A DNA stretch of 64,000 bases from Branchiostoma floridae (lineage: Eukaryota; Chordata; Leptocardii; Amphioxiformes; Branchiostomatidae), in the NCBI RefSeq assembly GCF_000003815.2, contig NC_049981.1, positions 29,032,669 to 29,096,668 of the forward strand. The letters are read 5' to 3'. Below, piece after piece: positions 1-64,000 of this stretch (the stretch's first letter is position 1; each line of letters begins with the position of its first letter). Both the position numbers and the translations under genes were made by a program. The notes beneath the pieces are model-generated. The model saw only the letters and a program-made list of their open reading frames with translations. It did not search any database and was not told the origin of the DNA.

Positions 1-265
1 TAGTCTGAGGCAGAACTTGAGGCAGGCGCCCTCTTTATCGTCGTTTAAGAACTTGACTCGACTAGAAATTATGTAACTATGGACTATGAGATGGACTGAA
101 ATTATGTTGAATACGAAAGGATCTATGGAATGTTGAATTGTATATTTTGTGTACTGCATTGTATTTAGAAGGTATTTAGACCTCTGACCTCCCCCACCCT
201 TGAAATCTTGAAAAACGGCTCAGGCCGAATGATGTATCAAGGTTAAATAAAGGTTGAAAAAAAAA
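1..265 (+). mobile_element. 3' end of a probable non-LTR retroposon or retrocopy
   Basis: The stretch ends with an AATAAA hexamer near 246 followed within a few bases by a run of 13 A. This looks like a reverse-transcribed polyadenylated 3' end sitting in an intron upstream of the MCU pore exons. A short open frame (about 25 codons) runs from the window edge to a TAA near 75. No protein motif is left to name the family. It could instead be the 3' end of an unrelated gene cut by the window edge. Confidence 0.4.
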
Positions 266-390
266 AAAATTAGATGAATGCATATGGGAATTGCAGACAC
301 CACTATGAGATCTAATATTTAAAGCTTAGTGTTCAACCATTGCTGAAGAAGGACTGTTTGAATCTCTGCTTTATGATATGATAACATTAG

Positions 391-746
391 CAGGGCTCGA
401 AATGCTTTTTTCTGCATACCTGCACCGGTGCAGGTAACATTGAAAATTACCTGCACCAGACAAACTTAACTTGCACCTGTGACTCTGAATTTAGGAAGTA
501 TGGATCATACTAAAATCGTTCAGGAACCATTGCTATTTTTTGAAAATACTTTATAGGTGGTAACAGTCAATGCAGCTAATAACAATCCATATACACCTGC
601 ATCATATGACATTCATCATGTATAAAACCAGTACAAAATGTACATGGACCAGTGCAGGTTACTTGCAGGTAGACACCAGAAATACTTGCACAGCTCCAAT
701 TTTACCTGCACTAACCTGCATATGCAGGTGGTTTTTCAAGCCCTGT
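391..746 (+). mobile_element. CAGGGCTCGAAA inverted-repeat element, copy 1
   Basis: About 356 bp, beginning CAGGGCTCGAAAT and ending in the near reverse complement (TTTTTCAAGCCCTG), with many CCTGCA/TGCAGG words inside. Two closely similar copies lie at 50351-50683 and 55244-55576. No transposase is encoded, so it is a non-autonomous DNA element. A second partial end (GCAGGGCTAGAATG) follows at about 752, and this copy lacks the clean 5-bp target duplication of the other two. It lies in an MCU intron. Confidence 0.75.
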
Positions 747-763
747 AACAAGCAGGGCTAGAA

Positions 764-1425
764 TGTCTGGGCTGGGTACTGGCAATATCCTTTTATTGGA
801 AAGTAATATTAGTAAGCCATTCTTCCTTCTGCAGGACCCACATGTAGTGACAGGGGGCTCTTCAACCTTTTGTATGTATTGATAGAATTGATATGTTTAC
901 ATGCAGGCTTTTAGCCAGGCATGCGTCAACGCGTCATCTGGACGCACTTTTCTTAGAATAACAAGAAATTTGATGCCCCTGGACGTCCTATACTAGGGAG
1001 AAAATCGTCTGACAAGCATGAAATTCTGATTGACCAGGGATGCTACCAGGTCATCTGTGGTCACAGTCTTCTACTGTGACCTCTGGAACGGTATTTTTGC
1101 ATCTTAGGATACCTAAGAATGCACTTTTTTAACTTAAAATCATAAAAAACCTCTGCACCATGGAAGGTGGATGCCCCCAGACCCCCCCTACAATAGTCAC
1201 TTACCGCGACTCACCAATAAGTCTGGACTCCCTATTATAAAATCCTAGCTAAAAGCCTGCGTAATCCATGGCTTACTTGTATACTGGAAGTACTTTTCAA
1301 AATGGAAATTGTACTACAGCTGTATTAGTTTTTTTCCATGTCTAAAAAATTTTGTGAATGTTCTTGTTCTTGACCTTTTTGTGACAAATGTTCACAGATT
1401 TCTCCTGACCAATTGTTCTTGTCAG
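764..1425. other. MCU intron sequence, nothing else recognised
   Basis: Intronic sequence upstream of the first pore exon. No long open frame, RNA gene or clear repeat was seen. It ends in a pyrimidine-rich acceptor (TTGTTCTTGTCAG) at 1425. Confidence 0.5.
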
Positions 1426-1629
1426 GCTAAGAAAGCTATAGACCTGTATGCAGCAAAGCGCAGCCGCTTCCTTGTGTGGGCGGGGTTAGGTTATATGGCG
1501 CTGCAGTTTGGCGTCTTGGCCCGGCTGACGTGGTGGGAGTACTCCTGGGATATCATGGAACCCGTCACGTACTTCATCACGTACGGGACGGCCATGGCTG
1601 CGTACGCTTACTTTGCCGTAACCAGACAG
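1426..1629 (+). CDS. MCU: MCU pore exon A (68 codons)
   Basis: Flanked by CAG (1423-1425) and GTACAG (1630). Encodes TM1, the [13 protein letters not shown] filter loop and TM2 ending AVTRQ. TM2 reads [14 protein letters not shown], close to vertebrate MCU. It differs from exon B mainly before TM1, at both ends of TM2 and at many third codon positions. Confidence 0.9.
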
Positions 1630-3128
1630 GTACAGTGGGCATGGCAGGACGTGGCTGTATAAGGGAGCCGAGAACTCTGGTGTGAAACCTTAATATAACT
1701 TTTGGCTTTTTTTTTTTTACACCCTCCACAATTTTGACAAAATTTCTTCATGAGTGCTAGAAAACAAACACCAAAGTCATATATCAGATGTATAACGCAT
1801 CATTAAATCATGCAGATTTGTATGACAGGTCAAAAGTTTGTCTCACACCAGTGTTCAAAAGCTGACCTTTGACTATTGTGCCGTGACGTTCCCGTGTCTG
1901 TGTGAGTAATCCCGTCCCTGATGTTTGTACCCCTAGGTTAGAAAGGAGCTTGCCACGCGTGCGGAGAAACGCACCACCTTCATAGTGTACTCCGGGCTCG
2001 CGTACATGGCCTTGCAATTCGGCCTGTTCGCTCGCCTGACTTGGTGGGAATACTCGTGGGATATCATGGAACCTGTGACGTATTTTACTGGATATGCGAT
2101 GTCGATGGCTGCATACGCTTACTTCATTGTCACAAGACAGGTGTTGTATCATGATCTATTTTTTTTAGCACACACTGGTCACTTTGAATTTGAAATTTCA
2201 CCTTTCAAATCTCATTGTCAGTTTCTCAACTTTCAATTAATTGCTGGATATACAATTGATTAAAAGCTTGAATAATGCTTTTTTTTATTTTTGTCATGTT
2301 AACAATTTTACAGCAAGTGTCTTTTCAAATTTAAAATGACCAATGTTGTTAGCATCGACACAGTACTAACCTTGCGACGTCTCCATTCCCATGCCTAATA
2401 ATATGCATTCTTAATTCATCATCATTCATCATTCTTAATTGCATACCACCTTTGTTGTTACTGTGCCATGATCTGTTACTGTAACAGTTTTCTGTTGCTT
2501 TAATGTTTGCTAACTTTTTAGTTTTAAAGAGTAAACCATTGTTTTTTGTGGCCTTCTGTAACATGGTGTTGTCATGTCCAAGGGTTGGTCAAATAGGCCA
2601 GAGTAAGAAAGACTGGCTGAAAATGGAAGTTTATTTTCTCTCCACATCCATCAAATGGTCATGTTACTGTCAGTAATTATAACAAGACTGTGCCATGACT
2701 GTGGTCTGTGTGTAGTTTCGTGTATGATAAAACTGTTACTGTACTTGATGAGAATATGATATTACAGACCTGGTCCTTTAGAAATTCAACATTGCACCAT
2801 CATTTCATAGCTGCACTCTGGCAGGCGTCTCTCTAACTGACTATTCTTATCTGTTGTGAAGAACATTAAATATTTCTTACCATTCTTTGCTACCCCCGCC
2901 CCCCCCTCCCCAAATCTCCTACAGGAGTATGTGTACCAGGATGCTGCAGACCGTCAGTACCTGCTGGGCTTCCACAAGAAGGCCAAGAAGGTCAAGTTCG
3001 ATGTGCAGAAGTACAACTTCTTGAAGAGCCAGATCTACCAGTGCGAGGTGGACCTGAAGAGACTTAGGGACCCCCTGCAGCTTCACCTGCCCATGAAAGA
3101 CGCAGAAGACATCGCTAGGCAGGACTAA
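1426..3128 (+). CDS. MCU: Mitochondrial calcium uniporter pore subunit, C-terminal half (exons 1426-1629 or 1937-2140, then 2925-3128)
   Basis: MCU is the pore-forming subunit of the inner-membrane calcium uniporter and carries calcium into the matrix. Three coding exons are visible; the 5' exons lie outside the window. Two successive exons each encode the end of the first coiled coil, TM1, the WDIMEP filter loop and TM2; the last exon encodes the matrix helix and C-terminus (67 residues, stop TAA). All three are exactly 204 nt and all junctions are phase 0. A transcript using either pore exon is in frame; one using both would be in frame too but would carry two pores. The WDIMEP filter and the WWEYSW sequence before it are the family hallmark. 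Both exons keep the Asp and Glu of the filter. Confidence 0.93.
1937..2140 (+). CDS. MCU: MCU pore exon B (68 codons)
   Basis: Flanked by CCCCTAG (ends 1936) and GTGTTG (2141). Same length and phase as exon A. Begins with a RAEKRTT stretch that resembles vertebrate MCU more than exon A does, keeps [13 protein letters not shown], and has TM2 [14 protein letters not shown]. It lies 307 bp after exon A. The open frame has no stop, and differences from exon A in the conserved core are largely synonymous, so it does not look like a decayed copy. Confidence 0.9.
2141..2924. other. MCU: MCU intron between pore exon B and last exon
   Basis: A 784-bp intron. No RNA gene or repeat recognised. Ends in a long C/T tract. 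Confidence 0.6.
2925..3128 (+). CDS. MCU: MCU last coding exon
   Basis: Acceptor CTCCTACAG ends at 2924 after a C-rich tract. Starts [14 protein letters not shown], the segment right after TM2 in MCU, then the matrix helix ([12 protein letters not shown]) and stop TAA at 3126-3128. An ATTAAA at 3161 is a possible poly(A) signal. Confidence 0.92.
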   Translation, partial: EYVYQDAADRQYLLGFHKKAKKVKFDVQKYNFLKSQIYQCEVDLKRLRDPLQLHLPMKDAEDIARQD

Positions 3129-6100
3129 TGAACAATGAGGAGATTAGTGTAGATTTTACAATTAAAATGTGCACAAAGTCTGTTGATGATCACATACATG
3201 GTTGGCTATAGCATCAAGCATGGCTGTTAGTTCGGTCCACTGTAGCCTCTACTTTGCACTGCTTTCATTTCAGTCATCACAGATATGCAAATGAGTCCCT
3301 AATTTGCCTATTTGTGATGGCTTGCTGCTGCCCATTTTGTTTTACATGCAAACGTTGAGTTGTTAACTTCTATTGCTAACAGATGACATGAATACAGATA
3401 AAGGTTAGCATTAGTTGTTGTTGACGACTGATGCACTCTCTGTAAATGTGCTATGCAACTAAACTTGCAGGAACAGTGGTTGCGACTCAAGCAGTGGTGC
3501 TGAGAAGTTTCTACCAGTTCCTCCAGTAGTAAGAGTGGCTGCGGTTAAGTGATAGGGCTATATAGTCCACTTAATGACCCAGACCTCAGCCACATTCACA
3601 TGTACACACCATGTGATACTGTCTTTTCCATAACTTTAGTATCTGTATGGTACAGAGATGACCCTACATGTAGGTGCCAGTGTAACCTGTCCTTAAAAGT
3701 TTATACATAAAAGCTCCTTGATTAAACCTGTTTATGGGCTGTTAGGCCACAGCTGTTTCACTACAAGTCCAGTTTGAATGTGTCAGCCTGAATTTGACAA
3801 ATATGTAGAGCTCTATCTCCAACTCTTGAAGGTCTCAAGAGTGTCCTTACTCAAATCAATTTCTCGCTTTTCATTTATTTGCATCCCTGCAGGAATTAAT
3901 TAACCATCCACCACTTTGTTCTGAAATGTACCTGATATATCCTGTACATAGTTGAGGCAACAGACTGACCTGGCACACCATGTGGAAATGTTCATCATAC
4001 TGGTCTTGCTCCATACTAAAATTTACACACGAAGTCAACCATTCCATTAATGGTGTACAGTATGTCTTTTTAGACATAGCAGGATTTTTTGTTTGTTTGA
4101 TTCTGCAGCTGCATTTTAATCAGGATGTTTATTGTACAAGTAGGTTTGTGTACCGTGGCTGCTTGTGGGATAGTTACAATTTTTTGCAACAACGCACAAA
4201 CAGAAACCAGGGAAAGGTATCCAAAGCCAACTTCTTGGTTGTACAAGTCATGTCAGTTATGTCTGTGGGTAGACTGAAAGGACTTTCCTGCCGCCAAGTA
4301 CATTTGTAGTACTAGAAAAGATCCCCTTTGTCAGATTTACCATAGCTCATCATGCCTGTAGTAATATTCAAGAGTCAGACTTCTAGATAGACATTTGTTA
4401 TTTTGTGCTTAAGTGACAAACCAGTGTGGAAATTTCCAAACTTGACTGAAAGTGTACAAAGAAATGCATTTAAAAGTCTGTAGATTGAAGATCATCATCA
4501 ATAATGAGACATATAGATGAAGGTCAGGTTTCTCATGGTCTGTTCTATCTGAGGAAGCCATGGGAAGCAAATCAAAGTCTGGACTGGAGCTGAACGTCTA
4601 TAGATGTGCTGAAATGTCATTAGATTTTGCTCTGTGGGAAGCTGTAAGGAAAAAGATGGTCAAAGGAAGATGATGTTTGGCTCACCAGGTTATTTGCTTG
4701 GTGAATGCATGTCAGAAAGATTATTTGCACAGAAGAAGGTTGTAGAAGAAGTTTCAAGAAAATTGTGATGATGAATCCTTTGAGTTGTAGAATGCATTTA
4801 ACACCTTCATCTCCATAGCCATTTTCTGAAGGAAAAAGAGCTGTTGTCCGTAATTTTGTCTCCAAGAAGAATTCACAGGCTTATTTCTGTGTTGACAGAC
4901 TTCATAGCTTGCTTGTCTCTAATGCTGTTTGTCAGGCATTAGGTATGTGTGGTGAGAGGATATGTACAAGTAGGAAAGATTATGTTTAGACAACAGGCAT
5001 TATTTTGTCTTTTTTCATAAGCGGCAATTTTAGCCAAGCTTTAACAACTTGAAGTGTTCGTTTGGTTCATGGTTGAAGTCAAGTCTTGAAAGGATGACAT
5101 TGTCTATTGTTAAATGATGACACGTACCAAGTTGCCCAGCATTGACTTCACTGTGCCTCAGTGGGATACATGTCAATGTGTTCTAGGGGGAGACAGAAGT
5201 TATTGTTTGTGTGTCTCATAAATATGTATAAAATGGTGTTTCTAGCCACTCAAGTCCCTAGGTTAGGAACTGTGGTACTGATTCAAGATGCAGAATTTAT
5301 CCCAGACAATTTCAACCTCCTTGAATGTTGTAAAACCTGATGTATATCATGATTTAAACAGCACCCTGTAGACATGACTATTTAATCATTACTTATGTAA
5401 GAAGGTAATGGCTTGCTATTTGCATTTACTGTATACATGGTTCTTGATTTGATAAAGCAAGGATAAAGGTAATTCAATTTTACCAATTTAGCAATCACTA
5501 TTCAACCCCTGAAAATTTCATCATTGCCATTATTTGATTTTATCTGTCGTCAGCTAGAACCTTATTCCAACCATTGCAATGAAATGCTGTGACCTAGTCC
5601 CTGTCCCCAAAACTGCTAAAATTACTGACTGCGATATTAAGTGGATTCCCAGTATATCCTAGGGAAACAATGAAGTTGCTTGTATCCAGAGTTTACATAC
5701 TGTGTATCAGTTTGTGTGTTTTGTTGTTACCTGTAGTTTTTCTTTATGGTTGATTACAGCTGTAAGCAGGATTGTTATGTTTGTTGCGCTAGGATTGTAG
5801 GTGGAAATTATGGAAGATATCTAATACAAGGTGAGGAATATTAATGAGGTATAGGTCTCAATGCAATGTGATGAAGACAATCAGTGGTACACTGTGATAA
5901 AACGTACTCAACTACCCCAGAATGAGTTTTGTTCTTCTGCAGCGACGTTTTGTATGTCAAATACTGTCAATTGCTGCAAGCTTGTAGACATGTTTGTCAA
6001 ATTGACTCAAGCAAGGCTTTAGCTTAAGTGTTGTTAGAATTGGGCCCCCTTTATTTGCTGTATTTGTGGAAGTGTGAACTGATTTGGAATGGTGTGGGCC

Positions 6101-6532
6101 ATCAAATGTATAAAACATCACATTGAAGCCAAATATGGAACATGTACTTGACAAGTGTATTTGTAAGATTGGGAAAACTATAGAATGAATAAACATCAAC
6201 ACCATTTACTTTGTCTCAAGCTATTTACAGAATTGGATATCATACAAAGTGACTTTTTTGTCAGAGTGACAAAGTCCTGGTGGATGAAATATTGAGCGTT
6301 GATATGAGCAATAAGGGATAGTCACCAAATTCATTGTCATTTTCAAAGGAAGATGCTTTTGTGTTACCTGTAGAATGATGTAAGATTGATCAAATAATCA
6401 GCTACATTTGAGCAACAAAAGCGTCTTCGTTTGGAGATGACTTGTGACTTTGCGAGACCCTCCCTATGGATAGAATTGTACATGCACATTAGCTGCTGCA
6501 CTTTGTTTACATCTTCATGTGAGGAAACTTTG
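3129..6532. other. MCU 3' flank / intergenic, no gene seen
   Basis: AT-rich sequence without coding-like frames. The first part is probably MCU 3' UTR (ATTAAA at 3161). An AATAAA occurs near 6187. No repeat family was recognised. Confidence 0.5.
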
Positions 6533-6893
6533 GGCCACACCAATTTAATTTCTTGGTTCACGGATTCGCTCGCTCCTATTTTTTGGAAAAAAAAATAAAA
6601 ATAAAAATTACCACTTAGCAAATTTTCACCATTAATGAAACCAGTCACCAACTTTCTGGTGTAGCAAATTAGTCTTTATATTACAAGATCCTTAAAGTTT
6701 GGGAACAGGTGCTGTTACTGTACAATAATAGTGTTTTTGTACTTTTTTCAAGCTGAAAACTTTTTTTCTTTATATTTTGGATTAGCCGTTACCTTTACCC
6801 CAAGCATTTTACAATTTTTATTTTTGTTTCGCCCTCTCGCTCCATATTTTTTAGGAAAAAATCCGTGAACCAAGAAATTAGATTGGTGTGGCC
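6533..6893. mobile_element. Harbinger-like MITE, TIR GGCCACACCAAT
   Basis: 361 bp. The left end GGCCACACCAATTTAATTTC is matched by the reverse complement at the right end over about 34 bp. TTG flanks both sides, consistent with a 3-bp target duplication as in PIF/Harbinger elements. The interior carries two direct copies of a CTCGCTCC...TTTTTT...GGAAAAA block. A related solo end lies at about 32801-32830. Confidence 0.7.
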
Positions 6894-9515
6894 TTGTGCT
6901 ATAGCTGTCTAACCATCTCTTGCTGTATCTTTCATGTTGGTTTCTTTACTGTGTTTGTGCAATGCTTAAAAAACAGACTTTTCTGCCAAGGATCTCTATC
7001 CATGCTGCCTGCTACCCACGATATTGCTTCATTCTATGCAAAGAACTATAAGGGTCCTGTGTAGAAGGTTTTATAATGTTGTGGACATGAAGTTTGTAAA
7101 ATATGCTGAAGACATTGTGGTTTCCTAGGTGGCAGAAATACACAGGCAATGGAGTTTTGGGAGTCGCCCTCAAGGTATGCTTCACAAAAAATAATTCAAA
7201 GTAATGGATCCCAATTTGTATCCATCATAGAAAATCACTATTGTCTCCCTCCTAAGGGTAGGTATATGCACCAAAATTGTATGAAAGGAGGCTCAAGGAG
7301 AGGTTGTTAGATGCCATTGTTGATAGTTAAGATATTAAGCTTAAAAGAGAGGTGCAAGATGTTTTAGACGACCTCCAACTGATGCTAATATATGGCGTTT
7401 CAGAAGTAAATATGGGGTAAAGCATTGCGCAAGGTTTTTCATCACCAAGAACCATTTGCTTGCGTAGATGTATGTTGGAAGCAAATGGTGCTAGACTCGA
7501 TGGAAATCTTGGCTGCACACAAATGGGGACTATTTTTACACCTATCTCGCTACCAGTACACAACAACTGAGGCCAAATGATGCAGTCGGAGAGGAAATCG
7601 TCAATGTACTTAATGCTGTAACTTGCTGCGAATGCACCGCATTAAAGAAAGCTGCACAGCATTTTTAGGCACGTCTGTGTCTTACGTCAACTGCACCTTT
7701 TGAGAACTACTAATTGAAAGAAAATTTTACATTCTCTAACAGGAAAAACTTGGAATTTAAGATGAAGTATATATATAATGGCATGTTTTGGTAGATTAGA
7801 GAGAATGCGATACTATACTAACTATAGAGGTAGGTCAGAAACGGGAGAGAAACTTTCACTGCTGATGTTCAGAGCATTATAGCATGGGAAATTTTATACT
7901 GTTTGTAAATATGGGGAAATTGCTGGGTACGTTGCTACAATGAGAAAACTTGCAGATGTATTTCTACTGCAAAAAGAGGTTAGCCCTGTACTGTCTGGAG
8001 GCAAGCTGGTGCTGATGCTCCCAGAACTGTTATAACCAGACCTTAGATTGTACCAAGTCTGTATTGCCAAGATTTCTAACTTAGGTAAGAGTTTGATAAG
8101 ATCATGGACTGTTTCTGTGTAACTTCTCACTTGGTTTGTTTCATCGTTTGCTGTTGAAAGTGAAGTCTTACTTTCTCTTTAACTGTTGTGATTTAGTGGT
8201 AACATTAACATTGTATATATATATATATACATGATGGTTTGATTAATGTTGATGGTGTCAGATCTTAAGTGTGTATTTTCTGTAGTAAAACAGTTTAGTT
8301 TAATCTGTGGTAATGGGTTTGTATTGCACTTTTTCTTACCCAATATGAATTTGCTGTCTTTGTTCCACAACATTGTTACTGTTACTTGTTACAACATTTC
8401 CACTCATGACTCATGGACATACTTGATGAACATGTATATGTGGCATTTGTAGAACACGCTGTTGCCTGATGTATGGTGTTCAGAATGCACATTTTCGTGT
8501 GGGGGATTGTTCAGGGCTCTACATGGAGGTTACCAGTGCATCTGGCAGACTCTCAATGTCAATACTGTACCAGGGCAAATAAGTGTAGAGGGACTTTCAC
8601 ATCTTTCACATCTTGATGTCTATGCTGTGTCTCTCATGCGGCACCCTCCAATGTAACCCTTAACTTTGTATCCAGATATGTTTTAGGCATTGTGAATACC
8701 TCCCTGAACAGTCCCTCAGAAATACATGTAGCTCTGACGAGAGCTTAGCGGCCAGGTAAAAGTTGAAGGCAAATAAATAAGAGATGGAAGTTTGTACTGA
8801 GACAAAGAAAGGTATTGCTGGTTTAGGTTGTTGGTGTGCCTTTGCTGAAAGCTAGGCACTTCTATGGCCATGCCTAACTGCTGCAGGTCGTATGTTGTGT
8901 AGGGCTAGGCAAGGGGTAACATATAATCTCCAAGCAGATATTCGGATGAAAGGTTGTACCACTTTCAGCCTACCAAACTTTTCCTTTTTGTATGCATGAT
9001 TGTGATAGGTGCGAGAAAGAAAAGTTCGTTAGGAAGAAAATTTGATGATCTTTCATTGGTACGTCTGCTTGGAGATTATGCGATGTTGGTGACCCTGATT
9101 GTACTGATGTTTTCTGTACAAAGTTTGAGTGTACATCACAATCTGTTACATTGGTATGATTAACAGAATGACTACAAAAACAGATGAATTAGCTGAGAAG
9201 TGTTGGCACAGTCTGTTACTTAAATGTATGTTTAAACTGGCCACATGGTAAGATATACCGGTACTTTTACATGATGTTTCAAATAAAGTTTTGGTTGTGT
9301 TGGTAGTGTTAGTCCCATGTTGCAGTTGTATCATTTGCAAAGATTTCTTTCTGTGAATTTTAAGGAATAGTATAAAAGATAGTGAAGAAATAATTCTGTC
9401 CACAAATGTCACTCATTCTAGCCTCTAAAATGTTCTATGAGTTGGACTTTTTTTCTGATGGTATGTCAGTTTGGTTGCAGTTTGCTTCTATTGCACTCAG
9501 AATCATGTAACACTT
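6894..9515. other. Intergenic, no gene recognised
   Basis: No convincing exon or RNA gene. Contains a short (TA)n tract near 8213-8230. Short open frames here have no recognisable motif. Confidence 0.4.
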
Positions 9516-9718
9516 GTTCACCTTTATCCGTAGGGTAACCTTTATCCGTTCTTTTTGAGAGCAGTGTATTTAGGAATACCAAGTCGACAGATGGTGGTCT
9601 CAAACTGTAATATCTTGAAAATAGCACAATTTGAAACTACCATCCATCGACTTGATATCCCTGGATACCCTGTTAAGCAACACAACGGATATAGGTTACC
9701 CCGCGGATAAAGGTGAAC
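9516..9718. mobile_element. MITE with GTTCACCTTTATCCG inverted repeats
   Basis: 203 bp. The left end GTTCACCTTTATCCGTAGGG is matched by the reverse complement of the right end (35 bp with four mismatches). Each end has an internal repeat of the ATCCG word. The style resembles ISL2EU-type elements, which is an inference. No transposase. Confidence 0.7.
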
Positions 9719-9911
9719 TATCGTTACACAGCCACAAGGAAGCAAATGCAGTAGAACTTATACACCATCAGAATAAAACAAAGGATATTGTCAGCCAAAA
9801 GCCTGACACGTAGGGCCTGCTTAGGCTAACGTCACATTTCCAAACTAGGACCCGGCTGGGCTGTTTTGGAAACAAAAAATAGAAATGTATACGTAAAAAT
9901 ATTCACAAATA

Positions 9912-10097
9912 CAGTCAAACTTGTCTATAGTGGCCACTCAAGGGACCGGACAAATGTGGCCATGTGGCCACTGTAGACAGATGGCCTCTGTATAGAGGTG
10001 GCAACTTGTAGATAAAATACCCAAGGGACCGACAAAAAGTGGCCACTATGGACAGGTGGCCCCTCTGTAGAGGTGGCCCCTAATACAGGTTTGACTG
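9912..10097. mobile_element. pogo-like MITE (CAGTCAAAC), short copy
   Basis: 186 bp beginning CAGTCAAACTTGTCTATAG and ending in the reverse complement, flanked by TA on both sides, with repeated GTGGCCACT words inside. The TA target and CAGTCAAACC-type ends fit the pogo/Tigger group of Tc1/mariner. Longer relatives are at 48971-49455 and 51678-52578. Confidence 0.75.
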
Positions 10098-11358
10098 TAA
10101 TGCCTAGCATTATTCTCTTTACATCTTGTGTAGTTTGGTTGTCTTTCACATCATAAGTTCATACTTTTCGTTCTCAAATGCTGCCCAGCTGGGTCTTGGT
10201 TCGGAAATGTGATGGAGACTTCTGTCATTTATCCCAGCTGTGTTTAGATATGAAGCATTTCAGCCATTGTAAGTGACAGTGATGAGAAGTCAGAATCCCA
10301 TGGAACACCATACATGTGCATGTCAGTGGAAGCATCAACTGATTGCTTGTTTCAAAAACCTGTTGCCAGTCAATTTACACATGATAGGCTTAAGTGTTTT
10401 GGTAAATTCATAACTCGGGGATGAACTGGGAAGGACCATTTGGAGGAGGGAGGTGTAGCGAAATCTTTTTCCCAGCTTGACACAAATGTATGTCAATTAC
10501 ATGTGAACCTTCCTTTTCTCTGTTCAAGATTTGAAGGCATCTATCCAGCGTTATGTATTGTATCATCCCATTGGTGCTATCTTTTTGGTAACTTTAAAAA
10601 AAATCCTTCTACGATCCCCTTCTCAAAATTCTTCCTGGTAGGTCCCTGATGATGTCGCATTAGTGCACCATCTACTACTTAAACATCACATCAATCAATT
10701 GAAACCATTTCCACTGAGCTGTCACTTGCATGTGACCAACATTAGGTGGTGTATGTGGTAATTTCATCTGTTAAATAGTAGTAACAAATGCACAAGGCAA
10801 CATTCAATGTCAAGCCCAATAGGCAGAGCTATCATGTACAAGTAGATACTGAATATTTCTCTCATTTTCACTGTCATCCTGGCTTTACATCTACGGAGGA
10901 ACACACAATGTACTTGACTCCCAATGCTTACATAATGCCAAAGCTTGTCTCTGCTGAATTTTGTACTGACATCTACCGAACTGCAAGTAAGCTAAGGACA
11001 TAGATAATGATAAGGAACTCAGCTGTCTAAACGTGGAAATCTGAACGAATACCTCTTTCTACTAATTTGGAATAGATTGAATACAAGTTATATATAATAA
11101 AGATTAGGCTTAATTAGTTTTGGTAACAATGTCTTTATTGTGTTGTTCTCATTACATAGAAGTAGAGAGGCAGGTATTGGAACGAACGAATGGATGTAAG
11201 CATGCAAACAAAAACACGACCATATATGCTTAATCTACATTCAGATGCAGTAGCCGTGCCCTTGTTTTTAGCAGTGTCTTTGCGTGTTTTTATAGATAGA
11301 AAATGTATAAAGAAAAACGTTCAGAAAACACCAACAAACACGCTCAAAACAAGCCATC
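10098..11358. other. Intergenic, no gene recognised
   Basis: No exon-like segment or repeat recognised before the minisatellite begins. Confidence 0.4.
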
Positions 11359-11359
11359 A

Positions 11360-12727
11360 TGTCCGTAAGAGTGGGAGAGGGAAACGTAACCAGTACCACC
11401 GCCATGCCCCTATGTGTGGGAGAGGGAAACGTAATCAGTACCACGGTCATGTCCCTATGTGTGGGAGAGGGAAACGTAATCAGTACCACGGCCATGCCCC
11501 TATGTGTGGGAGAGGGAAACGTAATCAGTGCCACGGCCATGTCCCTATGTGTGGGAGAGGGAAACGTAATCAGTACCACGGTCATGTCCCTATGTGTGGG
11601 AGAGGGAAACGTAATCAGTACCACGGCCATGCCCCTATGTGTGGGAGAGGGAAACGTAATCAGTGTCACGGTCATGTCCCTATGTGTGGGAGAGGGAAAC
11701 GTAATCAGCGCCACGGTCATGTACGTATGTGTGGGAGAGGGAAACGTAATCAGTGCCACGGCGATGCCCCTATGCGTGGGAGAGGGAAACGTAATCAGTA
11801 CCACGGTCATGTCCCTATGTGTGGGAGAGGGAAACGTAATCGGTACCACGGTCATGCCCCTATGTGTGGGAGAGGGAAACGTAATCAGTACCACGGTCAT
11901 GCCCCTATGTGTGGGAGAGGGAAACGTAATCAGTACCACGGTCATGCCCCTATGTGTGGGAGAGGGAAACGTAATCAGTACCACGGTCATGTCCCAATGT
12001 GTGGGAGAGGGAAACGTAATCAGTACCACGGTCATGTCCCTATGTGTGGGAGAGGGAAACGTAATCAGTACCACGGCCATGCCCCTATGTGTGGGAGAGG
12101 GAAACGTAATCAGTGCCACGGCCATGTACGTATGTGTGGGAGAGGGAAACGTAATCAGTACCACGGTCATGCCCCTATGTGTGGGAGAGGGAAACGTAAT
12201 CAGCGCCACGGCCATGTCCCTATGTGTGGGAGAGGGAAACGTCATCAGTACCACGCTCATGCCCCTATGTGTGGGAGAGGGAAACGTAACCAGTACCACG
12301 GCCATATCCCTATGTGTGGGAGAGGGAAACGTAATCAGTGCCACGGTCATATCCCTATGTGTGGGAGAGGGAAACGTAATCAGTGCCACGGTCATGTCTC
12401 TATGTGTGGGAGAGGGAAACGTAATCAGTCCCACGGTCATGCCCCTATGTGTGGGAGAGGGAAACGTAATCAGTACCACGGTCATGCCCCTATGTGTGGG
12501 AGAGGGAAACGTAATCGGTACCACGGTCATGCCCCTATGTGTGGGAGAGGGAGACGTAATCAGTACCACGGCCATGTCCCTATGTGTGGGAGAGGGAAAC
12601 GTTATCAGTACCACGGCCATGTCCCTATGTGTGGGAGAGGGAAACGTAATCGGTACCACGGTCATGTCCCTATGTGTGGGAGAGGGAAACGTAATCGGTA
12701 CCACGGTCATGTCTGTATGTGTGGGGA
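11360..12727. repeat. 45-bp minisatellite, about 30 copies
   Basis: The unit runs GTGGGAGAGGGAAACGTAAT (nearly constant, 20 bp) then about 25 bp reading CAGTACCACGGTCATGTCCCTATGT with variation at a few columns. Because 45 is a multiple of three and the unit lacks stops, long frames stay open on both strands (11190-12785 and 11359-12828 on +, 11268-12806 on -). None has a known domain or clear splice context, so I do not call a protein. Units 11 and 26 onward carry a GGTACC variant. Confidence 0.93.
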
Positions 12728-13400
12728 AATTAGGCTGCTTATACCTCTGCCACAGTACTTCATATCTTATTTGGTCGATTTCTGACACTTCATTTGCAGG
12801 CATCAAAGTAATTTTGTGGAAGCCTTAGTCCCCTAACTATGCATTATTTGTATTTATTGTCAATGAAAACAATTCAGTAACAATAAGACCTGTGTGGCTT
12901 TACACATATAAACACAAGTATACAGATACAAAGGTAGTTACAAGGTAAAGATACAAAAACAAACAACACTTAATAGAATTATCTTAAGTTATCTGATACA
13001 TATACATGGGCTCTGCTTCCTCTCTCTTCTTTGTAATGTTGAGGATATAGTTTAGTCAAAACGCGTAAGTTTTACTTATCTGCTATAAAATATTTCCCCT
13101 CTGTTCTCTATTGACCAGTGCAAAAAGGTAGCTTTGCTGTAAATAAACTACAGTTGCAAATGCCAGAGGCGCAGCGGCTCGTCATAGCGACATGTCATCG
13201 CCGCCTAAACTGGTTGACATATTGTACCGCTATTGCTACGCTCCCGTGGGGCCGCCCAACAATGTTTGGCGATGCAGGTGGGGCGTATGTTAACACCTGT
13301 CGAGGGATAAGAACTACCAACCTCCCACGGAACAGGGTAAGTGGTCCTGGCCAAATCGCTCGGATATCATTCCCAGGAAAACGTCCCGTTTTGAGGAGCC
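12728..13400. other. Intergenic / 5' region of the exon at 13401
   Basis: No repeat recognised. The last 250 bp have higher GC, as a promoter or 5' UTR might. No TATA box or initiator is convincing. Confidence 0.35.
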
Positions 13401-13450
13401 ATGGCAACAGACTTCGTGTCAGCAAGAGATCCTTTGTTCGACTTGTACAG
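13401..13450 (+). CDS. Candidate first coding exon of an unassigned transcript
   Basis: ATG in a good start context (GAGCCATGG), 16 codons (MATDFVSARDPLFDLY) plus 2 nt, then a strong donor CAG|GTAAGT at 13451. Phase 2 matches the exon at 17075. I do not recognise the product. It may be an upstream alternative first exon of INTU, because the next exon also ends in phase 2 and INTU exon 2 (28219) accepts that phase. Confidence 0.45.
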
Positions 13451-15510
13451 GTAAGTGCAGTCCTCACTTTTTATCTGTATCGCTAGTTTATATGGCTTTG
13501 AAAACTGTGGTTGAGATTACTATCGCAATTTAAACATGGCCAGTTGGACTATTGGCTTGTTGGGGGAAAATTTGTAGCTGACTAGAAACAAGACTATCTT
13601 TCTACCAGCGCCATAACCTTACACGTATGTTATTAACGGTTAAACTTGATCTGTTCTCAAGGTTAGGAAATTTGCCCTGTATTGGGGATCATTGTTGTGA
13701 AAGGGATTGTACAACAACCATAGATAAGTCATGATTACACTATTCATTAAGACCAAGAGACCCCATAATGCTAATGACGAATAAAGGACATCAAGCTTAA
13801 TTAATCATTCTCCCTGACCAAAATTATTGATTAATTATCATGAAGGTCAACACAACCAAATCCTTTAATCGCATTAAAAACAAAATACCCCGAGGGGCTT
13901 CCTTTGTAATTTGAGTGTATCATTTTAATGGCAGTGTCCAGAAGTCATTGTCTGCCCGTTTAAATAATGACCTATCAAGAAATCGATCCATCCGGTGGAC
14001 GTGTTCGCGAGGTAGGTGAGTTTGTTGGACGTTTGGCCTCGGTATTGAACGAATTATGGTGTGATTTGACGTGTTCTTTGGACAGAGTGGGTGGGTGGGT
14101 GCTGAAGTAAAAATGGACGTTTTGGAGAAGTTGAGATTGCATCTTCTATTTAGCTGTACCTAGAACATGCCTCCCGCAGTACCCCACACAAAGCTAAGTC
14201 ATCGCCCTTCTCCCGTCGACTACATTTGTCTGATATTACCGTCCAATCATGTCATCAGCACACGTTTTGTCCCACATTTTTGTATCCAATCATTGTCAAG
14301 AAGTGCTTAACGCTGGCGAAATTTCTTTGATAAGATCGGTGGTAAATTGTCCCTAAATGGTATAAATCCTACATTTGAATGATTGTAGAGCAATTATTGC
14401 ACTACTGACGGCGAACTGTGGCGCCTACTTGACCATAGTCCAAGATTTGGTTTGCTAGCTAATAATGTCAAAATCTTTAACGATGCTATGTTCGACAAAC
14501 AAATACTCCAAAGTACATGTTATTGAGTAGGTTGAACGCATCACAACATCTTAAAAAATTATTGTCCTCCATAATATTCTTTGACCCAACTTCCTTATTG
14601 TTCTAGTGTCTTACGGTTTCTGGTGACAAGAATGATAGTGAATGTTGCACATACGGGTCAAGTTTACAAACTAAGGGCTTACCCAGTACTACCTTCTCTA
14701 TGGTTACCTAGAACTGTATGTTAACTACCGGACAAAGTCTTCCCGAATGTTCAATAACACACTCGGTGTTGTATAAGCTTAAGTCACGTTTTTCATTATT
14801 GGTGAACGTTACTTCTTACCTCCGTGACCGCTGTATTGTTTTGGCGTACCTGTATTTCTGACCTACGTTCTTTATCATAATTCAAGAAGCCATGGCTGGA
14901 TTGTGATGATATCTTGTAAGTACATAGGTCTTTGAAAGTAAATCTTGGGGTTTTCCTTTTGGTATTGGATTAACTCTTAGAAGGTTGACAATATGTTAAA
15001 TGAAAAATATACAGCACAGATTAATTTTAGATCCATAATTAATCAATTTTTTCTACTTAATTTAATTGCTTTCAATTTTGCTGTTGGTTCAACTTGAAGT
15101 AGTTGTTATTTTAAGTTTCATATCTATAGTTCAAAGTTGTTGAGGATAAGATGCTCACTTTATTAAAACGTTACGGCGCCGCAAGTGGAGAACAAACACA
15201 CACGAGACGTTAGCCCAGAGCGGGTAATTAATAATCACAGTTATCACCAGCAGCATATGCCCAGTGTGTACTTTTGCCACTGTAGTGAGACATGTTGTTT
15301 ATTGTTTTTGTTGCTAATAACGCAAGCGCGTCTCCGTTGCCGTGGCAACGTTAATCCCTTATAATCGTTGACTAAGGGACGTGTCCGAAAGAGAATGAAA
15401 ATAGCAGGAGAGACAATAGTAACGGCGGTATGGCTATTGCACGTGGTTTTCTGGTCGCTTTGAAAGTTGGGATGATAGGATTTTGAGGTACTTCTAATTT
15501 TAGTCTTCTT
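13451..15510. other. Probable intron, no other feature
   Basis: No open frame with coding character and no clear repeat. Confidence 0.35.
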
Positions 15511-15526
15511 AAACACGACTGAATTG

Positions 15527-15814
15527 TGGCGTCGGCCGTGGCGTAACTGGGAGAGCGTTCGGCTCGGAATCTAGAGGTTCTGAGTTCGATCCCCGCCGTG
15601 GCCTCGACGTTGTGCCCTTGGGAAAGGCACTTTACACGACCTTCCTCACTGCACCCAGGTGTAAAACACCAGGTATCTGACTTCGGTCGGGGAGGTAAAA
15701 GACTATCTTTACCTTCTGTCTGTACCGTGTATGTGGTACTGTTAATGTAAGTTACAAAACTTGAGTGCAGTGCCACACTGTCCTCGTAGGTCCAAGAGCA
15801 AAATAGAAGAAAAA
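15527..15814 (+). mobile_element. tRNA-derived SINE with intact 16-bp target duplication
   Basis: The head (15534-15601) has box A-like GCGTAACTGGGAGAGCG and box B-like GAGTTCGATCC, as in a tRNA promoter. It is followed by a core containing CCCTTGGGAAAGGCACTTTA and an A-rich tail. The 16-bp word AAACACGACTGAATTG occurs just before (15511-15526) and just after (15815-15830), showing LINE-type insertion. It is not a working tRNA gene: the acceptor stem and CCA-end context are missing. Confidence 0.88.
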
Positions 15815-15830
15815 AAACACGACTGAATTG

Positions 15831-17074
15831 CTTGTTTGATATAGAAACCTTATTACGTGAAGATTTTGGTTTTGTTTCACTTATCATTATTCAAACCACA
15901 TTGTAAGGTCGTCCATATTGGTCAGTATGACAATACTTCTTTTTTGTTAGCATGGAGGCAGAGTCATGTACGTGTGATATATAGCTCGGCGACTCAAATT
16001 ATTAGAAAAAATGCCGACCGGACCAAGCTTAGGGAAATGTCTTAACTACCGGTTTGATCGCGATCGAATTTGCCGTGATAGTAAATTTTGAAGTTGTGGC
16101 CGAGTGCCCAACCTTGGTGGAACTTGGTGCTACACGGTGATCAAAGTCCGTTATCAAAATTATTCTTGTACCCAAACAAGACAGATATGGCGCACATACA
16201 TGGCAGGCGAAGTTATCGAGAGAATGTCTATAATTGTAATTGTCGAGTTATCGAGAGTATGTCTATAATTGTAATTGTCGAGTTATCGAGAGAATGTCTA
16301 TAATAGTGCTATCAACGTTATGTGACGCGATGTTAGATAAAATTGAAAAATATGGAGGTAGTATGATCATTATGATGCTGTTCTAACACGTTATCTATAC
16401 CCTCTGTTGTAATACAGCACCGTACGAAGACAGGTATCTGTTTAAGAGAAATTGATCAAAATAGCTATTACAACCTGCGACCTAGACCAACGAAAGTATT
16501 CGTTTAATCACATTAGCAGGGGGTCGACTGTTTGACATAGTTTGTCGCTGTTTGAATATCCGAGCAGTGTGATTCTACCGGACCCGATATAACTGTGCCC
16601 AACCACTGATAACACCGGGACGTACCGCTATCGTCGGGAAGCCGCACACATACAAGTCACCAAACGTCCAATCTAGTCTTAATGTTAAACCGTCTGGATC
16701 TGCTATGCAAATAACATACAACGTATCTACGTAAACGTAAAATCTACTTTGCTACGCGTGCGCGTGTTGGTAATAACGGCGCCCTCTTTTCGTCAGCCGA
16801 TGTAGTGCAGGCTGCACTACCACTCAATTCCGTTAGTTTATAAACTACTCTAGAAATAAACAAGAAATTAACATTTCGTCGTGGGTTATTCTACCTTGAA
16901 GAAGTTGAAGTTGTAAACAGTCGAACATTTCTTTACTGTGTTTGATTGATTTAGCAGTTAAAGTACTAGTATACTACAATTTCTTGTGACCAAAGATGAA
17001 CTTTTACACGAACAAACAATCATGCGCCAGGCCAGGAGCACGTCTTGAAACATTGTTGTCTTATTTTTCCTCAG
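15831..17074. other. Probable intron; contains a 35-bp tandem repeat
   Basis: No exon recognised. A repeat of about 35 bp (GTTATCGAGAGAATGTCTAT followed by AATTGTAATTGTCGA) occurs about 2.7 times at 16210-16304. Confidence 0.5.
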
Positions 17075-17212
17075 GAGGACCTCCTATAAACTTGGCTCTA
17101 GAGTCTCTCGCCAGTCTTCTGTCACGTCCCTGGGCAGCAGCATCTCAGAATGGTCATTTGCCTCACGAAGTCAGGACGGGGGAAGTCGGAGAAACAGCAG
17201 AAAGAGCACCAG
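17075..17212 (+). CDS. Candidate second coding exon, Ser/Arg-rich
   Basis: Acceptor TTATTTTTCCTCAG ends at 17074 and donor AG|GTATGT starts at 17213. Joined to 13401-13450, the frame reads through 45 codons rich in Ser and Arg (SRQSSVTSLGSSISEW, RRNSRKST) and ends in phase 2. The composition resembles the start of INTU exon 3 (several RRxS sites). The downstream partner is not proven; INTU exon 2 at 28219 is phase-compatible. No family is recognised. Confidence 0.45.
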
Positions 17213-18672
17213 GTATGTCACGTGATTCTAACGTCAGGCAGTATTCTGTACTGATACCCATGCATGATTAGTTGATTACCCGATGTGGGCGTAAGTTATT
17301 GATTGTACTATGTTCTCAAAATATTGTTTCCTTTATTCATTATCTATACTTATTTCTTTTGTTTGGTTGATTTATTTGATAAGTTGATAAAGGTGGCCTT
17401 TGAGCACAAGCTCCCGACCTCCCTCACACCGTTACATTTCATTCATATTTCATTGTTACGTATCTATTATGTTCAAGTGCAGACAAATAAACGATGAACA
17501 GTAGGTAGTAACAGTTATGTGGGATTTATGATAATGTTTATTGCAGATTCTTGCCCTTGGGCTAATTGTAGGTAACATAAGGGGTTCAGACAAAGTAAAA
17601 AACAATATCAAAGGTGTCTACTCTTGTCTAAAACTAGTAAAAGCTAACTCTAGGTCCTGGGTTATTGGGATCGACTCCTTTTTCGAAGACAGTGGAAGAC
17701 GAAAGATCCCACCTTTTCTATTATGTGTGGGTTTTGTGAAGCTAGAAGGAGAATTGTTTTCTTTTTTTCGGTGAATGTTGAGAAGTTTGGATGGAATTTG
17801 ATGGCCTCTTCAAACAGCTCTTTTCTTTCGTGATCATAGAAAGAGCAGTTTGACATAAAATGTGTTTATAGGAATGAGATGTATCAGTTTTTTGTAAGCA
17901 GGCATGCGAGAAGTTTTGTCTATGAGCTATTACTATAAATCATTTGGATGCAGCAGTCAAGTCTTCATCAACATCATTATACTTTCAGACTTTGCAGGAG
18001 TAGTTAGCTTGAAACTTTTTCTTAGCGTCGGCAGGGGGCGCCTTTGCCATAGGTGATTTCAGTTGGGTCTTCCTGTTGCATGAAGTGTAGTTTAATTTCC
18101 AAAACACATTGCCGTCAACCTTTCTCAATGGATATTTTTCTTGGACAAATCGTGCAATTGAATTGTGAACCTTGCAATGGTCTGCATCATCTACAATTAT
18201 TCACTACATATATGTACTTACATGTACTTGTCAATGTGAATATCAAACTCAAGTCCAAATTGTACAGATCTATGCAATGCTCCCTCAATGTATTTGTGTA
18301 CAGAAAAACACTTCCAGTCATTGTATGCCGCGCAAAGGTTTTGTTTCGTGAAAAGGCAGTGTATATTGCATTACTGTGTGTGAATACCTTTGAAACGACA
18401 TTGTACAGATGTATCAATGACCAGATCGATAGCTTCTGGAAGAAAACATTGGATCATTTTATATTTCGTACTATATTTTGATAGATCTAGACAAAGATTG
18501 CTAATAGTTTCTATTAGTCGCAACTTGTAACAACATACTTAAAAGCGTTTTCACTTAGAGCGTCTTTAACGGATAGTGATCGATAGATAGTCTTAGTCTT
18601 AGGCAAGTACACGCAGTGTGGTGACATATTGCAAACAAATAACGTCATGTTCGATTCGGGAAAGGGCACTTA
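17213..18672. other. Non-coding, nothing recognised
   Basis: Short open frames have no motifs. Intron or intergenic DNA. Confidence 0.35.
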
Positions 18673-19603
18673 CTGTAAATCTTGAAATGTTCGCGGTGGT
18701 TTTATTTTCGCGGTTTTCGCGCTGATCTTTCCACCGCGAAATCATGAATCCGTGAAAAGGAGATTTGCCGTACCTCCTCCTAAACTCAATAAACTCGCAC
18801 AAGAACTGCGCAAGCGTTCAGATCGAACAGATATACCTGTGCGTGACTTCTTCTACACTGATAATGATCTGTTAAATAAACATTCATGACATGAATACAT
18901 TCCGTTTTTTTACCTTTGTTGAGAAAGCTTTTTGGGTCTGTCTGTCTGATGGAACAAAATTACGTTATACAGTACATTTGTTTTACAGCATAAGAAGCTA
19001 CTTTACTTTGCAAACCCCTGAAAAGTGACCTGCATGACAGTTTATCAGTAGGCTATGATCCAGTGGTACTCATATTCATGGCACGGCTGTTTGATTAACA
19101 AAACATGATTATCAGTGCAGGATTTGCACACCGCTCCTTCACCTTAAAAGTCATGTGCAGGTCAGGCGTACAGGTTGCCGAATCCACCTCGCATTGGTGT
19201 TACGCATTGTTAACTATCTCATTTAGAATTCGAAGAAATAAAGACGATGCTACCCTTTTAAACAACTGCTACTTCAAAATCAATATCATAGACATAACTA
19301 AGTATGATGAATACAGTGTTGGAATTGAATAAGAAGGAGATCTAATGGAAATGTGTTGCTGTCACGTAGTAAAACTCGATTCTCCATGGCAGGATAGTGG
19401 CCCTGCTCCACCATTTGCATATATACTAGGAGTCCTTTTATTTCCGTTCTGGTCGAGACGAGATAAACATTTCTAGGCCATGTGCCGTCATGGTTTCAAA
19501 CATGTACTACAATATTGTTTCAACCGCGAACTTAACACCGCGAAACAATCCTTCCCGCTCCTACCGCGAAATTTTATCCAGGTGAACATAAATGAATTTA
19601 CAG
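18673..19603. mobile_element. CTGTAAAT/TTCGCGG element, long 931-bp copy
   Basis: Left end TA|CTGTAAATCTTGAAATG followed by TTCGCGGTGG, and right end CCGCGAA... AATTTACAG|TA. The same two ends occur only about 180-210 bp apart at 49608-49815 and 58090-58271, so this copy has about 750 bp of extra interior. The interior has no transposase frame. It ends about 215 bp before the LAMP-like start codon. Confidence 0.65.
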
Positions 19604-19737
19604 TAGTTCAAATACGTTCCCATCGGACCGAGACTTCAAAGTTCGCATTGAGTCCAGTTATAACAAACAGGTTAACACAAGTCCGGGGTGTGTGTTTGTT
19701 TTACACCTGTAAACCTAAGGTGGGTCGGGTCGGAGAA

Positions 19738-19744
19738 TCACGTG
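19738..19744. promoter_or_regulatory. CLEAR-like E-box (TCACGTG)
   Basis: TCACGTG lies 74 bp upstream of the LAMP-like ATG. TFEB/TFE3 bind GTCACGTGAC-type sites near the start of lysosomal genes in vertebrates. Here seven of the ten bases match. The link to lysosomal regulation is inference from position and gene type. Confidence 0.45.
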
Positions 19745-19817
19745 CACAGCTGCGCCATTCCTGAGGTCATTGGAGAGTTGGTTTGTATCGTCCACTTGTT
19801 GAACACCGTTTACAACA

Positions 19818-22517
19818 ATGCTGCGGTGTGTGGTGATTCTTCTGGCCGCGTTACACGTCGCACTGGGCCAGGCACCTCGGGGAAGCTACAAGGTGACAGA
19901 CCAGAAGTCAGGAGACACCTGCATACGTGCCGACCTCAGCCTGACGTTCGGCGTGAAGTACCAGAAACAAGACAACACCACGGGCACCGCCACCTTCTCC
20001 CTCCCACCTGACGGCGCCGTGACTGGGACGTGCGACCCTGCTGTTCTCAATGTCACGAACCCCGGCAGGTTCGGCTTTAGTGCGACCTTTACCAAACTCG
20101 CTCCGTTTGGCATAGGAAGGTTCTGGTTGAAAGAACTAGAGGTTCAGTACTATCTGTTGCCCGATCTTTTCCCCGGTGTTTCGTCGGAAACAGTGAACAA
20201 GTCGATGACGGAGAGAGTTACCCTGGATTCCGTTCTCTTTGTGACAAAATATGGGGACTCCTACCTTTGTAACAAGCCCGAGATCGTCCCGATACAGAAC
20301 AACGTACAACTCACCTTCGCCGACGTACAGCTCCAGCCCTTTGACCTAAAGAATGGCATTTTCTCGGCTGCACAGGAGTGTAGCGGTGACCCCACCCCCT
20401 CTCCCCCTGTCACTACCCCCGGTCCCCCCGTCACTACCCCCTTTCCGTTATCCGATGTTGGCCACTTCAACGTCACGGACAAGAAGACCGGTGCCGTATG
20501 CATCTTGGCGAGGCTGGGCGCCATGTTCTCCATACAGTACAAGACAAACGTTAGTACACAGGTGAGCATCGCGACGTTCACTTTCAGTCCCCAGGCTACA
20601 GCGACGGGAAGCTGTGGCAAGAACGCGTCCTTCATAAGTCTACTGGACAAAAGGGGAGTCAATCTAACCGCAGAATTCGGAGTGAGCGCTAACGGTTTGT
20701 TCATGGTCACAAAGCTCACTATTGTATATACCCAGACGGAGACGTTGTTCCCATACAGCAAACATCCGAACACGACTAAGACCGAAAGTTCGCCTGAACA
20801 CATTCTTCTCGCGCCTCTCGGACGTTCGTACCGCTGTAACAGTAGCACTCCGGTTCAGTTCGGTAGTATGGTCAACGCTACATTTTTTGGCCTGAAAGTA
20901 CAGCCCTTCGAGGTCAAGAACAATACTTTCGGAGACGAAGACGTCTGCTCAGCTGACCTGCCACACACGACACCAGAGCCTACCACCCACCCTCACACCA
21001 CCCCTCACCCCAACGTCACCACCCCCATGCCTACCACCTCCCCACCGCGCCCTCCAGAGGGCGCTTGGTCCGTCCGGGGTAAAGACGGCAAACCCTGTCT
21101 CCTGGCTGACGCCGCCATCCAACTGAGGATCCCATACAACAGTACCGGGAACGAGACAAGGACAGCCTTCATCGACGTTCCCAGGACAGCCTCCGCAGGG
21201 GGAATGTGTGGCGCGAACAACTCATCCCTGAATCTGCATTTCAAACCTGGTAACGTCACCCTACAGCTTGGCTTCCGCAAGGAAGGTGAAATGAAGACAG
21301 ACTTTGTCCTGTGGTCCGTCGGAGTTGCCTACAATGAAGATCCGGTCATCTTCAAGAACACCAGCTCGCCTGGAAGACGGGTCAGGCTGGAGAACAGGTC
21401 TCTCAAGGAGTTTGAGACAAAACTTGGGATGGCGTACAAATGTGTTTCGAAAGTGGTGCTGCCCGTTAACCGTTCAGCTGAGGTGGAATTCAGAAACACG
21501 ACATTGCAGCCTTTTGCTGTGGAAGGCGGGAAGTTTGCGAACGAGTCTGTGTGTCCAGAGGACCGGGGCCACACAACACCTCTGCCACACACGAACCACA
21601 CTACACCGCTGCCACACACGAACAACACTACACCGCTGCCACACACGAACAACACTACACCACTGCCACACACGAACAACACTACACCGCTGCCACACAC
21701 CAACCATACTACACCTCTACCCCACACAAACCACACCACTGCTCCTCCACACAAGAACCACACTACTCCTCATCCACACACCAAACCTCCTCACACCAAA
21801 CCTCACCACACCACAGGCCCACCGCTATTCCCACCTGAGCCGAAGCAAGGCAACTACACGGTCACGGGTAAGGACAAGAAACCGTGCATCCTCGCCAACA
21901 TGGGCATCCAGTTTCACATCAAGTACACGAAGACTGACAACAAGCAAGCAGTCGCGAGGTTCAACGCCCCAACCGGCGCTGTCGCTACGGGGGTCTGCGG
22001 ACAGGACAAATCTACCCTGACTCTTGGTTTCTACCAGAACACGATCTCTCTCACTTTTGAGTTCACCAAATCGAAGATGGGGTCGAAGGGGACAGAGTCA
22101 TTCCGAGCAGAAACTATCGACCTGAGCTACAAAGAACTGCAAGCTCATTTTCCCGACGCTAAAGACCCCGCTCAAGTTCGACAGGCCAGCAACAAGTCTG
22201 CACACGCGTTCTACACCGAAGCTGGCCACTCTTACAAGTGTATGGCGGACTACAACTTGACTTTGACAAAGGACGTAGAGATCCTAGTCCGTAAGGTACA
22301 CTTGCAGCCGTTCAGCATCCAGGACGGAAAGTTCTCGTCAGCCCACGAGTGTTCTCTGGACCCGAAACCGTCATCCCCCGGCCACTCTGCCGCCATCGCC
22401 GCTGGAATCATAGTACCGCTTGTGGTTGTCATCGCAGCCGCCGCCGGGTTTTACCTCTACCGACGCCGCAAATTGTCTGGTAAGGGGAAAGGAAACTACG
22501 AACCACTACTGAACTGA
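19818..22517 (+). CDS. LAMP-like lysosomal membrane glycoprotein with four lumenal domains, intronless
   Basis: 899 residues in one exon. A signal peptide (1-17, cut after ALG) is followed by four repeated lumenal domains starting near residues 22, 215, 415 and 678. Each is about 165-175 residues with four Cys and a closing pattern SY.C...(L/V)QPF.(V/L/I)...F....C, which is the LAMP-family lumenal fold. Thr/Pro-rich hinges separate them; the third has a 9-residue repeat (TTPLPHTNN and variants). N-glycosylation sites are many. A single TM helix (about 858-881) precedes a short basic tail ending GNYEPLLN; YEPL (894-897) is a YxxPhi lysosome-sorting signal. Vertebrate LAMP1/2 have two lumenal domains and several introns. 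Likely role: an abundant coat of the lysosomal or endosomal membrane. Which vertebrate LAMP it corresponds to is not clear. An AATAAA at 23343 is the first poly(A) signal downstream. Confidence 0.9.
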   Translation: MLRCVVILLAALHVALGQAPRGSYKVTDQKSGDTCIRADLSLTFGVKYQKQDNTTGTATFSLPPDGAVTGTCDPAVLNVTNPGRFGFSATFTKLAPFGIGRFWLKELEVQYYLLPDLFPGVSSETVNKSMTERVTLDSVLFVTKYGDSYLCNKPEIVPIQNNVQLTFADVQLQPFDLKNGIFSAAQECSGDPTPSPPVTTPGPPVTTPFPLSDVGHFNVTDKKTGAVCILARLGAMFSIQYKTNVSTQVSIATFTFSPQATATGSCGKNASFISLLDKRGVNLTAEFGVSANGLFMVTKLTIVYTQTETLFPYSKHPNTTKTESSPEHILLAPLGRSYRCNSSTPVQFGSMVNATFFGLKVQPFEVKNNTFGDEDVCSADLPHTTPEPTTHPHTTPHPNVTTPMPTTSPPRPPEGAWSVRGKDGKPCLLADAAIQLRIPYNSTGNETRTAFIDVPRTASAGGMCGANNSSLNLHFKPGNVTLQLGFRKEGEMKTDFVLWSVGVAYNEDPVIFKNTSSPGRRVRLENRSLKEFETKLGMAYKCVSKVVLPVNRSAEVEFRNTTLQPFAVEGGKFANESVCPEDRGHTTPLPHTNHTTPLPHTNNTTPLPHTNNTTPLPHTNNTTPLPHTNHTTPLPHTNHTTAPPHKNHTTPHPHTKPPHTKPHHTTGPPLFPPEPKQGNYTVTGKDKKPCILANMGIQFHIKYTKTDNKQAVARFNAPTGAVATGVCGQDKSTLTLGFYQNTISLTFEFTKSKMGSKGTESFRAETIDLSYKELQAHFPDAKDPAQVRQASNKSAHAFYTEAGHSYKCMADYNLTLTKDVEILVRKVHLQPFSIQDGKFSSAHECSLDPKPSSPGHSAAIAAGIIVPLVVVIAAAAGFYLYRRRKLSGKGKGNYEPLLN
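21580..21760 (+). repeat. 27-bp coding repeat in LAMP-like hinge 3
   Basis: About six copies of CTACACCGCTGCCACACACG-type units encode TTPLPHTN(N/H). Such an O-glycosylation-rich hinge is likely variable in length between alleles. Confidence 0.85.
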
Positions 22518-23348
22518 TACTACATCTCACACAATGTTTGACATGGAGTGTACTGTAAACATTGTCACAACTCACAATATGTGGACATGACCACATATCA
22601 TAGCTAGCTTTATATGGCATCTTGTACCAAATTGATATGTTAACCAATCAATTACGATCCCTTTGCAGGATGTATAAATACATACAAGAATGAAATTCTT
22701 GTGTTCAAAACAATTCAAAACTTTCAATTTATGTTTAAGGAAAATATACAGAGAAGGAAAACACTTCGTAGAGAAATTACAAAGATGAGGAGAGGATCTG
22801 CAGTCATAGATTAAATGTATCAAATCGAAAGTCACTTATTCACAATATTGGGTTGTTTACAATATGGTGATAAACACGCAAAGCTGCACCTTTCGTTCTT
22901 GTTCAAAACGATATAAAACTTTTTACGCTATAATCCAATTACATTCTTGTAGGAGATACCCTTAGTGTGTAAAAATAGTTAAATACATCAAATCATGTTT
23001 AGACCTTTGAACCAGTAGTGTTGTTGAATGCTGATTTATTCAATATTAGATATATGTACGTACAATTATACCCACTTGTTAGTATATGTGGTGGACGTAT
23101 TACAAAAGATGCTGTGCCTTTGTTGTGTGTATAAAGAATGTTTGAGCTTGTTTCTGTTAGATTACTTGTTTATGGCGCAAAAGAATAATCACCTTACCTG
23201 TTATTCATACATTGCAGAAATATTTCATAAACGCGTGACATAGTTCTTTTCATTAGAATAGCAAAGTACGCAGAATATTGCTACATAACTTTTTTTGTTG
23301 CCAATTCACGAACTGTTGTTCTTAATATTCATTTTTACAATCAATAAA
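22518..23348 (+). other. Probable 3' UTR of the LAMP-like gene
   Basis: AT-rich, no coding frame, ending at the first AATAAA after the stop (23343-23348). Confidence 0.5.
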
Positions 23349-23778
23349 TGAAAATTGTTTCTGAAATATTGAATCGCGTATGAATTTTATATGAAGTATT
23401 TTGTGTTGTTTTTATACATGTAATTGACAATAGGTGCCCCTGGTCCAGACATTACTGCAACTTATATCTAGGATTTTAAAAAGCCTGCAACGTTATTGTA
23501 TAATCTACCACCCTCTGCTCATATTCTAAGCTGAATACTGCTGATTACTTCTAGAAATAGAACTCGCCCTCCCCATGTCATGACCTTGAGGTCAGGACGG
23601 CTTGTTTTTTTCTGATAGCTCTGTGTGTTGTAAGTTAATCTTCAGCTCATCCAGACCCGGGAACTACGCTTGGCCAAACTTTCACACAATTAAAATGGGA
23701 CACAGTTTCAACTTCATTGTATGCATGGGATTGCATCTTAGAGGTCACTTTTAGATGCATTTTCTCTTTTTTCCTTTA

Positions 23779-24835
23779 GGTCACAGCAAGTAAATTGTAT
23801 GCATGGCATCCTCTATAACGTTACACTCCAAATCTGATGTGAACGCGGGAAAAAATAGGTGGGCAAAGGGTATGGTGCAATGTATATGTTGATCATTGTC
23901 GGTTAGTAACAAAATTTCCACTTTTTTTCTCCAAATTAGGTGAAAATCAATGCGCGCGCCGATGTAAAAAAAAAATTAATTCGATGCATCAAATGACAAT
24001 AACTGTTCTACTGATACAGAAGCGTCGCCTTGCGAACAAGATTATTATTACCATTATTCCAGGCCGGAAGAATTAATTTCTTATCTGTGATTGATCAATA
24101 TCTTAGTGTCTCAAGCATTCTCATTGGTAAAGATGCTACCACGTTGACCAATGGTAGCATATCAATTTAATACGTACGTTATGTATGTTTTACCCTGTCT
24201 ATCAACTTACCCGTCTGCTATTGGTTTCTTTTGTCCAATCATGTTAACAATTGACTCCGTGATAGCCAATCAACTTTAAATTTTTTTTCTTTTCAATGTC
24301 AACGAATGATTTGCATTTTGGTGTTTGATCACTAGGAGGCACTGTGACACCGTGGACTGAATCCGTGTTGTGAAAAAGCTTCAATACGACATTATGTTGT
24401 TTTAACCTTCCTGAACTTTGTTGTTGACGTCGCATAGTTGATTCATAGCGTGGTATCCATTCAAGCCTAGCTCAGATTTGTTCCTGTGATCGCTTCTGCC
24501 GAATTCGGAGCTAGAATTGGACCAATTCCACTGCCAGGTTTGCGCTACTTGGGGAAGGGGGAGGACAATATACGAGTAAAATCTTGAGAACCATGTTAGA
24601 TAGCCGTGTTGACTGTTGTGACTTTTCTTACTTACGATAGCCACGTCTAGAGGTATAAACTGACTCCTATATTCATTTATTGTCAACATAAGGTAAATGC
24701 CGCTGTCCTTGGTGCTGAACATCGTCCACACACAGCTCAAGTGATCACATAGGCAAAGAGTAATGTTTTTTTTCCAAAAGCAGGCGAAAATGAATACAAG
24801 CACTGATGTCATCTATTGAATTTACCATTTAATCA
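23779..24835. mobile_element. Possible decayed relative of the GGCCACAGC Harbinger-like element
   Basis: GGTCACAGCAAGTAAATT at 23779 matches the right TIR of the element at 47177-47718. A second block at about 24784-24830 (CAGGCGAAAATGAATAC, then GATGTCATCTATTGAATTTA) matches its subterminal part in inverted orientation. A third similar block (GGTGAAAATCAATGCGCGCG) lies at about 23939. Boundaries are uncertain. Confidence 0.35.
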
Positions 24836-25316
24836 TAATTTTGCAGAATCTCCGAGCAGCAGTAACAGTTATGACGTTAAGCCATACCTATTCCCTGGTA
24901 TTTGTAAAAAAAAGACTACATTTGTGACCCTGATTGCAATGTGACACAGAATGGCACAAACCGTTGCTCATTGCTTAATCTGTTGCGATCCCCAAAATAC
25001 AAAGTTAGTCCAATGGTAAGTTCCTATGTTTGCCATCAAGTGACCTTCCCAAAGACTTAAGTGGTTCCCATAGGCCATATCAGGTGAGAATGATCGATAG
25101 TGTGGTGACTGTGACTGTCAGTAGGTGCATTTTTCAAGCAAATGTCATGGAAGGGAAGACGTTAGAATGATAACATTCTTTGGTTGCCGTATTTTTCTGC
25201 AACGTAACCCAGTTTGTCACATAATCTCGTTTACAAGACCAATATAACCGTTACTAGGATCTTACTATCTGAGGGTGAAGGACAGAGCTGTCAGTGGCAC
25301 TTTATCATGACGTTTA
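24836..25316. other. Non-coding, nothing recognised
   Basis: One exon-like segment at 24846-24898 was considered and not accepted because its phase fits none of the neighbouring exons. Confidence 0.35.
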
Positions 25317-26910
25317 AAGGGACTGTACGATATTTATCAGGGGGGGAGGGCTGGTGCGTTAGGGGGGGAGGGCCATGTTAATTTTTTTTGAGGTGGGGGG
25401 AGGGCCATGTTAATTTTTTTTTAATAGGGGGGAGGGCCATGTTAATTTTTTTGAAAGAATTGTTTATACTATTTTTGTTTTCATATCTTGACATGGCCCT
25501 AAAACTGATAAAATAAGCCTTCTGAATAGCCTAAAATGCAAGAGCTTCCGGGGGGCTTTGCCCCCCTAGGCCCCCCAAAGTGGCACTGCCCTGGACCAGT
25601 GTTCCCGCAAAGCATACGTCATTCCGTCTACAGACTTATTTTTTTCTGGAAAGACGCACTCGGCTCGGCTGAGTTTCCCAAAATATTTAAGTTACAAAAG
25701 CGGTGCACGGTAAATATGTGAAGAATCCAAAACTATACACTTTATTTTTTATTTAAAACATTTCTTTTGTTTCAAAAAGACAAAATTTGCGGCAGAAAAA
25801 GGGGCCGCAATATTGTTGTCAAGTGTCGATCGAGTCGGCTGTGCACTGGCATTGGCGTCCGTAGCACATGGCGCGGCACACCCCCCTCCCCAGACGGACT
25901 GTCGATCGCAGCGCCCAGCACGTCTTTTCTGGCTACTCCTTCAAGACTACACCGGCACTGATCACTGCCAAAGATGCAGCAGATCGCCCTCCTTCGTATA
26001 ATGTATAACGTTCTTGGTCTACTCTACTCTATGTAAAAAGAAATCCAGCGGTGAGCCAAAGATTTCACGCCGAAAACGGGGTTACCTGAGGTCGCACGAA
26101 ACAAACGCACGCTCGTGGAAAATGACGTCGCGGCCTTGTGAAACCGACCGATTCGATAAATTTGAGTAAAATCATCGGGCAAAATAGAAAAAAAAAACAC
26201 AAGGTGTGATGGCGCCGTTTATTCTATCCTCTGGAAAAACTACTAGCATTTGATGCGGGAGGGCGCAACATCGATCTCACGAGGTAGGCATTCTTTTAAT
26301 ATTCAATACCGGAAAAAAATTGGCAGGATTTTTCCATCTTCCATGGGCTGACGAACTCACTAGCTAGAGCCTTGTTTGGAAGCATCAAAACCCCAAAATT
26401 TTCATATAGACATGACTGGACAAATAATACCCGGGCCAGATCACAGACTGCTGATTCCCCGAGCTTATGGTTATAACGTATTTTTGGAGAGAGGGCGGAC
26501 GTCGATTACTGAAAAACGGGAGTAAAAAAGGCAACCGGCATCCAATCTCAAGGGCATAATTTTCCTCTCAAGTTGCAGGAAATTCTGTTTTAGAGGGTTT
26601 GAAAATCCAAATTTTCCCGGGGGAGCATGCCCCTGGAACCCTGCCCCGACGCTGTGAAAAAATCCTGGCGAGAACACTGGCGCCCTTGTGCCCTGACGTC
26701 TATATTAAGATTATTTTATCGGTTGTTTTTCTACCTGTTTAATGATGCCTGTCGGGGGGAGGGTCATGTTGATTTTTTTTAGGTGGAGGGGGAGGGTCAC
26801 GTTAAATTTTTTTGAGATGGGGGGGAGGGCCATCAAAAATTTTTTTGATCCGACTTCCAATGCACCAGCCCTCCCCCCCCCCCCCCCCGATAAATATCGT
26901 ACGGTCCCTT
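25317..26910. mobile_element. 1.6-kb DNA transposon copy with G-rich subterminal repeats
   Basis: Left end AAGGGACTGTACGATATT is matched by the reverse complement of the right end at 26910, one mismatch in over 20 bp. Both ends carry three or more copies of a GGGGGGAGGGCCATGTTAAT block followed by a T-run. The interior includes GC-rich sequence (25800-26000) with no recognisable transposase. Flanks look like TTAAA/TTAGA, so the target duplication is unclear. It lies just upstream of the INTU 5' region. Confidence 0.75.
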
Positions 26911-27292
26911 AGAACAGTCCGACCGTCACTGTCTGTCGATATAACAACCAAGAACCGTATGTACACAGTCTACGACTATCATATTTGACGTAGGGGAGAA
27001 TCTTCCTTCCGTTCTCTTGGCTGTATACTTTCAAAGCCGTCCCTGGTCTGAATCCAGAGCCTTTACAAAAGCGCCACCTGCTTGACCTAATTCGAATCGT
27101 TCACCAGATCGCGTGCTCGGTACAGTGCTGTGTTGACACTCGAATCGCACGATGTTGGAATCTGCCGCCAGCTTTACACCGAACTGAACCAAGATGGCGT
27201 CGCTGTCAACTTGAAAAACGTCTTGTTGCTAACACGAAGGAGACTTTTGTTTTTCTCCCTAACTGTGGAGTTATGTGTGTTATGTGAGACCC
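26911..27292 (+). promoter_or_regulatory. INTU: INTU promoter / 5' UTR region with YY1-like site and short uORF
   Basis: ACCAAGATGGCG at 27188-27199 matches the YY1 core (AAGATGGC) often found just inside 5' UTRs of housekeeping genes. The ATG in it opens a six-codon uORF (MASLST, stop) ending before the INTU start at 27293. No TATA box was seen. The start site itself cannot be placed. Confidence 0.4.
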
Positions 27293-27402
27293 ATGGCTAC
27301 TCGGCGGTATCCAGAGGACACGTACAGCGGTCCTGAGTCGGACGGGGAGTACAGTGGCTCGCAGAGCGATGTGGACTCCCTCTCGGAGTACTCCGAATCA
27401 GA
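27293..27402 (+). CDS. INTU: INTU coding exon 1 (residues 1-37)
   Basis: [20 protein letters not shown] then a Ser/Asp/Glu-rich stretch, like the acidic Ser-rich start of vertebrate INTU. Donor GA|GTACGC at 27403 leaves phase 2, which fits the next exon. Without splicing the frame ends after eight more codons. Start chosen as the first ATG of the acidic frame. Confidence 0.6.
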
Positions 27403-30400
27403 GTACGCCCAGTTTTTCTTGCTTTTGTAAATCTTTTCCGATCTAAGATGATCAAAGTCGTGCCAAGGAGGTTAATTTTAACCTTCTTGGTTGTGCTAAA
27501 AATGATTTGAGTGTTGAACACGTCCTCATATTCCTTCTCTTAAAGCTGCAAATATCAATTGTATTCATAATAACACACCCCATTTTGCAAGATGAGCAAG
27601 TTGCGTTTATGATTTTCTTTCACAAAATACACAAATATTCTTTCCAAGGTTTCCCCAAAGAGGCCTAAATTGACAATTCAGATGAAATGTTGACCTATTC
27701 CTTGCTAAAACCAAGGAGGTTTATCATCATCAAAACCTCCTTCCTATAAATTGGCATGTTATAGACTAAAGATTCTAATATAATTGTCATTTATGACCAT
27801 CGAATTATGATTGATGAAAATCATGCCATATGTTTTACAAATTTGTTTCTCTATCTTTTGTGTTCATATTGGGTATACGTCATCTAATCCCATTCTGGAT
27901 CGCCCAACCCCCCTGCCCATAGCAGTTTTGTACTCTATTATTAAGATTGTTGTGCTTTTATAACTTGTTGTGTTGTAGATGTTGTGTAGATGATAAAGAT
28001 GTTGTGTTTTTGCATATATGGGTTTTCAATGAACATCTGGAAAGTATTGACATCATTTGGATCTCTCTATCACACTAAAGGCATGTGCATTAGTGAAATA
28101 GACTAGTATTATAGTATTGTCTTTTCTTTTTACATTTGTAATTGTATGTATGTATATTGCAAGAATTGCTCATGTTATTGTTAGTAAGATTGATAATAAT
28201 TTCCCCACTTTTTCACAGTACTCGCCGTAAGACCCAGTCTGGTACTGGGCACACCACAGTGTCCGCTGGGTGGGTTATAGGTACCCTGTGTATGTGTGTT
28301 CTGTTGTAACCTGTATTTGACATGAATGTGATCTGTTGTCAACATTGTCTAACTCATTGACTAACATTACAAGATTGTCTTTTTCCTGCAACTATTTTAC
28401 TTTGGAGTCATTGAAATCAAGTTTTTAAGCTGCTTTCTGCTTTGGTGTTAGAGATGCACCACGTACGATATATCATTTGTTTTTTGTAATGTAAAATTTG
28501 ATTTGCATTGCTATCTTGTATCTCATTGCTCTGTTTAGTATGTTTTTTGAATGCTGTTGAAGATTTTGTTGCTGCACATCTACTTGTACCCTTTTGTGTT
28601 TCACTAATCAGTTAATCAACTTAATGCATTTCTCCAGCACTGATGTACGTACATATGTGCTTAAGGCTAGGTTGCTTTGTTGTGGTGTACTGACAATACA
28701 TGTAGATACATTCTTGTGACATTGAGTCTTTGGTGTCCAGTTCCAGCTACCTGTAGAAAGAGAAAAGGTTAAATGAAAACATATACATATACAAGGCATC
28801 TACATGATAAAAGGATACATGCATATGAATAAAGCACCCTCAGCACTAGCACTGGTTATGAAGTAGTATCAAATTAGTGACTGCGATACTATTACCTGAA
28901 TTACATGTAAGATTTATCTTTCACTGGGACTTCAGTGGAAGACTCGCCAGTCTTTTAACACAAGCAGTATGTCAACATTTTTTCTTTGTTGCTCAAACTC
29001 AAAGGTTGAGATGTTAATGTGTAAGATCATCCGAAACTTCCACAGTGTACATGCAAGGAGGTTATATCACATGTGATATAACCTCCTTGGTACATGTGAG
29101 ATGTGTAAGTTCCTTGTGTTTGATGGGAATACACACTACAGGTAGTTATGAACAGAAGTCATAGCAAACTTGAAACAGAAGTAGCCAAAAGAGTTTTGGA
29201 GTGTGTTTGGTTCACACACAAGGCCTTCAGGAGGGTCGAGGTTCAACAGTTTGTTTACCTACGCTGTGTTTCTTAGCGACTAGTCGTAAATTTGTGCATG
29301 ATTTACATATCTACTCTTGACATTCAGCCGGAGGAGGAACAACATACGTGTAAGTGTGGAGAGTGGGAGGGGTGCGGGTGGTTAGGAGTGTTTGCAGTTG
29401 CCGGGCCTTTTGAGCATGTGACGCCACCATAACTGAGTTTTGATTGAGGTGCTTATTGACACAGGTGATAGGCACACAGTAATGGGTAACACTTTGTTTG
29501 TGAACACCCTGGGGAACTCACTCTCATCAAGAAATGTCAAATGCAAGCTAGTAGTACACAAAACCTTCCCACAATGATGGCACAGTATTTCAGTCAGAGT
29601 AGTTAAGTCACTAATGTCACAACATAATTCTCATTTCTGCGTCTCTTACGATAATCTAGAATCAAAGTCAAGGTATGGATGTAATTATCTGCGGTATTAG
29701 GATTTTATCGTCATGGACTCAGGTGGAAGGATTAGTTTGTGATTAATCTGTTTGTACAGATTGTGCCGCAGATGTTCGCATTAGAGGTTTAATGAAATAT
29801 CCGTCTCAGGTCTTGGCATTGGAGATATTTTTCGTCTCAGACTTCTTGTATCCGGATTGGACATTCTTGCTCTGTTTGGTAGAACTGAAGTACTTGCTCA
29901 AGTTGGAATTTTAATTAGCATCTTGTCAGAACCTAAGTCTTGGTGTCTTAGAGTTGATAATGTGCTAACTTAACGGTGGTCAATATATCATAAGGTAAAT
30001 GCCCCAACCGGTGCAATGGCCGAGTGGGTAGAGTGTTCGCCTTGCATTTGGTAGGTCGTGAGTTCGATCCCCGGCCGAGTCATACCAAAGACTCTAAAAA
30101 TGGTACATGCTGTTTTCTCTGCTTAGCACTCAGCACTAATGAGGAAGAGTATGGAAGTTAAACACACATCACTACCAGCAGACCAGCCCCCTGATGTAGT
30201 GACTTGCACAAATGTGTGGCCCAAGGGCTTCGAAGTGGAGATGGGCGCCACCCCTACGCATCTGTAGATGTATGGGCAAACTTTAAATGTCCCACCTCTT
30301 ATGATGCAGTGTACAAAATACTTTTCTGAGTCAGGTTCCACAGTGTGCAACCTGGGGCAAAAACTAGGTTGCACAACTGAATTTCAAGTTGCACCACCTA

Positions 30401-33400
30401 TAATTCACTAATTTCTGAAAAAAAGGTACAATACATACATGTTTGGCTGATATGAAATGGAGCTGCCTCTGTCCATTTATTTCTTCCAAGTAGATTGAGA
30501 ACAAAATCCAGTTCTGAGGCTCAAAATCTAAGTTGCACCCTGTGCAACCTGAGTTTAGAAGTAAGTTGCACCAAGCAAAAAGTGGTTGCATTTTTTTGCA
30601 ATGTGCATGTGTGCAAGTGGGTATTTTGCACGCTGTATGGCTTATCTTATTTATTTATTTATTTGTATCAGGCCCATGGCCCATAAAAACAGACACAGAA
30701 CAAAGATTTACAAAGCTACACTTACAAATACTTTACATAATGTCGCCAGAATGTGCTGTGGCAAAAGCCGTCCGAGTGTACAAGCACTCTAATTATATCA
30801 TTGTCAGACGACAGCAGGCGTGTTACAAATGAGTAGGTGACCTTGCGGCGCCTTGCGTCAAACATGTCGGTCCGGTTATTCACAAACAACCAACTAGTAC
30901 TTGTATGCCTGCCGACCGAAAAGAGCAGTTTCATTGCGCTGTGGTAAGCCACTCGTAGCTTGGAGATCGTACTCACGCTGTAATTACTCCAGATTTGGGC
31001 ACAATACATCGGGGAGCAATACGCTGAGAACAACTCACTTTTTACCGCCGCTGAGCAGTAACGAAACCGGCGGAGGAGTGAATTTGCCCGAGAATAAAAG
31101 CCTCTGACGTGAGCTCGGATTGCTGCGTCATCCGAAAGATCAGGGGTAATTATATACCCAAGATATGTGGTAGAAGAGGCATACTTTAAGGCGGTACCGT
31201 ACAGCATCAGCGGCGGCAAAGGCATACTCATGCGGAAGCGGCGACACGGAAAGTACATACATAGTGTTTTCGATTCATTAAACAACATGTCAATATCCGC
31301 TCCAGATAGCTCACAAATACTAATCAGTCTCTGCAACGCTTTAACAGACGGACAGACGAGGCAAATGTCATCCGCGTACATCAAGTGGTTGACTAAGGTG
31401 TCCCCAACATAGCAACCGACTCCAGACCTCAGTAGCTCGGTACTCAAATCGGATACATACACATTGAACAAGATTGGTGACAATATGCTGCCTTGAGGCA
31501 AACCATTCATAGCAGTAAATGTATCCGAGAGGGTGTGGCCCCAACGGACACAGAATGACAACGTACTATACCACACGACCAGGAATCTAACTAGGTACAT
31601 CGGAACTCCTCGATCCATAAGTTTTTTAAACAATGTCCAGTGGTTTACACGGTCAAACGCTTTGGATGCGTCCAGAAAACATGCAAATACAGGAGAGCCC
31701 CTTTGTCGATAATACTGAATAATTTCTTTGAGGGCAAATATACATAGATCAGTTCCATGTTTCTTCTTAAATCCGAACTGGTTGCTCGGGGAGCATAGGA
31801 AATCGTCAAGGTATGTCAATAGTACAGATTCGATGACTTTTAACAAGGGACTGGCAATTGCAATCGGACGATAACTGTCCTTGTTCGAAGCATTACAGCT
31901 GGGCTTCTTCAATACAGGGACAAGTACAACGTTCAGAATGCTAGGTGGCACATAGGCGTGTCTAAGCATAGAGGAAATTAAAATTGAAAGCAGAACGGGT
32001 AGTTGGGGCCCGGCGTTCTTAAGATGCTCAGCTGAAATGCCCTGCACGTCACTAGCCTTCCCATTGGATAAGTCATTGATAGCATCACATACCTCTCCTA
32101 CTGTTACCGTGGGTACATCGCTAACATCAGATTCCATTGCATGCATAACAGATGGTTTGTGATTAGCGGAATTAACCGAATTAAACAAGGAACTGTAGTA
32201 GTTTCTCCACATATTGGCAATATCTGTAGCCCCCGTGTAACCATCAACCGTGTTGGGAAGATTTGGCTTGGAGCGGTTTTGCGAACGCAGAGCATTCCAA
32301 AAACTCTTGCAACCCCCCTGATGAAGATGCATGGCAAGCGCGTCCGCTCTAGACTGGGCCTCAGAGCGGCGACACTGCCTCAGTAACAGCTTAAATTTCG
32401 CCCTTGTTTTACGCATGATATTCCAGACCGCTCCATGCCTAGGACGGCCCAACTGCCGCCAGAGAAGGAAAGCATCTCGGGCGGCTTGATGGGCCTCCTT
32501 GACAACGGCGTTCCAGCCGGGTACAGAGTAAGGGGAGGATCGTTTCTTATAAGGGAGAGAAGCGGAGGCGGCGGCAAGAAGAGTGTTTATTATCTGGTTG
32601 GAAAGGTGAAGGATGGCATTCTTATGAGTATCATTATCACAGTTAGGGTTGTTACAGTAGAGAACGTCATCGGGGATGAAGATATTAGATAGGAGTGTAT
32701 TAGAGTAGGTTTGGTAGCGAAGCAGATCGGCTGGAGTTGCGCGTTCCCAATTAACATACATATCCATTTTGCTGTACTACATTGTGGGTTGAAAGAGACA
32801 ATTAGGCCACATCAATTTAGTTCCTTGGTTTACAGGCATTTGAAAGGTAAGATTAAGTAAGTGGACTATACAAGGGCTCGGTGTATATGTCACAGGAGAG
32901 ATGTCGATCCAGTAGAATCGTCGATTCTCCTAGGAGAGATCTCGATCGGAGCTGGTCCTAGGGCCAACTCCGATCGGGGTCTGTCCTAGGAGAATCAACG
33001 ATTCTACTAGTACTAGTATAGATTGCGATCGGGGTCTCTCCTAGGGCCAACTCCGATCCAAACTCAAAGGATGCTAAGATATTGGAAACAGACTGCGATC
33101 GGGATCTCTCCTAGGAGAATCGGCGATGAATGTCCACATGTAAAACTGTATACTGTGGTACAGGTTTTCTCCAGCTACATTTGTAAATTTGTAGGTTGAT
33201 TTGTTGACTTCGTAAAATAGCAAAAAAAATTGTAAAAAAAGAAAAAAAAAAAACAGACCCTATGTACATTTAGTTATTGTCAGATCTAGATATTGACTTT
33301 TTCAGTATTGATTATTTTTTGTTTAACTTGTCTAGTGTGTAAGCCTAAAAACATGCTAACCCCCTTTGGCTCTTGACCTATGACATTCAAGGTCATAATT

Positions 33401-36400
33401 TGCTTATGTAACCCTCATTCGTTGAGTTCCCTTTTATTTTTCCTGTTTTTTATGGCCAATTTACTATTTTGATACATTTATTGTTTTGTGATTGTGTATT
33501 ATGGGCTATCTTTGACGGTTCGAGTAGAGTAGAGGAGGAACCACCTAAAACTTCTTTTTGCAGTTGACTAAAACTAAAAGAGAGTAAATGAAAACTAAAT
33601 GAATAGACCCTAAGTGACTCCTTGCCACCTTGCAAGTGTAGAGAGTTTAATATTAGTTATGCTGTAGCTAGTTTAGAATGCAGGTTTGACAGTCCTACAA
33701 ATTCACTTGTCACAATTGAACGTTACAAATCATATTCACACATATACACATGTGCATGTATCACATTCAGAGATTTGCCCAGTGCTCTTCCTATCGTTTG
33801 ATAGAAATTTGTTACTAATGTTCACATAAGATAACCACACTCATTGTAGTTTGTCATATGCAGTCTTTGGAGTGAGCTATTAATCTGGAAACTTTTGGTT
33901 TGTCTCATCTGCTAATAATTCAATAAACTGCAAAAAAAAACTATTTGTAATGAATTGCTACTATTTTACGGGATTGTCTCAAATGTTAAGTCAATTTACA
34001 TTTTGAGACCCTCCTTGTCCCTTCTGCCATGAAATAAACCACAGTAAAAGTATATAAGGGCTTAGAAAAATTAAATAATATCGAAAAGATCATGACCACC
34101 GCATCATGAGATATGAAAACCTTAAATTTTGCTAATACATAGATTACTATGAAATTAAAAAGCGGCTACTAGTAGGAAGTCCATACTCAAATTTGTCCTT
34201 TTTTTGCCGATACTTATCCACATACTTGATCCATCCATAGTTTCTCGAGTAATATTGTCCTCACACCCTGAACCAAATCTTGCCTGTCCATCGTAGTGAA
34301 CCAACTATCCAACCACCAAACATCAAACAGCACAGAAAACATAGCATTCAGAAGAAGGTTATGAAATTATGGTAGTCATATTTAAAGTAATATTTCAGAG
34401 TTAGAGAACAATTGTTTGACACTTGTTTTGCTGGTTTTACTGTACCTAAAAACAAACACCATTAAGGTGAATAACAGCAAGTGTTGCATCACATCATGAT
34501 GTCATTGTTCCAGACCAAAGTACATTATCATCTCCTTAACCCTGACACCTGGCAGGTCATATATAACTTCGCCCTTTATTATAGCACCGACAAATGTGCT
34601 ATGTCAGGACTGATGTCTGTAGAAGGAGCTCGTTGGTTGTCCCGCCAAGAGTAGCACCACTTCAACTTTCATTAAAATCCAATATGCCACTATCAACTTC
34701 AGGCTGTTTGATATAGGGCTTAAAACACCATTCAATCATCCTCTTAAATGTATAGTGATTGCTGTTTTTGCCCAGCTTAGCAATCCTTAATGGCACTTAA
34801 GCCCCTCGTCTTTGATGTACGATAAGAAACTTGTTTTTTAAGGCAGGACCGTTTTATTAGCATCCTTGCTGGTAGAAAGTTTGCTAACAAGTTAGCAGAA
34901 TTAAGAGGGGAGTTTTTTTGTGCTGTTGTGTAGTCCTTAGTCTCTCTCAAGCAGGCTTGCAAAGAGATTTATGTGACGTTTTCTAGAAAGGGAAGGTTTG
35001 ACATTCTAAAAAAGCAATGCGTCGTCGAAAGGTCAGCATCATGTATGGGAACAGTGGCCAGCCACCACCAGGGCGAAGGATGTCGCTGCAGGAACCAATA
35101 TATTTCCCACGGCAAGCCAGCAACGCTGGCGTACGGCGCATCAGTTTCACCGGGCGGAGAACCAGCCTTCCGACCGTCATTCAGGAGAGCAGCACCGAGA
35201 ACCTTTTCCGTGAGGGTAGCCTGTGTAGTGTAGAAAGTAGCTGGAAAGAGAGCTCAGTGAGCTCACACAGAGCGAGTGTGGTCAGTCTGGATGGTGCTAA
35301 CAGTGTGTCTGTCTCTACTTGCAGTAGTCTCCCTCCAGTATGGGCAGACAAGGTACAGCCAGACGGCTCCCTCTTTTACTTGGAGCAGTACAGTGGCGGC
35401 AAGGAACTCAACGGGGAAGTACAGTCTCCGCCCAATGGGAAAGCACCTAACGGCCACGTACAACCAGAAAAGAAGGAAACCACTAAGGAAAGCGGAATCA
35501 GCCGCATACGCGGACTGCTCAAGAAGCGGACTGGAAAGAACAAAGACAGCACAGACAGCGGACAGTCAGAGAACAGCATGGCGCTGTACGAAGTCAAGTT
35601 GAAGGTTGACCCAACCAAGCTGCAGAAGGAAGCAACACTAGAAACACTGTTGGGGATCGTTCCTAAACCGATCGTAAGAAACGCCGGTGACGCCGTAACG
35701 GGGAACTCCCGGATGAGACAGATCCTCCTACAGACCCTACTACCTGATGGTCCGGCCATTAAAGCTACCCAGCTCAGAATAGGTAAGTTCACACGGCTAT
35801 CCAATTATCTCTTATCTGGTATTTAGCATATATGTATTATATGGTTTATGGTTGCTAGGTTTATCTGCTATCCCGCTGTGACTGTCTTGTGAATGACCAC
35901 TAGCTGCATGTGCAGGGAAACCTATTGTTGATTCGTAGATAAAGGTAGCAAAGTCCAGATTATTAGAGTTATGGGATACTTTGTTCATGTCAACAAGCAT
36001 GCCAAACTCTTTGAAGCTATGTTAAGTTTAGGTACAAAATGTAGAGGCAATTTAAGTTTGCAAAGATGTACGTATAGAAACGATCTAAAGTATGGCAATC
36101 AATCAATCAATCAATCATTCAGGGAAATTAAAAACTCCATTTGGTTTAGCTTACAGTCTTTTATGTTCAAAAATTAACAAAAAGAAATTAAGTCCATACC
36201 CTTTTGTTCTTAAATTTGCAAATGGGTCCAAAATTTTGTCATGCTTGAAAAGGCAAGAACAGCATTGTGTTTGAAGTAAATGTTGGACTGATGAGACCTA
36301 AAAATGATGGAAGAAGCAGAAACAGGTGAAATAAGCTAATAAAAACCCTGATTATTTGCTTTAGCCTTTTACAAGTGTGATGTCATGTGCAAACGGTTGT

Positions 36401-39400
36401 TCCACTGACCTTGTAATTTTAAAATTGTACACGGTCTGTTTGCCCATAGGTGACTGTCTGGTAGCTGTGAATGACTTCAATGTTAACATGGACAACATCA
36501 ATCAGCTCCTGTCTGCCATTGTCACACCTATGGAGGTAAATATAAACACTGGTTACATGAAGTTATAGCCCTTTTCTTGATCAACTGCGTGCAGTCACCA
36601 TAAGAATAGACCGCTTCATTGCCTTGCCCACCTTGGTTAAAACATGGTACACAAAGCAAAATGTAGGAATTCAAGAATGCAAACAATTTGCAGCCACTCT
36701 CTCATTAGTCATTGGCTTAACTGCTAATTTGGAAGGATCGGTGTAATAAGTTGGACATCTATGGTAAGTAGGGTTGCACTGTTTGGCATAACTGCAAGGG
36801 GGCTCTCAACAGCCAGGCATTTGTCATGATGGTGCAGTTCACAAACAGTATGACAGGAAGCATTGCTGCACTGTCCCACAAAGAGAGGAGGGAGACAACT
36901 TTACACAGACATACATGTACATATGAGCGATAGAACAAAGTGATCAAATTCCGGCTAAAATTTGAATACGTGTGATGCAGTATACAGACTTTGACTAATT
37001 CAATTATGTTTTTCTTATGTGATTATAGATTATACTGGTAACTTAATGAACTTAGTTTCTGCTGTTTTAAAACTACCAGAAATGCCCAACAGAGAAAGGC
37101 ATATACATAGATGTTGAAAGGTACTAACTAACTTATTTTAGTAAATCTTGAAGTTTTGTGATAGCTAAAAATGCCAGATTTGCTGTAGGGGACTGACGAT
37201 AAGATTAGGAAATTAACTAGTCTTGGCCTTCAGATCATATTGTATTATATATGATGTACATTTGACATAGTGTTCCTAATGGGAGTAATCTTTTTGCTAT
37301 ATTTTGTCACCAAATAAAATATCAGTCTTTGGAGGTGTCGTCTCCATAGGCATTTCATTTGATAAAACCATTGACCATAACTCAAGTCTCAACTATTAAA
37401 ACAGGACAAAAATGGTTTAATTGGGTGCTTTTTGCCTGAACAAAATGAATACTTCCTTACCTTTTGTCTGCCTGTCGCAGATGCCACTGTTAGATATTGC
37501 ACAACTTCCTTTAGCGCTCACATTTGAAGCCTGTAAATGTAAGGATTGTGACAATGAATGAAAAGTCTCCTCTTTCCATGCCTCTATATATAGAGGGACA
37601 TGTCCCAGTTCAGTCAGTCTGCTGATGATAGTCAAAAAGATACTGGTCGGTAGAACGGGGCCTGCAGTGTCGTGTTCCCACGTACCGCCCCAGACATAAC
37701 GCATATCGTTCTGCGACCAAGTTTGGATAAACATCCTGGCAACATGTCATGCCATGCACGGGGGAGGATGAAAGGATTTTGTTATACAGATGCAGTGTCA
37801 GCAAACAAAATGTGCCCCAAAACTACTCAGCTGTGTTTTCTCTACAAGTATGCCAATCACATCTGAAAATATATAAAACCTTAACAAAACAAAAAGAAGA
37901 CATATATATGTGACAGATCTTTTCAGCGACCATGCAATATCATATGATTTAGGGCAAACAGTTTTTTTTAAGCTCGAGGTTGAATGGCTTCTGTTTACAG
38001 TTAAGTTTATGGGAAGTGTTTTCCTGGCATGAAAAAATGTTACAAAGGGGTAAGTCTATGGGATTGGGATGATCCAAGGCGTAGCAGGCGGCCGCACACC
38101 CTCAGGCACCCATGCATGTCCTGAACAGTCACGCCCACGACTGCCTGTGATTTGCATGTATTACGACTCAAGTTTCCCCCACTGTCAGGCAGTAGAGAAG
38201 AGAGGTGTGTGTGTGACCATCACACCTCGGCTATGCCAGGAATGGACGGGAGAAACGCATCACTTTTCCTTAGCTAGGTTTGGGAAACAGTTCGGAACAT
38301 TGGTTAGGAGAGAGAACCATGGAGTGTGGAAGTCAGGAAAAGGCACACAATCATACCAACGGGTTGTACTTCCAGAAGAGGAAGAAGTCACAGGTAAGCC
38401 TTGTCACTGACCCATTGTTGAACTCAGTTCAGTCATTTGTCGGGAATTTCCTCTCAGCTATAACTATCAGCAGTGCAGGTGGTAGGAAAACTGTTGGAGG
38501 GTTGGAGTTGGTTCTGTTTTCATGTGGAAAATGACAGAGCTCTAGAGGATGATACGGGTAGTTGCTCGCTGTGCCTGCTTTCCTTCGTGAAAGCCGGGGA
38601 GAGTTATCTCCTAACCCCAACACAAAGGGCGTGCTTGACCCAATGAGTCGTTCGTGTTCACAGTCGAACGAGCAGATATTAGGGAGCCCACTCTACCCCA
38701 CAGAGAGTAAATTTGCTGAATGGTCTATGTAGCCCCAGTCATTCAAAACAAGTGCCACTCTCTATTCAGTAGGCTGTTAGTGAAGCCTTGTTTGCAGCAG
38801 TGCTCCTGGGTTGTGCCCATTGATGGAGTGTAATTGCCCACTGATTATGCCCCTTTCACGGCCTGTGTTACCGTGTAGGGCGTCTGACAGGTCCAACCAA
38901 TGGCCGCATTGTTCCGACAGAAAAGTGCACTTGTCGTGGAGACATCTGTTGTCATACCGCTCTGTGGGGTTGACAGGTAACAGGTGTCTCAATGTCAGCA
39001 CGCATGTTCATTGTTCATTACAACAGGAAATGTCAGGAATGTACAAACAGGGTAATTTTTTTTGCAGTAATTAAGTCATTATATCATAAATATGAGAGTT
39101 TAATGTTAGATTATGTCATAAATGACCATCTAAACCCACTTTTAAGCTATCATAGCTACCCCTAGTTGAAGCAGCTTAATCTCTTTTACTAGTTTTAGGA
39201 TAATATTTTTTTGAGTTGGCAATAATGACATTGACTTTTTTTAAACAGTTATATTAGGCTATATGTAACATTGACTAATACTGTATGTAGGGTTAGAGTT
39301 TTCAATGATTATGACTGAATGAGTAAGAATTAAATTACCGGGTAAACCGTGCTAAAATTTGCAATGAAAGACTTCCCCTTTCCTTGACAACACGTTCACT

Positions 39401-42400
39401 TTGGCTGAAACATCGCACTAGAATTGCTTAATTTGTGAACACCCAACTTGAATAAACCTACTTTAGCGTATATGATATATATTGCCTAAGCCTGTTCAAA
39501 TACAACAAAACAGGATTAACAACTAAGTCATTCCAGAATTTTGTCAAGATTTAGACTGTGACATGTATTATCATGCTGTGACATACTTAGTCAAGTAAAA
39601 ACATGCCTGTGACTTATTAAGACAATGATTACATATCCCGTGAGTGGCCTTTATTGACAAGTTTGTCAGTTCTGTCGACAGTCGGTGACATCTTCCCATT
39701 TCCACAGGTCAAGCTTACCATGGAGCCCGTTCCCGAGCCGTGGGAGCCGCCCGAACCTCCGCCGTTCGTGAAAGAACCCGCCAGACCCAGCGAACTGGTG
39801 AAACTGGTGAGCGGCCAGGACCTCTCGACATACCACCACCTGCTGGAGAAGATCCCGCATATCGTCATGTACCTGACGATGGGCAGTGACTCCAACAACA
39901 CCCACAAGGAGGAGGTACGGTCCACCTCAGTACTGCATCTTTTCCCTAAGCAAGTCGTGCTGTTTAAAGATATTGTGGCAGCTTCTTTAAGGTCTTTAAC
40001 GGCAGTTTGATAAAGTTGTATCCTTGCCTGAGTGATAGGGTTTGTGACAATGGGAACAATCCCCGTGGCAGTCCACACTGCCTGCCCATTTTGTCCTTTG
40101 TAAAGACAGGGCGACACGTAAACATGCTGCGGTCTCCGACAGAAAACATCACATCAAAGCACCCTGGTCAGGCCTCTGCAAACAGCGCATTTCTAACATT
40201 CTGTTGCTATGACGACCATTGAGGATGGGAGACAATGCTCTGTTTGTCACATAGCCCCGTGATAACCACCCAGAACGTTCCAGACGTTGCTTTTACAAAG
40301 TGCGTCAATTCCTAAAACTAATTTGGACAATTGGACTTCATTTGGGTTATTGATGTAAGTTTTCATTACCCTGCGTTTTGTATGAACTTTCAAAAGTGAT
40401 TTCTAGAAATCTCCTTATTACAAAACAGCCATAGCAATAGTTACTTAAAGAAAAAATTGAACATAAGGAGTTTGCCTTTGTGTGCATTGGCCTTGAGTAC
40501 AAATTGAATTATTTGCCTATCTATGGTTCTTGTATGTTGCTTCAAAGGAACCATTGGAAGATAAAGTACTGTGATATCTAATGTATGTACATGTACTAGG
40601 ACATTTGTATGAGAGACTATACAAATTTTACTACTTACCTCTGGTACAGTGTATTGTCTTAAAAGACATATCTTTTCTTGATAAACAAAACCTTTATACA
40701 GGAAAAAAAATCATGGATATTGCAAGTAGTTTTAAAAGATAGTGTCAGAAAAAGTCCAATGAGTTTGAAGGACCCCAAAGAGCTTTACAGTATTCTGTCA
40801 GTTTGTCTGTCTGTCTAAGAAATCTAACATTGTTCTTTGGAACTTTAGGTAACTTGAAACATGATATACATGGAACCAAGTTCAAATAATCGTGAAAAAA
40901 AGGCCCCTCAAGTCAGGTGGATCACAAATGGACATTCAAGCAATTTGTTGTAGACAATGTCAACTGTTCAAAGTAAGTTATTTTAAAGATCAAATGCAAT
41001 ACAAAGAAAACAGTGGTTATGTGCTCATCAAGCAGTAAGAGTCATGTTTCTGTCACTGTAATCAAATTTGTCTGTCACAAAAGAGCAATCTCTGCCTTTC
41101 TGTAAAGGAATTAGAAACTGAAAAGAAATGCATCAACATACTGGACAAGTCAGCCTTTTAATGAGTTCTGTATTCTATGCTTTTTTTTGTGGTCAACTAT
41201 ACTATATAACTTATATGTATAGCACAGAAAAGTTCAGATTTTCAAACCAAAATCATGAAAGAAATTTCAGTCTTTCTTTTTATACCTGATAATGTTACTC
41301 ATGTTGACAATAAAATGCATTTGCACTTAAAAAAACGCGTTCAGAAATATTATGGCATTTGTAGTGGCATGGAAAGATTTGTTAAGACCTTGGTTCCTGG
41401 ACGTCATAGTGCCTGATTTGTAGGATCCGTGCCCAGCTTTCTATGGAAGGGGATAATCTTCTGGAGAAGTGTGTGGTGTTTGGGGAACAGATTAGATGGT
41501 TTGAGTTTCGGCTGGCAACATATCCAGGATTTGCAGGCAGGAGTTCTGGCTAATGCCCTGAACACACACTTGGGGTTACAGTCCCCACTACATTCTTTAC
41601 TGATCACCTCCTGCACTAAACAAGTATCTCCAGAGACAAATAGCATGGAACAGATCAAATAGCCTGTTTTCATAACAGCTTATACAGAAAATTTAGGGAC
41701 TCAGGTGTTTATGCCATTCCTATAGTATAAAGGGCCTATCTGTACAGGGCAAGCTGAGAGAGTCAGTGACTCTGAATACTTGGATCATCAATCATCAAGT
41801 ACTTTTGAGTTTGGAATGGTCTGTCTTGTACTTTGGTCATTCATGGACAAAATTACACCTACAAAAACATCAAATAAATTGTGTCATCAATCTGCAACGT
41901 GATAGACTTCAATTGCAATTGAGTATTGTCAATCTATGTAGTATACAATGTACTTTGGCAATCTTAACAAACTTTTGCTAAGCATACTCCCTCATTTAGT
42001 CTCATAACAGCTGTATCTGTATCTATTTTTTTTTGTGGTTTCTCCTGTCGATTGGCCAGATGAGGAGGCAGACAGGCTATTTGCCTGTTTGCCTGACCTG
42101 CACATGACTTTTTATGGTGAAGGAGGGGTGTGCAATTCCTTCTCCACCCTCTCGTCTACTGGAGCACTAAGTCTCACGGGCAACTGTATGCAACGTGTGA
42201 GGCGGCTCCAGCAGATGCAGCTTGTATCTGTATCTATATAGCCAATATAACTCCCCTTCGGTGTAACACAGCTGTTATCATATGATTGTCCTGCCTTTTG
42301 ACAAACCTTTCATTGAGTCATAGACCTGAAGGGTGTCCTTATAACTAATATAAGATCATGTCTATGTGGCCTGACGTTACACCTGGTGTGCTGTACTGAC

Positions 42401-45400
42401 ATGGTGCTACCTCACCTTAGCCTGGTTACCAAACCCCAGCCCGATCTCAAGTATCTATCGTGCAGGGAAACACGAAAAGATATATTTTGAGGTTGGGGTA
42501 TGGTATCCAGGCTAACCTCACCTGTGTGTTAACAGGAGATCCTGTACAGCTATCCTGATGGAGAGGCCTCCAGGAGGTTACGGAACATCCGAGGCATGTT
42601 CATCACTATAGGAGACATCCTGCAGAATGTCACAGGCACAAGAGTCAAGAGGTAAGGTTGTCGACTGATCCCAAAGCTCTGTCAAAACATAGAAAGGCAA
42701 AATGAATACAGTGGAAGCCGCTTAATTGCACACCCAATTTACCTGCGAATCCCGTGCAATTATCTGGCGTGTGCGATAATGCGAAGTAACCCAGTTGGAC
42801 CGCACCGCCACGGGATTTTGGGATTCCGTGCAATTGACCGAAGTGTGTGTTTATCCGACGTGCAATTAACTGGCTTCCACTGTACATGTAAATCCAAATA
42901 CTTGATTGACATGTAGCTGCTCTCTCATTGGTCAAACCATTAATTGCCATGCTATAATTGGTTAAAGTAATTGTGAGGGACAGTCATAATATCGGTCTTA
43001 TTATAATATAAGGGTGTTTACACTCATGTGGCTATGATGTAAGTGCCATGCGTGATGGTTGAACCTGGATGTTGACACTGAATGTGAATACTGTAATTAA
43101 AGTAACATGATTATTAACTAAGGATAAGCAATCATCCACTGGAAATTGAAGCTGGTAGATATAACCGAACTCCCCCTGATAATAGATTTTGTATATTTTG
43201 CGATAAGAGTTTCATGTATGTAGAAAACGAAGTGCACTTTGTCCTAGAGTGTTCGCTGTACAAAGATCTGCGAAATGCATTCGCTAATGCTACACATATA
43301 GATAAAAAATATGCGCACCTGACGAAGGAAGATCTGTTCAAATACCTTATGTCATCATCTAACTACGATATACTGGAAAAACTCTGTAAGCTCGTCCACG
43401 CATGTTTTAAGAAGAGAGAAGAAGCATGTAAACTGTAATATATATGTATAGCTTTCCGATTACTTACTATGTACCAAACTGACTGCATTTAGCCCCAATG
43501 GGGCATGAATATGCAATAAACTTCATTGTCATTGTCATTATAACATGATACAATGGCAACTTTATATGATACATGATAGTATCATGTGAGATTATAAAAT
43601 TAATATGGAGTTCGGTCAATTTTAATGTTGTTTTCAATTTGTTATTTTCAGTTCAACCCTCGTTGTTGACAAACAACACATTCATATCGGCTACTGGAAG
43701 AAAGGGGAACACTTGCTGGTGTTGGGGTTACCTGGGGACAAAGTCAAGGTTGAGCAGCTCAACCACATGGTCTCCGACGTCGTCCGTTTCCTGACTGTTA
43801 TCTATGGCTCAATAGAGAGGTAGGGAAAAAAAGACATCTACATGTGTGACATCTTCATGCATTATTGATACAGTCAAACAGGGAGTCTGTGTAACACAAA
43901 CTCCGCTGTCCAGGGCTGTAACTGGCCCCTCCCCACGGGGGCCGGCGGATGTTTGGCGGGCTTCTATAAGCGTTATTTAATCAGGCTAAAGCGTAAAATG
44001 GCAGATTCAACAATGAAGATTAACAACATGGCCTCCCAAACAAATTAAAGAAGGAAAGAAATGAAATGCTGCAGACAGCATCAGTGTTTTTGAGACAGCC
44101 ACCAAACTGTACTCTCCAAGCAGAGGTTAGGCTCCAGCTGTTTTTTATCGTTTTTTTAGTCGTTTTTATCGGGCTTTCTATTTTGTGAGCCTGGACACAA
44201 CGAAAAAAAATGACAAAATAGAAAGCCCGATAAAAAAACGATAAAAAACAGCCGGAGCCTAACCGCTGCTTGGAGAGTACCAAACTGTACCTGTTCTTCG
44301 TTCCAGTGCCTTTTCAACAACAGGGAACATCAGCCAGCTGGACCACTTCTTCTCCCTGCTGTTCAAGAGAGTGCTGCTAGGGGGCCTGATGTCCTCCAGT
44401 CTCCAGCCAGACGACAACAGTTCAGCGGTGATGGACACCATCATGGCAGTCCCAACACTGCACATACCTGAGGACATTAAGGTACGCTGGATGATAATTT
44501 ACTCTCCAGGCTAGTAAGTACATTTATATCATACCTGTGACGCGAAAACGTTTGATACGGGTGTTCCGGACCGACTGATAACTTTCCGTACGGCCCGGGC
44601 TTATCACACGGGCTCCATTCGAATAAATCAAACTGTTTCGAGTGGGCCGAGTACGGCGCCATCGAAAGTTCGAATACCTGGTTCGGACGTTGGAACATTA
44701 CTGTTGCAACGCTTTTTTTTCGAGGGCACCAAACTTCTGGCGCATTTCGCATCAAAACATGCGTTTTCTCAGGTGGGTATGACATAAATAAAATACAACA
44801 CGGTGTATTCCGCATCACCCTCAGTCTCCGCCCTCCCGCGGGTCGGATCACCCTCCGGCCTTCGGGCGATCCGGAATACACCGTGTTGTATTCTATATGC
44901 ATCGGAATGAACAACTTTGGTTACAGGAGGAATAAACAAATGTGTACATAACATGGTGCAAGTGTACAGTGTACATATGTGTTTTGAACAGCATTGGCAA
45001 AAGCACAAGCTGCATTTGGAAAGGTACTGATTTGGTAAGGGCCATTTCACACAAGGCGGACCCTCATGCATTTATGCTAAGATGGATGGCTGAATGCTAC
45101 TTTTCACAAGTTGACGAGAGCTTATTGTACCCTCTGCATCTGTAACTGAGTAAAGCAGTCTATTATGATGACAGTTGTGTTTGTGGTAAATGTTAGTTGA
45201 TATTTGCATGTAGACAGTTTAAAATCATGTTGTTGCATTGTTTGATTTTAAGGGTAGATTTAATTGAAACATTTGCTAATTTTAAGGACATTTTGTACAT
45301 GTACATCTGCATGTATGCTATTACATTTTAGTTCAGAAGCTGAGACAGAGACCCTCATGTAGGACTTCTACTGTTAGGGATTATTCTAGATTTGCTGAAT

Positions 45401-48400
45401 AGCTTATCTCTTCAAACAGGAGTGGCTCCAGATATCCCACAAACGCGCTGAACTGTCCAACTGTTCAGTCTGTTATCCTAAGTAATAGATCCTCGAAAAC
45501 CCCTCAAGAATCCCCTTCACTAAAATGGCCAAAGCTCTGTTGTACAAGATAAACATTTGTGAAGTAGGGAGGGAAAGGTTATGATCCTACAAGGTGTTGT
45601 AAGGACTGTGGCTCTGTTAGGGGTTAAATCACTCCTGACATTGGTGTGGACTTTGCAGACATGAATGAGCCTGACCTCTGACACTGCTAGCTCACAGTGT
45701 AATAAGCACTGTGCTTTTCGTATTTGAAGAACTGTTTTGAGATCTCAACTTTTGCAGGATGCTTTCAAAGTAGCTTAAAGAAACAAATGAAAGATATCAT
45801 TTAGTAAAAAAAAAAAACAGAAAAGGGAGTGTTTTTCTTAAGTTGTTGTTTAAATGTGCCACCAGTTTCATAAACCCTTGCACTAGTCCACTAATCTTTT
45901 AGACTTTTAACATTTAAACATTTAGTTTTACTCGTGGCCAACCATCCACAATACATGTGCACATGTATAGATTCTGTAGTATATGCCAATGTTGTAATCT
46001 ATTTGCAACTAATTCCAGTATCCAAAGAACTGCTTGTCCACCATGTTAAGCACTCTTCCATGTCTATGTTCACAGACTCCATTGGATGCTGCTCTAAGTG
46101 AACTGGAGGCTGCTGACTTTGCTGATATGGTACGTTCTCTTTGTTTGGATTCTGTAAGCAACTCTGATATGCTTTTTGCCAAGGCACACAGCGCCATGCA
46201 CTTTGTTTGCACTGACTCAGTATGTTGAAATACATGTAGGCCAAGTTGTCTTTAGTTTCATCACACAAAGGTGAAATATTCACATGAATACTGTTACCAA
46301 ACTACCGAGAACCATTTCTAGTTGTAGTATCATAGTGAGGTTCAACGTTTTGCCAGCAGAATGTTCTGAAATTGTCTTTATGTTTTATCAGATATGTGGC
46401 TAACAAGGGTGTTTCTCAATGAAATCCTTGAGAGAGTAGAAAACCTTTCAATTCCAGAAAGCCAATGTTGTTACAGTGAAAGGGATGTTTTTATAGCTGT
46501 ACCCACACATGTCAACACTGAGTTGAAAGGTCCCTATGTTTAGCTAGTTTCCACTATGTGCTTTCAAATTGTACCTACCTGACAAAGACCTAAAGAACTA
46601 ATTCAAGTTAAAGAAAAGAAAGTCTTAAACCTGATATTGTTGACATGTGCTTCATGCAATGACTGGTCCTTTTACACAGAAAATATATTTACTTGAACAT
46701 TATAAATCAAGCATTGTTTTATGCAAATCTACAGTGTAAAATACTTGAATGTGTAAAAAGATCTGTGCTCAACATAGTATGTTTTTTAACTGCTTAACTT
46801 TTAACACAATATAAAGAGTGTGTTTTTTAATTGCTAATCTTTTCAATGCTCCCCTTTTGTTTCTGTTGTGACTTTAGTCTGATGACTACTATGATCTGAG
46901 GAGGGCATTCACAGTTCTAGGGAGCTGTATGTTCTATAAGGTAAGATTCATGTACCCACGGAGTAATAACAATACATTGTGATTCTTATTTCATACATTT
47001 CTAGTTCAGCAAGCTGTAAATGATATGTAACAGTTTTAAGGGTGGTATGTAAGGGTTTTTTCTCCCTGTGGCAAATCGTCAAGTATATGACATGACTTGA
47101 AAGTGCTGTAATTGTGTTAAGTTGAATGTTGGTGTTAACAAAACATTTGGGATATAGAGTCATGACAGAAAGGTAAGGCCACAGCAAATTAATTTTCAGG
47201 ATGACATCCTCTGCAGACTGCAAAAATAGTGCGATAGGGCAAAAAAAAAAACAAGATGGGTGAAAAAAACAAGATGGCTACATTTTCAAAAATAGGCACC
47301 ATAAGTTGTGATGACTGTTGTAAAAAGAATTAAACGGACAAAACATGGTATCCGAGCCAACAAGGCATTTATTCCTGTATTCAATACATGTACTGGTGTG
47401 GTAAAAGTGACACTAGTGTGGAAAACTGGCATCACCAACAAAGTTGGTAACCACGCTCATATCTTCCATATTGGTGTCAATTTTACAACTACAAATTCAA
47501 TAAGTTTCATTTCTACAACTACAGTCCTGGGTATCTTGCAAGTGTCACTTCTACAAGTACAACTATAAGGCTACAACACAATATATTTGTTCAGTTTGTA
47601 CTTTATCGTCATGTTTACCATCCCTGCAGAAGAAAAATATCTTGTTTTTTTTCTTCTGAAATCAGGCGAAAATTAATGCGCGCGCTGATGTCATCCATAA
47701 AATTTACTTGCTGTGGCCTAAAGTAGAAATGCTACAAGCTTTGCCATTTCAGGGTCTCCTTGCTGCCAGCCACTTGCCCAGGGAAGACCTGTTGGACGTG
47801 TTCCTGTACTGTCGGTATTACTGTTTACTGGCGCTGGCCTCGGAGGAGAGGGTGGGGCAGCTGGTGCTGTGGAGGGAGGTCCACCCCACCCGCAGGTTTG
47901 ACCCCTCCCACGGTGAGGCCGATGCCCAAGGCTACAGCGAGCCGGAAGGGCGATGGTTCCTGCTGATTGTAGGCTTGGTAAGTATGCAACTTTGTGTAGT
48001 AGCTAATGAGAACAACTGCAGTCTGCAAATTCATGCCAGAGGACTAATTGCATACAGGGTAAGATAGTAGTTGTATACATAAACATACTTAACAAAGAAG
48101 GGAAATGATAATCATAGATAAATAAAAAGGGAATAACGTCTAAACTAAATCATTTTCTACTTAAGCTAATTGATGGGTTTGACTTCTAGAAGATGGGAAA
48201 AACAGTTTCTTAACAATAGCTTTCTGAGATTTTGATCATGATATACACATGTAACAGCACAAACATCATTTGCCCCTATCCAGAGACACTGGCTGTCTGC
48301 TACCCTACTGGAGGCCGGGGGCTGTGCTGCCAGGTGAGTGGTCAGCTTTCTATGGCAGGTAAACACAAGAAAACCCGGAATCTTCAACCCTCTGATACTT

Positions 48401-51400
48401 AGACGATTAAGAACTGTTAAGCTAGTGAGATAAGTTTTGATTCCCAGTGTCTTTCCAAACTTTAAGCAATGATAGTTCTATCCAGTTTTCAAAACTACTG
48501 CAATGGTTAAATGAGTTGCATTTGGTAGGCCACAAGTTATGAGCCCATAAGTCATACTAAAGACTTGAAAATGGTACACAATGCTCTCTTTGCTTAGCAC
48601 TTGGCATTTGGGAAGGAATATGGCAGTTGAACACATACTACTGCCAGTGGACTAGGCTGCTTCTGTAATGATTGGTGTAGTGTGTAGGTCCAGGGCTACA
48701 GAAACAGAGATGGACACAGCTCTTTGGCCATCTGATGCAGGAAGGAATTTAACTTTACATATTGTTAACTAAGTTAATCCTGTGTTGCTGCCTGTAGAGC
48801 CGAGGGTAGTGTGAGCCCAGACCCTTTCCTGGTGGACCAGACTAAAGCAGTCATCCTGCAGTTGGAGACACAGAATGTGGGGAACTTGTTTGAGGACAGG
48901 TACGTGTGGGAAATGCATATAGATAGATAGGTAGATATCCCACCTTAGTTGGATCGACTGGGGCAGTGTACAGTCAAACCTGTCCATAGCGGCCACTCAA
49001 GGGACTGGTGAAATATGGCCACTATAGACAGGTGGCCACTATAGAGAAAATGTTGATCAATTGACCATGAGCAAGCTACACATGATTTCAGTTCCCACTA
49101 ATCTTTCTCATCGAGGAACATTGTCTCGATCGGTAAATTCACCGACAAAGACTTGCACCTTAATGGTCAAGGCATGCATACCTTCTGCTACCGCCCAAAT
49201 GACCCTGTAAGGAACTCCAAATCCTCGCGAACTACAATTTCAAACTCGGTGCAGGGTGACATAAGGCTGCAGTATGGTTGCAATAGGCAGTGTTTCTGTG
49301 TCAACGGGACCGGAAATCGTGTGGCCGTGGCTGCGTTGGACAGGTGGCCGCTAAGCCTATTTCTTAATCATTACGAATCCAAGGGACCGACAAAAAGTGG
49401 CCACTATGGCCAGGTGGCTGCTATACAAAGGTGGCCGCTAATACAGGTTTGACTGTATGTTACAGTAGATGACAACGCCTGCATTCTTTGCATGAAATTC
49501 TTTCAGACTGCATGTAGTTAAGCACAGTTGGATCCATTGTATGATTTGTTTTTGTCAAAGGATTTTTTATTAAGGCTATGGCAAACCAGCTATCCACCAA
49601 CAGTATACTGTAAATGCAGAAATGTTCGCGGTGGATTGATTTTCGCGGTTTTCGCGGCGGACACCTCACCGCGAATTTAAAACCACCGCGAACATTTTTC
49701 CATAACAGTAAGAGATTACAGTTCATGGTGCTACCGTGAAATTAAAACCACCGCGAAAAGTCCATTTTCCCGCTACCGCGAAATTAAATCCCCGCGAACT
49801 TAAATGTATTTACAGTATATGACAACTTTATCACAACTATGTCAAGACACATCTACTGTATATATCAATGGGTGTTGCTTGATTGCCATCAATCTGCTAC
49901 CACACACCTGTAGTACAAGAAATTGGACATGGCTCCTCCAGATAGAGACAACTTTCTACTAAGAACAGCAAAACCCACAAAACTGCAAGAAACATGTGCA
50001 GATTTACAGTTTTTACATCCCAGTGTCAGGGATTCCAGCAACTACAGCAGTATAATCACATACTGGATACTACTACTACAGTGGTTCCTGGAGTTTTACC
50101 TCTAATGCTTGATTCTCCCCAGACTGCAGTCCCCATCCAACCCTGCCCTGTCCTGTGCGGAGTGGTTCCTCCCCTCCAGTAGAGAGAAGTCTGTCAGTAA
50201 CGCCAGCAGCACCAGCAGCATCCTGGGAACTCCTGTCCTGGGCAGGCACCAGAGCAGCTCACCCAAACCTCTAAAGCTCTTCCAGAGGAGTCCACAGAGC
50301 TCCTTCTTACAGGGTGACTCACAAATTTCTTAAAACTTGCATTGTTTATCAGGGCTCGAAATACCACCTGCATATGCAGGTTAGTGCAGGTAAAATTGGA
50401 GCTGTGCAGGTATTTCTGGTGTCTACCTGTACCTAACCTGCACTGGTCCATGTACTGGATTTATACATAAATGTCATATGATGTAGGTGTATTGTTTTTA
50501 GCTTCATTGACTTTTACCACCTATCAAGTATAAAAGAAAAAAAAATAGCAATGGTTCCTGAACAATTTCAGTATGATCCATACTTTCTAAATTCAGTGGT
50601 GCAGGTAAAATTTGTCTGGTGCAGGTAATTTTTAATGTTACCTGCACTAGTGCAAGTATGCAGAAAAAGGTATTTTGAGCCCTGTTTATATTGTGATTCA
50701 TAGTGTGGTTGGAAATGAAAAATGTTGTGGGTAAGGTGTGACTGGTCGTTCAGTAATGTAACCAGCTGTGATGTTGGTGTGTTACTTCAAATGGCGGTTA
50801 TGTGCAGATACAGATACGGAAGAGTAAGTCATTAAAAGTATTATATTTTCTAAAAGTTTGTATTGTATGTACTAGTATGTCATAGTATATCATGGTCTTC
50901 CATTTTATGTGTACTTCAAATATATTTACTGTATCTTACTGTGTGCATATACATGTACAATAAGTATTAACTAACATATAATCATGCACTCCTTTACCTG
51001 GTAGTGCCAGGAGCCAGAACTGAGGGAGACAACATCAGCCACTCTGGGAGTGAGCACAGCGGGAGTGGTGTGCCGTCCATGGGGGGAGACAGCCCCCACT
51101 CCACACCTAGCCTGGGGCGCAGGCACCTTAGGAAACAATCAGAGGGCTCAGGGTCAGGGCAGTCAGGGGAGAGTGGGAACAGCAGTGGACTTTTCAAGGT
51201 AGAGTTCATTTTACACAGATTCCAGAAAGGATTGGGTGGAACTAGAAAAAAAAGACTACTCTATACTTCCAAACAGTTTATGTAAAGGATTAGTTGAACT
51301 AGAAACAAAAAGATAAGTTGTGTATCCGAACAGCAGTGGACTTTTCAAGTTAAGTTCCAGAAAAAAAAACTGATTGACAAACAAGCTTCTTGAACTTTGA

Positions 51401-54400
51401 TCGTGTCATATTACATGTTGCCCATATTTAGAACTTTCCACCTTGCACCAGTACTTTTGGGTAAGAAGATACTGGCAGCTCTTGTGACCTTTCTTACTTT
51501 GTGTTTCAGCTGAAGAGTAAGAGATTAATTCCTGATGCTTTCGAGATGTCCAACATGAACAGAGTACTGGTGGGACAAGACAAGGAAGAGCTGTCGTATT
51601 CAACAAAGTATGTATAATTTACATGTTTGATACATGAGCAAGTATTTTAGTCACCTGTCTATTTATTAGGTCTTATACAGTCAAACCTGTATTAGCGGCC
51701 ACCTTTGCATAACGGCCACCTGCCCATAGTGGCCACTTTTTGTCGGTCCCTTGGATTCGTAATGATTAAGAAATAGGCTTAGCGGCCACCTGTCCAACGC
51801 GGCCACGGCCACACGATTTCCGGTCCCACAGGTACAAAAACACTGCCGATAACGGCCACGCGGACCGTTGATCTACGTTTCGGCACGCGATCGGCTATAT
51901 ACAGCTGTCGTATGGTCACCCTACGCCGGATTTAAAACCTCTTTGATTTATTTTCAAAACAAAACTTCGTAAACTGGCGCTACCCATACCTGCCGACAAA
52001 CGAGGTCATATAAGGTCAATAGACGACACCAATATTACGGAGGTAAATTGCGTTAAAGATACGTTCTAATACACTACCGCTTAGGTTAATTTTCATCACA
52101 AAAACTTTCTGAATGAATTGTTACAAAGACAAAATAATATGAACTTCAGGCTATGGTGGATTTTTCTTACATTTATTAAGAGATAAGTCTAAAATGACGA
52201 GACTTTTCTTGTGAGTACCACATTAGCATAATGGGCGAACCTGACGTGTGAACGCGGGAGGGAACACACGGACGGCGAAGTATCAAAGGATACAAGACGA
52301 AAGATCAAATCATGACGATACCGGTCTCTTCAGACAATATAAACTGTAGAACATTTAAAACTTTTTATAGCTTTTATTTTCTTAATACATATAGTGTAAA
52401 AATCATTGCAGTACATGTACAGTACTGTATTATGTGAATAAAGATCAGTGGGTACTAAAACCATGTGTAAATTATTGCTTGTGGTCAATTAATTAACATA
52501 TTCTCTATAGGGACCACCTCTCTATAGTGGCCAATTTTGACCAGTCCCTTGAGTGGCCGCTATAGACAGGTTTGACTGTATATAGATATTGATCTTTTGC
52601 AAAACACGTGCACACACATCAAGACATCTGTCATACATGTAATTTGTTATTGCAAAAGTCTCTTAAGTTGCCAAGCCCCGATATGTCCAGCATACAGATA
52701 TGTGCCCTGTGTGCAGCGTTTGGGATAGGGTATTCCCCCAAAGTACATGTAACAGCCTTCAGCGCGTGTAGCAGGCGAAACCCAGAAGTTAGGGGCATCA
52801 GCCTTGTTCAGAGGTTTCTTTTTAGAGGTCAGCAGGCAAACTGAGGGCATACTGTAATTCACTTTGTCTTCTCGGTACCAAACTTTCACGGTCTGAGAAA
52901 ATCTAACTTGTTCTCGGAACTAAATGTTCACTGTCACGGCAAGTGCACATACAAAAAAGCCTGTGAATTATCTGTTATCGGTAATGATAAGTTCACGTTA
53001 CAGTCGTCACCATGAAAACCGTGAACATAACAGTACATTGAAAAAATCAGGAATTACAGTATATTTGGGCTGAGTCTCTGCCAGGTTAAGGTTAAAGAGA
53101 ACAGAGCGGGGCTGTACAAGTGTCTGGTGGTAGACTTGTACTGTTCCAGACAGTGATCTGATACTTACACCCCTCCCTTCCCCTCCAGACTGACCTGTGG
53201 AGTAGACAACACCTTGTTCCAGTACCTGGCGGTGAACTCTGCAGCGGGCGTGGTGGTGTGCCCCACCCAACAGGAGGTGGGGAGACTGGGCGGGGCCCTC
53301 CACATGGATGTCATCAGGAACTTCTACCGCTGCTGCCAGACCATCCACGGCATGTTTGAGAACAGCGCACAAGTCAAGGTACTGTAATTCCTGATTTTTT
53401 CAATGTACTGTTATGTTCACGGTTTTCACGGTGACGACTATAACGTGAACTTATCATTACCGATAACAAATAATTCACAGGCTTTATTGTGTGTGCACTT
53501 GCCGTGACAGTGAACATTTAGTTCCGAGAACAAGTTAGATTTTCTCAGACCGTGAAAGTTTGGTACCGAGAAGACAAAATGAATTACAGTACATGTGAAC
53601 TACGTACTTCCAAGATGTTAAGCATTTGCTCAAAGCAAGATGACATGTACATGTACATGCAGGTCTTGTGTGTTGAAGTTGACAGTTGTGTAAATCTTTA
53701 AAGTTTCATGGTCGTTTTCTGCAAATATGTTTCCCTTTTATGACTACTATACTAATGAATATTAATTGTTTCAAGCAGTTATCACGGATTTGAAGCCTAT
53801 CAAAAACTTCTTTTTCCTTCCTTCTGCAAAATAAAATCAACACAAAAGTAAATGAATTTCAGTCTGCAGTCTTGGCCCAAGCCTGATTTGTGCGCTAATG
53901 GTAGAGTTTACAGTTCTTTGGCTAAAGAATGTTGAAATTGAGGAATATAAGAGGGTGGTGTGTTCAGAGCGTTGTGCATTTCCTCTCTCCAGGAGCTGAG
54001 AGACAGGAACGTTGACGGCCCCCTGCACACGGAGAGTCCCCTGGGTGTTGTCACAGAGCAGGGTGTTCTCTTCCACTGTGGGCCGGCCAACCTGAGCGAC
54101 TCCAAACGGGGAACGACCCCTACCATCACCTACTGGGTTGTCGGGTAAGGACTACAGCAGATACTGAACCTTCTGCCTGCTTACACACCTTCTATTCTAT
54201 TTCTATGCTGTACTGGGCAAAGCCCCTTTTAGGGGCATCCCGCCCAGGTGAGAAAAACGAGGTGCACGGCATTAGTGCGACCGGTGGTGGTGGTGGTGCT
54301 CCGAAAAAGAAAACTAGTGAGTGCATCAAAAAGTAACAACAGAACAAAAAGGTGAGGTGATGGCCGCGCTAATGGTATGTATCTACATGTGGGGGACGGG

Positions 54401-54989
54401 GAGGCCCATGTGCTGGGCCAGCCCCGTCTTGAAGGTTGTCAGTGATGGTGATGTGACTAGCTGTGGTGGTAGTACCTTGTACCAAATCTTATACATGCAT
54501 ATATATAATATATATATATATACACATGTGTAACCCTATGTCTATGCGCTTGTTCTTTCATTATTTCCTCCCTTGTGATGTACATTGCATTTGAATTGAA
54601 ATATGATGCCATGTGTGCATTCTTCACTATTGTAGTATTTTAGTTATAGGTTTTATACTGGTAAAGCCACAATGTACTTGACTGTTACCAGTAAGTTAGT
54701 TTCAAAATTCTAGGTATTTACTTAAGCCTAGCTGAAGCAATGCGTGTGGCAGAGGACAGAGCTAGATGGAGGAGTGTGGTTCAACGAATTTGCATGGTGC
54801 CCCAACGACCCACTAGAAGGTCAAGGGATAGGTGAGGTGAGGTTGACTTATGTTCTATAATGTTTATCCCACTGCAGGAGACTGTACATGGCCAAAGAAC
54901 CCAAGGAGGTGTTTGTGTGCTTCCAGGACGGGACACAGGACAATGTTGTAGAGATGGCTTTCAAGCTGCTCTTTGGAACAGACCTGTGA
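27293..54989 (+). CDS. INTU: Inturned, CPLANE complex subunit (19 coding exons)
   Basis: INTU works with FUZ and WDPCP at the basal body in ciliogenesis and planar cell polarity; INTU-FUZ is reported as an exchange factor for RAB23. Coding exons: 27293-27402, 28219-28280, 35015-35782, 36450-36535, 39708-39914, 42536-42651, 43652-43819, 44307-44481, 46076-46129, 46878-46940, 47753-47977, 48284-48333, 48798-48899, 50123-50313, 51005-51198, 51510-51607, 53189-53378, 53993-54144, 54878-54989. Every junction has GT/AG and matching phase; the sum is 3123 nt, 1040 residues plus stop (human about 940). The order is an acidic N-terminus, a Ser/Arg-rich region, a PDZ domain (about 245-349), then longin-type segments to the C-terminus. 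Blocks typical of INTU include [74 protein letters not shown] and VCFQDGTQD. The first two exons are the least certain. Confidence 0.92.
27463..27490. repeat. CCAAGGAGGTT fold-back repeat 1
   Basis: CCAAGGAGGTTAA, two bases, then TTAACCTTCTTGG: a 28-bp near-perfect palindrome just inside INTU intron 1. Related ones are at 27711-27742 and 29054-29089. Confidence 0.7.
27711..27742. repeat. CCAAGGAGGTT fold-back repeat 2
   Basis: AAGGAGGTTT and AAACCTCCTT arms around a short ATC-rich loop in INTU intron 1. Confidence 0.65.
28219..28280 (+). CDS. INTU: INTU coding exon 2 (residues 37-58), candidate
   Basis: Acceptor CCCACTTTTTCACAG ends at 28218 and donor ATAG|GTACCC starts at 28281. The frame through 20 codons ([20 protein letters not shown]) has no stop and takes phase 2 in and phase 1 out, exactly bridging exons 1 and 3. 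No homology is recognised, so support is splice sites and phase only. Confidence 0.5.
28281..30005. other. INTU: INTU intron 2, first part
   Basis: No exon or RNA gene seen apart from the 36-bp palindrome at 29054-29089. Confidence 0.5.
29054..29089. repeat. 36-bp perfect palindrome flanked by GTACATG
   Basis: Arms CAAGGAGGTTATATCACA and its exact reverse complement with no loop. The 7-bp word GTACATG stands directly on both sides (29047-29053 and 29090-29096), as a target duplication would. Confidence 0.75.
30009..30290 (+). mobile_element. tRNA-derived SINE, second family
   Basis: Box A-like TGGCCGAGTGGGTAGAG and box B-like GAGTTCGATCC at about 30018-30075, then a body with CATACCAAAGACT and ATGGTACATGCTG. 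A decayed relative lies at 48500-48760. Target duplications were not found, so ends are approximate. It is not a functional tRNA gene because no acceptor stem closes. Confidence 0.75.
30640..32790 (-). mobile_element. 5'-truncated non-LTR retrotransposon (LINE) in INTU intron 2
   Basis: Spans the reverse-transcriptase ORF and a 3' end made of an AAATAAATA-type microsatellite (30645-30665 on the + strand), typical of CR1/L2-like LINEs. The 5' part with the endonuclease is missing. It is antisense to INTU. Confidence 0.85.
30722..32767 (-). CDS. LINE reverse transcriptase (ORF2 fragment, 681 aa)
   Basis: An unbroken frame of 681 codons. RT motif A ([13 protein letters not shown]), motif B ([20 protein letters not shown]) and the catalytic YADD (464-467) are intact. 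No endonuclease precedes it, so the first Met is probably not the native start. The lack of stops or frameshifts suggests a recent insertion. CR1/L2-like affinity is inferred from motif style. It can have no role in INTU. Confidence 0.9.
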   Translation of the reverse strand: MDMYVNWERATPADLLRYQTYSNTLLSNIFIPDDVLYCNNPNCDNDTHKNAILHLSNQIINTLLAAASASLPYKKRSSPYSVPGWNAVVKEAHQAARDAFLLWRQLGRPRHGAVWNIMRKTRAKFKLLLRQCRRSEAQSRADALAMHLHQGGCKSFWNALRSQNRSKPNLPNTVDGYTGATDIANMWRNYYSSLFNSVNSANHKPSVMHAMESDVSDVPTVTVGEVCDAINDLSNGKASDVQGISAEHLKNAGPQLPVLLSILISSMLRHAYVPPSILNVVLVPVLKKPSCNASNKDSYRPIAIASPLLKVIESVLLTYLDDFLCSPSNQFGFKKKHGTDLCIFALKEIIQYYRQRGSPVFACFLDASKAFDRVNHWTLFKKLMDRGVPMYLVRFLVVWYSTLSFCVRWGHTLSDTFTAMNGLPQGSILSPILFNVYVSDLSTELLRSGVGCYVGDTLVNHLMYADDICLVCPSVKALQRLISICELSGADIDMLFNESKTLCMYFPCRRFRMSMPLPPLMLYGTALKYASSTTYLGYIITPDLSDDAAIRAHVRGFYSRANSLLRRFRYCSAAVKSELFSAYCSPMYCAQIWSNYSVSTISKLRVAYHSAMKLLFSVGRHTSTSWLFVNNRTDMFDARRRKVTYSFVTRLLSSDNDIIRVLVHSDGFCHSTFWRHYVKYL
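32801..32830. repeat. Solo end of the GGCCACACC MITE family
   Basis: GGCCACATCAATTTAGTTCC and following bases match the terminal inverted repeat of the element at 6533-6893 with a few changes; no partner end is found nearby. Confidence 0.5.
32895..33128. repeat. Cluster of nested palindromes built on CCTAGG and GATCG
   Basis: GTAGAATCGTCGATTCTCCT at about 32918 pairs with AGGAGAATCAACGATTCTAC ending near 33008 to form a hairpin with a stem of about 44 bp. Two further partial units (GCGATCGGGGTCTCTCCTAG and GCGATCGGGATCTCTCCTAG) follow at about 33025 and 33095. No coding frame. Confidence 0.7.
33129..35014. other. INTU: INTU intron 2, last part
   Basis: AT-rich with A-runs (33225-33252). Nothing else recognised. 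Confidence 0.5.
35015..35782 (+). CDS. INTU: INTU coding exon 3 (residues 58-314)
   Basis: The largest exon. A Ser/Arg-rich segment has four RR.(S/T)-type sites (RRKVS, RRMS, RRIS, RRTS) within about 55 residues. [15 protein letters not shown] aligns with the WLDSVQ-NGELFYLE block of vertebrate INTU. The end begins the PDZ domain ([16 protein letters not shown]). The donor AATAG|GTAAGT is strong. The acceptor at 35014 is poor in pyrimidines, so the ATG at 35017 could be an independent start in a shorter transcript. Confidence 0.85.
35783..36449. other. INTU: INTU intron 3
   Basis: Short CAAT tandem repeat at 36098-36117; otherwise nothing recognised. Confidence 0.6.
36450..36535 (+). CDS. 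INTU: INTU coding exon 4, PDZ core
   Basis: Acceptor TTTGCCCATAG, donor GAG|GTAAAT. Encodes [20 protein letters not shown], the second half of the PDZ domain. Confidence 0.95.
36536..39707. other. INTU: INTU intron 4
   Basis: 3.2 kb with no exon, RNA gene or clear repeat recognised. Confidence 0.5.
39708..39914 (+). CDS. INTU: INTU coding exon 5
   Basis: 69 codons, phase 0 at both ends. VKLTMEP completes the PDZ strand, then a Pro/Glu-rich linker, then SELVKLVSG and PHIVMYLTM, the start of the first longin-type part. Confidence 0.95.
39915..42417. other. INTU: INTU intron 5, main part
   Basis: No repeat or gene recognised before the MITE at its 3' end. A Cys-rich 89-codon frame on the - strand (41404-41673) has no splice or homology support. 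Confidence 0.5.
42418..42514. mobile_element. TAGCCTGG MITE just before INTU exon 6
   Basis: 97 bp: TAGCCTGGTTACCAAACCCC and the near reverse complement TGGGGTATGGTATCCAGGCTA at the other end. It stops 21 bp before the exon at 42536, so it adjoins the polypyrimidine tract and branch region. Confidence 0.65.
42536..42651 (+). CDS. INTU: INTU coding exon 6
   Basis: [20 protein letters not shown] then [17 protein letters not shown]; phase 0 in, phase 2 out. Matches the first longin-type domain of INTU. Confidence 0.95.
42709..42882. mobile_element. pogo-like MITE (CAGTGGAAGCC)
   Basis: 174 bp with ends CAGTGGAAGCCGCTTAATTG and its near reverse complement, flanked by TA on both sides. Lies 57 bp after the INTU exon 6 donor. 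Confidence 0.75.
43110..43545 (+). mobile_element. 3' end of a LINE (5'-truncated)
   Basis: An open frame to TAA at 43436-43438 has a zinc-knuckle-like FCIFCDKSF...[13 protein letters not shown] segment, typical of the C-terminus of several LINE ORF2 proteins. A short 3' UTR and a CATTGT-repeat tail (about 43522-43540) follow. It is in INTU intron 6 in sense orientation. Confidence 0.75.
43652..43819 (+). CDS. INTU: INTU coding exon 7
   Basis: [20 protein letters not shown] then [16 protein letters not shown]; phase 2 both sides. Strong INTU match. Confidence 0.96.
43888..43990. repeat. Dispersed repeat shared with 59165-59256 (inverted)
   Basis: About 90 bp reading CAAACTCCGCTGTCCAGGGC to GCGTTATTTAATCAGGC occurs as a reverse complement at 59165-59256. 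Family unknown. Confidence 0.7.
44110..44279. mobile_element. hAT-like MITE with 8-bp target duplication, next to INTU exon 8
   Basis: 170 bp with inverted arms TACTCTCCAAGCAG...GGTTAGGCTC over about 40 bp plus an inner GATAAAAA/GGGCTTTCTATTTTGT hairpin. CCAAACTG flanks both sides (44102-44109, 44280-44287), an 8-bp duplication as in hAT elements. It ends 27 bp before the exon at 44307; the right duplication lies inside the acceptor region. Confidence 0.8.
44307..44481 (+). CDS. INTU: INTU coding exon 8
   Basis: [20 protein letters not shown] then a Ser-rich loop and LHIPEDIK; phase 2 in, 0 out. Confidence 0.95.
44790..44892. repeat. Hairpin with AATACAACACGGTG arms
   Basis: AATACAACACGGTGTATTCC near 44790 and its reverse complement near 44892 form a 21-bp perfect stem around a GC-rich loop, in INTU intron 8. 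It is probably part of a larger small element; outer limits are unclear. Confidence 0.65.
44893..46075. other. INTU: INTU intron 8, remainder
   Basis: No other feature recognised. Confidence 0.5.
46076..46129 (+). CDS. INTU: INTU coding exon 9 (18 codons)
   Basis: [18 protein letters not shown], matching the DLEAADFAE block of vertebrate INTU; phase 0 both sides. Confidence 0.93.
46130..46877. other. INTU: INTU intron 9
   Basis: Nothing recognised. Confidence 0.5.
46878..46940 (+). CDS. INTU: INTU coding exon 10 (21 codons)
   Basis: [20 protein letters not shown] then K; phase 0 both sides. Directly continues exon 9 in the vertebrate protein. Confidence 0.94.
47177..47718. mobile_element. 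Harbinger-like element, TIR GGCCACAGCAA, TAA duplication
   Basis: 542 bp. GGCCACAGCAAATTAATTTT and the near reverse complement at the right end, flanked by TAA on both sides (47174-47176, 47719-47721). A 3-bp TAA duplication fits PIF/Harbinger. It lies in INTU intron 10 and ends 34 bp before exon 11. No transposase. Confidence 0.75.
47753..47977 (+). CDS. INTU: INTU coding exon 11
   Basis: 75 codons: [30 protein letters not shown] and [13 protein letters not shown], the most conserved part of INTU. Phase 0 both sides. Confidence 0.97.
48284..48333 (+). CDS. INTU: INTU coding exon 12
   Basis: [16 protein letters not shown], matching the LLEAGGCAS block; phase 0 in, 2 out. Confidence 0.95.
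48500..48760 (+). mobile_element. Decayed copy of the 30-kb SINE family
   Basis: GCATTTGGTAGGCCACAAGT and the downstream body (CATACTAAAGACT, ATGGTACACAATGCT) match the SINE at 30009-30290 with many changes. The tRNA-like head is mostly lost. Confidence 0.6.
48798..48899 (+). CDS. INTU: INTU coding exon 13
   Basis: [20 protein letters not shown] then [13 protein letters not shown]; phase 2 both sides. Corresponds to the PDxxYVDQVKxTLxQL region. Confidence 0.95.
48971..49455. mobile_element. pogo-like element (CAGTCAAACC), 485 bp
   Basis: Ends CAGTCAAACCTGTCCATAGC and reverse complement, TA on both sides, GTGGCCACTAT words near both ends. Interior without transposase. In INTU intron 13. Confidence 0.78.
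49608..49815. mobile_element. CTGTAAATGCAG/TTCGCGG MITE, 208 bp
   Basis: TA-flanked, ends CTGTAAATGCAGAAATG and CATTT-type reverse complement, with several TTCGCGG/CCGCGAA inverted words inside. Near-identical to 58090-58271 and to the ends of 18673-19603. Confidence 0.8.
50123..50313 (+). CDS. INTU: INTU coding exon 14
   Basis: [20 protein letters not shown] then a Ser/Pro-rich stretch; phase 2 in, 1 out. LSCAxWFL..SREK is an INTU block. Confidence 0.95.
50351..50683 (-). mobile_element. CAGGGCTCGAAA element, copy 2 (inverted), 5-bp duplication
   Basis: Same family as 391-746, opposite orientation. TTTAT flanks both ends directly, a 5-bp target duplication. INTU intron 14. Confidence 0.8.
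51005..51198 (+). CDS. INTU: INTU coding exon 15, Ser/Gly-rich
   Basis: Low-complexity linker ([20 protein letters not shown], then [17 protein letters not shown]). Phase 1 in, 0 out. The matching linker in vertebrate INTU has the same character. Confidence 0.85.
51510..51607 (+). CDS. INTU: INTU coding exon 16
   Basis: [20 protein letters not shown] then [12 protein letters not shown]; phase 0 in, 2 out. Confidence 0.9.
51678..52578. mobile_element. pogo-like element (CAGTCAAACC), 901 bp
   Basis: CAGTCAAACCTGTATTAGCG to TATAGACAGGTTTGACTG, TA on both sides. The largest of the three copies, with about 700 bp of unique interior and no transposase frame. INTU intron 16. Confidence 0.8.
52857..53059 (+). 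mobile_element. CTGTAATTC MITE, copy upstream of INTU exon 17
   Basis: 203 bp, TA-flanked, ends CTGTAATTCACTTTGTC and AGGAATTACAG. It is the reverse complement of 53382-53589 along nearly its whole length. Starts again 129 bp before exon 17. Confidence 0.88.
53189..53378 (+). CDS. INTU: INTU coding exon 17
   Basis: [20 protein letters not shown], then [10 protein letters not shown] and [14 protein letters not shown], matching the C-terminal longin-type domain. Acceptor CCCCTCCAG at 53188; donor AAG|GTACTG, where the bases from +4 on belong to a MITE. Confidence 0.96.
53382..53589 (-). mobile_element. CTGTAATTC MITE inserted at the INTU exon 17 splice donor
   Basis: 208 bp, inverted relative to 52857-53059. 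Its left TA (53380-53381) forms bases +2 and +3 of the intron, and the element starts at +4. The TA at the other end is 53590-53591. Confidence 0.9.
53590..53992. other. INTU: INTU intron 17, remainder
   Basis: Nothing recognised. Confidence 0.5.
53993..54144 (+). CDS. INTU: INTU coding exon 18
   Basis: [20 protein letters not shown] then PTITYWVV; phase 0 in, 2 out. Matches EHGVLFECSPGN...AYWVVG in vertebrates. Confidence 0.96.
54145..54877. other. INTU: INTU intron 18
   Basis: Contains a GTG tract (about 54283-54298) and an (AT)n tract at about 54500-54520. No gene. Confidence 0.5.
54878..54989 (+). CDS. INTU: INTU last coding exon
   Basis: [20 protein letters not shown] then [13 protein letters not shown] and TGA at 54987-54989. 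Ends at the same place as vertebrate INTU (FKLFFGL.L). Confidence 0.97.
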
Positions 54990-55243
54990 TGGTCTTCTGA
55001 TTTGTGTTGCCCAGTATGGGAGACTTCCATCATTTGTAACATTCTGTAAGGTTGAATAATCAGCTTGTGACAAGGGTTCCAAAAAATCTTTGCAAATTTA
55101 TGGGTTTTGGAAGATTTGCAAACGCAGAGTGCTGATGCCAAAGTGATCATCTTAAAGATCATGAGCAAGGAAAGGCAAGACAGTTCTCAGTTGATGTTCA
55201 AATCGCTTCTCTCCTAACCTGGTTCAGGTGGGCATAGAGGGCA

Positions 55244-55576
55244 GGGCTCGAAATACTTTTTTTCTGCATACCTGCACTGGTGCAGGTAACATTGAAAATA
55301 ACCCGCACCCGACAAATTTTACCTGCACCACTCTGAATTTAGGAAGTATGGATCATACTGAAATTGTGCAGGAACCATTATTTTATACTTAATAGGTGGT
55401 AACAGTCAACGCAGCTGATAACAATCCACATGCACCTTACCTACATCATAGGATATTTATGTATAAAACCTAGTACATGACCAGTGCAGGTTAGGTGCAG
55501 GTAGACACCAGAAATACCTGCACAGCACCAATTTTACCTGCACTAACCTGCATATGCAGGTGGTATTTCGAGCCCT
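55244..55576 (+). mobile_element. CAGGGCTCGAAA element, copy 3, 5-bp duplication
   Basis: CAGGGCTCGAAATAC to TATTTCGAGCCCTG, flanked directly by GAGGG on both sides. Probably transcribed in the INTU 3' UTR. Confidence 0.85.
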
Positions 55577-56030
55577 GGAGGGACAGGAATGTTGTAGGTT
55601 TTTATGGAAGATTCCAGTTCTAGTTAACTATATGTTTGTAACTTTGTAAAGGCTTAGGACTGCAACCATCATGTACAGTAATGAAAATGTGGTTATCAGT
55701 TTTCCTCACATATACATACGTCCATGTTTTCCAAAGGAAAGATTAATATGTTTTGCCTGTTTCTTGGATGTTACAGCAGCCATTTTAACCATAACCTCAT
55801 GTTTCCGTCATTAACTGTCCTTTTACAGCATCCATATCTTCCTAAGATTTTGAAAAACACAGGAGTGGTGGTCTATGCTGCCACAAAGAGCTTATATTTG
55901 GGGAATCATAGTTTCATGGTTCTTACTTTGAAAAAAACAACAACATGTTTTTACAAAACTTTTACACATTCCAATAAAAATACATGCATTGGAAACTCAG
56001 TATCATTTGAAGAAACTGTATATTGAAGTT

Positions 56031-56219
56031 GGATATATGAGAATTCTTGTGCACAACCAAAATTGGACTTACTTGCTGACGTTTCGATGTCTGTCAGACA
56101 TCTTCCTCAGAGCTTCTAACTGGAGTTCTGCTTCTCGCCGCTATATGTAGCCGATGTAGGTGGTGCTTTTTTAAGTAAGTCCAATTTTGGTTGTGCACAA
56201 GAATTCTCATATATCCTAT
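56031..56219 (-). mobile_element. Inverted-repeat fragment resembling a Penelope-like element terminus
   Basis: GGATATATGAGAATTCTTGT... and its reverse complement form perfect arms of about 43 bp around a 100-bp core. On the - strand the core reads CTGAGGA, an 8-bp stem (GATGTCTG/CAGACATC), then GAAAC, the layout of a hammerhead core as reported for Penelope-like elements. There is one extra A before the stem. Confidence 0.5.
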
Positions 56220-56829
56220 ATTCTACCAACCTGATGAATTATTTTCGGATGTATATTGAAGTCATTCCATTGCTGTTTTCTACACTCTTGCATGTGAAGG
56301 AGGCTAGAGTATCAACAATGTATGGGTATATTCATTCAGTGGTGGAGTAATATTTCTACAGGAAGAGCCTATTTTTGTCGTAATGTATAAGCATATTCCT
56401 TCATTTAACATCTAGTATTATTGAAGGCTCTATCTAAATGAATACTTCTCATGATTCAAAGTGAAAAAATACCTTGTCATAAACTAGCATTCCGTTCATC
56501 AATTGTAGACATACATTGTATATAAGTCAAGAATGTTGTCACCCTGTACAGTCTTGTATGAGAAGAAAAAGGAAATTTTTGGATGTTTGTCGAATAACAA
56601 TGTTGACATGTGTATACATATGTACAGAGTAATTTTGTATTATGTTTGTATTGTCACTTTTCCTAAGAAACAGAATAAAGGGAGAGTGCAATGTAAACTA
56701 CAATATGTCCTATGAAATTACACGATAATTGCTCAATTTGACTGCCCTGTCATGTATATATTAAACCGAAATGTGAATGAGCTAGCTATAGAGTTGCTCC
56801 ATTAATTACTAGAATATTGCCCTAGGTTG

Positions 56830-58016
56830 GATAACGTTTACAGCTTAAAGTTAGATTAATTCTACCTGAATATAAAAGGTAACATCAGCCAAACTTGGAT
56901 AACATCTACAACTTAATGAGTTACAAGTTAGATCAACTCCACCTACAAATGTATATCAAAGGTAACATAAGCCAAACTTGGATAACATCTACAACTTAAT
57001 GAGTTACAAGTTAGATCAACTCCACCTACAAATGTATATCAAAGGTAACATAAGCCAAACTTGGATAACATCTACAACTTAATGAGTTACAAGTTAGATC
57101 AACGCCACCTATATCAAAGGTAACATAAGTCAAACTTGGATAACATATACAACTTAATGAGTTACAAGTTAGATCAACTCCACCTAATATCAAAGGGAAC
57201 ATCAGTCAAACTTGGATAACATATACAACTTAATGAGTTACAAGTTAGATCAACTCCACCTATATCAAAGGGAACATCAACCAAACTTGGATAACATCTA
57301 CAACTTAATGAGTTACAAGTTAGATCAGCCAAACTTGGATAACATCTACAACTTATTATATAATAATGAGTTACAAGTTAGATCAACTCCACCTATATGT
57401 ATATCAAAGGGAACATCAGCCAAACTTGGATAACATCTACAACTTAATGAGTTACAAGTTAGATCAGCCAAACTTGGATAACATCTACAACTTATTATAT
57501 AATAATGAGTTACAAGTTAGATCAACTCCACCTATATGTATATCAAAGGTAACATCAGCCAAACTTGGATAACATCTACAACTTAATGAGTTACAAGTTA
57601 GATCAACTCCACCTATCTCAAAGGGAACATCAGCCAAACTTGGATAACATCTACAACTCAATGAGTTACAAGTTAGATCAACTCCACCTATATCAAAGGG
57701 AACATCAGCCAAACTTGGATAACATCTACAACTTAATGAGTTACAAGTTAGATCAACTCGACCTATATCAAAGGGAACATAAGCCAAACTTGGATAACAT
57801 CTACAACTCAATGAGTTACAAGTTAGATCAACTCCACCTATATCAAAGGTAACATCAGCCAAACTTGGATAACATCTACAACTTAATGAGTTACAAGTTA
57901 GATCAACTCCACCTATATCAAAGGGAACATCAGCCAAACTTGGATAACATCTACAACTTAATGAGTTACAAGTTAGATCAACTCCACCTAATACCAAAGG
58001 TAACATCAGCCAAATA
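56830..58016. repeat. 75-bp tandem repeat, about 15 copies
   Basis: The unit contains AACTTGGATAACATCTACAA, TTAATGAGTTACAAGTTAGA and TCAACTCCACCTATATCAAA. Most units are 75-81 bp; two shorter, altered units with TTATTATATAATAATGAG occur at about 57330 and 57468. The 75-bp period keeps frames open on both strands (for example 57485-58048 on -, a 25-residue repeat with three Cys), but no start, splice or homology supports a protein. Confidence 0.93.
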
Positions 58017-58089
58017 ACCAAACCAACGACTAAATGTAGCCCTCTCAATGGGGTTAAGAAAAGACAGTTGTCTAGATTTGTCGAAACTA

Positions 58090-58271
58090 CTGTAAATGCA
58101 GAAATGTTCGCGGTGGATTAATGTTCGAGGTTTTCGCGGCGGCCGCTTCACTGCGAATTAAGACCACCGCGAACATTTTTCCATAACAATAAGAGACTAC
58201 GGTACATGGTGCTACCGCGAAATTAAAACCACCGCGAAATTAAATCCCCGCGAACTTAAATGCATTTACAG
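58090..58271. mobile_element. CTGTAAATGCAG/TTCGCGG MITE, 182 bp
   Basis: TA-flanked copy of the family at 49608-49815, directly after the 75-bp repeat. Confidence 0.8.
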
Positions 58272-58642
58272 TAAGTGCCCGCCATTATGAAGGACTAGTT
58301 GCTAAACACGCTCTTGTTCATCACATGGTTGGTATCCCAGTGAACAGCTAGCTATCGATGACCGAACGCTGCAAAAGATGAAAGAGTAAATAAGTGTTAT
58401 TGTCTCCTATTAGAAATTCAAAACAAGGAAATGGGGAGATGACAAACCTTACATGTGGTGAAATGTAAAAATAGTCCTTTCTGTGTGTACCTTTTAATCG
58501 TGTTTGGTAAATTCAAAAGTTTGTGTGATAGTGAATGGAACCTTAATATATGCTCATATAGCCCTCCTTGACGTTAATTGGTAGATATGTAGCCATCAGA
58601 GACGTGTATACTTCACAAAAGCGATATATATATATATATATA

Positions 58643-58674
<32 letters not shown>

Positions 58675-58804
58675 ATAGAAATACTTCTATATACCCAATT
58701 CTACCATAAACCACCACCAATTGATGTTCCTTAGCATGAATTTGTGCATGTGGTACACTTTGAACCTACAAACTTTGAAAGCAGTGAAAACAGATACCTT
58801 TTCC
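58272..58804. other. Intergenic / 3' flank of the kringle gene
   Basis: (TA)n(TG)n(TA)n microsatellite at 58624-58673. Nothing else recognised. Confidence 0.5.
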
Positions 58805-59058
58805 TTAGGTCCCTTCGTTCTCCATACACTTCGGTATGGCACAGAAGGCCCACCTCTTGGACGAAGTAGTGTAGCACCAGGGAGCGTCGCTCTTGGATGG
58901 GTTCCTGCAGTAGTTGTTGGTCAGGCCGGCGTTGGGATACTTCTCCGGGGTGTAGCTATGACTGTGGGGCGTCTGCGAGGACCACGCTTGGCAGGTATGG
59001 CCTGACCAGGTCAAAGTCGTCGTGCCTCGGTAGGATTTTCCTTTCCCGGTGTAGCACT
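58805..59058 (-). CDS. Kringle 2 and C-terminus
   Basis: Acceptor TTTCAG (minus strand) before 59058. One exon holds a full kringle with six Cys ([36 protein letters not shown]), then MENEGT and stop TAA. Confidence 0.93.
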
Positions 59059-62000
59059 CTGAAATAGATTTCCCCCCACAACTTGGTCATTTGAAAGTTG
59101 GTGTTCCTATGAGAGACATGTTCATTCAGACCCTTGTATTGCCTACGTGGCACATAGGGAAACTAGCCTGATTAAATTTCGCTTATAGCAGCCCGCCAAA
59201 CATCCGCGGGGAGGGGCCAGTTACAGCCCTGGACAGCGGAGTTTGTGTTGCACAGATTAATAGGGAAACAAGTTTCCTTGTGGTTTGAGTAGCAGGGTAT
59301 GTTTTATAGGGCGGGTTTGCTAACCCTCGAGCTAGGCACGGCTTCTCAATCAGGGAACCCCATTTTAAGTCACGAGGGACATGTACAAATCACCAAACGT
59401 TTCCTTAAACGTGTTGAAATGTTTTTGACATTCAAACGTATCTTCTAATGATTCAGAGTAAGTTCTGTGCTCACCTCCTGCGTCCTTAATGAGATCTTGC
59501 ACTTCTGCGCCAAGATCCTCCAGGACTGCAAACGACAGGAAAGGAAACGGATATGATTGAAAATGTAAGGCATGCTTCTCTTCCTCATGTAGATGAAACA
59601 TAAGTAGCTACAGAGTCAATATGACGTTTTACGGTTTCCTCCATTAGGCTGTAATCAACAATGTCCTTCACGACAAAGTGGATTCTAAGAAACTCGACTT
59701 TCTACCATTGCTGTCTAAAAGTCGAAAATCAACCGAGGAGTTCATTAGTTCTTACCGGTATCACACTTGCGAAGCACACAACTGTCCCATCTCTTGTCAG
59801 GGTCGGCTGTGTAGCACCAAAGGTTATGATGTCCACTTGGGTTCCGGCAATAGTTTTTGTCCAGACCTGAGTTGGGGTAGTTTGCCGGGGTTCGACTGTG
59901 ACTGTGCGGAGCCTGAACACCCCACGCCTGACACAGCCTTCCCGACCATGTGGCAGCTAGAGTTCCGCGGTAAGAAGAGCCGTCTCCTATTTGACAGGTT
60001 TTCCCTGTAGAAGAAAGAAACATATCTTGTTGATATTTTGTGGTGTATAGATGGCGTCATTTTGACATAACCTCCACAATCACAGTGGGATGGCGTGTTG
60101 CCAAACTATTTAGGAAGCAGCAAGAGTGAGTACCACCACTGTCGCATTCAGCTGGCTTTCCGTCAGTGGCTAGGCTATCCATTTCCGCAACGCCGATTGT
60201 CTGAGAACTTCTCAGAACCTAGAAAATATACGTTAGTCAATAAAGAGTTCAAATATTATGGTTTCTGTGCCGAAACAAATGTAAACATTGCAGCCAAAAT
60301 TAGAGATACCGGAAATTTATTCTCCATCACTAAACCTTACAGTGTATTCCTTTCCACAGATGCTGTAGAGTGTCTTTAGCTGTACATACAAATGTCTTTA
60401 ACTGAACGTACTATCTTACCTTCTTCCTCCTCATCTTTATTATCTTCTTTAGGCTTGAACGTGTATCCGATAACGAAGTGGCTGTCAAAGGAACTGTCAC
60501 TGCGGAGTCTCACGAGCATCTCGTTTGAAGAGGACCATCTGCAGACAAAGACAAAACAAAAGGCAGGTGGCATATACCATCCTCCGTAGTAACCACTGGC
60601 TCAGCCTTTTGGTTAACAAGCGAAACAATTGAGCCAGTGGACACGGGGCGGTATCTAGGCAAATAATAAGGATTCCAAAAAATATATTGCTAAGAGAATT
60701 TTTTACTTAATTTACATCGCTAACATCTTACTTCCATCCCAATGGGGCTAGAAATATATTATTTAAGCTTGTCTGTGTGTCTATGTATCCGTCTGTGTGC
60801 TTTCCAGAAATATGTGATATATGTAAATTAATTGTTAATCATCTCACAAGATGGGGTTCCGTAAAGGCGTACAGTAGCGTCCAATTAATGGTGACGTCAC
60901 CTCCCCACCATCGCGTACTTCGATCCAGTCGTAAGGACATCCGATCCAAACCTCGAAATACTCGGACATCTACAAAGTAAGAAAAAAACATATATACACA
61001 TGTGTATCAGACAATGTGTTAGGTTAATCTATTTTCAAATTTTGTATAATCTAGCTTTCCTCNNNNNNNNNNNNNNNNNNNNNNNNNNNNNNNNNNNNNN
61101 NNNNNNNNNNNNNNNNNNNNNNNNNNNNNNNNNNNNNNNNNNNNNNNNNNNNNNNNNNNNNNAGTCCAATTATCACACGTGCTGTCAACCAATCAAAATA
61201 TATTATGAAGCTTTTCTATGAAGGATTACAGCAACTATGGATACATGATTCAACCATCAATGGGCTGTCATCATCACCATCATCACCATCATCATCACCA
61301 CTATAGTCATCATTATGGTCATCATCATCATCGTCGTCGTCTTCATCATCATCATCTGGCACACCCTATTGCAGAGTGTGCAGTTGACCACCGAAAAGAA
61401 ACTTCATACAAACATTACAATCATTTTATTTAAATCCATTGTGAGGAAACCATAAGTTGTAACATGGTAGCTCCTCAGTCAGCGTTAAGTGAGGTGAGTT
61501 CCTTACTGTATGACAATGGGACCCAGGCTCGCTTGGACAGGCTGGCTGGTTCAACAGGACAGCTTTCCAAGTCCATCTATTAAATATATCAATATCAAAG
61601 TAAGGTATCGGTGCATGCGGATAATAACAGTTTTCTTCAGGTCTTAAATAACGATTGGGGTAATAATGAAATCAAACAAGAGTGGCTGAAGAACATAATC
61701 AAGCAGAGGAATGGTATTGAATAACAAAAGTCAAAATTGAAACCTTGCAGTTCTTGCAACAGGCCTGACCATCTGTACATTGGGGCACCTCGCTTCAGTT
61801 TGCATATCCCGCCATCACAGCACGGGTTTCGTTCCAGGCAATCCTGTGATTTGGATTTTAGATAATGTCAATAGATCTTTTTTTTTTTAATTGGACGGTA
61901 AGAGACAGATGAGATCTGCATCATCTAAGTAGTATTTACCAACTATATTAGACCATGTTGATTTTTATTATATGGATGGCATCCGCCCTCTCATCAATTT

Positions 62001-63560
62001 TCGGCTGTTTCAAAAAAGGTTTTCAACCAATAATCTTGTAAATCTTGCAACTTAACTGAANNNNNNNNNNNNNNNNNNNNNNNNNNNNNNNNNNNNNNNN
62101 NNNNNNNNNNNNNNNNNNNNNNNNNNNNNNNNNNNNNNNNNNNNNNNNNNNNNNNNNNNNTCTCCACTGTCAAGAACTCCATTTCCATATATTGAACATC
62201 TCACCCTTGGAAATATAATTTGTGTTACTCTCAGTAAAAAAAAGTATATAACTATAAAGGAGACCCCAGTGTTATCGCCAATCCACCACCACACATTCCC
62301 TTTATAAACTGGAGACAACAAACATCCTTGACCGCGAACCAAGGTGGTATGAGCGCGGAGTCAGGGAGGCCATCGACGAGCGGATCTACAAACCCAACTT
62401 AAACCGGAAAGGAAGACTTCGCGCAGAACTCTCCAGTGCATTGGACCCCGCTTTTCTTCACAAAGTACAGTAACAGAGAACAATTGTATTTGATTATTGT
62501 CCATGATGTAACGTAAAATGATATTGATCCAGACGTATGTCTATTCGTTATGTTTCAAATCATATCATTATCTATTATATATAATCATGGCCGTATAAGT
62601 CACGCTATGGCGTTCACGTCTTACTTTCGAAATTCATTCTTTTTTTATTTCAGAACAGTTCAGTAATCCAAAGGTGGAGGAAGTATTATTTGATTGAATC
62701 TACCTGTGCTGGTTTGTTGTCAAGGCAACTGAAGTCACGTTTTCGGAATTGGGTGAAGAAATTGTGACCGAAAGATTTCGGATATCTGAAAGTGGGGATA
62801 ATCGAAAGAACAAACATGCATCAACATACGAAATGTATCACTTCGTTTCACTATGTCCTACAATTGTACAGTTGGTCGATAATGGGGTAAAANNNNNNNN
62901 NNNNNNNNNNNNNNNNNNNNNNNNNNNNNNNNNNNNNNNNNNNNNNNNNNNNNNNNNNNNNNNNNNNNNNNNNNNNNNNNNNNNNNNNNNNNNNNNNNNN
63001 NNNNNNNNNNNNNNNNNNNNNNNNNNNNNNNNNNNNNNNNNNNNNNNNNNNNNNNNNNNNNNNNNNNNNNNNNNNNNNNNNNNNNTATTATTATTATTAT
63101 TATGCATCTTCGTCACAATGAAAGGTATGGAGAAAAAAGTGTTCATTGTCAATGGTCATCTTTTCACCAAAACGACAAAATCATAGCAGACTAGCTAGTA
63201 CTAATGAAAGAAATAATCAATATATATATACGGATATAACAAAATAAACGAATAAAGAAATTCAATATAGAAATCAACTTAGATAGAATTAAATCAGAAC
63301 AATACTAAATATAAGATGAAATACAGTCAGTCGAAATTAGCATGGCCTGGTAGCAAGGCAAGTGGCGCACCCGCATGATAACAACGACTTGTTTTCAAAG
63401 GGAAACGCCTTGGTCGATCGGTGATAACAATAAAACATAAAAAATAAATTAACCGAGGGAGAGACCCACCGAAGGGGTGTCCAAGAAAGAACTGATGCCC
63501 CATCTCGTGTGTAAAGACGTCCATCAAGTCTGCAGGCCTCTTGCTCTTGATTCCGCTGCT
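58805..63560 (-). CDS. Secreted metalloprotease-like / disintegrin-like / CUB / two-kringle protein (partial)
   Basis: Exons in transcript order: 63470-63560 (zinc-protease motif), 61744-61843 (disintegrin-like), 60848-60969 and 60420-60538 (CUB), 59756-60004 (kringle 1), 59475-59525 (linker), 58805-59058 (kringle 2 and stop TAA). From the CUB exons to the stop all five junctions are GT/AG and in phase. The two upstream exons share strand and order but are separated by assembly gaps, so belonging to the same gene is inference. ADAM proteins have protease then disintegrin; CUB plus kringle at the end is not an ADAM arrangement I know. The 5' part is missing. The protein is probably extracellular. 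Confidence 0.6.
59165..59256. repeat. Dispersed repeat, inverted copy of 43888-43990
   Basis: GCCTGATTAAATTTCGCTTA to CCGCTGTCC-type sequence is the reverse complement of the copy in INTU intron 7. Lies in the intron between kringle 2 and the linker exon. Confidence 0.7.
59475..59525 (-). CDS. 51-nt linker exon between the kringles
   Basis: Acceptor GTTTGCAG, donor GAG|GTGAGC. Encodes [16 protein letters not shown], acidic and probably helical. Phase 1 at both ends, so it can be included or skipped without changing frame. Confidence 0.75.
59756..60004 (-). CDS. Kringle 1
   Basis: A full kringle in one exon, phase 1 both sides: [37 protein letters not shown]. The six Cys of the fold are all present. 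Confidence 0.94.
60420..60538 (-). CDS. CUB domain, second half
   Basis: [20 protein letters not shown] then FVIGYTF, the last strands of a CUB domain, then an acidic linker ([10 protein letters not shown]) to kringle 1. Confidence 0.85.
60848..60969 (-). CDS. CUB domain, first/middle part
   Basis: [20 protein letters not shown] and [11 protein letters not shown], the central CUB pattern (C..D.IEVRDG...S..IG.YC). Phase 0 in, 2 out, joining the next exon. The start of the domain is upstream, perhaps in the gap at 61063-61162. Confidence 0.85.
61063..61162. other. Assembly gap (100 N)
   Basis: Exactly 100 N, so probably a gap of unknown size. It may hide an exon upstream of the CUB domain. 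Confidence 0.99.
61266..61355. repeat. CAT/ATC microsatellite
   Basis: Imperfect CAT repeats; the poly-His reading frame they create is not a gene. Confidence 0.9.
61744..61843 (-). CDS. Disintegrin-like exon with a frame break
   Basis: Acceptor AATCACAG, donor CAAG|GTTTCA. The exon starts [19 protein letters not shown], a disintegrin pattern as in ADAM proteins. The second half (about 61744-61782) matches the rest of the pattern (CTDG.ACCKNCK) only in another frame; the switch falls at a CCCC run near 61784. This is either an assembly error or a damaged gene. Confidence 0.7.
62061..62160. other. Assembly gap (100 N)
   Basis: Exactly 100 N; size unknown. Confidence 0.99.
62329..62474 (+). 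mobile_element. Fragment of a Penelope-like / GIY-YIG retroelement protein
   Basis: A + strand frame ([20 protein letters not shown] then [13 protein letters not shown]) ends at TAA near 62474. The RW.ERGV.EAI......P.LNR pattern is typical of the C-terminal end of GIY-YIG-containing retroelement polyproteins. Only about 45 codons remain. Confidence 0.6.
62893..63085. other. Assembly gap (193 N)
   Basis: Followed by a (TAT)n tract, so it is probably a microsatellite that could not be assembled. Confidence 0.99.
63470..63560 (-). CDS. Zinc-metalloprotease active-site exon
   Basis: Acceptor CTGTACAG, donor TTCG|GTGGGT. Encodes [31 protein letters not shown] fits HExxHxxxxxH, with three zinc-binding His and the catalytic Glu. 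The Gly of the metzincin motif HExxHxxGxxH is Phe here, with a Gly two residues later. An ADAM-like identity is suggested by the disintegrin-like exon downstream; a matrixin-like or other metzincin is possible. Confidence 0.7.
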
Positions 63561-63579
63561 CTGTACAGGCACATGGTTA

Positions 63580-63769
63580 AGCCCCGTTTACAAATCAAAA
63601 ATTTAGCTCGGCCGAGGTGTCAGCGAGCTCTAAATTACGAGGAGGCATGAACCTGATGCCTACGAACAAATGGCAGAGTTTCTTCGTCGACATCAGAGTC
63701 ATACCTCCTCGTAATTTAGAGCTCGTTGACAACTCGGCAGAGCTAAAATCTTGATTTGTAAACGGGGCT
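63580..63769. mobile_element. Harbinger-like MITE, 190 bp, TTA duplication
   Basis: Arms AGCCCCGTTTACAAATCA... of about 70 bp with few mismatches, flanked by TTA on both sides (63577-63579, 63770-63772). It lies 19 bp from the acceptor side of the protease exon. Confidence 0.85.
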
Positions 63770-63772
63770 TTA

Positions 63773-64000
63773 CGGTTATCCCAGAGCCTGATCATGACAA
63801 CGCTCTCATTACAGGTCATGAGATAACTTTGATACCGAAATTTCTCCCCTGTAATACATTGCAGAGCCAGTAGGCGGCTTATGATCATTCTTTATCTCAA
63901 TTTCCGTTGGGCCACATTTTTCAGTTACCAACTTTCCGAATACCGTCAAGATCCATCGACCGCTTTCTCGAGTATGCTGATCACAAATGCACGCACGCGT
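63773..64000. other. Window end, no gene assigned
   Basis: A minus-strand open frame continues here into the MITE but shows no known motif and no clear splice site. Confidence 0.35.

Follow-up and report, generated by a model that had tools for sequence, protein, structure and literature searches.

Two pore exons in one MCU gene

Does a lancelet build two versions of a mitochondrial channel pore from a single gene? The question is raised by two tandem exons of the uniporter gene MCU of Branchiostoma floridae, found near the start of the window, i.e., the whole 64,000-nucleotide stretch of DNA that was analyzed (C3:29032669-29096668), which begins inside the MCU gene. Judging from sequence, this gene probably carries two alternative pore cassettes, normally one per mRNA, and an exon pair in the EMRE gene could diversify the channels too. 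We infer that exons A and B are used exclusively of each other, that the choice is regulated and that their products differ in function.

Exon A (1426..1629, plus strand) and exon B (1937..2140, plus strand) are both open and 204 nt long, in phase 0 at both ends and bordered by AG and GT, exactly as an earlier note on this DNA had placed them. That note had also proposed two complete pore cassettes in one gene, and each exon indeed encodes a whole TM1-WDIMEP-TM2 hairpin, laid out in both as flank, TM1, WDIMEP filter and TM2 and corresponding to human MCU 220-287 (human numbering is exon position + 219). Both exons lie above the cut-off of the Pfam MCU family (PF04678; 118.8 bits for A and 109.4 bits for B against 30.8, profile positions 78-144). 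In a phmmer comparison, residues 1-68 of exon B align to 220-287 and residues 6-68 of exon A to 225-287 of chain 6o58_K, which we take to be human MCU and whose numbering places DIME at 261-264 as in the papers. Apart from the physical overlap of the two loci, the tandem A/B match is the sole long one between them and is confined to the exons.

Exon B is followed by an intron of 784 nt with a pyrimidine-rich acceptor (2141..2924, plus strand) and by the constant last coding exon (2925..3128, plus strand; 68 codons including the stop). The first residue of this exon is the equivalent of human E288, which places the EMRE-dependence domain, with limits given as human MCU 288-297 (PMC7425227), entirely in this exon. 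Residues 285-287, which belong to another group's version of this region, are TRQ in both A and B. The first coiled-coil exon lies upstream of the window (stretch L005), ends at C3:29027991 with ...EPLEK in phase 0 and reads in frame into A or B; its match to the MCU family is weak (28.9 bits, below the cut-off of 30.8). The two exons upstream of it presumably encode the MCU N-terminal domain, as assigned by eye against the human MCU sequence. Either hairpin would be joined to one and the same set of an N-terminal domain, an EMRE-dependence domain and a C-terminal coiled coil. In the MCU intron that precedes exon A there is also a repeated CCTGCA/TGCAGG-rich element (window 391-745; L005 ~3510-3860, 8108-8455, and 9133-9470), in both orientations when judged by eye.

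Divergence and constraint of exons A and B

Exons A and B are identical at 46 of 68 residues and at 140 of 204 bases, with differences at 36 of 68 third codon positions, 12 first positions and 16 second positions. Silent sites have changed at 34.5 of 46 (pS 0.75) and replacement sites at 29.5 of 158 (pN 0.19; Fisher p ~1e-11), 11 of 19 comparable fourfold sites differ, and dS is estimated at 2.1 (LWL85) to 2.5 (ML) with a dN of 0.21-0.22. WDIMEP is kept in both exons and the amino acids of the entire filter loop (exon residues 34-50, human 253-269) are identical, with different codons at 7 of 13 degenerate sites; residues differ at 16 of 33 positions before the loop and at 6 of 18 after it. 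The earlier note had described this pattern, mostly silent change in the filter loop and amino-acid change around TM1 and TM2. It had also read the duplication as old and kept under selection, which is supported by silent sites that are much diverged and replacement sites that are constrained, in a pairwise comparison that does not separate constraint per branch. The pair is adjacent, homologous, equal in length and phase, and constrained (again pairwise, not per branch), as in a tandem duplicated exon substitution.

Both exons are equally distant from human MCU (47/68 each), at an identity similar to that between A and B. At 43 aligned sites the residue is the same in human and beetle MCU, where 'human' is the label that we assume for the chains compared and the 6x4s chain is beetle MCU as stated by its source. 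Exon A keeps 41 of these residues (canonical-looking version) and exon B 36 (derived version). The two exons differ at seven of the 43 sites: at 237, 250, 271, 273, and 275 A keeps the shared residue and B does not, while at 249 and 283 neither does. Exon A thus looks canonical and exon B derived, although exon B is closer to human than exon A before TM1 and at 241 (220, 221, 223, 229, 232, 233, and 241), which runs counter to this polarity.

Channel positions that distinguish A from B

In human MCU, A241 and A251 cross-link to EMRE F77 and T82, and I270 and M276 to EMRE I84 and P76; the cross-links in TM2 disagree, according to their own authors, with distances seen by cryo-EM (PMC7425227). 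The MCU mutant A241W is rescued by EMRE F77A, and F269W and T271W were the only severe mutants among 16 in TM2 (PMC4892889). In the beetle protein, T271A was among the mutants that resisted purification, and the E-locus is described as the selectivity filter (PMC9757755). The E-locus is identical in exons A and B, 251 and 276 are unchanged, and the exons differ at 241 (G in A, A in B), 270 (I, T) and 271 (T, G). On a helical wheel, 271 and 275 fall on the same side as E264 and Y268, which faces the pore, and 270 and 273 point away from it. Because of this position of 271 and 275, exon B may shift a hydroxyl one turn deeper into the pore (T271/A275 to G271/S275). Counted on the same wheel, A/B differences are not enriched on the EMRE-facing side of TM1 (3/8 within 60 degrees of 241 against 3/11 elsewhere in 234-252).

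Exon A would provide an ancestral-type pore. Exon B would keep the calcium filter with changes in the pore below it and in the faces that touch EMRE, so that a channel made with B is expected to stay calcium-selective and to differ in conductance, gating or EMRE affinity.

A single MCU gene found

The MCU family profile was searched against the whole assembly (513,431,437 bases in 431 contigs, with C1-C19 of 17-35 Mb) and gave three matches, all within the present MCU gene; with exon A as the DNA query, A and B were the only matches. Neither search revealed a second MCU gene or an MCUB gene in the 513-Mb assembly. In vertebrates there are likewise two pore-forming MCU versions per animal, but these are separate genes that stem from a vertebrate duplication (PMC7423614), whereas the lancelet versions are exons of one gene. 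Moreover, the residues equivalent to R252 and E257 of human MCU are W and V in MCUb (PMC11068563), while both lancelet exons retain R252 and E257 and lack the W/V hallmark, which leaves the analogy to MCUB unsupported.

The overall sequence points the same way: identity to human MCUB is 37/68 for exon A, 36/68 for exon B and 38/68 for human MCU, and neither exon is nearer to MCUB. The role like that of MCUB suggested in the earlier note is unsupported on both grounds, also for exon B.

A parallel exon pair in the EMRE gene

Searching for the EMRE family (PF10161) gave two matches 484 bases apart on C13, outside the window (57.1 and 53.2 bits, cut-off 27). They lie in an EMRE gene (L011:5434-7092, corresponding to C13:22270434-22272092) with two tandem terminal coding exons, parallel to the MCU pair. 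Its single first exon has 57 codons (L011:5434-5604), and the terminal exons E1 (L011:6486-6599) and E2 (L011:6979-7092) each follow a CAG acceptor and have 38 codons including the stop. Both encode the C-terminal, MCU-binding half of the membrane helix, a GxxxS motif and a six-Asp tail, with 27 of 37 identical residues (28 of 38 if the stop is counted). The first 31 codons give a pS of 0.84 and a pN of 0.25 (Fisher p ~2.6e-6), and this pair too has the properties of a tandem duplicated exon substitution, with constraint that is pairwise and not per branch. A separate first exon for E2, which would mean two EMRE genes, was considered and rejected: stretch L011 has one full first-exon match, and all others have an E-value of 0.53 or worse.

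Since E1 carries a stop codon, simple skipping would decide the isoform: inclusion of E1 would give one EMRE and skipping of E1 the other, ending in E2. A donor-like site, AAGGTAACA, lies downstream of the E1 stop (7.2 bits), and through it E1 could be joined to E2 as untranslated sequence. No AATAAA or ATTAAA occurs after position 6501 in L011. With alternative exons in both genes, more than one kind of MCU-EMRE channel may be possible by splicing. The earlier suggestion that splicing tunes EMRE binding, unlike its MCUB part, is strengthened by an EMRE gene that itself has two tandem versions of the MCU-contacting exon.

Of the residues shared by human and beetle EMRE, E1 keeps 19/21 and E2 16/21, and at position 84 E1 has I, like human and beetle, while E2 has M. 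However, E2 scores slightly above E1 against human EMRE (43.5 against 39.4 bits), which makes the polarity weaker than in MCU and counts against a pattern in which the upstream exon is the canonical one.

Frequency of tandem exon pairs and precedents

In both human (214 of 19,988) and fly (154 of 13,969), ~1.1% of coding genes have annotated tandem duplicated exon events, with an enrichment in ion channels (PMC9741552). As the MCU pair was our starting point, the relevant chance is that of EMRE, i.e., ~1% at the general rate and more for a channel gene. Three further genes were examined for tandem exons (EMRE, LETM1, and MICU1), one of which had a pair. The LETM1 (4 matches) and MICU1 matches (10, to a 363-residue stretch) revealed no tandem-repeated region over the stretches searched; their ranges partly overlap, include stop-containing matches and were read as neighboring exons. 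We also scanned 274 kb (20 systematically placed 10-kb stretches, the window and L011), where 412 raw pairs were reduced to 15 rows by a coding filter. Two of these rows are MCU A/B and its antisense, and 13 were taken as repeats by eye. The EMRE pair, which served as positive control, failed the filter; the scan is therefore insensitive and the published rates were used.

The described tandem homologous channel exons are ancient, enriched in ion transport genes and give isoforms that differ in one membrane segment, similar to the lancelet pairs, but they are annotated splice events (PMC9741552), whereas alternative use in the lancelet is deduced from the genome. The lancelet MCU exon is further set apart from the cases in that source in that it encodes a mitochondrial channel's pore hairpin in full and that the partner subunit has a parallel pair. 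A precedent is also given there for tandem exons that were partitioned between paralogues (PMC9741552). The titles and abstract openings among the literature matches listed contain none on alternative MCU pore exons or alternative EMRE membrane exons. The EMRE exon pair parallel to the MCU pair goes beyond the earlier note.

Splicing signals

The earlier note had credited both exons with good splice sites, which holds for the acceptors. The donors of A and B are weak, with 4.6 bits each on assumed weights, a score reached by 8.5% of the 4259 GTs in the window, against 6.3, 8.4, and 11.1 bits for three other donors of the MCU gene and 8.9 bits for the EMRE exon 1 donor. Weak donors are often seen in regulated exons.

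The A-B intron (1630..1936, plus strand) is an ordinary GT-AG intron of 307 nt. Branch-point-like motifs are found at -18 before A and at -16 before B (CCCTGAT), with AG-exclusion zones of 28 and 30 nt, respectively; zones this short mean that a distant-branch-point arrangement is absent. Exclusion of the OGDH type was hence ruled against by the 30-nt zone before B in the 307-nt intron. Exons 4a and 4b of OGDH, a gene of the mitochondrial calcium response, likewise go back to an ancient duplication, but they are kept exclusive by branch points close to the upstream donor (PMC7969005). Intron-intron RNA pairing gave no sign of a switch in this one genome, as the duplexes are not stronger than those of shuffled sequences (in three comparisons with 40 shuffles each, 3, 13, and 13 shuffles reached at least the same energy). 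A simple count of splicing-factor motifs found no Rbfox site in the first 3200 bases. Both the A+B form and the form that skips both exons stay open and in frame, and we found no mechanical safeguard against double inclusion or double skipping in the reading frame, the A-B intron or intron pairing. Exclusivity, if real, must come from trans-acting factors or from elements beyond those found.

Competing explanations

Alternative use of the exons is supported by equal-length, in-phase tandem exons with similarity limited to the exons, by constraint on replacement sites alongside silent divergence (0.75 against 0.19 in MCU, 0.84 against 0.25 over 31 codons in EMRE), by the equal closeness of A and B to human MCU (47/68) with a single MCU gene found, by donors of A and B that score below three others in the gene and by an EMRE gene with one first exon and two terminal exons. 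The A/B differences at 241, 270, and 271, which are EMRE-contact or function-critical positions in human or beetle MCU (PMC4892889, PMC7425227, PMC9757755), would fit as well, as would, by analogy, the enrichment of tandem duplicated exon substitutions in ion channels (PMC9741552). The lack of a safeguard against double inclusion or skipping counts against it, as does a pairwise pS/pN that cannot show constraint per branch. If both exons were included together, an MCU subunit with a double hairpin and two filters per chain would result. Such a transcript is open and in frame, the 307-nt intron has an ordinary acceptor and no barrier was found, but each exon alone aligns to a full TM1-TM2 hairpin, solved MCU chains have one hairpin, and a second would likely separate the coiled coil from the first pore, which makes joint inclusion very improbable. 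We give equally little credence to a duplication relic with one exon rarely or never used: the two weak donors and the further drift of exon B from the human and beetle residues (36 against 41 of 43) would agree with it, but replacement changes are strongly suppressed despite much silent divergence and both exons are equally near human MCU at 47/68. Finally, exon B might encode a low-conductance, MCUB-like subunit that, mixed with A subunits, damps the channels. Exon B has changed T271, a residue whose replacement by Trp impairs human MCU and by Ala led to a beetle protein that was impossible to purify, and A273, S275, and I283 are common, by eye, to B and human MCUB; this option is nevertheless unlikely, as R252 and E257, changed in MCUb, remain and B (36 of 68) is overall no more similar to MCUB than A (37) or human MCU (38) is.

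Under the preferred reading, alternative use of the exons, the parallel pair in EMRE turns co-selected MCU and EMRE isoforms into a concrete hypothesis: a matched splicing code may choose MCU-A with EMRE-E1 and MCU-B with EMRE-E2 together in particular cells, an idea that we advance tentatively and with less than even confidence by some distance. The upstream exon keeps more of the human and beetle residues in both genes (41 against 36 of 43 in MCU, 19 against 16 of 21 in EMRE), and MCU 270/EMRE 84 is the sole reported cross-linked pair that varies on both sides, being I-I (as in human) in A:E1 and T-M in B:E2. One co-varying pair in four is close to the chance expectation (4 x 22/68 x 10/37, ~0.35), which would suit a coincidence, i.e., alternative use in both genes with choices that are independent and nearly equivalent in function. 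Given that ~1.1% of genes are affected and that four uniporter or comparison genes were examined, a second case would be uncommon yet possible; against coincidence, the parallel sits in two membrane subunits of one channel, at segments that touch each other. We regard coincidence as quite plausible, if short of an even chance. The chytrid A. macrogynus likewise has two MCUs (MCUa and MCUb) and two EMREs (EMRE1 and EMRE2), and its MCUa worked to differing degrees with the two EMREs, but there they are two encoded proteins of each kind (PMC7423614), while the lancelet has exon pairs in single genes.

Implications and neighboring features

If alternative use is true, the lancelet varies both the pore and its pore-opening partner by exon choice, and would be a natural experiment on how conductance and gating depend on TM1, TM2, and EMRE while the filter is fixed. 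Four natural MCU-EMRE combinations would be available for tests of how MCU is opened by EMRE. Extra genes (MCUB, MICU paralogues) are the usual explanation of uniporter diversity, and the question is raised whether an additional gene in vertebrates and an additional exon in the lancelet meet one need in independent ways.

A MICU1-like gene is located outside the window (C3:28983172-28991225, minus strand), ~32 kb before the first identified MCU exon and on the opposite strand. MICU1 and MCU are neighbors in human too, so the adjacency may represent conserved linkage. Within the window, an intronless open frame of 899 aa (19818-22517, plus strand) encodes a LAMP-like protein in which four Lamp2-like luminal stretches are followed by a hydrophobic segment at the C-terminus; human LAMP1 has fewer luminal domains, namely two. 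An open frame of 681 aa on the minus strand (30722-32767) contains a reverse transcriptase domain (RVT_1, 110 bits) and is probably a retrotransposon remnant or copy. Two tandem repeats were also found, one of 45 bp with ~30 copies (11357-12725), in which three long frames are open on both strands, and one of 75 bp with ~13 copies (57035-58014).
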